From assembly GCA_009908385.1 (NCBI GenBank), contig JAAAPE010000039.1, positions 1 through 43,733 on the forward strand: 43,733 bases of DNA, in the 5' to 3' direction. Made by a program: the position numbers and the translations under genes. Below the pieces are notes generated by a model that worked only from the letters and a program-made list of their open reading frames with translations, was not told the origin of the DNA and did no database searches. The stretch comes from Gammaproteobacteria bacterium. Its GTDB lineage: Bacteria > Pseudomonadota > Gammaproteobacteria > Xanthomonadales > Wenzhouxiangellaceae. Below are positions 1 to 43,733 of this stretch, in pieces (within the stretch, counting starts at the first letter, position 1; the number at the start of each line of letters is the position of its first letter).

Positions 1-729
1 AACCTGATCCGGGAAATCTACGTCGAGGAGGCGCGCGAGTACCTCGAGGAACAGAATCCCGATCGCAAGGTGACCCGATCCGCCCTGGCGCTCATCTGCG
101 GCATGGACGGGCGCGCCATCAAGTCCTTCGAGGAGAACACGGATCGTCAATACGCCCCATCGGACGTCTGTTCCGAAGCGGCCATCCTCGAGATGTGGAA
201 CAAGGACGAGTCCTTCTTCGACGCCGCCAGCGACAAGCCGGCCGATCTACTCATCCACGGTCCGCACGGCACCTTCCAGCGGCTGGTGAGCCGGGCCGCG
301 GGACGCGCCGTGACGCCGCAGACCGCGCTGGAGCGTCTGCTCGAGAGCGGCAACGTACGCCTCGTCGACAACGAGACCCGGGTTCGCCTCATCGATCCCT
401 GGTACATGCCGGTCGAGGCCTCCGAGCGCACCGCGATCGAGGCAGGCAGCTTCGCCATCAGCCGGCTCGGCAAGTCGATCCTGCACAACACCAAACGCAG
501 TTCCGAAGTGACGCCCGCGTGGCTGCAGCAGGACCGCTGGTCGACGGGCATTCCGCGCGAGCGGCTGGAGCTGGTTCGAGCCGACATCCGTGCGGTTCTG
601 CAAAAGCACATCGAGCAAGTCGAGGGCTACATGGAACATCAGGAGCACAAACCCTACGAGCGGACCGAGTGTTCGATCGGCGTGGGTTGGTACTACTGGG
701 AAGACGAACAGGGATCAGTCGACGGCTGA
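1..729 (+). CDS. DUF6502-like protein, C-terminal part (5' end outside window)
   Basis: The reading frame is open from base 1, so the gene starts upstream of the window; the GTG at 70 is only an internal candidate and the protein should be longer than 219 residues. The visible part opens with a helical stretch resembling a helix-turn-helix (RSALALICGMDGRAIKSFEE), as if for DNA binding. Further on come VTPQTALERLLESGNVRLVD and, later, GSFAISRLGKSILHN. This arrangement fits the DUF6502 family of uncharacterised gammaproteobacterial proteins as I remember it; no function is established for that family. The stop at 729 lies 51 bases before the repeat protein on the same strand, so the two may be co-transcribed and this protein could regulate it. 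That is inference from position only. Confidence 0.6.
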   Translation, partial: NLIREIYVEEAREYLEEQNPDRKVTRSALALICGMDGRAIKSFEENTDRQYAPSDVCSEAAILEMWNKDESFFDAASDKPADLLIHGPHGTFQRLVSRAAGRAVTPQTALERLLESGNVRLVDNETRVRLIDPWYMPVEASERTAIEAGSFAISRLGKSILHNTKRSSEVTPAWLQQDRWSTGIPRERLELVRADIRAVLQKHIEQVEGYMEHQEHKPYERTECSIGVGWYYWEDEQGSVDG

Positions 730-780
730 TCCAGCGACCAAAGCAACGGCATTCAACTCAAAAGCACCTGGAGAACGGTA

Positions 781-1863
781 ATGATTCAATTGATCGGAAA
801 ATCTGGAACCGGCATCGGCAAGAGCGGAACCGGCATCGGCAAGAGCGGCACCGGCATCGGCAAGAGCGGCACCGGCATCGGCAAGAGCGGAACGGGCATC
901 GGCAAGAGCGGAACGGGCATCGGCAAGAGCGGCACCGGGTCGCGAAGCTTCTGGATGGCCGCGGCGATGTGCGTGGGCCTGACCGGCAGCTTCGCCCAGC
1001 CGGCCCTGGCCGACGGCGAACCGGACGTGAGGGTGATCAGCCAGGGCGAGGTCGTGATGGTTTCCGTCCAGCAGGGCGACGATTTCCTGATCGGCGCGGC
1101 TGCGCTGAACGAACAGTCGGGCGGCTACTACACCATCGAACTCTATCCGGCGGCCGAAAGCGCGGCGGCATTCGGCCAGGCCTCGACCCTGGTCAAGGGT
1201 TCGGGCAGCGGCAACTCCGGTAACTCGGACTGCTCCCCGGGCGCGAGCCTGATGGTCAAGGGTTCGGGCAGCGGCAACTCCGGTAACTCGGACTGCTCCC
1301 CGGGCGCGAGCCTGATGGTCAAGGGTTCGGGCAGCGGCAACTCCGGTAACTCGGACTGCTCCCCGGGCGCGAGCCTGATGGTCAAGGGCTCGGGCAGCGG
1401 CAACTCCGGCAATTCGGACTGCTCCCCGGGCGCCAGCCTGATGGTCAAGGGTTCGGGTAGCGGCAATTCGGGCGAAGCCGCCTGCACGCCGGGCGCCAGC
1501 CTGATGGTCAAGGGCTCGGGCAGCGGCAATTCCGGCGAGGCGGCCTGCGTGCCGGGCGCCAGCCTGCTAGTGAAGGGTTCCGGCAGTGGCAATTCCGGTG
1601 ATGCGGCCTGCCCGCCCGGCGCGAGCCTGATGGTCAAGGGTTCGGGTAGCGGCAACTCGGGCGAGTCGGCCGGGTCGTGCTTCCAGGGCGCCTGGGGCGT
1701 CGCCGAACTGTTGTTCGATGAGGGTGGTGCCAACCTCATCGTGCATCGCCTCGGCAGTAGCGGCTTCGAGGAGTTTCTCGTGGCCTACCTTCCGGGACGC
1801 GCTCCCGTCACCGGAAGTGGTTCCAGCGACTTGGGCAATCGTGGTTTCGTCTCCGTGCCGTGA
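781..1863 (+). CDS. Unrecognised secreted repeat protein with GKSGTGI and 21-residue Cys repeats
   Basis: I do not recognise this 360-residue protein. Residues 6-54 are seven tandem GKSGTGI heptapeptides (the last ends in S). They are followed by a signal-peptide-like hydrophobic stretch, about residues 58-80, ending in PALA before DGEPDV, where cleavage is likely. A short domain (about 80-132) precedes eight copies of a 21-residue unit built on VKGSGSGNSG and usually ending in one cysteine followed by a PG. The last ~60 residues are non-repetitive (AWGVAELLFDEGGANLIVHR...). A GGAG ribosome site lies just before the ATG at 781. A start at Met59 (955) would drop the heptads and leave an almost charge-free signal peptide, so I keep 781, with some doubt. 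Export to the periplasm or surface is likely; function is unknown. A clear terminator follows at 1954-1978. Confidence 0.8.
   Translation: MIQLIGKSGTGIGKSGTGIGKSGTGIGKSGTGIGKSGTGIGKSGTGIGKSGTGSRSFWMAAAMCVGLTGSFAQPALADGEPDVRVISQGEVVMVSVQQGDDFLIGAAALNEQSGGYYTIELYPAAESAAAFGQASTLVKGSGSGNSGNSDCSPGASLMVKGSGSGNSGNSDCSPGASLMVKGSGSGNSGNSDCSPGASLMVKGSGSGNSGNSDCSPGASLMVKGSGSGNSGEAACTPGASLMVKGSGSGNSGEAACVPGASLLVKGSGSGNSGDAACPPGASLMVKGSGSGNSGESAGSCFQGAWGVAELLFDEGGANLIVHRLGSSGFEEFLVAYLPGRAPVTGSGSSDLGNRGFVSVP
796..942 (+). repeat. Seven tandem 21-bp units coding GKSGTGI
   Basis: Seven consecutive 21-bp units (796, 817, 838, 859, 880, 901, 922), all in frame. Differences are almost all silent third-position changes (gga/ggc, acc/acg), with the final Ile replaced by Ser. 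The near-identity suggests expansion by slippage or recombination with the peptide kept under selection. Confidence 0.95.
1180..1662 (+). repeat. Eight tandem 63-bp units coding a 21-residue Cys repeat
   Basis: Units begin at 1198, 1261, 1324, 1387, 1450, 1513, 1576 and 1639, preceded by a partial unit from 1180. Units 1-3 are identical at DNA level, unit 4 differs by a few silent changes, and units 5-8 diverge around the cysteine (NSDCSPG becomes EAACTPG, EAACVPG, DAACPPG, ESAGSC). The gradient from identical to divergent copies suggests recent growth at the 5' side. Copy number is likely to vary between strains. Confidence 0.95.
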
Positions 1864-1900
1864 GGCAGGGCGGAATGAGACCCGGTTGATTTCCAATGGG

Positions 1901-1944
1901 CGCTTGAATCGCCAGTCTCCCCCTTCCCGTTGGCGATTCATGCG
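1901..1944. repeat. 14-bp inverted repeat between repeat gene and terminator
   Basis: Arms 1901-1914 and 1931-1944 match at 13 of 14 positions around a 16-base pyrimidine-rich loop. There is no T run directly after it, so it is not a terminator alone. It may protect the 3' end of the transcript or bind a protein. Confidence 0.7.
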
Positions 1945-1953
1945 TTGTTGGCT

Positions 1954-1978
1954 GCCCCGGCTCTGCCGGGGCTTTTTT
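1954..1978 (+). terminator. Rho-independent terminator after the repeat protein
   Basis: GCCCCGGC (1954-1961) and GCCGGGGC (1965-1972) form a perfect 8-bp GC stem with a three-base loop, followed by six T (1973-1978). It ends the plus-strand unit containing the repeat gene. Confidence 0.92.
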
Positions 1979-2009
1979 ATTTCCGGCTTCCCGGCCCGAC
2001 CGAATCCGC

Positions 2010-2372
2010 TCAGAGCGGCTTGTGCAGTGCCAGGGCAGCCACCGACAGGAAGATCAGCAGCGCCAGCACGTAAAGGCCTGTCGCCCGCGACTGCCTTTCT
2101 GAACGGAACGACGCGATGCCGGCCAGGATGTAGGCGACGACGAGCAGGAGCTTGACGCCCAGCCAGGACATCAGGGGCCAGCCGACAAGAATCCAGAGCG
2201 TGGCCCCGGAGGCCAGCAGCAGGGTGTCGACGACGTGGGGAGCCACCTTCCAGAAGCGATGGACGAGAGGGCGCTGCAGCACGAGGCGGCTGAAACCGCG
2301 CAGCGCGAAGCCGATGCCGCTGGCCAGTGCCAGCACGATGTGGATGATCTTCAGCAGGGGGTAGTCGATCAT
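2010..2372 (-). CDS. SirB2-family inner membrane protein
   Basis: The 120-residue protein has four predicted transmembrane stretches (about 8-27, 44-66, 69-87 and 97-117) and little else, with the opening DYPLLKIIHIVLALASGIGF typical of the SirB2 family. The family was named from a Salmonella invasion regulator region, but its biochemical role is not known. It is usually a single small membrane protein of this length, so the gene looks intact. It is convergent with the repeat gene and divergent from the acetyl-CoA hydrolase gene, so it is probably transcribed alone. Confidence 0.85.
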   Translation of the reverse strand: MIDYPLLKIIHIVLALASGIGFALRGFSRLVLQRPLVHRFWKVAPHVVDTLLLASGATLWILVGWPLMSWLGVKLLLVVAYILAGIASFRSERQSRATGLYVLALLIFLSVAALALHKPL

Positions 2373-2540
2373 TCAGCCGGCCGGTTCGATAAAGCGCAAA
2401 TGCGATGCATTTTAAGCCCTCCCGGGCGCGGAATCGACGACTTCGGGAAACGAGCATTGTGGGAAAGGCCGCGCTCCGGAGATAATGGCCGGGCGGCCAT
2501 GGACCCTGGCCGTCTTCATTCCTGCGCAGGACGCTTCAAC

Positions 2541-4433
2541 GTGAATCAAGCGACGCCGACAACCCATGAAGCGCTGATCGATCGCATCATCCAGCACGTG
2601 GGAAGACGACTCGTGGTCGGTCTGCCTCTCGGGCTGGGCAAGCCCAATCGCCTCGTCAACGCGCTCTACCGGCGCGCTTGCGCCGATCCGGGCCTGCAGC
2701 TCGAAATCGTCACGGCGCTCTCGCTCGACCTGCCCGAATCGTCGCACTGGCTGGCCGGGCGGCTGATGGATCCGGCCGTGGAGCGCCTGTTCGGCCGGGA
2801 TTATCCCCGACTCGACTACGTGCGCGACCAGCGCGCCGGGCGGGTGCCGGACAACATCAAGGTGACCGAATTCTATTTCCAGTCGGGCGCCGCGCTGGGT
2901 CGTTCGATCATGCAGCGCCACTACGTCTCCTCCAACTACACGCACGTGGCGCGCGACCTGGTCGACCGCGGCATCAACCTGCTCCTCCAGCTGGTGGCCG
3001 GTCCCAGCGACGACCGCTACAGCCTGTCGTGCAATCCGGACGTTACCCTCGACGTCGTCAATCGCCTGCGCGAAACGGCCGACTGGCCGTGGATGGCCGT
3101 CGCCCAGGTGCATCCGGAATTGCCCTTCATGCACGGCGATGCCGTCGTCAATGCCGACTTCTTCGACGAGGTGATCGACCAGGACCCGCAACAGCCGTTG
3201 TTCGCCGTGCCACGCGCGCGCGTTTCGCTTCAGGACCATGCGGTCGGCCTGCACGCTTCCCGGCTCCAGGCCGACGGCGGTACGCTCCAGATCGGGATCG
3301 GGTCGCTCAGCGACGCCCTGGTCAACGCGATGATCCATCGCCACCGCGACAATGCGGCCTACCGTGCGCTGGTCGAGCGCCTCGACGCTCCTGCGGGCGG
3401 TTTCCAGCACCTCGGCCCGTTCGAGGAAGGCATATACGGCGCCAGCGAGATGTTCATGGACGGTTTCATGCACCTGTATCGATCCGGCATCCTCAGCCGC
3501 GAGGTCTTCGACGATCTCGCGCTGCAGCAGCGGGTCAATGCCGGCGAAACCGTCGAGCAGGCGGGAGGGGGCGCGCTCATGGACGGCGGCTTCTTTCTGG
3601 GAAGCGGCGAGTTCTATCGCTTCCTCAGGGAACTCGACGAGGTCGAGCGGCCGCGGTTTCGTATGCACGGCGTCGGCCGAATCAATCAGCTCTACGGCGG
3701 GTCGGAGGCGCTCGAAATCGCCCAGCGACGGCACGCTTGTTTCATCAACACCTGCATGATGGTCACGGCCACGGGGGCGGCGGTATCCGACGGCCTGTCG
3801 GACCACCGGGTCGTCTCCGGGGTGGGAGGCCAGTACAACTTCGTTGCGATGGCCCATGCCATGGATGACGGGCGCTCCGTGCTGATGCTGCGCGCGACGC
3901 GAACCGACGACCGTGGGCGCACTTCGTCCAACATCGTCTGGGAGTATCCGCACACGACCATCCCGCGGCATCTGCGCGACCTGGTCGTAACCGAGTACGG
4001 GGTGGCCGAGCTTCGCGGCAAGACCGACGAGGAATGCATCCAGGCGCTGGTCGGCATCATGGATGCCCGTTTCCAGGACGAACTGGTGGAGCAGGCGAAG
4101 CAGGCCGGCAAGCTGGACCCGGCCTGGCGGGTGCCCGATCGTGCCCGCCGGAACACGCCGGAGCAACTGGCCGGACGCTTCGACGAATGCCATTCGATGT
4201 TTCCCGAGTATCCCTTCGGCAGCGACTTCACGGCGGTCGAACAGCGTCTCATTCCGGCGCTCGAGCGGCTCAAGCGACTGTCCAGCGACAAGATGGCCCT
4301 CCTGCGTGCATTGCTGAAGGGGCGGCCGGCCGACCATCCGGAGGAGCTCGAACGTCTCGGGCTGGCCGATCCGGCGTCGCTCCGGGAGCGGCTCTACGCC
4401 CGGCTGGTGGCCGCGATGCTGGAGGGGGAGTGA
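2541..4433 (+). CDS. Acetyl-CoA hydrolase/transferase family protein
   Basis: A 630-residue member of the family I CoA-transferase/acetyl-CoA hydrolase group, which moves or hydrolyses CoA from acyl-CoA esters such as acetyl-CoA. The N-terminal half starts with a glycine-rich LVVGLPLGLGKPNRLVNALY segment. The C-terminal domain shows GVGGQYNFVAMAHAMDDGRS, SSNIVWEY and VVTEYGVAELRGKTDEE, characteristic of the family. It is longer than the ~500-residue core enzymes; the tail ends in a helical KRLSSDKMALLRALLKG segment. The frame is open upstream to 2235, but homology seems to begin after the GTG at 2541, which has GCAGGA about ten bases upstream; ATG 2499 is the alternative. The exact acyl-CoA substrate cannot be read from sequence. 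Confidence 0.85.
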   Translation: MNQATPTTHEALIDRIIQHVGRRLVVGLPLGLGKPNRLVNALYRRACADPGLQLEIVTALSLDLPESSHWLAGRLMDPAVERLFGRDYPRLDYVRDQRAGRVPDNIKVTEFYFQSGAALGRSIMQRHYVSSNYTHVARDLVDRGINLLLQLVAGPSDDRYSLSCNPDVTLDVVNRLRETADWPWMAVAQVHPELPFMHGDAVVNADFFDEVIDQDPQQPLFAVPRARVSLQDHAVGLHASRLQADGGTLQIGIGSLSDALVNAMIHRHRDNAAYRALVERLDAPAGGFQHLGPFEEGIYGASEMFMDGFMHLYRSGILSREVFDDLALQQRVNAGETVEQAGGGALMDGGFFLGSGEFYRFLRELDEVERPRFRMHGVGRINQLYGGSEALEIAQRRHACFINTCMMVTATGAAVSDGLSDHRVVSGVGGQYNFVAMAHAMDDGRSVLMLRATRTDDRGRTSSNIVWEYPHTTIPRHLRDLVVTEYGVAELRGKTDEECIQALVGIMDARFQDELVEQAKQAGKLDPAWRVPDRARRNTPEQLAGRFDECHSMFPEYPFGSDFTAVEQRLIPALERLKRLSSDKMALLRALLKGRPADHPEELERLGLADPASLRERLYARLVAAMLEGE

Positions 4434-4452
4434 GGGGCTGGGGCCGGCTGTG

Positions 4453-4602
4453 GGTCAGTGGTCGGTAGTCAGTGCGTCCGTGGTCAGTGCGTCAGTAGTC
4501 AGTAGTCAGTAGCCGGTGCGGCTGGAGGCCGCTGGCGCCGACCACGGACGCACAGACCACAGACGCACTGACCACTGACGCACAGACCACAGACGCACCG
4601 GC
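4453..4602. repeat. Imperfect inverted repeat of GTCAGT / GACGCAC units
   Basis: The left half is rich in GTCAGT and GTGCGTC, and the right half in their complements (GACGCAC, GACCAC). The 22-base blocks at 4472-4493 and 4562-4583 are reverse complements with one mismatch, and 4472-4484 also matches 4540-4552 perfectly inverted. It could fold into a long hairpin between two convergent genes, perhaps serving as a bidirectional terminator, though there is no T run. The same GACGCAC octamer recurs upstream of hrpA. Confidence 0.85.
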
Positions 4603-4607
4603 CTCCC

Positions 4608-5459
4608 TCAGCCGTCGATCTCCGCCAGCCAGGCCTCGATCGCTTCCGCGGCGGGTTTCGGTTGCTTCATCCAGGCGTAGTGATCCGCCTTCTCGCCGGC
4701 CTTTTCGGCGGTCACGGTGCGCCTGGCGACCTCGCACTGGTCGAGCTTGCCCACCAGCCAGTCGAGCGAACCGCGGGGCACGAACCAGTCGTCGGCCATC
4801 GCGAGCGCCAGGAGCGGCAGTCGAAGCGCGTGGAGTCGCGCCTCCAGGTCGAAGTCGATACCCGCCGGTTCGTACCGGCCTGAGCGCGCGCTCCGTGCCC
4901 AGTCCGCCATCACGTCCCGGGCCTCGTTACCGGCGAATCCCACCCGCTTGCCGGGGTAGTAGCCGATTAGGGAGCCCAGCGCCGGGAAAGCGAACATGAC
5001 GGTGATCATCACCGACTTCATGGGCAGGGGGAAGACGCGCCAGTACGGCGAGCCGCCGGCCAGTATGACCAGGCCGCGGCAGTCCCGGGAATCGACGGCC
5101 GCGCTCAGGCAGGCGAACTGGGACCCCAGGCTATGGCCGCCGATCAGGTAGCCATCGGTGGCGCGCTGGGCCACGGCTTGGCGAGCGGCTTCGATGTCGT
5201 CGAGCAACTCGCGATAGCCCCAGTTCGTCCGGCGCGAAGCGCGTACGCTCGACGACCCGTTCCCCCGCCATTCGTGAATGAAAACGCTGGTGCCGCGTTC
5301 GGCCAGCGCCCGCGCGAAGCGGATGGACAGCCGTGCGCTCAGCCCCATGCCGGGGAGAAACAGCATGCTGTGGGCCGGCCTTTCGGCGGCCACGTGGATC
5401 AGTTCGAAGTCGTGGCCGTCGCGGCTTTCGACGGAAATGACGGGCTGGTCGTGGGGCAT
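4608..5459 (-). CDS. Alpha/beta hydrolase
   Basis: A 283-residue cytosolic alpha/beta-hydrolase-fold protein without a signal peptide. The nucleophile elbow GHSLGS places Ser110; Asp223 or Asp224 (MADDWFVP) and His260 (DHYAWM) complete a plausible triad. The oxyanion-side loop is MLFLPGMGLSAR and a helical lid-like segment (about 145-175) follows. It resembles the serine aminopeptidase S33/monoglyceride lipase-like hydrolases; the substrate (ester, lipid or other) cannot be deduced. The gene is convergent with the acetyl-CoA hydrolase gene across the 4453-4602 repeat, and its upstream region holds another repeat (5472-5542). Confidence 0.85.
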   Translation of the reverse strand: MPHDQPVISVESRDGHDFELIHVAAERPAHSMLFLPGMGLSARLSIRFARALAERGTSVFIHEWRGNGSSSVRASRRTNWGYRELLDDIEAARQAVAQRATDGYLIGGHSLGSQFACLSAAVDSRDCRGLVILAGGSPYWRVFPLPMKSVMITVMFAFPALGSLIGYYPGKRVGFAGNEARDVMADWARSARSGRYEPAGIDFDLEARLHALRLPLLALAMADDWFVPRGSLDWLVGKLDQCEVARRTVTAEKAGEKADHYAWMKQPKPAAEAIEAWLAEIDG

Positions 5460-5471
5460 GGTTGGTCAGGT

Positions 5472-5542
5472 TTCAGGGTTCAGGAAATGCGAGGTCCCGG
5501 ATCGGGGTCCGGGATGACGCTTCGCGTCAGTTCAGGGTTCAG
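5472..5542. repeat. Direct repeat flanking a TCCCGGA palindrome
   Basis: TTCAGGGTTCAG occurs at 5472-5483 and again at 5531-5542. Between them lie TCCCGGA/TCCGGGA arms (5495-5501 and 5508-5514, loop TCGGGG) and a small GACGC-TTC-GCGTC hairpin (5516-5528). The same TCCCGGA arms recur at 43669-43698. This is the leader of the minus-strand hydrolase gene and lies upstream of the AhpD-like gene. Confidence 0.8.
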
Positions 5543-5574
5543 ATCGGGGTGCCCGCCGTCGCGCGGAGCGGCGT

Positions 5575-5580
5575 TATAGT
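5575..5580 (+). promoter_or_regulatory. -10 element (TATAGT) for the AhpD-like gene
   Basis: TATAGT matches a sigma-70 -10 box. Transcription would begin near 5587, which makes the GTG at 5583 unusable and supports the ATG at 5616. No convincing -35 is visible. Confidence 0.5.
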
Positions 5581-5615
5581 GTGTGCTGGCTCCAATTGCA
5601 ACGAGTGACACAACG

Positions 5616-6209
5616 ATGGCGCATATCGATCCACTGCCGGCCGATCATACCCCGGAGCTGGCCGACACCTTTGGCCACTTCGAGCAGATTCTCGGCTTCG
5701 TGCCCAACAGCCTGCTGACCCTGCAGCGGCGTCCGCGGATCGTGCGGGCCTTCGGCGAGCTGACCGCGGCGGTGATGGATCCCGAAGGCAGCGTCGATCC
5801 GGCCTTCAAGCGCCTGCTGGCGCATTTCGCGAGCCGGGCCGCGGGCTGCCAGTACTGCGAAGCCCATTCGCTCGTGGCCGCCGGCATCAGCGGTCTTCCG
5901 GAGGAAAAGCTCGATGCGCTCTGGGAGTACCAGACCAGCGAGCACTATTCCGAGGCCGAGCGCGCCGCCCTGGATTTCGCCCTGGCCGCCGGCTCGGTTC
6001 CGAACGCGGTGGATGATGAACTCATGGCGCGCCTGAAAAGCCACTGGAGCGACGAGCAGATTGTCGAGCTGCTGGCGGCTGTGTGTCTCTACGGTTTCCT
6101 CAATCGCTGGAACGATTCCATGGCGACCGACCTCGAGGCAGGGCCCAAATCGCTCGGCGAGCGCGTTCTCGGGAAGGGCGGCTGGACCGGCGGTAAGCAC
6201 GTCGAATGA
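5616..6209 (+). CDS. Carboxymuconolactone decarboxylase (AhpD-like) family protein
   Basis: A 197-residue alpha-helical AhpD/CMD-fold protein. The redox motif Cys78-x2-Cys81-x2-His84 (GCQYCEAHS) is intact, as in AhpD alkylhydroperoxidases and peroxidase-related proteins, so a thiol-based peroxide or disulfide reaction is more likely than lactone decarboxylation. The second half (EAERAALDFALAAGSVPNAV, LLAAVCLYGFLNRWNDS) is typical of the peroxidase-related subgroup. It appears cytosolic and monocistronic. The physiological reductant and substrate are unknown. Confidence 0.85.
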   Translation: MAHIDPLPADHTPELADTFGHFEQILGFVPNSLLTLQRRPRIVRAFGELTAAVMDPEGSVDPAFKRLLAHFASRAAGCQYCEAHSLVAAGISGLPEEKLDALWEYQTSEHYSEAERAALDFALAAGSVPNAVDDELMARLKSHWSDEQIVELLAAVCLYGFLNRWNDSMATDLEAGPKSLGERVLGKGGWTGGKHVE

Positions 6210-6216
6210 GGTCGGC

Positions 6217-6324
6217 GTAGGTCGGGGTCGCAACCGCGACGGACGGGATATCGGGTGTGAACACGCTTGGCTATGTGTGTCCAGGTCTTCCATGTCGTCC
6301 GTCGGGGACGCGGCCCCGACCTAC
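6217..6324. repeat. GTAGGTCGGGG inverted repeat overlapping the ltaE stop
   Basis: GTAGGTCGGGG (6217-6227) is repeated in inverse as CCCCGACCTAC (6314-6324), with inner complementary blocks around CGACGGAC and GTCCGTCG. The right arm contains the stop codon of ltaE (6321-6323 on the minus strand), so the element reaches into the gene's end. Confidence 0.8.
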
Positions 6325-7346
6325 GAATCCAGCGCGTTGAGAAACGCGGAAACGTCCTCCTCCGATGTCGCCCAGGAACACACCAGGCGGGCCAGGTCGT
6401 CGTGGCCGGGCCAGATGTGGAACAGGAACCCCTTCTCCTTGAGTTCGGCGAGCTTCTCGGGCGTGGCCTTCATGAATACCTCGTTGGATTCCACCGGCCA
6501 GTGCAGGGAAGCGTGCGGCCCGGCGTCGATGCCCCGCGCCAGCTGGGCGGCGCGGGCGTTGGCCCGCCCGGCGATATCCAGCCAGAGGTCGTCGTCGAGC
6601 TGCGCCAGCAGCTGGGCCGAGACATAGCGCATCTTCGAGAGCAGATGGCCGGCGCGCTTGCGACGGCGCGCCATGCCTTCCAGCCAGTCGGGGTGGCCGA
6701 ACACGACGATCGCCTCGGCCGTCAGGGCGCCGTTCTTGGTCGCACCGAAACTCAGCACGTCCACGCCGGCTTTCCAGGTGGTCTCCGCAGGATGGCAGCC
6801 GAGGTGTTCGACGGCGTTCGCAAAACGCGCGCCGTCCATGTGCAGGTGCAAGCCGCGGTCGTGGGTGGCCTCGGCGATGGCGCGAATCTCTTCCGGCCGG
6901 TAGGTCGTGCCGCATTCGGTGGCCTGGGTGATCGAGACCACCGAGGGCTTGACGTTGTGCACCCCGTGCGTGCCGGCCCCGTCGATGGCCGAAGCGAGTG
7001 TTCGGGCGTCCAGCTTGCCGTCGTCGCCCGCCAGCGGGACCAGCTTGGCGCCTGCCGAGTAGAATTCCGGCGCCCCGTTCTCGTCGTTGTGGATGTGGGC
7101 CAGTTGGTGGCAAAGTACGGCGCCCCAGGGTGGACTCAGTTCGGCGATCGCCACGCAGTTGGCGGCCGTCCCGGTCGCGATCGGAAGCACGTGGCAATCC
7201 GTGTCGAAGACTCGGGAAAAACGCTCGTCGAGCGCCCGGCTCCAGGCGTCGTTGGCATAGGCGGTGGCAAAGCCCTCGTTGGCCCGGCCCACGGCCTCGA
7301 TCATCGCCCGATGCGCCGGCGCTTCGTTGTCGCTGGTAAAATTCAT
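6321..7346 (-). CDS. ltaE: Low-specificity L-threonine aldolase
   Basis: A 341-residue PLP enzyme of the beta-eliminating lyase group, expected to cleave L-threonine or L-allo-threonine to glycine and acetaldehyde in the cytosol. The PLP lysine is Lys204 in SFGATKNG; DGAR (171-174) binds the pyridine nitrogen side, and ATGTAANCVA (57-66) is the phosphate-binding stretch. Length fits the family. The ATG at 7346 is divergent from hrpA, with the 7428-7517 repeat between them. The stop codon lies in the arm of an inverted repeat. Confidence 0.93.
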   Translation of the reverse strand: MNFTSDNEAPAHRAMIEAVGRANEGFATAYANDAWSRALDERFSRVFDTDCHVLPIATGTAANCVAIAELSPPWGAVLCHQLAHIHNDENGAPEFYSAGAKLVPLAGDDGKLDARTLASAIDGAGTHGVHNVKPSVVSITQATECGTTYRPEEIRAIAEATHDRGLHLHMDGARFANAVEHLGCHPAETTWKAGVDVLSFGATKNGALTAEAIVVFGHPDWLEGMARRRKRAGHLLSKMRYVSAQLLAQLDDDLWLDIAGRANARAAQLARGIDAGPHASLHWPVESNEVFMKATPEKLAELKEKGFLFHIWPGHDDLARLVCSWATSEEDVSAFLNALDS

Positions 7347-7427
7347 GGCTGCAAACGGTTCGTGGCGAACGCTCTAGCCTAGCATCGGGAGGTGGGGCGT
7401 GGGTCGTCAGGGGGCCGTGGTCAGTGG

Positions 7428-7517
7428 TCAGTACGTCAGTAGTCAGTGCCTCTGACGCACGGACGCACCGACGCACGGACGCACTGACGCACCGACGCAC
7501 CGACGCACCGACGCACC
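7428..7517. repeat. GTCAGT block followed by eight GACGCACN octamers
   Basis: 7428-7449 holds GTCAGT-type units; 7454-7517 is eight tandem octamers GACGCAC followed by C, G or T. The two halves are partly complementary (GTCAGTGC against GCACTGAC). It sits in the divergent ltaE/hrpA intergenic region, about 40 bases before the hrpA start, so it may influence expression. The unit is shared with the 4453-4602 element. Confidence 0.9.
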
Positions 7518-7555
7518 GACCCGTCCTCACACGCCGATCTGCGAAAATACGCCCG

Positions 7556-10500
7556 ATGCCCGACGTACCCACCTTCGACCCGGATGCGGTCATGCAGCGC
7601 GATGTCGGCTGGCTCAAGCGCCGGCACCGCCAGCTTGTGCGCTTTCGCGGTCCGGCGGACAAGCGCGGGCGGCTGCTCGAGGGGTACGAAGCGCGGCTGC
7701 GCGATTCCATGGCACAGCTCGAGCGGCGTGCCGAGGCGCGGCCGGACACCGGCGAGGCGCCGGACCTGCCGATCGCCGCTCACGCCGAGCCGATCGTCGA
7801 GGCGATTCGAGCGAACCAGGTGGTGATCGTCGCCGGCGAGACCGGGTCGGGCAAGTCGACCCAGTTGCCGAAGCTCTGCCTCGAGGCGGGACGGGGCGTG
7901 CGCGGACTCGTCGGCTGCACCCAGCCTCGCCGGATCGCCGCGCGTTCGGTGGCGCGCCGCGTTGCCGAGGAGCTCGGCACCGAGCTGGGGCAGGCCGTGG
8001 GCTTCCAGGTGCGCTTTACCGACCGGGTATCGGCGGAAAGCTACGTCAAGTTCATGACCGACGGCATCCTGCTCGCCGAGGTCCACCACGACCGGCTGCT
8101 CGACGCCTACGACACCCTGATCATCGACGAGGCCCACGAGCGCAGCCTCAACATCGATTTCCTGCTCGGTTATCTCAAGCGGCTGACCCGGCGTCGTCCG
8201 GACCTCAAGATCATCATCACTTCCGCGACGATCGATACCGAACGCTTCGCCGAGCACTTCGACGATGCGCCCGTCATCACGGTCGAGGGGCGCGGTTACC
8301 CGGTCGATATCCGCTACCAGGCGCCGAACGAGGGCGAAGACCTGCCCCAGCAGGTACGACGGGCCGTCGACACGGTCAGCCGCATCGACCCGCGCGGCGA
8401 CGTGCTGGTGTTCCTGCCCGGCGAGCGCGAAATCTTCCGGGTCTCGCGCGCGCTCAGGCGAGCGAGCCTGTCTCACACCGAGATCCTGCCCTTGTACGCC
8501 CGCCTTCCGGCAGGGCAGCAGGACCGGATCTTCAAGCCGGGTGCGGGCCGGCGCATCGTGCTGGCCACCAACGTGGCCGAAACGTCGCTGACCGTTCCCG
8601 GCATACGCTTCGTGGTCGACTCCGGGCTGGCACGGATCTCGCGTTACGCCGCGCATTCCAAGGTGCTCCGGCTTCCCGTCGAGCCCGTCTCGCAGGCGTC
8701 GTGCAACCAGCGCGCCGGGCGGTGCGGGCGCGTCGGTCCGGGGACCTGCGTGCGCCTTTTCGAGGAAGCCGATTTCCTCGCCCGGCCGGAGTTCACGGAG
8801 CCGGAGATCCAGCGCGCCGGGCTGGTCGGCGTCGTGCTCGAAATGCTCGCGCTGGGACTCGGCGATCCCGAGAACTTCCCGTTCGTCGATGCGCCGCCGA
8901 AGCGGCTCATCGGTGAGGCGCGCCAGAGCCTGTTCGAGCTGGGGGCTGTCGACGAGGAACGACGCCTGACGAAGCCGGGCAGGACGCTGGCGCGCCTGCC
9001 GGTGGATGCTCGTCACGGGCGCATGCTCATGGAAGCGGCCGAGCGCGGCGCCCTGGCCGAAATGCTGGTGCTGGTGGCCGGATTGTCGGTGCCCGACGTG
9101 CGCGACCGTCCGCTCGACCAGCAGCAGGCCGCCGATCAGGCGCACGCGCAATTCGCCGTGCCCGATTCGGATTTCCTGACGCTGCTGAAGCTCTGGCAGT
9201 GGTGGCAGAACGTCCGTGCCGAGAACTCGCGAAGTCAGGCCGACAAGCTGGCCCGCAAGCATTTTCTGGCCTCGCAGCGCCTGCACGAGTGGGGACAGCT
9301 GCACGGGCAGCTCAGGCAGATCGCGCGCGACGAGCGGTGGCGGCCCGGCAAGCTCGGGACGGCCGAGCCGGAGACGATCCATCGCAGCCTGCTGGCGGGT
9401 CTGCTCGGAATGGTCGGCCAGCACCAGGAAGCCGGGGAATATCTGGGGGCGCGCGGCCACAAGTTCCGCATCTTTCCCGGTTCGGTCCTGGCGCGCCGCA
9501 ACCCGGGCTGGATCATGGCGGCCGAACTGGTCGAAACCGCGCGGCCGTATGCCCGCATGGTGGCCCCGGTCAAACCGGGCTGGCTGGAGCAGCAGGGCGC
9601 CCACCTGCTCAAGCGGCGTGTCCACGATCCGCACTGGGACCGGCGATCGGGTCGTGTCATGGGCTACGAACAGCTCAGCCTCCACGGACTGGTGCTGGTG
9701 GAAAAGCGCCGGACGCACTATGGCCCTCATGATCCCGCGACCGCCCGCTCGATCTTCATTCGGCACGCCCTGGTGCGCGGCGAAATCCATTCGAAAGCCG
9801 AATTCCTGGCGAGAAACGCCGCGCTCAGGCGCGAGCTGGCCGAGCACGAGCACAAGCGCCGCCGCCGCGACGTGCTTGCGGCCGAAGCCGAGCTGGAAGC
9901 CTTCTTCGCCGAGCGACTGCCGGACGACATCTACACCACGAAGGCCTTCGCGCGCTGGTACGAAAAGCTCGACGACGATGCGCGATCGAAGCTGCTCTAC
10001 GATCGCGCCACGCTGCTGCGCGACGAAGCGCCCCTGGCGGGCGAGGAAGCCTTTCCCGAAACGCTCACGATGGGGCCGGAGCAGTTCCGCCTGCACTACC
10101 ATTTCGATCCGGCTTCCGAGCGCGACGGCGTCACGCTCGACTGCCCCCTTCACCTGCTCAACCGCCTCGATCGCGGACGGCTGCAGTGGCTGGTACCCGG
10201 CCTGCTCGAGGAAAAGGTCACCGCCCTGATCGCGAGCCTGCCCAAGTCCCGGCGCCGCTCACTCGTGCCGGCCGCCGAGTACGCGCGCGCGGCCATCGAA
10301 TCCCTGGGCCGGCCCGAGAGTTCTCTGCTCGATCGCCTGGCCGCAGAGCTTTCGCGCATGTCGGGGATGTCGGTGTCAGCCGACGACTTCAAGCTCGACA
10401 AGCTGCCGCGCCACCTGCACGTCCGGGTGCGGCTGCTCGGCGACGGTGGCGAAGTGCTGGGTGAGAGCCGCGATGTCGACGCCCTGATCGAACGCTTCAG

Positions 10501-11407
10501 CGATCGTGCGCGACGCGAGTTCATGGCCCGCCAGGCCGGACAGTGGCAGCGCGACGGATTGTCCCCGAACGAGTTCCCGGCGCTGCCCGAGGTAATCACG
10601 ACGCGCGGCGGACACAGCGCCTGGCCCGCGCTCGTCGCCCAGGGCGAGCGCGCGGGCATCAGGCTGTTCGACAGCGAAGCCGACGCGCGCACGGCCCACC
10701 GCGAGGGCCTGCTCGTCCTCGTGCGCTCGGCCATCGGCGACAAGTGGAAGTACCTCGGAAAGCACCACGGCCTCTCGAGGGAAGCGCAACTGGCCTGGAC
10801 GCGGGTGGAGGACATCAGCGCCTTCACCGTGGCCCTGCGAAACCTGGTCCTGAGGCGTTTTCTCGCATCGGCCTGGACGGTGCGCGACGCAACCGCCTTC
10901 GGTCAGCTTTTGGCGACTGTTCGTCGGGATTTGCTGTCGATTTACGGGGAGATGGCTGAAGTTGCCGATCAATGCCTGCGCTCCTGGCACGAGCTGTCGC
11001 TCTGGCTCGGCAGCCTCGAGGAAGCCGTTCCGAAGGCGGTGGGCGACATGCGCAGCCAGCTCGACGACCTGATGTATCGCGGTTTCCTCGATGACATCGA
11101 GTCGACCCGCCTGGCGCATTATCCGCGCTACCTCAAAGCCATTCGAATGCGCCTGGAGGTACTCGAGCGCGATCCCGTGCGCGACAGCTCGCGAATGGCG
11201 GAGCTCCAGCCCTGGTGGCAGCGCTACCTGGACTACCTGGCCGCCGAAGGCTGGTACACGCCTTCGCTGGACCGCTTCAGGTGGCTGGTCGAGGAGTACC
11301 GGGTGCAGCTGTTCGCCCAGTCGCTGGGCACGGCCGAAAAGACATCCCGCCAGCGTTTGCGGGCCGCCTGGGACGAGGTCGAGGCCGAAAGCCGGCTGAT
11401 TGCGTGA
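7556..11407 (+). CDS. hrpA: ATP-dependent RNA helicase HrpA (DEAH box)
   Basis: A 1283-residue DEAH-box RNA helicase, close to the ~1300 residues of E. coli HrpA, which acts on RNA and stalled ribosomes in the cytosol. Motif I is GETGSGKST (94-102), motif II DEAH (191-194), motif III SAT (223-225), and motif VI QRAGRCGR lies near residue 390. Winged-helix, ratchet and OB-like regions follow (PGSVLARRNPGWIMAAELVE), then the long C-terminal DUF3418 region to the end. The frame is open upstream to 7424 but that stretch is only the octamer repeat; the ATG at 7556 fits homologues. Single gene, no partner visible. Confidence 0.96.
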   Translation: MPDVPTFDPDAVMQRDVGWLKRRHRQLVRFRGPADKRGRLLEGYEARLRDSMAQLERRAEARPDTGEAPDLPIAAHAEPIVEAIRANQVVIVAGETGSGKSTQLPKLCLEAGRGVRGLVGCTQPRRIAARSVARRVAEELGTELGQAVGFQVRFTDRVSAESYVKFMTDGILLAEVHHDRLLDAYDTLIIDEAHERSLNIDFLLGYLKRLTRRRPDLKIIITSATIDTERFAEHFDDAPVITVEGRGYPVDIRYQAPNEGEDLPQQVRRAVDTVSRIDPRGDVLVFLPGEREIFRVSRALRRASLSHTEILPLYARLPAGQQDRIFKPGAGRRIVLATNVAETSLTVPGIRFVVDSGLARISRYAAHSKVLRLPVEPVSQASCNQRAGRCGRVGPGTCVRLFEEADFLARPEFTEPEIQRAGLVGVVLEMLALGLGDPENFPFVDAPPKRLIGEARQSLFELGAVDEERRLTKPGRTLARLPVDARHGRMLMEAAERGALAEMLVLVAGLSVPDVRDRPLDQQQAADQAHAQFAVPDSDFLTLLKLWQWWQNVRAENSRSQADKLARKHFLASQRLHEWGQLHGQLRQIARDERWRPGKLGTAEPETIHRSLLAGLLGMVGQHQEAGEYLGARGHKFRIFPGSVLARRNPGWIMAAELVETARPYARMVAPVKPGWLEQQGAHLLKRRVHDPHWDRRSGRVMGYEQLSLHGLVLVEKRRTHYGPHDPATARSIFIRHALVRGEIHSKAEFLARNAALRRELAEHEHKRRRRDVLAAEAELEAFFAERLPDDIYTTKAFARWYEKLDDDARSKLLYDRATLLRDEAPLAGEEAFPETLTMGPEQFRLHYHFDPASERDGVTLDCPLHLLNRLDRGRLQWLVPGLLEEKVTALIASLPKSRRRSLVPAAEYARAAIESLGRPESSLLDRLAAELSRMSGMSVSADDFKLDKLPRHLHVRVRLLGDGGEVLGESRDVDALIERFSDRARREFMARQAGQWQRDGLSPNEFPALPEVITTRGGHSAWPALVAQGERAGIRLFDSEADARTAHREGLLVLVRSAIGDKWKYLGKHHGLSREAQLAWTRVEDISAFTVALRNLVLRRFLASAWTVRDATAFGQLLATVRRDLLSIYGEMAEVADQCLRSWHELSLWLGSLEEAVPKAVGDMRSQLDDLMYRGFLDDIESTRLAHYPRYLKAIRMRLEVLERDPVRDSSRMAELQPWWQRYLDYLAAEGWYTPSLDRFRWLVEEYRVQLFAQSLGTAEKTSRQRLRAAWDEVEAESRLIA

Positions 11408-11491
11408 CCGAATTCGCAGTAATCGGCCAGAAAGGCCTGAATTAACGGAACTTTTATTGCTCCCGAATAGTCTTCTGACTTTTGAAGGCGC

Positions 11492-11497
11492 TACAAT
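11492..11497 (+). promoter_or_regulatory. -10 element (TACAAT) for the Ig-like protein gene
   Basis: TACAAT matches a sigma-70 -10 box in the hrpA-downstream gap. A transcript starting near 11504 rules out the TTG at 11482 and favours 11524 or 11536. The -35 is weak. Confidence 0.45.
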
Positions 11498-11535
11498 TGT
11501 GGCCAGCCAGTGAATCCGACTCAATGGAAGACCAA

Positions 11536-13842
11536 GTGACCGCATTGCACGCATACCGAAAATTTGCTGTTTTCCTGTCTGCCAGCGTGTTCGCGGGCAT
11601 GGCAATGGCCCAGCCTCTCGAATCGACCGACCCCGACCTCTTCTTCACCATCGACGGTGAGGACGCGGGCATCGTGCCCATCGCCGTGGAAACCGGCCAG
11701 TCCAACCCTGTTAGCTACGATTTCGGCAGCGGCTCGGTCAGCCTGCGGGTCGCGGACGCGATTTCGATGTCCGGCCGCTATACCGACCCGCTGTTCTGCT
11801 TCGACTTCAGCCCGGGAGTGAGCGCGCTGGCATCGCTCGACGTGATCGACGCCAACGGCCACCCGGTGGTGGCCGGCCTCTCGCTCGACGGGTCGCTGCA
11901 GTATGACCTGCTGGCCAACCAGATCGGGGTCACGCCGCTGGCCGGCTCGCGCTGCTTCTACAAGGGCAGCTCGACCAACGTGTTCGGCCTGTTCGGCCAG
12001 CCCCCCTTCGAGCCGGAAGCGGCGCCGGGGGACTCGATCTTCGGCGACGCCTTCCTGGGTGAAGCGGTCAGTATCGAGTTCCAGGGGCTCCCTTCGTTCG
12101 TCACCGCGGGCAGCCAGATCAGCTACCAGCTCGTGGTCAGTAACGTGTCCGGGCGACGCCTCGACAATTTAGGTCTGCAGGAACTGTTCCCGGCCAACGA
12201 GGACTTCTTCGACGCGACGCTGACCCTCGACGGCTGGACCTGCAGCGGGGGGGTCCAGTGCCCCTCCAGCAGCCTCAACGGCAGTGATTCCCTGCGCTTC
12301 CAGGGATTCGACATGCGCCCCGGCGAAACCATCGTCTTCGACATCACCCGTACCGTGAACGGGTCTTCCGCGGTGGATTCCGTCATCGACCTCTACGCCG
12401 GGGTGATCGCCGCGGACACGCCGCTTGAACCCTTCGACACGGCGCAGACCAGCACCACGGTCGTGGGCGCGGGTGATTCCCTGTCGGTCGCGCCGGCCGA
12501 AGCCACGGTCGGCGAGGATGCGGTGATCACCGTCACGGCACTGGACGCCGGCCAGAACCCCGTTCCGGGCATCGAGGTCGTCATCGACAACACCGACGGG
12601 CTGCAGGTCGACCCCGTCGGCCCCACTACCACCGATCCCGAGGGAGAGGTTCTGTTCCGCGCTTCGACGACGGCGGCCGGCGACTACTCGGTCCAGTTCA
12701 GCGCCACGGATACGGCGATTTCGCCAGGGACCGGAACCGTGAGCTTCAACGCCGCAGCCCCGGACGCGATCGTTGCCTACGTCGACCAGAATGGTGCCGT
12801 GGCCAACGGCTCGGACCAGGTGCTGGTCAAGGTCTACCTCGAGGACCAGTTCGAAAACCCCGTGCCCGGCATAACGGTCGAAGTGATCGATGACGGCGGT
12901 CTGACGTCGCTGCCGCCGTCGGCGGTGACGGCCCCCAGCGGCATCGCCACCCTGCCGGCGACCTCCGAGGAAGCCGATTCGTACCTGATCGAACTGGCCG
13001 TTTCGGGCCAGACCTCCGAGACCGTCACGGTCAACTTCGTGGCCGGCGACCCGGCCGACTTCTTGTTCGTGCAGGGCCCGACCGACACGCCGGAAGAAGG
13101 CACGATTTCCCCTGCGGTGGTCGTTCAGCTCGTCGACGAGAATGGCAACTGGATCGAGGACAACGACTCGGTCGAGATCACGCTGCAGTTGCGCCAGGGC
13201 TCGTCCGCCATCATCCCCGGGCTCGCGGTCGCGACCGTGACTGACGGCCAGGCGACGTTCCCGGGTCTCTCGCTGGACGGCGTCCCGGCAGGCATCGATT
13301 ATTACCTGCGTGCTTTCGGCACATTCTCGGGCGCCCCGCTGCTGCAGGACAGCACCCCGTTCGACATCACGGCGCTCGTACCCGACACGCTCGCCCTTAA
13401 CCTGGATTTCGACAGCCAGTATTCGCAGGGTGCCCAGGCGAGTGGCCTGATCGACTTCACCTACACCCAGAACGCCGGTGATATCGAACAGATCTTCAAC
13501 GTCTTCCGGGTCTTCGATGACCAGGGCGAGGAAGTCGACCCGGCGACCTATGACGCGATCTTCCAGAGCGTTTCCTACGGCCCGGCCGGTTACGAAAATT
13601 ACATCCGGCCACTTTCCGGAAGCAGTGCCGCCAACGTGGTCGCACCGGAATCCGTGCAGATCACCGCCGACTTCGTACTCGAGTCGACAGCGCCGCTCGG
13701 CGACTACACGCTCAGCCTGACCAGCTACGACGTTACGGGCGAGGATCCCGACAGCGTGTCCCTGGGCAATGCCGACAACGGGGATTACCCCATCTTCGCA
13801 AGTGCCGTCACGGATTCGATCAGCCTGGTCGAAGCGCAGTAG
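11536..13842 (+). CDS. Secreted protein with DUF11-like and Ig-like (Big_1-type) domains
   Basis: A ~768-residue exported protein with a signal peptide (RKFAVFLSASVFAGMAMA, cut before Q). After an N-terminal beta-rich region comes a DUF11-like segment (about 185-290: SYQLVVSNVSG, MRPGETIVFDITRTVNG). Then come three or more bacterial Ig-like modules, recognisable from VTALDAGQNPVPGIEVVID, VYLEDQFENPVPGITVEVID and VQLVDENGNWIEDNDSVEI, and a C-terminal beta domain. It has no catalytic motif, no sortase signal and no membrane anchor, so it is probably a structural or adhesive extracellular protein. The GTG at 11536 has GGAAG five bases upstream; ATG 11524 is the alternative but adds acidic residues ahead of the signal peptide. 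Function is unassigned. Confidence 0.8.
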   Translation: MTALHAYRKFAVFLSASVFAGMAMAQPLESTDPDLFFTIDGEDAGIVPIAVETGQSNPVSYDFGSGSVSLRVADAISMSGRYTDPLFCFDFSPGVSALASLDVIDANGHPVVAGLSLDGSLQYDLLANQIGVTPLAGSRCFYKGSSTNVFGLFGQPPFEPEAAPGDSIFGDAFLGEAVSIEFQGLPSFVTAGSQISYQLVVSNVSGRRLDNLGLQELFPANEDFFDATLTLDGWTCSGGVQCPSSSLNGSDSLRFQGFDMRPGETIVFDITRTVNGSSAVDSVIDLYAGVIAADTPLEPFDTAQTSTTVVGAGDSLSVAPAEATVGEDAVITVTALDAGQNPVPGIEVVIDNTDGLQVDPVGPTTTDPEGEVLFRASTTAAGDYSVQFSATDTAISPGTGTVSFNAAAPDAIVAYVDQNGAVANGSDQVLVKVYLEDQFENPVPGITVEVIDDGGLTSLPPSAVTAPSGIATLPATSEEADSYLIELAVSGQTSETVTVNFVAGDPADFLFVQGPTDTPEEGTISPAVVVQLVDENGNWIEDNDSVEITLQLRQGSSAIIPGLAVATVTDGQATFPGLSLDGVPAGIDYYLRAFGTFSGAPLLQDSTPFDITALVPDTLALNLDFDSQYSQGAQASGLIDFTYTQNAGDIEQIFNVFRVFDDQGEEVDPATYDAIFQSVSYGPAGYENYIRPLSGSSAANVVAPESVQITADFVLESTAPLGDYTLSLTSYDVTGEDPDSVSLGNADNGDYPIFASAVTDSISLVEAQ

Positions 13843-13861
13843 CCGCCGCTGACCCGTCAGA

Positions 13862-13891
13862 TTGAGCGCCGTCGTGCCGACGGCGTATGAT
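13862..13891 (+). promoter_or_regulatory. Candidate sigma-70 promoter of relA with a palindromic spacer
   Basis: TTGAGC (13862-13867) and TATGAT (13886-13891) are separated by 18 bases. The spacer contains a perfect 7-bp inverted repeat, GCCGTCG-TGC-CGACGGC (13868-13884), which could be an operator. Confidence 0.55.
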
Positions 13892-13926
13892 CGGGTCCGT
13901 CACCCACGGACCCCTTCCGTAACGCG

Positions 13927-16083
13927 ATGTCCGAGACCGCCCAACACTCCGCCGGCGCGTTGCGCCAATGGCTGCAGCGCTATGCCCGCAACAGCGGCGA
14001 GGCGGTGCAGGGCTTCGAGCCGGTGCTGGGGGCGCTAGCGGCAAGATTCGGCGGCGGTCAGGACGATACCCTGCAGATGATCCGCGACGCGCTCCAGACG
14101 CTGTCTCGTCTCGATCCCGACCAGGCGACCGTCTACGCCACCCTGGCGCTTCCGCTGGTGCTCGAGTCCGACGACAGCGGCGCGAGCCTGTTCGACGACG
14201 CGCCCGAGGACGTCCCCGGCCTGGTCGACCAGCTCAGGACCCTGTTTCATTTCGGGCGAAGCTACCTGCCCGACGACCAGACCCGGGCCGAGGGGCTTCG
14301 GCGCTTGCTGATGGCCCTGGTGGCCGACGTTCGGGTCGTGCTGATCGCGCTGGCCTGGCAGGTGGCCCGACTCCATGCCGTGAGGGAGGCTGACGACCCG
14401 GCGCGCCAGGCCGTGGCGCGGGAGACGCGCATGATCCACGCGCCCCTGGCCAATCGCCTGGGGATCTGGCAGCTCAAGTGGGAGCTCGAGGACCTGGCGT
14501 TCCGCTTCCTCGAGCCCGAGGCCTACCGGCGCATCAGCCGGCTGGTCGCCGAGAAGCGCTCGGACCGCCAGGCCTTCATCGAGCGTTTCATGGCCGAGCT
14601 CCGGCAGGGCCTCGGCGAGTCGGGGATCGACGGAGACGTCAGCGGTCGGGCCAAGCACATCTATTCGATCTGGCGCAAGATGCAGCGCAAGGGGCTCGAC
14701 TTCCACGAGCTGTTCGACGTGCGCGCGGTGCGCGTCCTGGTGGCCACGGTCGAGCACTGCTACAGCGTGCTGGGCCTGGTTCACACCCGCTGGCAGCCCG
14801 TGCCCGGCGAGTTCGACGACTACATCACCAATCCCAAGGCCAATCTCTACCAGTCGCTGCATACCGCCGTGAGCACACCGAGCGGGCGCGTGGTCGAGGT
14901 CCAGATCCGGACGCACGACATGCATCGTCATGCCGAACTCGGCGTCGCCGCGCACTGGCGGTACAAGGAAGGCGGCCCGCGCGACGAGGGCCTCGAGAAA
15001 CGCATCGGCGTGATGCGCCAGCTGCTCGACACCCAGGAGGGCGAAGACGACGCGACGCTGCTGGAGAGTTTCGAGAACCTGACCACGGAAGATCGCGTCT
15101 ACGTGCTCACCCCGCGCGGCGACGTCCGCGACCTCGCGGCCGGGGCGACGCCGCTGGATTTCGCCTACCTGATACACACCGAGGTCGGGCATCGCTGCCG
15201 CGGCGCTCGCGTCAACGGGCGCATCGTGCCCTTGACCTACCAGCTGAGGAACGGCGACCGCGTCGAGATTCTCACCGCCAGGGAACCGCGGCCCTCTCGC
15301 GACTGGCTGATTCCGCGGCTGGGCTACGTGGGCACCGCCCGGGCCCGCTCCAAGGTCCGGCAGTGGTTTCGCCAGGCCAACCACGACGAGAACCTGGCGG
15401 CCGGGCGTCAGGCGGTGGAATCGGAGTTCCGCCGGCTCGACCTGGCGCTCGACGAGATCCGGCGAGTCATGGAGAAGTTCAACGCCACCCGCGTCGAGGA
15501 TCTCTACGTGAGCGTCGGCGCGGGCGACGTCACCGCCACGCAGGTCGCGCAGGCCGTCGAGCGGCTGCACGCGCGCGAGCGCCAGGCCAGCGAGGGCATC
15601 GCGGTACAGCGTCGCTCCCAGGCCAGCCCGGAAGAGGACGACGTGCGCATCGAGGGGGTCGGCAGCCTGATGCACCAGATGGCGCGCTGCTGCCAGCCGG
15701 TGCCCGGCGATCCGATCGGCGGCTACGTCACGCGCGGACGCGGCGTGAGCATACACCGCCTCGACTGCAGGCAGTTCCTGAACCTGCAGCGCCGTCAGCC
15801 CGAACGGGTGCTCGACGTGCGCTGGTCGGCGCGTTCCGGCAATCGCTATCCCTCGCGGGTGATGGTCGAGGCCTGGGACCGGCGGGAACTGATCAAGGAC
15901 ATCGGCACCCTGCTGGCGGCGGAGAAGGTCAACGTCACCAGCATGAACGCTCGTCATGCCGGCAGCGGCGACGGCGTCGAGATCGAGCTGACCGTCGAGG
16001 TCGAGGACTTCGACCAGCTCGCCGCGCTGCTCAGCCGCCTTCAGGCGCTCTCGGGCGTCACCGCCGTGCGCCGGCTGCGCTGA
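13927..16083 (+). CDS. relA: GTP pyrophosphokinase RelA ((p)ppGpp synthetase I)
   Basis: A 718-residue long RelA/SpoT homologue making (p)ppGpp from GTP/GDP and ATP on starved ribosomes. The HD hydrolase region (about 90-190) lacks the catalytic His-Asp pair (ALAWQVARLHAV instead of the LADRLHN seen in SpoT), so hydrolase activity should be absent. The synthetase domain carries GRAKHIYSIWRKMQRKGLDF and the acidic EFDD motif (Glu295-Asp298) that marks RelA rather than the RxKD of SpoT/Rel. TGS (about 390-450), the zinc-finger-like region (RCCQPVPGDPIGGY, about 588) and a C-terminal ACT domain (about 645-718) follow in normal order. DksA, the usual partner of ppGpp, is also in the window at 43092. 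Confidence 0.97.
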   Translation: MSETAQHSAGALRQWLQRYARNSGEAVQGFEPVLGALAARFGGGQDDTLQMIRDALQTLSRLDPDQATVYATLALPLVLESDDSGASLFDDAPEDVPGLVDQLRTLFHFGRSYLPDDQTRAEGLRRLLMALVADVRVVLIALAWQVARLHAVREADDPARQAVARETRMIHAPLANRLGIWQLKWELEDLAFRFLEPEAYRRISRLVAEKRSDRQAFIERFMAELRQGLGESGIDGDVSGRAKHIYSIWRKMQRKGLDFHELFDVRAVRVLVATVEHCYSVLGLVHTRWQPVPGEFDDYITNPKANLYQSLHTAVSTPSGRVVEVQIRTHDMHRHAELGVAAHWRYKEGGPRDEGLEKRIGVMRQLLDTQEGEDDATLLESFENLTTEDRVYVLTPRGDVRDLAAGATPLDFAYLIHTEVGHRCRGARVNGRIVPLTYQLRNGDRVEILTAREPRPSRDWLIPRLGYVGTARARSKVRQWFRQANHDENLAAGRQAVESEFRRLDLALDEIRRVMEKFNATRVEDLYVSVGAGDVTATQVAQAVERLHARERQASEGIAVQRRSQASPEEDDVRIEGVGSLMHQMARCCQPVPGDPIGGYVTRGRGVSIHRLDCRQFLNLQRRQPERVLDVRWSARSGNRYPSRVMVEAWDRRELIKDIGTLLAAEKVNVTSMNARHAGSGDGVEIELTVEVEDFDQLAALLSRLQALSGVTAVRRLR

Positions 16084-16116
16084 GAAGAAAGCCCGCCGGC
16101 CGCCCCACCGCCGCCG

Positions 16117-16755
16117 TCAGCGCAGTCCCAGCGTCTCGAGCAGCCCGGCGACGGCCTCCCCGGCCGCCCGGTAGCTGAAATGCCGCTCGACGTTGCCCAG
16201 GCCGCCTTCGCGCAGCCGGGTCCACAAGGCCTCGTCATGGTAGGCCCGGATCACGGCTTCGGCGAACTGGCCGGCATCGTCGGCGATCAGGACGTCGACG
16301 CCGTCGCTCAGGTACATGCCCTCGGCCGCGCAGCTGCTGGCGACCACCGGCAGGCCCCAGGCCATCGCCTGGTTGACCTTGCCCTTGACCCCCGCCCCGT
16401 AGCGCAGCGGGGCCAGCGAAAGTCGGCAGCCGTTGAGATAGGGAGAGAGGTCCTCGACGTAGCCGTGCAGAACCACGCCCTCGGCGCGGCGCTCCCGCAG
16501 CGTCTCGGGCATGCGGCTGCCGATCAGGTGCAGGCGCACGTCGGGCAGCTGTTGCCGCACGCGCGGCATGATGTCGTCGATCAGCCATTCGGCCGCATCG
16601 ACGTTGGGCGGATGCTGGAAGCCGCCCACGAAGAGCAGGTCGCGGCGCTCCCGCCAGTCCGGTCCGCGACCGCGGATCCGGTGGATATTCGACAGGACGC
16701 GAATGGCGGCATCGGGCGCCATTTCTTCGAGCAGTTCCGCTTCCGTCGGACTCAC
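16117..16755 (-). CDS. C-terminal GT4 half of the giant glycosyltransferase, out of frame with its 5' part
   Basis: This frame encodes 212 residues of a GT-B type (GT4) glycosyltransferase C-domain: LLFVGGFQHPPNVDAAEWL, LHLIGSRMPETL, LAPLRYGAGVKGKVNQAMAW and GLPVVASSCAAEGMYLSDG. It reads naturally upstream as ELDLIRACDATLVVSPTE, which should continue from the preceding frame ending in RAERMAERT. The apparent GTG start at 16755 (VSPTE) is therefore probably not a true start but a point inside one long gene broken by a frameshift near 16800. Whether the C-domain is translated in the cell cannot be told from this sequence. Confidence 0.75.
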   Translation of the reverse strand: MSPTEAELLEEMAPDAAIRVLSNIHRIRGRGPDWRERRDLLFVGGFQHPPNVDAAEWLIDDIMPRVRQQLPDVRLHLIGSRMPETLRERRAEGVVLHGYVEDLSPYLNGCRLSLAPLRYGAGVKGKVNQAMAWGLPVVASSCAAEGMYLSDGVDVLIADDAGQFAEAVIRAYHDEALWTRLREGGLGNVERHFSYRAAGEAVAGLLETLGLR

Positions 16756-19700
16756 GACCAGCGTGGCGTCGCAAGCCCGGATCAGGTCGAGTTCGTTCGG
16801 CCATCCGCTCCGCGCGCGAATCCCCGGTCAGGCCGGCCATGCGCGCCTCGCGCAGGAAATGCAGGTCCACGGTGTCGAACACCACACGGGCCTCCGGACA
16901 GAGCGTTCTCAGGGTCGGCAGGATCGGTCCGAGCACGTAGTGGCGGCTGGCGATGACCAGGTCGAGGTCGCGGCCGTTCTGGCGCAGCCAGTCCTCGCAG
17001 CCGCTCACCCAGGGGTGGTAGAGGACCTCCACGCCGAGCGCCTGCAGGTCGCGGGTATAACCCTGGGTCCAGGCCAGGTTCTCCGGCATGAAGCTGACCC
17101 GGTAGCCGTGGTCGAGCAGGATCTCGAGCAGGGCGACCATGCGCATCGAGCCGGAATCCTTGTCGGGCTCCGGCGTGACCGCGTCGATGACCAGCACGCG
17201 CCCGCGGCAGCGGTGGTGGCGGGCGCGCGCCACCGCCCGCACCGCCTCGGGCCCCGGAACCGGCGGAGGCTGTCGCCCCAGCGTGGCCTTCCAGCGCTCG
17301 AGAAACTTCTCGTGATTGACCGCCTGGTACCGCTTGGCGCCCGAACTCTCGTCGGTGCCGGAGCTCACGCCCTCGTGGTGCACGATGGTGCAGGCGGGCT
17401 GGTAGATGACCTTCCCGCCCGATTCCCGGATCCGGAAGCACAGGTCGGTGTCTTCGTAGTAGGCCGGCGCGTAGTGACGGTCGAAGCCCTCGAGGCGTTC
17501 GAAGTCGCGCTTGCGGATCGCCAGGCAGGCGCCGGAGACGTAATCGGCTTCGCAGGCGAAACCGTACTCCGGCCGGTCGGGCTCGTCTCCGCGGCCGTAG
17601 TTCCAGCCCGAACCGTCGGAAAAGACGATGCCGCCGGCCTCCTGCAGCCGTCCGTCCGGATAGACCAGTCGCGCGCCGGCGATGCCGGCTTCGGGGAATC
17701 TTTCGAAGGTGTCGACGAGCGCATCGAGCCAGCCGGGCGTGACCGTGGTGTCGTTGTTGAGGAAGACCAGGAACTCGCCGCGGGCCGCCCGGGCGCCGCG
17801 GTTGCAGCTGGCGATGAAGCCGCTGTTTTCGGTGTTGCCGAGCGCGCGCAGTCCCCGGCACTCCGACAGGTATTCGGCGGTGCCGTCGCTGGAACAATCG
17901 TCGACCACGATGACTTCGAATGCCGTCGCGGCGGTATGTTCGGCGATCGAGTTGAGGCAGGCGGCGGTGTAGGCGAGCTTGTTGTATACCGGCACGATGA
18001 TGCTCGCGCGGGGTCGATCCTGCGGCGGGAACGCGACAGGACGAGGCGGCTCGTCGGACGGCGCCTCGACGGGGGCGACCGTCGCCGGTGGGCGCGGCGG
18101 CGCGGCCTGGCGCTGTTGCATCAGTTCCAACGTGCCTCGCAGGCCGTGGTTTCGCAGGTTGTGAGCCAGTCGTGCCAGCAGGCGCGGCCAGCGCGCTGGG
18201 TTGTAGACGCGCCGGCGTATGGCGTTGGCGGCGATCCGGTTGGCCACCCGCATGGGGCGCGTGAGGCGCCACGACCGGCTCGCGAAGATCGTTTCCAGCT
18301 CCGATTCGAGATGATCGGCGCGGCCGCGCGCGAGTTCGACGTCGCGCTCGAGCGAGCGTGCCCAGCGCGTGCGCTCCTCGAGCTCGGCCTCGTACTCGCG
18401 GCGCGTGCGCTCGAGGTCGGTGTCGAGCTGTCGGGCCCACGCGGTCCGCTCGCGCGAGAGGCGTTCGTACTTGCGCGCCCATTCGGTTCTCTCTGCCAGG
18501 TCCTGCTGCAGGCGATCCCGCTCGACCTCCAGTTCGCCGAGCCGGAGATGGCGGTCGGCCAGCTCGGCCGAGACCGCGCTGCTTCGAGCCTGGCCCGGAT
18601 CGGACGGGCCGGGTGCGGGGAGCGACGGCTCCCTGTCGGGCGCCAGTCCATCGATCACGCCCAGTTGCGGGTCAAAGCCGGGTTCGTCCGGGAGCCGGGC
18701 CCGCATCGACTCGAGCCTCTCCGGTTCGGCGGCGAGCCTCGCCACGGCGTCCGCCAGGGCCTCGGGGCGGGGATCGAAGAGCAGGCCGTCGCGGCCGTCG
18801 CGAATGCGTTCGACGAAGCTGCCGGTGCGGGTGGCCAGGGGCACGAGTCCGAGCGCGCGCGTCTCGGTGAGCACGTAGTTCCAGGTTTCGGCGACCGTCG
18901 ACAGGAACAGCACGGCCTGGGCGCCGGTCCGGGCGAGGTGGCGCGGCAGCTGGTCGTGTGCGTAATCGAGCACGATGTCGACGCCGGGCTGGCCGAAGAA
19001 GCGCATGCCGTGATGGCCGCAGCCCAACAGGGTGATTCGGGCGTGCCGGCGAACGTCGGGCAGGGCGCGCTCGAGCAGCCCGAGGCCCTTGCCCGGGGAG
19101 AGGCGGCCGACGACGACCAGGTTGAGGCGGCTATCGGGCAGGGCGCGCGGTCGCACCGCCGCATGTCCCGCCGGCCAGCCGGCGAAGCCGTGCGGCAGGA
19201 CCTGCACGCGCTCTAGCGCGTCACCCGTGAGCTGCTGCCATCGCTCGTGAACCTGCCGGGTCGGCGCCAACAGCGACACGTTCGAGGACGCCACGCGCTC
19301 GAGCCATCGCTCGGTGAGATGGCGCCAGTGAGAGGCATCGCGCTCCTCGAACAGGAAGCCGTCGGCATCGTCGGCGATGGCGCGTTCGAGATCGATCCCG
19401 GTCTCGCCCCCGCGGTAGTCGAAGGGGTCGCGGTCGAGGGCCGGCCAGGCCGGATAGAAATCGTGCAGGACCTGCAGCGTGGGCAGTCCGGTGGAGAGCG
19501 CGTCCAGGCTGTGGCCGACCAGGGAAGAGACGACCACGCGGTCGATGCCGTAGCGCGCGATGACTTGTTCGAGGACCTGTCGGTACTGCGGGTGTTCCGG
19601 CGCCGTTCCGGCGATCGCCGGCGCGAGCGTCCAGCGCCTGATCGCGCCGCGCCCCGGGCCGGCCGCATAGAGCTTCAGGAACTGGCCGTGAACCCGGCCG

Positions 19701-20479
19701 TCGGTCCGACCGCCGGCCGACAGCACCAGATGATGGTGGGACGTGTCCGCGCTGGTGATATCGGCGATCCAGCGCGCCACGCCGCCGCCCCAGTCGTGGC
19801 TGACGTGCAGGAGGACCGGGCGGTGGTCGAACCCGAACGGCGGCAGGGCCTCCCGGAAGCCGGACTGCTGGAGTTCCTCGACCGCGAGTCGCAGGTGTCC
19901 GCCCGCGGCACGGATATCCGGGGCCGGTCCCTCGCCGGCGTTCGTTGCCCGCTCGGGGTCGTGCACCCAGATGCCGTCGTAGTGATGGCAGCGGCTTTCG
20001 GTGGCCTGGCGGCAGGCCTCGTCGACGCCGCCCGGCGGAATGATGGCGAACCGGCGGGGGGCGTGCCGCACCGGGGTCCAGCGCAGGTCCGAGGCGGCGC
20101 GGACGAAGGAATCGAGCAGGTCGGGATCTTCCTCGACCGCCAGGCCGGCGAAGGGATTGAGCGCCGCTTCGTGGTTGCCCGGGAGTGCCAGCAGCGGCGG
20201 GCAGGATGGGGCGAGCAGGGCGTGCCGGAAACGGACTCCGGCGTCGTCCGGCACTTCGACACCGGCGGCGAGCAACACGATGCCCCCGGTTGCGCGCCGC
20301 GTATCGACCTCGCCCAGCCACTGCCACCACGGGCCGCGGCTGCCCGGAATGGCCGGCAGTCCGTCGGGCGCGTGCCCGTCCTCGGTTGCCAGGTAATCGC
20401 CCGGCAGCCGGCGCTGCACCCTCTCGAGCCACTCGGGAGGGATGCGTTCGCCGGGCTCGCTCAGGACGATCACGAGCAT
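16235..20479 (-). CDS. Giant multi-module glycosyltransferase (GT4 - coiled coil - GT2 - GT4), frameshifted near 16800
   Basis: From the ATG at 20479 the intact product would be about 1450 residues. Visible modules: an unassigned N-terminal region (1-220); a GT4-like unit (LLHVSHDWGGGVARWI near 226, LNLVVVGRLSPGKGLGLLE near 455, AETWNYVLTETRALGLVPLA near 533); a charged coiled coil with repeated RTxWAR motifs (about 640-736) ending SRSWRLTRP; a GT2 domain (SIIVPVYN near 825, VVDDCSSDGT near 858, FLNNDTTVTPGW near 905, YYEDTDLCF near 1008); and a second GT4 unit from about 1090. The true frame is lost near 16800, after RAERMAERT; the rest of this ORF to 16235 is nonsense sequence, and the real continuation is the 16117-16755 frame. 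It probably builds a surface polysaccharide. A TTG at 20605 is a less likely start. Confidence 0.8.
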   Translation of the reverse strand: MLVIVLSEPGERIPPEWLERVQRRLPGDYLATEDGHAPDGLPAIPGSRGPWWQWLGEVDTRRATGGIVLLAAGVEVPDDAGVRFRHALLAPSCPPLLALPGNHEAALNPFAGLAVEEDPDLLDSFVRAASDLRWTPVRHAPRRFAIIPPGGVDEACRQATESRCHHYDGIWVHDPERATNAGEGPAPDIRAAGGHLRLAVEELQQSGFREALPPFGFDHRPVLLHVSHDWGGGVARWIADITSADTSHHHLVLSAGGRTDGRVHGQFLKLYAAGPGRGAIRRWTLAPAIAGTAPEHPQYRQVLEQVIARYGIDRVVVSSLVGHSLDALSTGLPTLQVLHDFYPAWPALDRDPFDYRGGETGIDLERAIADDADGFLFEERDASHWRHLTERWLERVASSNVSLLAPTRQVHERWQQLTGDALERVQVLPHGFAGWPAGHAAVRPRALPDSRLNLVVVGRLSPGKGLGLLERALPDVRRHARITLLGCGHHGMRFFGQPGVDIVLDYAHDQLPRHLARTGAQAVLFLSTVAETWNYVLTETRALGLVPLATRTGSFVERIRDGRDGLLFDPRPEALADAVARLAAEPERLESMRARLPDEPGFDPQLGVIDGLAPDREPSLPAPGPSDPGQARSSAVSAELADRHLRLGELEVERDRLQQDLAERTEWARKYERLSRERTAWARQLDTDLERTRREYEAELEERTRWARSLERDVELARGRADHLESELETIFASRSWRLTRPMRVANRIAANAIRRRVYNPARWPRLLARLAHNLRNHGLRGTLELMQQRQAAPPRPPATVAPVEAPSDEPPRPVAFPPQDRPRASIIVPVYNKLAYTAACLNSIAEHTAATAFEVIVVDDCSSDGTAEYLSECRGLRALGNTENSGFIASCNRGARAARGEFLVFLNNDTTVTPGWLDALVDTFERFPEAGIAGARLVYPDGRLQEAGGIVFSDGSGWNYGRGDEPDRPEYGFACEADYVSGACLAIRKRDFERLEGFDRHYAPAYYEDTDLCFRIRESGGKVIYQPACTIVHHEGVSSGTDESSGAKRYQAVNHEKFLERWKATLGRQPPPVPGPEAVRAVARARHHRCRGRVLVIDAVTPEPDKDSGSMRMVALLEILLDHGYRVSFMPENLAWTQGYTRDLQALGVEVLYHPWVSGCEDWLRQNGRDLDLVIASRHYVLGPILPTLRTLCPEARVVFDTVDLHFLREARMAGLTGDSRAERMAERTRPDPGLRRHAGRESDGSGTARRNGARCRHSRPVEYPPDPRSRTGLAGAPRPALRGRLPASAQRRCGRMADRRHHAARAATAARRAPAPDRQPHARDAAGAPRRGRGSARLRRGPLSLSQRLPTFAGPAALRGGGQGQGQPGDGLGPAGGRQQLRGRGHVPERRRRRPDRRRCRPVRRSRDPGLP

Positions 20480-20561
20480 GCTGGCCGTGGTTTTGCTGTC
20501 GGAATCGATCACCGGGATGGCGTAGCCGTGAGAATGCTGTTTCGGGTCGGCGACCGGACGG

Positions 20562-20567
20562 TATACT
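20562..20567 (+). promoter_or_regulatory. -10 element (TATACT) upstream of mrcB
   Basis: TATACT lies 74 bases before the mrcB ATG in the region divergent from the glycosyltransferase. No good -35 is seen at the right spacing. Confidence 0.4.
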
Positions 20568-20640
20568 GCCTCGAACCGGCCCGGCCGGACGCCGCAAACG
20601 GCCAATTATCGTCCAACCATCGTCTTCTGTCATCTCGCCT

Positions 20641-22938
20641 ATGGCCGGCAAGCCTGTACCTCGTCGCAAGAAAAAGGCTCGCGGCTCGCGCAAGCGGCCG
20701 CAGCGGGCCTCCGTCCGTCCGCGGTTGCGGCAGTTCGTGCTGTTCGCCGTCGGTCTGGCGATCGGCCTGCTCGGCCCCTGGATCTGGTGGCTGGACCGGC
20801 AGGTATCGCTGCGCTTCGCCGACCGCCACCTCGCCGAGGCGAGCCGGGTCTACGCCCGTCCGCTCGAGCTGCACGACGGCCTGGCGATTTCCCGCCGCGA
20901 CCTGCTGGTCGAGCTCGAGGCCGCCGGACTGCGGTCGGGGTCGCCCGACCAGCCGGGACGATTCCGGGCCGATGGCGAGCGCATCGAGATGCATGCGCCG
21001 GCGTTCGAATTCCCGGACGGTCGCCAGGCCCCTCGACGCGTCGTGGTCCGCCTGCGCGACGGCGCGGTCGAGATGCCCGACGCGGCGGCCGTGCTGCGGC
21101 TGCCGCCGGCCGAGCTGGGCCGCATCATGCCCCTGGGCGACCGCGTTCGCACACCGCTCGAGATCGACGAGTTTCCGGCGCTCCTGGTCACCGGCGCCCA
21201 GGCGGTCGAGGATCGGCGCTTCAAGCACCACGGCGGTATCGACCTGCGCGGCCTGGCCCGGGCGCTGTGGGCCAACCTGCGCGCCGGAGAAGTGGTGCAG
21301 GGGGGCAGCACGATCACCCAGCAGCTGGTCAAGAACCTGTTCCTCTCGCCCGAGCGCAGCCTGCTGCGCAAGTTCAACGAGGCGATCATGGCCGTCAGCC
21401 TGGAATGGCGCTTCAGCAAGGCCGAGATCCTCGAGGCCTGGCTCAACGAGGTCTACCTCGGCCAGGACGGACGGCGCGCCATCCACGGCTTCGGGCGGGC
21501 CGCCGAGTACTACTTCGGCCAGCCGGTCGAAGCCCTCGACGCCGGCCAGATCGCGCTGCTGGTGGGCATGGTCCGCGGGGCGTCCTGGTATCACCCCCTG
21601 CGCAATCCCGATCGCGCCCGTGAGCGGCGCGACCTCGTGCTGGCGATGTTCCGGGACACGGGTCTGATCGACCCGGCGACCTATCGCCGCCAGCAGGCGT
21701 CCGGCCTGGGGCTGCGGCCTTCGCTGAGGTCGGGCGCGACCCCCTACGGCGCCTTTCTCGACCTGGTCGGGCGACAGCTGCGGGCCGACTACCGCGAACG
21801 CGACCTGCGCGGAACCGGCCTGCGGATTTTCACCACGCTGTCGCCTTCTGCCCAGGCCGTGGCGGAATTGGCCCTGTCCGAGGGCCTGAGCCGTGTCGAG
21901 CCCGAAGCGCAGTCACTGCAGGGTGCGATCGTCCTGATCGAGCCCGGCAGCGGTGAAGCGCGTGCGCTGGTCGGCGACCGGGTTCGCGGGCGCCACGGCT
22001 TCAATCGCGCCCTCGACGCCCGCCGCCAGGTCGGCTCGGTGATCAAGCCCCTGGTCTACCTGCTGGCCCTGGCCGACCCGGACGCGTTCACGCTGGTCAC
22101 GCCGGTCGAGGATCGACCGCTGACCGTGCCGGTGCCGGGTTCGGAGGCCTGGCGACCCGTCAACCACGATGCGACCAGCCACGGAACCGTGCCGCTGCTC
22201 GAGGCCCTGGCCCGGTCCTACAACCAGGCCAGCGTCCGGATCGGCCTGGCGGTCGGCGTGGATGCGCTGTTCGGCCTGATGCGCCAGCTCGGCGTGGCAC
22301 CCGGGCGGGCGGCGCATCCTGCCGCCTTTCTCGGCGCGGTGGATCTCACCCCCTTGCAGGTGGCGCAGCTCTACCAGCCCATCGCGGCCGAAGGCTACAG
22401 CACGCCCATCCGGGCGGTGCGCGATGTCGTGGATCGCGACGGGCGCAGCATTGCCCGCTACCCGCTGCGGCTGCGCCCGTTGCCGCAGCGCGATGCCCTG
22501 GCGCTGCTGGATTTCGCGCTTCGCCGCGTGGTGACGCACGGCACCGCGAGTGCGCTGCCGCGCCTGCTCGGTTCCGATCCCGGCATACGCGGCAAGACGG
22601 GTACCACCAACGACCAGCGAGATGCCTGGTTCGTCGGATACACGGCGGACTGGCTGGGCGTGGTCTGGGCCGGGCGCGACGACAACCGTCCCGCGGGCGT
22701 CGGGGGCGCAAGCACCGCGCTGCCGATCTGGGCGGATCTCTTTTCCCGGTTGCCCCTGCGGCCGGTCAGGCCGGCCCGGCCGGAGGCGGTCGAGTGGTTC
22801 TGGATCGACTGGCCCGAGCCGCTCCTGGCGGACGAGGACTGCGACGGGGCGCTGGCCGTTCCCTTCATCGCCGGAAGCCAGCCCGAAGCCCTGTCCGAGT
22901 GCATCGAGCGTCGCGGCGTGTGGCCGTTCGGAGGCTGA
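20641..22938 (+). CDS. mrcB: Penicillin-binding protein 1B (bifunctional glycosyltransferase/transpeptidase)
   Basis: A 765-residue class A PBP that polymerises lipid II and cross-links peptidoglycan in the periplasm. A very basic cytoplasmic tail (RRKKKARGSRKRPQR) precedes one transmembrane helix (about 31-50). Next come a UB2H-like region, the GT51 domain with catalytic Glu190 in EDRRFKHHGG and GGSTITQQLVKNL, and the transpeptidase domain. The latter has Ser466-x2-Lys469 (SVIKPL), SYN (ARSYNQASVRIG) and Lys652-Thr-Gly (KTGTTND). All catalytic residues are present and the length fits PBP1B. The start at 20641 follows the divergent intergenic region. A TPR lipoprotein gene follows 80 bases downstream. 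Confidence 0.95.
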   Translation: MAGKPVPRRKKKARGSRKRPQRASVRPRLRQFVLFAVGLAIGLLGPWIWWLDRQVSLRFADRHLAEASRVYARPLELHDGLAISRRDLLVELEAAGLRSGSPDQPGRFRADGERIEMHAPAFEFPDGRQAPRRVVVRLRDGAVEMPDAAAVLRLPPAELGRIMPLGDRVRTPLEIDEFPALLVTGAQAVEDRRFKHHGGIDLRGLARALWANLRAGEVVQGGSTITQQLVKNLFLSPERSLLRKFNEAIMAVSLEWRFSKAEILEAWLNEVYLGQDGRRAIHGFGRAAEYYFGQPVEALDAGQIALLVGMVRGASWYHPLRNPDRARERRDLVLAMFRDTGLIDPATYRRQQASGLGLRPSLRSGATPYGAFLDLVGRQLRADYRERDLRGTGLRIFTTLSPSAQAVAELALSEGLSRVEPEAQSLQGAIVLIEPGSGEARALVGDRVRGRHGFNRALDARRQVGSVIKPLVYLLALADPDAFTLVTPVEDRPLTVPVPGSEAWRPVNHDATSHGTVPLLEALARSYNQASVRIGLAVGVDALFGLMRQLGVAPGRAAHPAAFLGAVDLTPLQVAQLYQPIAAEGYSTPIRAVRDVVDRDGRSIARYPLRLRPLPQRDALALLDFALRRVVTHGTASALPRLLGSDPGIRGKTGTTNDQRDAWFVGYTADWLGVVWAGRDDNRPAGVGGASTALPIWADLFSRLPLRPVRPARPEAVEWFWIDWPEPLLADEDCDGALAVPFIAGSQPEALSECIERRGVWPFGG

Positions 22939-23018
22939 ATCGACGCATCGCCCCGGTGGTTCAGGGAGTGCGTGATTCCCTGTACCATTGTCTCCGGAAA
23001 ATCACCGACTCTTGCCCC

Positions 23019-23537
23019 ATGCCCCACAAGCCCGTCCGCTTCGTTGTTACGTCGCTCGCCCTTGGGGCGACGGTTCTGCTGCTGGCGACTTCCTGCGCCT
23101 GGCAGCCCACGCTGGACGACCCGGAGATCGCCGAGCGGGTGCGCGCGCCGCAGGACGGCGAGTCGTCGCGCGGCCTGCAGGTCTATCCGCTGCGCAACCC
23201 AGCGGTTCGAGAACTCGAGCAGGCCGCCGAAGCGGCTCGCGCGGAGGGCGACTTCGATCGCGCCGGGGCCCTGCTCGAGCGGGCCCTGCGCATCGAGGAC
23301 CGGGATCCGGAGCTGCTCCAGCGCATGGCCGAATTCCAGCTTTCACGCGGTCGCTGGGAGCAGGCCGAGAGCTACGCCGTGCGTTCCTGGGAGCTGGGCC
23401 CGCAGGTGGGCGAAATCTGCCGGCGCAACTGGCAAACCATCGCCCTGGCCCGCGAGCGCGAAGGCGAGGTCATGGGGGCCGCGCAGGCGCGCGAGCGCGT
23501 CGAGATCTGTCCCCTCGAGCCGCCCGAGCGCTTCTGA
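23019..23537 (+). CDS. TPR lipoprotein, candidate LpoP-type activator of PBP1B
   Basis: A 172-residue predicted lipoprotein. The signal sequence FVVTSLALGATVLLLATSC ends in a lipobox-like site with the modified Cys near residue 26, and the next residues (AWQPTL) lack the Asp+2 inner-membrane retention signal, so the outer membrane is likely. The mature part has two helical TPR-like hairpins (VRELEQAAEAARAEGDFDRA, LLQRMAEFQLSRGRWEQAES). In Pseudomonas aeruginosa the TPR lipoprotein LpoP is encoded beside the PBP1b gene and is needed for its activity; the same position, size and architecture here suggest the same role. This is inference from context; sequence identity to LpoP was not measured. 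Confidence 0.75.
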   Translation: MPHKPVRFVVTSLALGATVLLLATSCAWQPTLDDPEIAERVRAPQDGESSRGLQVYPLRNPAVRELEQAAEAARAEGDFDRAGALLERALRIEDRDPELLQRMAEFQLSRGRWEQAESYAVRSWELGPQVGEICRRNWQTIALAREREGEVMGAAQARERVEICPLEPPERF

Positions 23538-23556
23538 TCGTGGCGCCGCCGCGCGG

Positions 23557-25464
23557 ATGAGCGAGTCCCTTGCCATGCTGTTCGGGCCGGACGGCGCGCT
23601 CGCCGGCGCGCTGGCCGATTTCCGACCCCGCGAAGGCCAGCTGAAGCTGGCCGGGACGATCGATCACTGCCTCGAAGCCGGTCAGGACCTCGTCGCCGAG
23701 GCCGCCACCGGCACCGGCAAGACACTCGCCTATCTGGTGCCGGTCCTGCTGCGCGGCGAGCGCACGATCATTTCGACCGGCACCCTCAACCTGCAGGACC
23801 AGCTCTTCCGGCGGGATCTGCCGCTCGCCCTGAAGGCCCTGGGCGTCGAGCGCAAGGTGGCGCTGCTCAAGGGCCGGGCCAACTACCTCTGCCTGCACCG
23901 CCTCGAGCGTCACGTCTCCGAGCCTGAGCTGTTCGAGGACGTTATGGACGAGCTCAAGCGCGTGCAACGCTGGGCGCGGTACACCAACAGCGGCGAGATC
24001 AGCGAGATCGACGACCTGCCTTCGGCTTCGCGCGTCTGGCCGCTGGTGACTTCCACGCAGGACAACTGCCTGGGCAGCGACTGCCCTTTCCTGTCGGACT
24101 GCCACCTCGTCCACGCCCGACGGGAGGCCCAGGAAGCCGACGTCGTGGTGGTCAACCACCACCTGTTGTTCGCCGACATGGCGCTCAAGCAGACCGGCTT
24201 CGGCGAGGTGCTGCCCGGGGCCGAAACCGTGATCATCGACGAGGCACACCAGGTGCCCGATACCGCCATGCGCTTCTTCTCCCGGGGCTTGAGCGCCTGG
24301 CAGGTGCGCGAACTCGTTCGCGACACGCTGGCGGCCAGCGCCGGCGCGGCCGGCAGCCTGAAGCTGCTGCAGTCGCCCACCGCCGATGTGCGCGCGGCCC
24401 TGGACCAGGCCGTCAGCGCCTGCGTCGACCTCCCGCCGCGCGGTGAGTACGGCGCGCTGCGTCGGTGCATCGGCGACTTTCGCGCCCTCGCCGGCGCGCT
24501 GCACGAGCTGGTCCGCGCGCTCGACCCGCTCGCCGAGCGCACGCGCGACCTGTCGAACTGCGCCGAACGCGCGGTGGCCCTGCACGACGGCCTGCAGGCC
24601 TTCCTCGAAGGCAGGGACGACTACGTGCGCTGGTTCAGCTCGCGGCGCGGGCGTTTCCAGCTCAATCTCACGCCGCTCGACGTGGCCGCGCCGCTGACCG
24701 AGCTGCGCGAGCGCGTGCCGGCGACCTGGGTGATGACCTCGGCGACCCTGGCGGTCAACGGCCGATTCGATCATTTCACCCGTCGCCTCGGCCTGGACTC
24801 GGCCGCGGAACTGGTGGTCGAGAGCCCCTTCGATTATCCCGAGCAGACCCGGCTGTGGATTCCCGAAGACCTGCCCGAACCGCGGGATCCGGCCCATACC
24901 GAGCGCCTGCTCGAGGCAATCCTGCCCGTGCTGCGCGCGGCGGATGGTCGCGGATTCCTGCTGTTCACCTCGCACCGGGCGCTGCAGCGCGCCGCGCACT
25001 GGCTGCGCGCGCACACCGATTTCAACCTGCTCATCCAGGAAGACGCGCCGCGCCACGTGCTGCTCGACCGCTTCCGTTCGACGCCCAACAGCCTGTTGCT
25101 GGGCGCGGCCAGTTTCTGGGAGGGCGTGGACGTGCCGGGCCGGGCGCTGAGCGTCGTGGTCATCGACAAGCTGCCCTTCGCGGCGCCCGACGACCCGGTG
25201 CTGGAAGCCACGCTCAAGGCGGTCCGTGAGGCCGGCGAAAACCCGTTCACCTCGGTCCAGCTGCCGCAGGCGGTGCTGTCGCTCAAGCAGGGCGCCGGGC
25301 GGCTGATCCGCCAGTGGAACGATTTCGGCGTCCTGGTGCTGGGCGATCCTCGGCTCACGCAGAAACCCTACGGCCGGGTGTTCCTCAAGAGCCTGCCGCC
25401 GATGACCCGGGCGCGCGGCGCCGCGGAGGCCGCCGAATTCCTGCGCGAGAGACTGGCCGCATGA
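23557..25464 (+). CDS. yoaA: ATP-dependent DNA helicase, YoaA/DinG (XPD-like) family
   Basis: A 635-residue superfamily 2 Fe-S helicase of the XPD/DinG type, acting on DNA replication or repair intermediates. Walker A is ATGTGKT (about 49-55) and the DEAH box is in VIIDEAHQ (about 228). A four-cysteine cluster between them (NYLCLHR near 112 and C-x5-C-x5-C within DNCLGSDCPFLSDC near 171) should bind a 4Fe-4S cluster. Later motifs include MTSATL, GAASFWEGVDVPG and QGAGRLIRQ. Length matches YoaA (~636) rather than the longer DinG. The ATG at 23557 lies 19 bases after the lipoprotein stop; the end overlaps tsaB by 4 bases. Confidence 0.9.
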   Translation: MSESLAMLFGPDGALAGALADFRPREGQLKLAGTIDHCLEAGQDLVAEAATGTGKTLAYLVPVLLRGERTIISTGTLNLQDQLFRRDLPLALKALGVERKVALLKGRANYLCLHRLERHVSEPELFEDVMDELKRVQRWARYTNSGEISEIDDLPSASRVWPLVTSTQDNCLGSDCPFLSDCHLVHARREAQEADVVVVNHHLLFADMALKQTGFGEVLPGAETVIIDEAHQVPDTAMRFFSRGLSAWQVRELVRDTLAASAGAAGSLKLLQSPTADVRAALDQAVSACVDLPPRGEYGALRRCIGDFRALAGALHELVRALDPLAERTRDLSNCAERAVALHDGLQAFLEGRDDYVRWFSSRRGRFQLNLTPLDVAAPLTELRERVPATWVMTSATLAVNGRFDHFTRRLGLDSAAELVVESPFDYPEQTRLWIPEDLPEPRDPAHTERLLEAILPVLRAADGRGFLLFTSHRALQRAAHWLRAHTDFNLLIQEDAPRHVLLDRFRSTPNSLLLGAASFWEGVDVPGRALSVVVIDKLPFAAPDDPVLEATLKAVREAGENPFTSVQLPQAVLSLKQGAGRLIRQWNDFGVLVLGDPRLTQKPYGRVFLKSLPPMTRARGAAEAAEFLRERLAA

Positions 25465-26117
25465 TTCGCCTGGGACTGGAAACAGCGACCGATTTCTGCT
25501 CCGTGGCTCTCGAAGTCGACGGCGAGGTCAACCGGCGCGAGGGGCTCGCCCCGCGCCGGCACGCGGAACTGCTGATCCCCTGGATTCGCGAACTGCTCGC
25601 CGAGCAAGGGGTCGGCTTCGGCGATCTCGACGCGCTGGCCGTCTCGCGCGGCCCCGGCGGCTTCACCAGCCTGCGCATCGGCCTGGGCGTGGCTCAGGGC
25701 ATCGCGCTGGCCCACGGCCTGCCGATCCATGCGGTCTCGACCCTGGCCGCGCTCGCCCGCGCCGCCGATCCGGAGGTCCGGGCCGGCCACGTCGTGGCGA
25801 TCCTCGACGCGCGCATGTCCGAGATCTATGCCGGATGCTTCGAAGGCCGGAGCGGCCAGCATGTCCCGGTCGGGCCGGAGGTGGTGCTGCCGCCGGCGAA
25901 GCTCGCACTGCCCGGTGAGGGCCCCTGGCTGGCCGCCGGCTCCGGCCTGGCGAGCTACGGCGAGACGCTCGAGGGGATGCTTGCCGGAAGGGTCACGACG
26001 ACGCTTCCCGGCTGCTGGCCGGACGCCCGAAGCGTGCTGGCCCTGGCGGAGACGGTCGAGCCGGTGCCGGCCTGGAAGCTGGAGCCGAAGTACGTTCGTG
26101 ACGATGTGACCGGATAG
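25461..26117 (+). CDS. tsaB: tRNA threonylcarbamoyladenosine biosynthesis protein TsaB
   Basis: A 218-residue ASKHA-fold protein that partners TsaD in forming t6A37 on ANN-decoding tRNAs. The N-terminus (MIRLGLETATDFCSVAL) and SRGPGGFTSLRIGLGVAQGI are hallmark segments. It has no metal-binding His pair, as expected for the non-catalytic TsaB. The ATG at 25461 overlaps the helicase stop (ATGA), so the two are translationally coupled. The yoaA-tsaB pairing is also found in enterobacteria. The gene is followed by the 26131-26462 noncoding element. Confidence 0.95.
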   Translation: MIRLGLETATDFCSVALEVDGEVNRREGLAPRRHAELLIPWIRELLAEQGVGFGDLDALAVSRGPGGFTSLRIGLGVAQGIALAHGLPIHAVSTLAALARAADPEVRAGHVVAILDARMSEIYAGCFEGRSGQHVPVGPEVVLPPAKLALPGEGPWLAAGSGLASYGETLEGMLAGRVTTTLPGCWPDARSVLALAETVEPVPAWKLEPKYVRDDVTG

Positions 26118-26130
26118 CGCGATTTTCAGA

Positions 26131-26462
26131 TCACGAGCACCAGACTGACAGGTTCGAAGTACCAAATTACAAGCACCAAACTACAAGACTCGAAGCACCA
26201 AATCCGAAACAAATTCGAAGCACGAATGTTCGAATGATCGAAACGGATGGACGCACGGGCGGGGTCCACTCAGCTCGGCCGATCGAACATCGGTGGCTTC
26301 CGGAAGCGCCGAGCGCAGGCAAAGGCGAAGAATGGGCGTCGAGGATGCGACCTCGACCGGCATCCCCTGAACCGCGTCTTTGTCATTCGGTCATTGGAAT
26401 TTCGAATTTGTTTCGGATTTGGTGCTTCGGATTTGGTGCTTCAAACCGGGTGCTTGATTCGG
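26131..26462. repeat. Noncoding element with 29-bp perfect inverted repeat
   Basis: The gap 26118-26516 holds no credible gene. Bases 26191-26219 and 26401-26429 are perfect reverse complements (29 of 29) separated by 181 bases. Outside these, copies of AAGCACCAAA on the left (26171-26180 and nearby) and GGATTTGGTGCTTC on the right (26415-26428, and overlapping 26428-26441) extend an imperfect palindrome to about 26131-26462. The arms are AT-rich against a GC-rich background. The interior (26220-26400) is GC-rich with no ORF of note. It resembles a miniature inverted-repeat element or a long RNA hairpin between convergent genes; no target-site duplication was identified. Confidence 0.85.
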
Positions 26463-26516
26463 AAAGCCGAAACCCCCGGGGCGGCAGCCTCGAGCGAGGC
26501 TTCAGATGGCCTGCGC

Positions 26517-28841
26517 CTAAGTCAGCTTCCTGAACAACCGATCGTAGCGCCCGGCGATTTCCTGCCAGCTCAGGCTGCGCGCCAGCTCATGCCCGGCCTC
26601 GCCCAGGGCCTGGCGGCGCTGGTCGTCCTCGAGCAATTCGGCGACCGCCTGCGCGAAGGCGTCCCAATCGTCGCGGATCAGCAGCTGCCGTCCGTCCTCG
26701 ACCGGCAGGCCCTCGCAACCCTTCGTGGTGCTGACGACCGGCAGGCCGGCGGCGAAATAGTCGAGAATCTTCATGCGCGTGCCGCCGCCGGAAACGAGCG
26801 GCACGACGGCCAGGTCGCAGGCCTTGAGGGGCGCCGCCAGGTCCGGCAGGCTGCCGGGCAGGCGAACGTCGGGGTGATCGACCGCGACCGGTGCTTCGCT
26901 GCCGATGGCCAACAGCTGTACGGCGTGCCCCATGCCGTGCAGCCGCGGCAGCAGCTCCTCGAGCAGCACCATCAGGGCCTGCCGGTTGGGGGGATAGGAA
27001 AAGGTGCCGTGGTAGGCGAGTACCGGTCGTCGCGAATCCAGGCCGAAGTCCCCGGCGAGGTCGGCGCCGACCGCGGCCTCGAAGGCGGTCAGGTCGACCC
27101 CGTGGGGAATGGTCACCGACCTGTACGGCTCGAGACCGTCGGCGATCAGCTGGCTTCGGTCGCGATCGGACACGCACACGACCGCATCCATGTTGTTGCC
27201 GAGCCCGATTTCGCCGCGCTTGAGTGTCTCGTAGGCCCGGTCGGCCAGCCCGTCGATCTGCTCGGCGAGTCGCAGGTATTCGACGTTGTGCTCGGCCAGT
27301 ACCGCGCGCCCGGCGTTCAACAGTCGGCAGATCCGCGCGGCCTGCGCGAAAGCCGGAAACTCGGCCAGCGCGACCGACGCGCCGATGCGGCGACCGACCC
27401 AGGCCGCGCGCAGTCCGTAGCCGGGGTCGTAGAGCGGCCAATAGAGGAAGGCGTTGCTCTCCGGTAGCCCCCGCAGCTTGTGCATCAGCTGGCTGACGAA
27501 TTCCGGCAGGGCAAGCAGCCTGAGCCAGGCCGGCAGGGAGCGTGCCACGAAGCGTCCGTCCTCGACGGCCCAGTAGCGGCCGCGATCAGCGGTCACGACG
27601 GCGACCGGTCGTCCGCCAGCGGCCAGGCCGCGCGCCGTCTCGACGATCTTGACCGCGGCGCCGTGGTCTGTCGGAAAGAGGTCAGAGCGACTGACGATGA
27701 CCACACCCTCGCCCTCGACCTCCCGCCGGATGGGCTTTAGCAGTGAGCGCGCGAGCATGCCGGTGAGGCTCGGTCCGCGCTCCACCGCGGGACGGGAACC
27801 CGGCACGGGTGCGGTGCCGCGACGCACGCTGCGCTTGCGGGGTGACTCCAGCCAGTGCAGCAGGGGTCGCAGGCAGGGTTCGGCGTCGAATTCGAGGGCC
27901 AGCCGCCTTGCGCCGGCGGCCTTGCGGCGCCAACGCCCCGGGTCTTCGAGGGCCTCGATGACCGCCGCGCGCGCCCGGGCCGGCGATTCGACGGCCCAGC
28001 CGGCGTCGAGTTCCCGAACCGGCTCGGCGATCGGCAGGCAATCGTTGACCAGCAACGGAAGCCCGGCTTCGAGAAAGGACGCGATTCGGAAGGGCTGGGC
28101 CAGCTGGCGTTCGAAGTTGGCGTCCGCCAGCTCGACGCCCACGTGCGCGCGCTGGCCCAGGAAACGCTGCCAGTCCTGCCAGCTGGCCAGGCCGTGTTCG
28201 GTGGCTTCCGCCTGCGCCGGCCTTGAGCCGAAATGATGCAGCTCGATCCCGTCCCGACGATCGGCGGGCAGGAGCGCTTCGAGCCAGCCCTCCGTGACAC
28301 GCCAGGGCCACTGGCGACCGCCCGTGGCGAGAATCAGGGGCAGGGCATGATCGTCGCGCGCCCGCTCGGGAGGCTCGACCGGCATGGGCACTTCGACGAT
28401 GGGAACCGACCGCCGCAGGTCGTCACCGGCGGCCAGCAGCCAGGCGCCCAGGAGGCTGCGCTGCCGGTCGTTGCCGACGAGCATCAGGTCGGTACGGTCG
28501 AGCGCCGCGATGTAGCGCTGGATGTAGCGCCCCGTCGCGAGCGGGTCGACGAAGTGCGCTTCGAGCGGGCGCGGCGCGATGCAGTCGGCGATGACCGGCA
28601 CAGGGCAGTCGACCGGCAGGCTTTCGGCCAGCTGCCAGTAGCCGAGCATGAGGCAGTCGGGGCGTTCCTCGCCGATGCACTCGGCCATGCGATCGGCGTT
28701 CCAGTCCTCGTGCCAGCGATGCACGACGCTGATGCCGGCGGCGGACAGGCCGCGCTGCAGCCGGTCGGCCCGCAGCTGGTTGCCGCTGGCCGGGCTGTCG
28801 GGCGAGAAGGGCGCTTCCTCGGTGAGGTGAAGGATTCGCAT
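26517..28841 (-). CDS. Glycosyltransferase with two GT4-type modules
   Basis: A 774-residue cytosolic protein with no signal peptide. The C-terminal half is a clear GT4 enzyme: VVIVSRSDLFPTDHGAAVKI (acceptor side), RPVLAYHGTFSYPPNRQALM, and the donor-binding segment VPLVSGGGTRMKILDYFAAG followed by LPVVSTTKGCEGLPVEDG. The N-terminal half (1-340) looks like a second, more degenerate GT-B unit (MRILHLTEEAPFSPDSPASG, PFRIASFLEAGLPLLVNDCL). It probably transfers sugars to a surface glycan; donor and acceptor cannot be read from sequence. The gene stands alone between the 26131-26462 element and the ptsI end, and recalls the modular enzyme at 16117-20479. Confidence 0.85.
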   Translation of the reverse strand: MRILHLTEEAPFSPDSPASGNQLRADRLQRGLSAAGISVVHRWHEDWNADRMAECIGEERPDCLMLGYWQLAESLPVDCPVPVIADCIAPRPLEAHFVDPLATGRYIQRYIAALDRTDLMLVGNDRQRSLLGAWLLAAGDDLRRSVPIVEVPMPVEPPERARDDHALPLILATGGRQWPWRVTEGWLEALLPADRRDGIELHHFGSRPAQAEATEHGLASWQDWQRFLGQRAHVGVELADANFERQLAQPFRIASFLEAGLPLLVNDCLPIAEPVRELDAGWAVESPARARAAVIEALEDPGRWRRKAAGARRLALEFDAEPCLRPLLHWLESPRKRSVRRGTAPVPGSRPAVERGPSLTGMLARSLLKPIRREVEGEGVVIVSRSDLFPTDHGAAVKIVETARGLAAGGRPVAVVTADRGRYWAVEDGRFVARSLPAWLRLLALPEFVSQLMHKLRGLPESNAFLYWPLYDPGYGLRAAWVGRRIGASVALAEFPAFAQAARICRLLNAGRAVLAEHNVEYLRLAEQIDGLADRAYETLKRGEIGLGNNMDAVVCVSDRDRSQLIADGLEPYRSVTIPHGVDLTAFEAAVGADLAGDFGLDSRRPVLAYHGTFSYPPNRQALMVLLEELLPRLHGMGHAVQLLAIGSEAPVAVDHPDVRLPGSLPDLAAPLKACDLAVVPLVSGGGTRMKILDYFAAGLPVVSTTKGCEGLPVEDGRQLLIRDDWDAFAQAVAELLEDDQRRQALGEAGHELARSLSWQEIAGRYDRLFRKLT

Positions 28842-28976
28842 CCGTGGCAGTCGTCCGTCGGTCTGGATGGGTCGGTCAGCAGAGCGGGAGCGGTCGCCCG
28901 CCCGAATCCTCCCGCAAGTTCCCGGGATCGATCGAAGCGCAGGCGAGGCCGGGCCTCGTCTGATGATAAGGGGGCA

Positions 28977-30719
28977 CTAGCGCGCACCTCCTTCGTCGCG
29001 CAGCTGCTCGAGAAGATCGGTCCCCGACCGGCCGCCTCGCGACTGGAATTGCGTGACGATCCGGCGGCAGCGGTCGGCGCTGGCCTCGACCAGGCTCTTC
29101 TTGACCGCCGCGACCTGTGTCGGCGGCATGCTGAACCGGCTCACTCCAAGGCCCAGCAGCATCCTCGCCGTGCGTTCGTCACCGGCCAGCTCGCCGCAGA
29201 CGACGACCTCCAGGTTGCGTTCGCGGCCCGCCTCGACGCAGCGCGCCAGCAGTTCGACGAGACCGGGATGGGCGGGGTCGTAGAGATAGCTCACCAGCTC
29301 GTCCTGGCGGTCGATGGCCAGCACGTACTGAATGAGGTCGTTGGTGCCGATCGACAGGAAGTCGAGCTCGGTGGCCATGTTGTGGACGTCGAGCGCGGCC
29401 GCCGGCGTCTCGATCATGCCCCCGACGGGCAGTTCCGGGTCGATGTTGAGGCCCTCCGAGCGCAGTGATTCGCGGCACTCGGCGATGAGTTGCCGGGCCT
29501 GCACGATCTCTTCGACCGTGGTGAGCATCGGCAGGAGGATGCGCACGGGGCCTTCCGTGGAGGCGCGCAGGATGGCGCGCAGCTGATCCCGGAACAGGTC
29601 GGTGACCGACAGCGAGAGCCGGAGGCCGCGCAGCCCGAGCGCCGGATTCGGTCCGCGTGTCAGTGCCAGTTCGTCCGGCAGCTTGTCGCCGCCGGCATCG
29701 AGCGTCCGGATCGTGACCGGCCGACCGCCCATGGCGCGCAGCGCGTTGCTGTAGGCGCGGTACTGCGTTTCCTCGTCGGGCAGCCGGCCGTCGAGGAAAA
29801 GATACTCCGTGCGCATCAGGCCGATGCCCGACACGCCGGCTTGCATGCAACGCTCGAACTCGATCGGCAGCTCGGCGTTGCCGAACAGGCTGAAGCTCTT
29901 GTCGTCGGCGGTGCGGGAGGGTAGCGACAGGAATCGCTGCATTTCGCTGCGGTGCCGGCGACTGCTGGCCTGCTTTTCGCTGTAATGTCGGCGCAGGTTG
30001 TCGTCGGGATTGACCAGGACCGCCCCGTAATGACCGTCGAGGACCACCGACTCGCCTTCCGTCAGCAGTTCGAGCGCGTGATGAACGCCCACGACCATCG
30101 GGATTTCGAGGCTGCGCGCCAGGATGGCGGTGTGCGACCAGGGGCCGCCGTGCTCGGTGACCAGGCCGGCCACGCGCCGCTGGCTGAGGACTGTGAGATC
30201 GGCCGGCGTGAGCTCACCGGCGACCAGGATCGTGTCGTCGAGGCGATGCGGGACCTGGGTACTGAACAGGGCCGAGGGTTGCTCGGCCAACTCGCGCTGG
30301 ATGAGGTTGACGACCTGCTCGAGATCCTCGCGCCTGAGCGCGAGATATTCGTCGTCGAGTCGCCGGAATTCCTCCTGCAGCGACTCGCCCTGCTGGGCGA
30401 GCGCCCATTCAGCGTTGATGCGATGTTCTCGCACGCGATCGCAGGCGGATTCCATCAGGAGCGGGTCCTGCATGATCAGGCGGTGAGCCTCGAGCAGTTC
30501 CCGCGCGGTCTCCCCCCCGGACTGCCCCACCCGCTCGAGCACGCCGGAGAGAAACTCGTCACCACGCTTGACGGCGCGTCGAATCCGCTCGACCTCGGCG
30601 TCGACCGCGCCGGCTTCCAGGTGGTACTCCGGCAGGGCCAGCTCGCCCGGCGTGAGTCGATGCACCTTGCCCAGCGCGATGCCGGTGGTCACGCCGATGC
30701 CGGTCAGCGTCAGGCTCAT
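28977..30719 (-). CDS. ptsI: Phosphoenolpyruvate-protein phosphotransferase (PTS enzyme I)
   Basis: A 580-residue enzyme I that takes phosphate from PEP to HPr in the cytosol. The phosphohistidine is His196 (GGPWSHTAIL). The PEP-binding barrel shows GIGLMRTEYLFLDGR, LDAGGDKLPDEL, GLRGLRLSL, GGMIETPAAALDV, LSIGTNDLIQY and VVCGELAGDERTA. It lacks an N-terminal GAF domain, so it is the standard EI type rather than PtsP. The open frame extends to 31055, but the ATG at 30719 overlaps the ptsH stop by 4 bases (ATGA) and gives family length. Last gene of the cluster. Confidence 0.95.
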   Translation of the reverse strand: MSLTLTGIGVTTGIALGKVHRLTPGELALPEYHLEAGAVDAEVERIRRAVKRGDEFLSGVLERVGQSGGETARELLEAHRLIMQDPLLMESACDRVREHRINAEWALAQQGESLQEEFRRLDDEYLALRREDLEQVVNLIQRELAEQPSALFSTQVPHRLDDTILVAGELTPADLTVLSQRRVAGLVTEHGGPWSHTAILARSLEIPMVVGVHHALELLTEGESVVLDGHYGAVLVNPDDNLRRHYSEKQASSRRHRSEMQRFLSLPSRTADDKSFSLFGNAELPIEFERCMQAGVSGIGLMRTEYLFLDGRLPDEETQYRAYSNALRAMGGRPVTIRTLDAGGDKLPDELALTRGPNPALGLRGLRLSLSVTDLFRDQLRAILRASTEGPVRILLPMLTTVEEIVQARQLIAECRESLRSEGLNIDPELPVGGMIETPAAALDVHNMATELDFLSIGTNDLIQYVLAIDRQDELVSYLYDPAHPGLVELLARCVEAGRERNLEVVVCGELAGDERTARMLLGLGVSRFSMPPTQVAAVKKSLVEASADRCRRIVTQFQSRGGRSGTDLLEQLRDEGGAR

Positions 30720-30985
30720 TCGCCTTCTCCGAATCGGTCGGCCACCAGCGCCGTGATGGTGTCGGCGGCTGCTTCCTCGTCCGGGCCGTCGACTTCCAGT
30801 ACCAGGCGCGTGCCGCAGGGTGCCGCCAGCAGCAGCACGCCCATGATCGACTTGGCGTTGACGCGCTTGTCGCCGTGCGCCAGCCAGACTCGGCTTTCGA
30901 AACGCGATGCCGTCTGCACCAGCTTGCTCGCCGCGCGCGCGTGCAGCCCGAGCCGGTTGACCAGTTCGATATCCACGGTCTTCAT
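30716..30985 (-). CDS. ptsH: Phosphocarrier protein HPr
   Basis: The 89-residue HPr has the EI-phosphorylated His15 in RLGLHARAAS and the regulatory serine Ser46 in AKSIMGVL. A target serine agrees with an HPr kinase gene (32213-33154) in the same operon, so HPr can be switched by Ser phosphorylation as well as carry phosphate. It overlaps the EIIA-like gene by 4 bases upstream and ptsI by 4 downstream. Confidence 0.96.
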   Translation of the reverse strand: MKTVDIELVNRLGLHARAASKLVQTASRFESRVWLAHGDKRVNAKSIMGVLLLAAPCGTRLVLEVDGPDEEAAADTITALVADRFGEGE

Positions 30986-31359
30986 GTCCGCGAGATGCCC
31001 TGCGTGCCGCCGACGGCGGCCAGCTCGGCCAGTTCGCCCGGCGGCCTGCCGGCATGGTTGACGACCTTCAGCAGCATCGGAAGATTCAGGCCGGAAACCA
31101 CCGGCACGGACTGCTCGGAGGCGGCGCGGGCGGCCAGGTTGTGCGGCGTCGCGCCGGGCAGGTCGGTCAGCACCAGGGCGCCGCCTGGGTCTGCGCCGGC
31201 CGCCAGCGCCGTTCGCAGTGCCACCAGCGTTTCCTCCACGTCCGCCTTGTAGCTGACGGCGACGGTGACCACCGCCACGGGCTGGCCGAGAATGTTCTCG
31301 GCCTGATGGCGTATGGCCTCGCCGAGACCGTCGTGCGTGACCAGGATGATGCCGGTCAT
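30982..31359 (-). CDS. PTS EIIA component, mannose family (EIIA-Man-like)
   Basis: A 125-residue single-domain EIIA of the mannose/sorbose superfamily. His9 (ILVTHDGLGEA) is the expected phosphorylation site, and LVLTDLPGATPHNLAA is the typical dimer/active-site segment. No EIIB or EIIC gene is present, so the protein probably serves regulation rather than sugar uptake, as in the partial PTS of related proteobacteria. It overlaps rapZ and ptsH by 4 bases each. Confidence 0.9.
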   Translation of the reverse strand: MTGIILVTHDGLGEAIRHQAENILGQPVAVVTVAVSYKADVEETLVALRTALAAGADPGGALVLTDLPGATPHNLAARAASEQSVPVVSGLNLPMLLKVVNHAGRPPGELAELAAVGGTQGISRT

Positions 31360-32216
31360 TGCTCGAGTTCCCGGTGGCTGACGAGCACCCGCACCCCTTC
31401 CTCGCGGAGGACGCCGGCGATCCGGTCGACGATGTAGACCGAGCGATGCTGCCCGCCGGTGCAGCCGACGGCGACCGTCACCAGGCTGCGCTGGTCCTCG
31501 GCGAGGGCGGGCAGCCAGCGGCGCAGGAATGTCGTGACGTCGCCGCAGAACTCGCCCACGATGGCGTGCGATTCGAGGTAGCGCCGAACCGGCGCCTCGA
31601 GCCCGGTGTGCGCCCGCAGGCCCGGTTGCCAGTGCGGGTTGGGCAGGCAGCGCGCGTCGAAGACCATGTCGACGTCGCGCGGCACGCCGCGCTTGAAGGC
31701 GAAGGACTCCAGCACCAGGGACTGGACCGATTCGTTCTCGGTCACGCCGATGGCGCGCCAGACCTGTCGGCGCAGCTGGTGGATATTGCTCTCGGAGGTG
31801 TCGATCACCCAGTCGGCCCGCTCGCGGATCGGCGCGAGCAGCTCGCGTTCGGCCGCGATCGCCGCCTCGACGCCGCCCAGGTCGCTCAACGGATGACGAC
31901 GCCGCGTTTCACTGAAGCGACGGACCAGCACCTTCTCGTCGGTATCCAGGAACAGAAGGCGGAAGGCGCGCGATCCGGGCAGCGAATCGAGCAGTTCGGG
32001 CATGCGCTCGAGTCCCTCCGGGCCGGAGCGCGCGTCGATGCCGATGGCGACCCGGGGATAGCGCTCCGGCTGGCTGCGCACCTCCCGCGCAAGCTCGGGA
32101 AGGAGCCCGCCGGGCAGGTTGTCGACGCAATAGTAGCCGAGGTCCTCGAGCGCGTGCAGGGCCACGGTCTTGCCGCTGCCCGACAGGCCCGAGATGATCA
32201 CCAGGGGCGAACTCAT
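31356..32216 (-). CDS. rapZ: RNase adapter protein RapZ (nucleotide-binding)
   Basis: A 286-residue RapZ/YvcJ-family protein. The P-loop GLSGSGKT is at residues 10-17, followed by the family segments ALEDLGYYCVDNLPGGLL and FLDTDEKVLVRRFSETRRRHP. The C-terminal domain contains FKRGVPRDVDMVFDARCLPNP and VAVGCTGGQHRSVY. In E. coli RapZ senses glucosamine-6-phosphate and directs RNase E to GlmZ RNA; a GlmZ-like RNA is not visible here. The open frame reaches 32543, but the ATG at 32216 overlaps the hprK stop by 4 bases and matches family length. Confidence 0.95.
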   Translation of the reverse strand: MSSPLVIISGLSGSGKTVALHALEDLGYYCVDNLPGGLLPELAREVRSQPERYPRVAIGIDARSGPEGLERMPELLDSLPGSRAFRLLFLDTDEKVLVRRFSETRRRHPLSDLGGVEAAIAAERELLAPIRERADWVIDTSESNIHQLRRQVWRAIGVTENESVQSLVLESFAFKRGVPRDVDMVFDARCLPNPHWQPGLRAHTGLEAPVRRYLESHAIVGEFCGDVTTFLRRWLPALAEDQRSLVTVAVGCTGGQHRSVYIVDRIAGVLREEGVRVLVSHRELEQ

Positions 32217-33154
32217 TGCTTGTCCGCCAGCAGGCGTCCGTGGCGTTCGACGAATTCGGCCGCCGCGTCGAATCCCTTCATCCGCAGCATGAAGTCGCGC
32301 ACGGCCGCCTCGGCGATCACGGCCATGTTGCGGCCGGCGAGCACCGGCAGGTTGATCTGCGGGATCTTGAGATCGAGCACCTGGCGCTGACTGTCGTTGC
32401 CCTGGAGCCGGTCGATCTCGTGCTGGTCTTCGCCGGGCAGGTGCAGATGGATGATCAGGCGCAGGTACTTGCTGGCCTTGATCGCCGCATCGCCGAACAT
32501 TCTCCGGATATTGAGGATGCCCAGGCCGCGCACCTCGAGGCATTCCTTGAGGACCGGCGGGCAGGAGCCCTCGACGATGTCGGGCGTGAGCTGCGTGAAT
32601 TCCGGCGCGTCGTCGGCGATCAGGCGGTGGCCGCGCGTGAGCAGCTCCAGCGCCAGTTCGCTCTTGCCGGTGCCCGACTCACCCGTGATCAGCACGCCGA
32701 TGGTGAAGATCTCCATGAACACGCCGTGCAGGGTCTCGCGCTGGGCGAGTCGGCGCGAGACCTGGTATTCGAGGAAGTTGACCAGTTCCCAGTCGTTCTG
32801 GCTCGAGGTCAGCAGCGGCGTCTCGGTTTCCTCGGCCAGCTTGCGCAGATCATCGGCGATCTCGAGGCCGTTGGCGACGATGATCGCCGCGGGCCGGTCG
32901 TCCATGATCCGGGCCACGGTCTCCCAGCGCGTTCGCGCATCGAGACCTTCGAGCCAGTCGAATTCCTCGCGCCCGATGATCTGGATGCGGGTGGGATGGA
33001 TGAGATTGAGGTAGCCGACCAGCGAGGGGCGGGAGTGGAAGCCGACCGGCTCGATCGCGCGCTTCGCCGCCTCGGCCTTGCCCGTGACCCAGTGGAGGTC
33101 GAGGCGGTCGGAAAACTGCTCATGGAGTTCGGCCGGTGTGACGCGCTGGGTCAT
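32213..33154 (-). CDS. hprK: HPr kinase/phosphorylase
   Basis: The 313-residue bifunctional enzyme phosphorylates and dephosphorylates the regulatory serine of HPr. The P-loop GESGTGKS is at 158-165, the conserved His143 lies in LHGVFMEIF, RLIADDAPEF carries the metal-binding acids, and EVRGLGILNIRRMFG is the HprK signature. The N-terminal domain (1-130) is complete. The target serine, Ser46 of HPr, is encoded three genes downstream. It overlaps ptsN and rapZ by 4 bases each. Confidence 0.96.
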   Translation of the reverse strand: MTQRVTPAELHEQFSDRLDLHWVTGKAEAAKRAIEPVGFHSRPSLVGYLNLIHPTRIQIIGREEFDWLEGLDARTRWETVARIMDDRPAAIIVANGLEIADDLRKLAEETETPLLTSSQNDWELVNFLEYQVSRRLAQRETLHGVFMEIFTIGVLITGESGTGKSELALELLTRGHRLIADDAPEFTQLTPDIVEGSCPPVLKECLEVRGLGILNIRRMFGDAAIKASKYLRLIIHLHLPGEDQHEIDRLQGNDSQRQVLDLKIPQINLPVLAGRNMAVIAEAAVRDFMLRMKGFDAAAEFVERHGRLLADKQ

Positions 33155-33627
33155 TGCGCCTTGGCATCAGCGTCGGCGGGATTGTCCGAGAGCAGGCGCA
33201 GCACTTCGTCGGCATCGTCGGTTCCGCGCAGGGCCTCACGCTGGCTGTCCCGGCCCAGGCGTTCCGCCATTTCGGCGAGAAGCCGCAGGTGGGTGTCGGT
33301 ACAGCGTTCGGGCACGGCCAGGGCAAAGAACAGGTCGACCTTTTCGTGGTCGGGCGCGTCGAAGTCGATGGGATGCTTGAGGCGGATCATCGCGCCGGCG
33401 ACGTTCTCCTGACCCCCGACCCGGCCGTGCGGAATGGCCACGCCGTGTCCGAGACCGGTCGAGCCCAGCCGTTCGCGCTGGCAGAGGCTGTCGAAGATTT
33501 CGCGCGAGCCGGCGCTGCCGGGTGCCGCGGCGAGCAGCTCGGCTGCCTTTTCGAGCAGGGATTTCTTGCTCGAAACCGAAATCCCGACCGTGATGCGGTC
33601 GGGAGAAAGAACGTCGACGAGCTGCAT
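33151..33627 (-). CDS. ptsN: Nitrogen-type PTS EIIA (EIIA-Ntr)
   Basis: A 158-residue EIIA of the fructose/Ntr family with phosphoacceptor His67 in GHGVAIPHGRV. Other marks are LGSTGLGHG and KVDLFFALAVPE. It is a regulatory phosphoprotein, affecting potassium transport and nitrogen/carbon balance in relatives. Its place beside rpoN and hpf is the classic proteobacterial rpoN-hpf-ptsN arrangement; here the phosphate may come from the EI/HPr encoded downstream, since no EI-Ntr is seen. It starts 26 bases after hpf. Confidence 0.95.
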   Translation of the reverse strand: MQLVDVLSPDRITVGISVSSKKSLLEKAAELLAAAPGSAGSREIFDSLCQRERLGSTGLGHGVAIPHGRVGGQENVAGAMIRLKHPIDFDAPDHEKVDLFFALAVPERCTDTHLRLLAEMAERLGRDSQREALRGTDDADEVLRLLSDNPADADAKAQ

Positions 33628-33653
33628 GCCTGCGGTCCCCTTGCCGAACGGCT

Positions 33654-33974
33654 TCAGCCGGCCTCGGCCGGGCGCGATGCGCGATGGTCGGTGACCTTGT
33701 CCTTGTGACGTCGCACCTGGCGATCGAGCTTGTCGATCAGGCCGTCGATGGCGGCATACATGTCTTCGGCTTCGGCCGTGGCGTGAATCGGGTTGGTACG
33801 CCCCCCGACGCTGATGGTGCCTTCGACCTTGTGCACCAGTTTCTCGAGGTGGAGCACGAAATGGGCGGAAATCAGGTGACCGAAATGACGCTCCAGTCGT
33901 TCGGTCTTCTCGGCCACATAGGCACGCAGGGCCGGGGTGATTTCGACGTTCTGTCCGGAAACTTCAAGTTGCAT
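33654..33974 (-). CDS. hpf: Ribosome hibernation promoting factor (short Hpf)
   Basis: A 106-residue short-form Hpf that binds the 30S subunit and helps 100S dimers form in stationary phase. It opens MQLEVSGQNVEITPALRAYV and shows the basic helix KLDRQVRRHKDKVTDH. The ATG at 33974 is preceded by AAGGAG at good spacing; the open frame to 33998 is not the start. It lies between rpoN and ptsN, as in many proteobacteria. Confidence 0.95.
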   Translation of the reverse strand: MQLEVSGQNVEITPALRAYVAEKTERLERHFGHLISAHFVLHLEKLVHKVEGTISVGGRTNPIHATAEAEDMYAAIDGLIDKLDRQVRRHKDKVTDHRASRPAEAG

Positions 33975-34026
33975 CGGGTTGCTCCTTGGTGTGCACATCC
34001 ATGTTAATACAGTCCGCCCGGATTGT

Positions 34027-35442
34027 TCATGCCGTTTGCAGGCGCGCGGCGCGTCGCCGCTGGGCGGAGCCCGGGATTCCGAGTTGTTCGCGGTACTTGG
34101 CCACGGTGCGGCGCGCCAGCTGGATGCCGGTCTCGCCCAGGCGGTCGGCCAGGGCCTGGTCGGACAGCGGCTTGCCCGGTGTCTCTTCGGCGATCAGGCG
34201 CCGCAGCCTGGCCTTGACGGCGGTCGCCGACACCTGGTTTCCGTCGCCGGTATCGATTCCGACCGAGAAAAAGTACTTCAGTTCGAAAGTCCCGCGCGGG
34301 GTGTGGGCGTACTTCTGGGTGGTCGCCCGCGAAACGGTCGATTCGTGGACGCCCACGGTCTCGGCCACCTCGCGCTGCAGCAGGGGGCGCAGTGACGTTT
34401 CCCCCTCGCTGAAGAAGGGGTGCTGGCGCTCGACGATGGTTCGAGTGACCGCCAGCAGGGTCTGGTTGCGCATTTCCAGGCCACTGATCAGCCAGCGCGC
34501 CTCCTGCAGCCGGTCGCTGAGGTACTTCTTCTCTTCTCCCTTCGCCTTTCGCGCCAGGCGCACGTACATGTCGTTGAGCTGGATGCCCGGATCGTTGTCG
34601 GGATTGAGGGTCACGCGCCAGCCGTCCTGGGCCGGATGCACGTAGACGTCGGGCACGATGTAGTTTTCGTCGTCGCTCGAAAAGCGCGAGCAGGGGTGCG
34701 GGTTGCAGCGCCTGATCACGGCCAGGGCGGCCTGGATTTCGTCGTCGCCCACGCCGGTCGCGCGCTTCATCTCACGGTAATCCTGCCGCCCCATCGCGTC
34801 GATGTGATGTTCCACCAGGTGGCAGGCCAGCCCCAGCGAGGGCGTGCTCGACGGCATGGCACGCAACTGGATGAGCAGGCTTTCGCCCACGCTGCGGCTG
34901 GCCACACCCACCGGTTCGAAGTGCTGGATGCGCTCGAGCACGGCCGCCACCTCCTCGTGGCTGACCAGGTGCTCCGGCGCGAGCGACGCTCTCAGGGTGG
35001 GCATGTCGTCGTGCAGGTAGCCGTCCTCGTCGAGGGCGTAGATGATGGCTCGCGCGATCGCCTCGTCGGTTTCGCTGAAGCCCGACAGGTTCACCTGCCA
35101 GAGCAGGTGCTGCTGCAGGGATTCGTCGGCGCGGTCGCTGACGAAGTCGTCGTAGTTCGGCCCCGGCCCGGAGGTGACCGAGTAGCCCTCCGGCAGATCG
35201 TCGAAGCCGTAATCCTCGCCGAATTCGACGTCGACGTCGAAGTCCTCGCCCGATTCGGCGTCGGCGCTGTCGGCCGCGGTCTCCTCGGTGCGCTCGAGCA
35301 GGGGGTTGGTGTCGAGGGCCTCGCGAATCGTCTGCCGCAGCTCCACCCGATTGAGCTGCAGGAGTGCGATGGCCTGCCGCAGCTGCGGCGCCAGCTTGAG
35401 CTTCTGACCCAGCTTGAGCTGGAGGCTTGCACCCTGTTTCAT
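34027..35442 (-). CDS. rpoN: RNA polymerase sigma-54 factor
   Basis: A 471-residue sigma-54. Region I is the Gln/Leu-rich start (LQLKLGQKLKLAPQLRQAIA LLQL), region II is acidic (about 50-90), the core-binding and -12-binding domains occupy the middle, and the RpoN box ARRTVAKYRE is at 443-452. Length is normal. Transcripts from lptB may read in across a 104-base gap that contains a short repeat (35493-35526); the gene may also have its own promoter there. Confidence 0.96.
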   Translation of the reverse strand: MKQGASLQLKLGQKLKLAPQLRQAIALLQLNRVELRQTIREALDTNPLLERTEETAADSADAESGEDFDVDVEFGEDYGFDDLPEGYSVTSGPGPNYDDFVSDRADESLQQHLLWQVNLSGFSETDEAIARAIIYALDEDGYLHDDMPTLRASLAPEHLVSHEEVAAVLERIQHFEPVGVASRSVGESLLIQLRAMPSSTPSLGLACHLVEHHIDAMGRQDYREMKRATGVGDDEIQAALAVIRRCNPHPCSRFSSDDENYIVPDVYVHPAQDGWRVTLNPDNDPGIQLNDMYVRLARKAKGEEKKYLSDRLQEARWLISGLEMRNQTLLAVTRTIVERQHPFFSEGETSLRPLLQREVAETVGVHESTVSRATTQKYAHTPRGTFELKYFFSVGIDTGDGNQVSATAVKARLRRLIAEETPGKPLSDQALADRLGETGIQLARRTVAKYREQLGIPGSAQRRRAARLQTA

Positions 35443-35492
35443 GGAGTCGATTCTACGCCCAACGGCAAGAATCGAGCCAGTTGGGATAAGGC

Positions 35493-35526
35493 AAGCACGA
35501 AATTCGAAACTCCGAAATCCGAAACG
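35493..35526. repeat. Short AT-rich repeat related to the 26131-26462 element
   Basis: Lying between rpoN and lptB, it contains GCACGAA (35495-35501), AAATTCGAA (35500-35508) and AAATCCGAAAC (35515-35525). All three strings occur in the left arm at 26200-26226, in a different order. It appears to be a partial or solo copy of the same repeat family. Confidence 0.7.
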
Positions 35527-35546
35527 GCGTCAGGTTCTGGAACGGC

Positions 35547-36266
35547 TCAGAGCCGGAATTCCCGCCCCAGGTAGACGTTGCGGACGTTCTCGTCGGCCAT
35601 GACCTCGTCGGGCTTGCCGTGGATCAGCAGCCGGCCCTCGCTGATGATGTAGGCGCGGTCGCAGATGCCGAGGGTCTCGCGGACGTTGTGGTCGGTGATC
35701 AGGATGCCGATGTCGCGCTGCTTGAGCTGGCGCACGATGTGCTGGATTTCGCCCACCGAGATCGGGTCCACGCCGGCGAAGGGCTCGTCGAGCAGGATAT
35801 AGGCGGGATCGGCCGCCAGCGCCCGGGCGATCTCCACGCGTCGGCGCTCGCCGCCCGACAGGCTGATGCCGGGCTGGTCGGAAAGGTGCGTGACGCTGAA
35901 CTCCTCGAGCAGGCGGTCCAGTTCGCGCCGCCGGGCCGGACGGTCGAGATCGCGGCGAAGTTCGAGCACCCCCAGGATGTTCTCGGCCACCGACAGGCGC
36001 CGGAAGACCGAGGCTTCCTGCGGCAGGTAGCCCAGACCGGCGCGGGCGCGCCGGTTCATGCTGGCGCGCGTGACGTCGAGCTCGTCGAGCATGATGCGCC
36101 CGCTATCGGCCGGAATCAGGCCGACCACCATGTAGAAGCAGGTCGTCTTGCCGGCGCCGTTGGGGCCGAGCAGGCCGACGATTTCCCCGCGGTCGACCTG
36201 CATCGACATGCCGTGCACGACGGCACGGCCCTTGTAGCGCTTGGCCAGGTGCTCGGCGACCAGCAC
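35547..36266 (-). CDS. lptB: LPS export ABC transporter ATP-binding protein LptB
   Basis: A 239-residue cytosolic ATPase of the LptB2FGC complex that powers LPS extraction from the inner membrane. Walker [10 protein letters not shown], the Q-loop region [14 protein letters not shown], the signature [15 protein letters not shown] and Walker [14 protein letters not shown] are all intact, as is the switch His in [10 protein letters not shown]. It begins three bases after the lptA stop. LptF/G are not in the window. Confidence 0.97.
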
Positions 36267-36269
36267 GGT

Positions 36270-36791
36270 TCAGTCCGGATCCGGCGCGTCGTCGCCGTCG
36301 GAATCGATGGTCTCGGGCTCGATTTCCATACGGATGCCGCCCTGGCCCTCGGTGGCCTGGGTGTCGATGTTGTACACGAGCTGGTCGCCCGAGAAGGAAC
36401 CGCGCTGCTCCTGGATGCGGGCGTCGCCGATCAGGGTGACGGTACGACTGAGCACGTCGTAGACGACTTCGTTGGCCTGCCCTGTGGTTTCGCCGCCGGC
36501 CTCGGTCACTGTGCGCCAGCGCACCGGTGTGCCGAAAAGCTCGATCTGCCTCAGGCCGTCCTCGCCTCGGTAGACGAAGCCCTCGTCGGCCTCGATCTCG
36601 AGTTCGCCGCGCGTGATCCGCACGTTGTCGCGCAGGTGGGTCGCGCCGCGTTCGTTGTCGAACGAGGCGTTTTCGGCTCTGATGCCGACGCGTTCACCCG
36701 TCTGCGCCGCTGCCGCCGTCGCCAGCAGCAGGGCGGCCAGCATCGTCGGGATCGTCCATCGGAGGCGCTTCGAATTCGCCTTGTACACCAT
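36270..36791 (-). CDS. lptA: LPS transport periplasmic protein LptA
   Basis: A 173-residue periplasmic OstA-like protein bridging LptC and LptD. The signal peptide (RWTIPTMLAALLLATAAAA, cleaved before QTGE) is followed by the beta-jellyroll repeats (NERGATHLRDNVRITRGELE, LIGDARIQEQRGSFSGDQL). The tail is acidic (DSDGDDAPDPD). The ATG at 36791 lies 98 bases inside the 3' end of lptC in another frame; a start at 36743 (MLAALLL) would still overlap by 50 bases. Either start gives a usable signal peptide. Confidence 0.93.
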   Translation of the reverse strand: MVYKANSKRLRWTIPTMLAALLLATAAAAQTGERVGIRAENASFDNERGATHLRDNVRITRGELEIEADEGFVYRGEDGLRQIELFGTPVRWRTVTEAGGETTGQANEVVYDVLSRTVTLIGDARIQEQRGSFSGDQLVYNIDTQATEGQGGIRMEIEPETIDSDGDDAPDPD

Positions 36792-37311
36792 CTGTCAGTT
36801 CCAGGATGTTGTTGTCGAGTGTGACGTTCAGACCGCCTGCGCGCAGAAAGTCTCCCGCCAGGGTGATTTCGACGGGGTCGTCGGAAGAGATTGTACGCGC
36901 GCGCCGATCGTATCGCAGTCGCTCCGCGTTGATCTCCAGCTCGCCGCGTTCGTGGCGGTGGATCAGCGAGACGTCGCCTTCGAGCACCAGGATTTCGTCG
37001 TCGCGCAGGATTCGGCCGGCTCGCGCGGAGCCGCGCCAGTCGGCGCCTTCGGGCTCGATGTGGAAATCCGGCGCGTCGAGCCGGGCCACGCGCTCGGCCC
37101 AGACGTGCTCGAGGCGCGGACCGGACAGCAGCAGCTCGACGCGGTCCTCGGCGTCCCGGAAGCGTGCGGAATAGTCGCTCAGCGTGTAGTCGAACTGCGT
37201 GTCGGGCAGGCTGATGTCCGGAGCGGCGCTACGGTCGCTCGGCATCATCCAGCGAATGCCCAGCGCCACGACCAGCGCCAGGCAGGCGATCAGGACGATC
37301 CGCCAGGTCAC
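36694..37311 (-). CDS. lptC: LPS export system protein LptC
   Basis: A 205-residue bitopic inner-membrane protein with one N-terminal helix (IVLIACLALVVALGIRWMM) and a periplasmic jellyroll that hands LPS to LptA. Segments such as LEGDVSLIHR, LRYDRRARTISSDDPVEITL and ILELTDGVQGEFE are typical. The final ~30 residues (EAPPMDDPDDAGRPAAGDGG and on) are acidic and glycine-rich and read through the lptA signal-peptide region in another frame, so they may be an unusual extension. It overlaps kdsC by 4 bases. Confidence 0.92.
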   Translation of the reverse strand: MTWRIVLIACLALVVALGIRWMMPSDRSAAPDISLPDTQFDYTLSDYSARFRDAEDRVELLLSGPRLEHVWAERVARLDAPDFHIEPEGADWRGSARAGRILRDDEILVLEGDVSLIHRHERGELEINAERLRYDRRARTISSDDPVEITLAGDFLRAGGLNVTLDNNILELTDGVQGEFEAPPMDDPDDAGRPAAGDGGSGADG

Positions 37312-37835
37312 TCGAACCGTTCCTGCCAGCCTTCCAGCAGTCCGTGGCCGGCGAGGATGAGCTCGCAGACTTCACGCGCCGCCCCGTGGCCGCCCGGCCG
37401 TTCGGTGACGAAATGCGCGCGCTGGCGGATCCACTCGCTGGCATCCGCCGGTGCGCAGCGCAGCCGGCAGGCGCGCATCGCCGGCCAGTCGACCAGGTCG
37501 TCGCCGGTGTAGGCGCAGTCCTCGCCGCTCAGGCCGGTCTCGGCCAGCAGTTCGGCGAGCGCGCTGGCCTTGTCCTCCCGGCCCTGCACGAGGTGCGTGA
37601 TGCCCAGCTCCCGCTGGCGTCGTTCGACGATGGGCGAGCTGCGTGCCGTGATGATGGCCACGTCGATGCCGTTGGTCATCAGGCCCTTGATGCCGAGCCC
37701 GTCGCGCGTGTGGAACTGCTTGATCTCGTCGCCGGCCGAGGTATAGGCGATGCGCCCGTCGGTCATCACGCCGTCGACGTCGAAGATCGCCAGGCGGACC
37801 GCGCCCGCGCGTTCGAGACGCTCGTGGTCACTCAT
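37308..37835 (-). CDS. kdsC: 3-deoxy-D-manno-octulosonate 8-phosphate phosphatase KdsC
   Basis: A 175-residue HAD-superfamily phosphatase that dephosphorylates Kdo-8-phosphate. The nucleophile motif FDVDGVMTDG gives Asp19 and Asp21; later motifs are AIITARSSPIV, the lysine near GREDKASAL, and YTGDDLVDWPAM. It is a short C0-type HAD without a cap, as expected. ATGA overlaps with kdsD and lptC (4 bases each) indicate one translationally coupled Kdo/LPS unit. Confidence 0.96.
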   Translation of the reverse strand: MSDHERLERAGAVRLAIFDVDGVMTDGRIAYTSAGDEIKQFHTRDGLGIKGLMTNGIDVAIITARSSPIVERRQRELGITHLVQGREDKASALAELLAETGLSGEDCAYTGDDLVDWPAMRACRLRCAPADASEWIRQRAHFVTERPGGHGAAREVCELILAGHGLLEGWQERFE

Positions 37836-38809
37836 ACGACCCCCGCCTGCAGCAGGTCCTGGAAGTTCAGCGCGCCCACCAGGCGGCCTTCATCGTCGGT
37901 GACCAGCACGCCCTGGATTCGGTGGTGCTGCATCATCTCCACCGCGGCGGCGGCCAGCTCCCCGGCGCGGATGGTGCGCGGATCGGCCGTCATGATCGCG
38001 CGCGCCGGCGTCGCCCGCACATCCCGCAGCTCGTCGATGTGCCGCCTCAGGTCGCCGTCGGTGATGATGCCGAGCAGTCCGTCGCCATCGTCCACGACCG
38101 CGCACAGGCCGAGCCGGCTGCGGGTCATCTGCATGATGGCCTCGGCGACCGGTTCGTCGGCCCCGATCGTGGGCAGTTCCTCGCCGGCGTGCATCAGGTC
38201 GCTGATGCGCAACAGCAAGCGTCGGCCCAGGCTGCCGGCCGGATGCGAGCGGGCGAAGTCGTCGGCCGTGAAGCCGCGGGCGTCGAGCAGGGCGATGGCC
38301 AGTGCGTCGCCCAGGGCCAGCTGGGCGGAGGTCGAAGCGGTCGGTGCCAGGCCCAGCGGGCAGGCTTCCCGGTCGACGCTGGTATCGAGGTGGACGTCGG
38401 CGTGCCGGGCCAGGCTGGAGTCCGGATTGCCGGTCATCGCCACCAGGCCCACGCCCAGCCGCTTGAGGCCGGGCAGGAGTCGAAGGACTTCCTCGGTCTC
38501 GCCCGAATTCGACAGCGCGAGCACCGCGTTGTCGGGGCCGATCATGCCCAGGTCGCCGTGGCTGGCCTCGGCCGGGTGCACGAAGAACGCGGGCGTGCCG
38601 GTGGAGGCCAGGGTCGCGGCCAGCTTGTTGGCGATGTGGCCGGACTTGCCCATGCCGGTCACGACCAGATGGCCCCGGCAGTCGAGGATCAGGCGGCAGG
38701 CGTCTACGAAAGCCCGGTCCAGGCGCTTGGCCAGCATGCCGATGGCGGAGGCTTCGGTTTCGAGGACCTCGCGTGCCGTGGCCAGCAGGCGGCTGGGATC
38801 GCTGTTCAT
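37832..38809 (-). CDS. kdsD: Arabinose-5-phosphate isomerase KdsD
   Basis: A 325-residue isomerase making D-arabinose 5-phosphate from ribulose 5-phosphate, the first step towards Kdo. The SIS domain (about 30-185) shows GMGKSGHIANKLAATLASTG and ALSNSGETEEVLRLL; two CBS domains follow (about 205-325; LGIITDGDLRRHID is the second CBS signature). It starts 10 bases after the antiporter stop and overlaps kdsC by 4 bases. Confidence 0.96.
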   Translation of the reverse strand: MNSDPSRLLATAREVLETEASAIGMLAKRLDRAFVDACRLILDCRGHLVVTGMGKSGHIANKLAATLASTGTPAFFVHPAEASHGDLGMIGPDNAVLALSNSGETEEVLRLLPGLKRLGVGLVAMTGNPDSSLARHADVHLDTSVDREACPLGLAPTASTSAQLALGDALAIALLDARGFTADDFARSHPAGSLGRRLLLRISDLMHAGEELPTIGADEPVAEAIMQMTRSRLGLCAVVDDGDGLLGIITDGDLRRHIDELRDVRATPARAIMTADPRTIRAGELAAAAVEMMQHHRIQGVLVTDDEGRLVGALNFQDLLQAGVV

Positions 38810-38819
38810 GCCCGCGATT

Positions 38820-39818
38820 CTACTGCACCAGGGCGGTCGAACGCGCCGCCAGCGCCTCGGTGATGACGAGTGTCTGGTAGCCGAGATAGGCGAGCAGAAG
38901 CAGCGCGGCGGAGGGCCGGTTGATGATGCCCTGCCGACCGCGGCGCCAGGACAGGAGCAGCAGCAGGATGGAGATGGCGAACATCATCAGCGTGTCCCGG
39001 TTGAGCAGAACCGGCTCGATGGTCATCGGATGAATGACCGCGGCGATGCCCAGCACGCCGAGGAGGTTGAACATGTTCGAGCCGAGGATGTTGCCGATGG
39101 CGAGATCGTCTTCGCGCTTGTAGGCCGACGTTGCGGCCGCGGCCAGTTCGGGAAGGCTCGTGCCCAGCGCGACCACGGTCAGCCCGACGACCGCCTCGGT
39201 CACGCCGGCGAGCAGGGCGATGGTCACCGCGCCGTCGACCAGCACCTGGGCACTGAGCGGCAGCAGGACCAGGCCGACCAGCGTCCAGAGCACGGCCGCC
39301 CGCGTCGACATGCTCTCGGGAACCTCTTCGGCCAGCGCGACGCTCATCGGATCGCTGCCGCCGCTCTTGAGTCCGAGGTAGACCATGGCCAGTATCAGCC
39401 CGAACAGCCCGACGAGCAGGACGATGCCGTCGAACCGGCTGAATTCGAGATTCCACATCAGCCCCAGCGTCAGCAGCATGATGATGGCCAGGATCGGCAC
39501 TTCGCGCTTGAGCGTGGCGCTTTCGACGCGCAGCGGATAGATCAGGGCCGTGAGTCCCAGGATCAGGCCGATGTTGGCGATGTTCGAGCCCAGGGCATTG
39601 CCGATCGCCAGCGACGGCTTGCCCGAGAAGGAGGCGACCGCCGAGACGATCATTTCCGGCGCCGACGTGCCGAAGCCCACGATGGTCAGGCCGACCACGA
39701 GCGTCGAGACGCCGAAATTGCGGGCGCAGGCGGAGGCACCGGCCACCAGGCGGTCGGCGGCCCAGATGAGCAGCAGGAAACCGGCGATCAATTGCAGAAG
39801 GGCAATGGTGAGGGTCAT
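38820..39818 (-). CDS. Calcium/sodium antiporter, CaxA/YrbG family
   Basis: A 332-residue inner-membrane cation antiporter with about ten hydrophobic helices. The two inverted alpha-repeat motifs GLTIVGFGTSAPEMIVS (about 44-60) and GLTVVALGTSLPELAAA (about 210) carry the ion-binding acidic residues, with GNALGSNIANIGLIL and GNILGSNMFNLLGVL as their partners. A yrbG-type gene upstream of kdsD is the conserved E. coli order too. It opens the minus-strand cluster and is divergent from ibaG. Confidence 0.93.
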   Translation of the reverse strand: MTLTIALLQLIAGFLLLIWAADRLVAGASACARNFGVSTLVVGLTIVGFGTSAPEMIVSAVASFSGKPSLAIGNALGSNIANIGLILGLTALIYPLRVESATLKREVPILAIIMLLTLGLMWNLEFSRFDGIVLLVGLFGLILAMVYLGLKSGGSDPMSVALAEEVPESMSTRAAVLWTLVGLVLLPLSAQVLVDGAVTIALLAGVTEAVVGLTVVALGTSLPELAAAATSAYKREDDLAIGNILGSNMFNLLGVLGIAAVIHPMTIEPVLLNRDTLMMFAISILLLLLSWRRGRQGIINRPSAALLLLAYLGYQTLVITEALAARSTALVQ

Positions 39819-39920
39819 GCGCAGTCCTGAGTAACCGGGATGAATCCTTCGGCTATGGGTTAAACTTCCTGATTGGCCCGCACGGGCGTCCGGCCGCCGG
39901 CTGACTCCCCCGAAACGATC

Positions 39921-41430
<1,510 letters not shown>

Positions 41431-41449
41431 CCAGGCCGCGGTCCTCGCC

Positions 41450-42781
41450 TCAGCCCGGCCCCGTCTCCAGGCGCCGGCCCGGCACCTGGCCGGTCAGCAG
41501 GCCCTCGCGCCAGACCAGTTTGCCGTTGATCCAGGTGGCGGTGACCGTGGCCGGCAGCTTGCGGCCGGCGAACGGCGTCCAGCCGCACTGCGAGAGCAGC
41601 GCCTGCTTGCCGACCTCGCAACGCCGCCCCGCATCGAGCAGGACCAGGTCGGCCCAGAAGCCTTCCCGCGCGAATCCCCTCTCGGCCAGTCCGAAGCGGC
41701 GCGCCGGATTGTGGGCGATCTTCTCGACCAGCTTTTCGGGGGCGAGCATGCGCGCGGCCACGAGCGACCAGGCCACGGGCAGCGCGAACTGCACCACCGG
41801 CATGCCTGCCGCGGCGGCGTTGTAGCGCGGACCCTTTTCCCGCAGCAGGTGCGGCGCATGGCCCGAGGCGATGATGTCGATCCGGTTGTCGGCCAGGGCG
41901 CGGCGCAGCGCCCGGCGGTCGGTCGCGGTCTGGATGGCCGGATCGGTCTTGAGCAGATGGCCGAGCGTGTCGTAGTCGGCGTCCATGAAGTACAGGTGGG
42001 GCAGGCACACGCTGGCGCTTAGGCGCTTGTCCCGCAGGTCGCCGGCATCCAGCGCCTCGGTTTCCTCCAGGGTGCTGATGCCGGCCACGTGCACGACCCG
42101 CTCCTGGGCCAGCGGGCGCGCGAGCTCGAGCGCCGCCCGGGCGGCTTCCCGGGAGTGGATTTCGGCGTGTATCGAGGCCGGCAGCTCCCCGTCGTGCCGG
42201 GCCAGGGCCTGCGTCCGGTTGCCCGCCACGATTGAATTGCTTTCGCCGTGCAGCGTCACGGGCAGGCTGGTGGCGGCCACGAGCTCGGTCAGGCGCTCGG
42301 GGTCGTCGACGACGTCGTCGCGGCCGTGGCCGCCGACACAGACGCAGAGCCCGCCGGCCTCCCCGGCCGTGATCGAACGGACCTCTTCGAAATTGCCGGC
42401 CGACGCGCCGAGGTAGAAGCTGTAATTGGTGGTGGACCGTCCCTGCGCCCGGCTGAACTTGTCGGCCAGCGCACGCCTGGAGGTGGTGGCCGGGAGGGTG
42501 TCGGGGAGGTCGAGGAAGCTCGTGATCCCGCCGGCCGCGGCGGCGCGCGATTCGGAGGCGATGTTGCCCTTGCGCGTCAGGCCGGGCTCGCGGAAATGCA
42601 CCCAGCTGTCGATCATGCCCGGCAGCAAATAACGCCCGCGAGCGTCCACGACCGTCTCGCGTGGCCGTGCGCTCAGTTCGCCATCAATCCGGTCGATCCG
42701 CCCCCGTTCAATCCGGACATCCGTCTCGGTTGTTTCCCCATCACTGACCAGCCGGGCGTTGGTGATCAGCCAGCGGCTCAT
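41450..42781 (-). CDS. Dihydroorotase-like amidohydrolase with degenerate metal site
   Basis: A 443-residue amidohydrolase-fold protein whose whole length aligns by eye with class I dihydroorotases ([42 protein letters not shown]-like end). However, most metal ligands are altered: the HxH pair reads Trp60-Val-His62, the carbamylated Lys position in GIKVF-like sequence is Cys146 (GGLCVCVG), the third His region reads HVAGIST with Gly234, and the catalytic Asp of xDHAPH is Gly307 (ASGHAPH). Only His62 and His178 (LHGES) remain. It is probably inactive as a dihydroorotase. The open frame extends to 43102, but ATG 42781 overlaps the yidD stop by 4 bases. Confidence 0.88.
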
Positions 42782-43011
42782 CTCACCTCTTCGTCCTCGT
42801 AGCCGGGTACCGGATCCTTGCCCCCGGGGCAGAAAGGATGGCAGCGCAGGAGCCGCTTGATCGCCAGCCAGCTTCCTCGCCATGGGCCGTACAGCTCGAT
42901 TGCCTGCATCGCGTAAATCGAGCAGGTGGGCTCGAACCGGCACTGGCCGCCGATCCAGGGTGACAGCACGTAGCGGTAGGCCCGGATCAGGGCGAGCAAA
43001 AAAGTCTGCAT
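42778..43011 (-). CDS. yidD: Membrane protein insertion efficiency factor YidD
   Basis: A 77-residue YidD, which associates with the inner membrane and assists YidC-dependent insertion. The signature [19 protein letters not shown] and the end [12 protein letters not shown] are complete, with the conserved cysteines. Usually yidD sits between rnpA and yidC near the origin; here it is coupled by a 4-base overlap to the dihydroorotase-like gene and divergent from dksA. Confidence 0.96.
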
Positions 43012-43018
43012 GTGGGGG

Positions 43019-43049
43019 TTGCCCGGAATTCGGTCCTAGGATATATAAT
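43019..43049 (+). promoter_or_regulatory. Candidate sigma-70 promoter of dksA
   Basis: TTGCCC (43019-43024) precedes overlapping -10 candidates TATATA (43042-43047, spacer 17) and TATAAT (43044-43049, spacer 19). The AT-rich core stands out in the yidD/dksA divergent gap. Confidence 0.6.
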
Positions 43050-43091
43050 CGGCGGTTTTGCAACAACCTGCCTTGAAGAGGCCGCGAGCTG

Positions 43092-43517
43092 ATGCCCAGC
43101 AAGATTGTCGATTTGCCGAAAGGTTACACGCCTTCCGAGAAAGAAGATTACATGTGCCAGGAGCACCTCGAGTACTTCCGCCGCAAGCTCTTGCAGTGGC
43201 GCGAGGACCTGATCGAGGAGTCTCAGGAGACGATCAACAACCTGCGCGGTGAAGTGCGCGACGTCGGCGACGAAGCCGAGCGCGCCAGCCGCGAGACGGA
43301 AAACAGCCTCGAGCTGCGGACCCGCGATCGCTACCGCAAGCTGCTCAACAAGATCGATCAGGCCCTGGCCCGCGTCGACGACGGTGAGTACGGCTACTGC
43401 GAGGAAACCGGCGAGGAGATCGGCCTGGCCCGCCTCGAGGCGCGCCCGATCGCCACCTTGTGCCTGGATGCCCAGGAGCGCTGGGAGCTCAAGCAGAAGC
43501 AGATGCGGGATCGCTGA
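43092..43517 (+). CDS. dksA: RNA polymerase-binding transcription factor DksA, two-cysteine variant
   Basis: A 141-residue DksA that enters the RNA polymerase secondary channel and works with ppGpp on rRNA and amino-acid promoters. The coiled-coil tip DxxDxA is present (Asp57, Asp60, Ala62) and SLELRTRDRYRKLL follows. In the globular domain only two of the four zinc cysteines remain: Cys103-x2-Thr106 and Cys124-x2-Ala127 instead of two CxxC pairs. The rest of the fold (EIGLARLEARPIATLCLDAQ) is well conserved, so the protein is probably functional without a full zinc site. The ATG at 43092 follows a GAAGAGG-like site. Confidence 0.95.
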   Translation: MPSKIVDLPKGYTPSEKEDYMCQEHLEYFRRKLLQWREDLIEESQETINNLRGEVRDVGDEAERASRETENSLELRTRDRYRKLLNKIDQALARVDDGEYGYCEETGEEIGLARLEARPIATLCLDAQERWELKQKQMRDR

Positions 43518-43553
43518 CCCGCAACGGCATGGCGGTCCGCCCGAGCTCGAAGA

Positions 43554-43577
43554 AGCCCCGCACGGTCGGGGCTTTTT
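43554..43577 (+). terminator. Rho-independent terminator after dksA
   Basis: AGCCCCG (43554-43560) and CGGGGCT (43567-43573) form a 7-bp stem with a six-base loop, followed by TTTT. It lies 37 bases after the dksA stop. Confidence 0.88.
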
Positions 43578-43667
43578 CGTTTCCTCGTTCTTTCGTTTTT
43601 TCGTTCGGCATCCGCGGAGGATTGTGGGCGGCTGCGCCGCGAGGACTATGGGGTTCACGCCACTGTA

Positions 43668-43699
43668 GTCCCGGACGGAGCGCAGCGGAGATCCGGGAC
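43668..43699. repeat. GTCCCGGA palindrome, related to 5495-5514
   Basis: GTCCCGGA (43668-43675) and TCCGGGAC (43692-43699) are perfect inverted arms around CGGAG-CGCAG-CGGAG. The same TCCCGGA/TCCGGGA arms occur at 5495-5514. Between the dksA terminator and the window end I see no gene, only this element and a TTTCGTT-rich tract (43573-43607). Confidence 0.8.
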
Positions 43700-43733
43700 C
43701 TTCTTGCCGGATGGCAGGGCGCCGGGTTTTCTC

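Follow-up and report, generated by a model that had tools for sequence, protein, structure and literature searches.

FlgM is an anti-sigma factor that is removed by secretion, and SecM acts as a secretion monitor. The arrangement proposed below would work in a similar way, with an exported partner reporting its own export to a cytoplasmic regulator, but the partner in this case is a protein of the DUF6502 family, and no sigma factor or arrest sequence was identified. In the extended signal peptides of autotransporters (ESPR), a conserved N-terminal extension precedes the signal peptide. The protein described here likewise has an N-terminal extension before its signal-like segment; unlike an ESPR, this consists of heptad repeats, goes with DUF6502 and has no Pfam match. 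VxG-rich repeats also characterise the middle region of CsoS2 (PF12288), a model that the protein does not match; one relative (L036:8001-8759) falls below its cut-off (E = 2.9e-4, 20.8 bits, cut-off 22), which is probably attributable to shared VxG-rich composition. Similarity is also seen to the DUF5666 (PF18914) lipoproteins, which can likewise be encoded directly after DUF6502, appear to be exported and carry GTG in their N-terminal region, sometimes in tandem. These differ in having a lipobox, repeated 60-residue domains and a motif that is C-terminal to the signal peptide, and the protein has no match to the DUF5666 model.

The window, meaning the whole 43,733 nt stretch of DNA that was analysed, is an entire contig of a 2.94 Mb assembly in 155 contigs. 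Its gene at 781-1863 is the second member of a conserved pair, formed by a DUF6502 gene and the gene for an apparently exported protein, and the repeats it contains are copies of a Gly-Thr/Ser-Gly peptide. Comparison with other genomes points to a tag-and-partner system that has previously gone unrecognised. The features of the locus are as follows:

1..729, + strand: 3' part (242 codons) of the DUF6502 gene, from a Pfam PF20112 score of 24.6 bits (below the cut-off of 27) and alignment to the DUF6502 of other loci
770..773, + strand: ribosome-binding-site-like GGAG, 7 nt 5' of the ATG, read directly; the same element lies before most relatives
781..1863, + strand: ORF for a GTG-tagged, apparently exported protein of 360 aa, from its translation and matches in related genomes
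796..939, + strand: seven GKSGTG heptads, N-terminal to the signal-peptide-like segment, from repeat counts and peptide-level conservation
940..1011, + strand: signal-peptide-like segment SRSFWMAAAMCVGLTGSFAQPALA, with an expected cut after ALA, recognised by eye without a signal-peptide program
1012..1155, + strand: first half of a predicted small beta domain, residues 78-125 (AlphaFold2 block pLDDT 79-86, residues 81-120)
1192..1695, + strand: eight 21-residue units VKGSGSGNSG..C.PGASLM, predicted at low confidence and read as a flexible insert, from repeat counts and AlphaFold2
1684..1800, + strand: second half of the predicted beta domain, WGVAELLFDEGGANLIVHR..., residues 302-340 (AlphaFold2 block pLDDT 81-88, residues 301-340; WGxAE conserved in relatives)
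1954..1978, + strand: intrinsic-terminator-like GC hairpin followed by a T run, read directly without a terminator scan

The repeat protein and its relatives

The 360 residues comprise, in order, five residues, the heptads, a signal-peptide-like segment ending ALA-D, about 60 residues, the 21-residue units and a C-terminal stretch from WGVAEL. A first-pass annotation of this DNA had described a secreted protein built from two unrelated-looking tandem arrays, and the arrays themselves are real. Seven copies of GKSGTG are present, although only six extend to GKSGTGI, of which seven had been reported, the last being GKSGTGS; VKGSGSGNSG occurs eight times with a period of exactly 21 residues and one Cys per unit, an additional single Cys being found at residue 64, within the signal-peptide-like segment. 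With 48 and 168 residues respectively, the arrays account for 60% of the protein, in line with the earlier estimate of more than half, and were scored by Tandem Repeats Finder at 233 (21 bp x 6.4) and 651 (63 bp x 7.4). The DNA-level identity of three 63 bp units was likewise confirmed, units 1-3 agreeing at 63/63 bases; relative to unit 1 there are 4 base differences in unit 4, 11-13 in units 5-7 and 22 in unit 8, and recent homogenisation of these units in the window copy is supported. The gene is present in a single copy in the source genome.

As the first-pass annotation had stated, the protein could be assigned to no family: neither Pfam (0 families at E <= 1) nor NCBIfam gave a match, to a described repeat family or otherwise. 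A literature search with the repeat-unit letters found no paper, and neither the repeat protein nor two DUF6502 proteins matched any PADLOC model of anti-phage defence. That the protein is secreted holds in part, as it is apparently exported, but the heptads precede the hydrophobic signal-like segment and are therefore not simply part of the mature protein. The hydrophobic stretch ending ALA-D was seen by eye, and the window gene did not pass the crude hydrophobicity filter described below.

Structure prediction, which had been suggested for the non-repetitive parts, gave confident strands only at residues 82-123 and 306-338 (AlphaFold2 on 10 sequences, block pLDDT 79-88). The pLDDT of residues 1-77 and 126-301 was under 50, and the model as a whole had a mean of 48.2 and a pTM of 0.38. 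The model is read as a single small beta domain with the 21-residue array inserted in a loop, where it is probably disordered. A Foldseek search of the PDB with the beta domain found no match at E <= 0.001. Elsewhere in the window, short-unit arrays at 4453-4598 and 7406-7520 (7-8 and 15 bp, GACGCAC-type) lie near gene boundaries and are unrelated to the repeat protein.

Matches to the repeat protein were found in 37 of 101 related genomes, some of them weak or spurious; L030, for instance, was rejected as a relative, its match being a spurious GIGDWG repeat. In a profile search of the order, 54 of 250 genomes matched at E <= 1e-5, and 49 of these belong to two families: the window's own (25) and one other, termed f8 (24). 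A one-genome-per-species collection contained 37 stretches matching I[EG]KSGTGI[EG], of which 25 encode relatives, from records labelled Wenzhouxiangella, Lysobacterales, Xanthomonadales, Oceanospirillales or unplaced Gammaproteobacteria/Proteobacteria. A viral origin was considered and rejected, as no relative was found among eight viral pattern matches.

The reading frame, whose loss in relatives would have counted against the first-pass annotation, is conserved in them. Their usual layout consists of a short start, heptads of the form I[EG]KSGTG, a hydrophobic segment, around 50 residues, a G-x-G-[ST]-G array with units of 7-21 residues and a C-terminal half; exceptions are L029, without heptads, and L023 and L027, almost without an array. 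GGAG occurs within 25 nt 5' of the chosen start in 26 of 28 listed genes when counted by eye, L028 and L029 being the exceptions. The insert motif is mostly GGGTG in f8 and GSGTG, GNGTG or ATGTG elsewhere, with GSGSG in the window. Between species, the number of heptads ranges from 0 to 7 (23 aligned members) and that of insert units from 0 to 17, counted with the pattern G.G[ST]G, which overlooks variants like the ATGTG of L004; both members of the very similar pair L005 and L006 have five heptads and six insert units. The arrays are hence not unrelated, both repeating an x-G-T-G / G-x-G-[ST]-G motif in relatives. Because of this shared motif, the GTG common to partners of DUF6502 and a codon choice that reflects the peptide, both arrays of the window protein look like multiplied G[T/S]G tags.

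DUF6502 and the GTG peptide of its partners

The DUF6502 gene lies 51 nt upstream of the repeat-protein gene on the same strand. Its 5' end is on another contig of the same genome (C58), the end of which matches window positions 1-129 at 99.2%; the part in the window has no Pfam match other than DUF6502, and no sigma factor was found. Full-length DUF6502 genes of the clade align with that of the window, an assignment made by alignment rather than by scoring each against Pfam. Of the 55 loci L001-L055, 53 have a DUF6502 match; the two exceptions are the spurious L030 and L019, a locus at a contig end whose sequence begins within the array. Identity between the window's DUF6502 and those of other loci is 22-72%, mostly 60-72% in its own genus, taken to be Wenzhouxiangella, and about 31-36% in f8. 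At 24 of 25 loci the spacing was measured, and in all of these DUF6502 precedes its partner gene in the same orientation, separated from it by -4 to 129 nt. The remaining locus, L054, has a short ORF, MFRWMIKKDGTGIEKSCTGIEKSGTGIENSETRIRRNRQKGF, at 3860-3990 (translated by eye), which ends after the heptads just 5' of the DUF6502 gene and is apparently the remnant of a decayed tagged gene. In one genome (G013) a relative of the repeat protein is present, at a contig end, and no DUF6502 was found. By eye, the further neighbours of the pair differ between the window's family and f8.

Sampling of the class found DUF6502 in 75 of 274 genomes, and sampling of the phylum in 10 of 200, one genome (G256) being in both. 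The partners linked to it are unlike one another in sequence, comprising DUF5666 lipoproteins, small proteins and repeat proteins. In the class sample the product of the next gene is often a DUF5666 lipoprotein with a start of the form ...CGGGG..AGGGIGGTGIS.G.ITGFGSIFVNG, an assignment that Pfam bore out in each of the three cases tested; further partners include small proteins and other exported-like ones, for instance ...AAEPDESGIGGTGASKP..., and the tag can also occur in tandem, as in GIGGTGKTSIPGIGGTG. Judged by eye, the leaders include Sec-like, lipoprotein-like and twin-arginine-like forms.

Across all fetched loci, 182 distinct DUF6502 genes with a 3' end were recovered, 146 of them with an exported-like ORF next, as recognised by a crude hydrophobicity filter among ORFs at -40 to +300 nt from DUF6502; this filter, which left 36 genes without such a partner, missed both L125 and the window gene, and some of the loci are cut off by the end of a contig. 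GTG is present within the first 110 residues of 122 of the 146 partners, whereas 300 composition-keeping shuffles gave 27.1 on average and never more than 40, a comparison that overstates significance because members of one family are not independent. When nine tripeptides were compared with shuffles, GTG and GIG were enriched and GGG hardly so, whereas GAG, GSG, GVG, ATG, GTA and GDG were not. Expressed as genes, exported-like partners and tagged partners, the counts are 83, 60 and 50 for relatives, 92, 80 and 68 for the class sample and 7, 6 and 4 for loci fetched through DUF5666, the class loci being the 30 best-scoring matches and 60 further stretches rather than all matches in the class. 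Class-sample partners often have GTG as GIGGTG, and in the phylum sample a GTG-bearing ORF adjoins DUF6502 in 9 of 10 cases, six of them outside the class. The window gene, directly downstream of DUF6502 on the same strand, has GTG seven times in its first 110 residues. Some of the 24 partners without GTG in this region have GSG, GRTG, EGTD, NDGTT or GISVGD; at L201, downstream of a second DUF6502, the partner has no GTG and is built of GISVGD repeats, which may be a divergent tag.

DUF5666 proteins encoded away from DUF6502 served as a control. Among 18 such ORFs with no DUF6502 in the locus, only two have GTG in the first 110 residues, one inside the domain and one probably in the wrong frame, and none has GGTG; three others have no sure N terminus. 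In four genomes compared by eye (G269, G291, G328 and G293), IGGTG is present in the copy after DUF6502 and absent from the unlinked copy, which keeps the lipobox and TGFGS[IV][FY]VNG around a different linker. Similarly, linked copies in G300 and G349 have GETGTG or TEGTG and the unlinked ones do not, G300 also having partners with GSG and IGGTG; the linked copy of G374 has GSG rather than GTG, and both DUF6502 neighbours in G265 are without GTG. A smaller control, from the window and L031-L055, yielded seven exported-like ORFs, one with GTG, too few to use. On balance, the motif appears to follow adjacency to DUF6502 and not the exported fold.

Codon usage shows a signal at the level of the peptide. 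In 36 distinct heptad arrays third positions vary, Ser is encoded by both TCN and AGY and Lys and Arg are exchanged, while in 45 G[IVLF]GGTG motifs the use of Gly and Thr codons is close to that in the rest of the same genes; AGY was found in four of the six GSG variants looked at.

Possible roles of the peptide

The reading favoured here, with a probability of roughly 45%, is that the tag monitors export, being read in the cytoplasm before translocation, most likely by DUF6502, which would adjust expression. The candidate tag peptides are IGKSGTGIGKSGTGI and GGIGGTGI. On sensing an unexported partner, DUF6502 may adjust transcription of the pair, or alternatively hold the precursor until export. 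The tag could stand before or after the signal peptide, because a precursor that has yet to be exported would expose both positions. The heptads of the window protein would then form a multivalent tag that stays inside once the signal peptide is cut, leaving a mature part in which a small beta domain bears a long and flexible G-S-G loop. DUF6502 is possibly a DNA-binding regulator of helix-turn-helix type, with a loose winged-helix resemblance: its AlphaFold2 model has a mean pLDDT of 67.6, and the top Foldseek match was HetR (E = 0.058), followed by others that included MarR-type proteins and Zur, and no match reached 0.001. A sequence search of the PDB gave no match, and a literature search found no paper naming DUF6502.

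More tentatively, G[IVLF]xGTG and I[EG]KSGTG may be forms of a general tag on exported proteins of the Pseudomonadota, read before translocation by DUF6502 in a modular, one-to-one export monitor. Such a tag would be independent of export route, with a dedicated cytoplasmic reader encoded one gene upstream and an exported fold that can be exchanged while the tag is kept. If true, a peptide tag on exported proteins would be tied to a neighbouring regulator-like gene, providing a route to the function of DUF6502. The finding also unites DUF6502 and part of DUF5666, both families of unknown function, with a repeat protein restricted to one clade, in a single system that can be tested through a defined peptide.

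The main rival, which is considered rather unlikely, places the action of the GTG peptide outside the cytoplasm, as a folding turn or as a site of processing, attachment or assembly in a surface or matrix protein, with DUF6502 only a local regulator. It draws on the position of the motif, which in 77 of the 122 tagged partners lies only after the hydrophobic core, near the mature N terminus, and on the length of the G[ST]G inserts, which are C-terminal to the signal-like segment; in addition, an EAL-domain gene precedes the pair in those Wenzhouxiangella loci that were read, a hint of c-di-GMP and surface life. However, the motif is found only before the signal segment in 42 of the 122 (and on both sides in three), and among DUF5666 ORFs it tracks adjacency to DUF6502 rather than the exported fold. 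An improbable alternative is that the protein is a fast-evolving, low-complexity stalk or adhesin, with neutrally expanding repeats and a GTG shared through composition. The identical 63 bp units and the variation in unit number between species would fit, but the heptad peptide is kept while its codons diverge, and GTG exceeds same-composition shuffles where GAG and GSG do not.

There are two further rivals. DUF6502 might bind the repeats as a DNA or RNA element, such as an operator in the 5' coding region with a 21 bp period. Their location at the 5' end of a gene that follows a possibly DNA-binding one (on weak Foldseek support) and a period close to two helical turns are in keeping with this, yet an operator at the DNA level is disfavoured, and judged very unlikely, because the motif shows synonymous variation, swaps between the two Ser codon classes and between Lys and Arg, and near-background codon use. 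Least probable of all is the cysteine ladder of the first-pass annotation, in which the regularly spaced residues form disulfides, bind metal or carry modifications: each of the eight units in the window protein does have one Cys, but across the 23 aligned members the body has between 0 and 8, with none in six, and the array is predicted at a pLDDT below 50. A feedback loop that senses export remains the preferred reading.

Other features of DUF6502 loci

The DUF6502 C terminus was considered as a carrier of the tag itself, an idea prompted by some of the sequences, and rejected, the strict pattern being absent from 57 of 58 seed proteins. A conserved operator before DUF6502 was also rejected, since the region in question is taken up by the end of an EAL-type gene in those Wenzhouxiangella loci that were read. 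Such a gene, resembling those for c-di-GMP phosphodiesterases, ends at the DUF6502 start in L257 (257-1267, - strand), L031-L034, L048 and L051; it was seen in 6 of 8 loci tried and confirmed by Pfam in all three tested, and the ORF before DUF6502 on C58 ends like the EAL-domain proteins of relatives. Second DUF6502 copies without a tagged neighbour are found in Wenzhouxiangella genomes (L139, L140, L141 and L150), 0.6-1.4 kb before a gene resembling window 2541-4433, which is presumably acetyl-CoA hydrolase-like.

One genome of the window's family, G031, has 16 DUF6502 matches, some partial (loci L128-L137). In most of the ten loci that were read, DUF6502 is followed by a different small exported-like partner, which suggests a lineage expansion of the pair. 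These partners are short, mostly with little or no insert, and include some with GTG before and some with GTG after the hydrophobic core; a profile of the C-terminal half matched one at E = 2.8e-7 and three more at 0.017-0.049. In f8, nine loci were aligned over the region some 150 nt ahead of DUF6502. Three of them (L035, L041 and L043) have a perfect inverted repeat, ACTTGnCAAGT, and the remaining six have either an imperfect copy or none, weaker forms being seen in L036, L037 and L040. Together with TATCCTAT-like letters, this block is a candidate promoter or operator.
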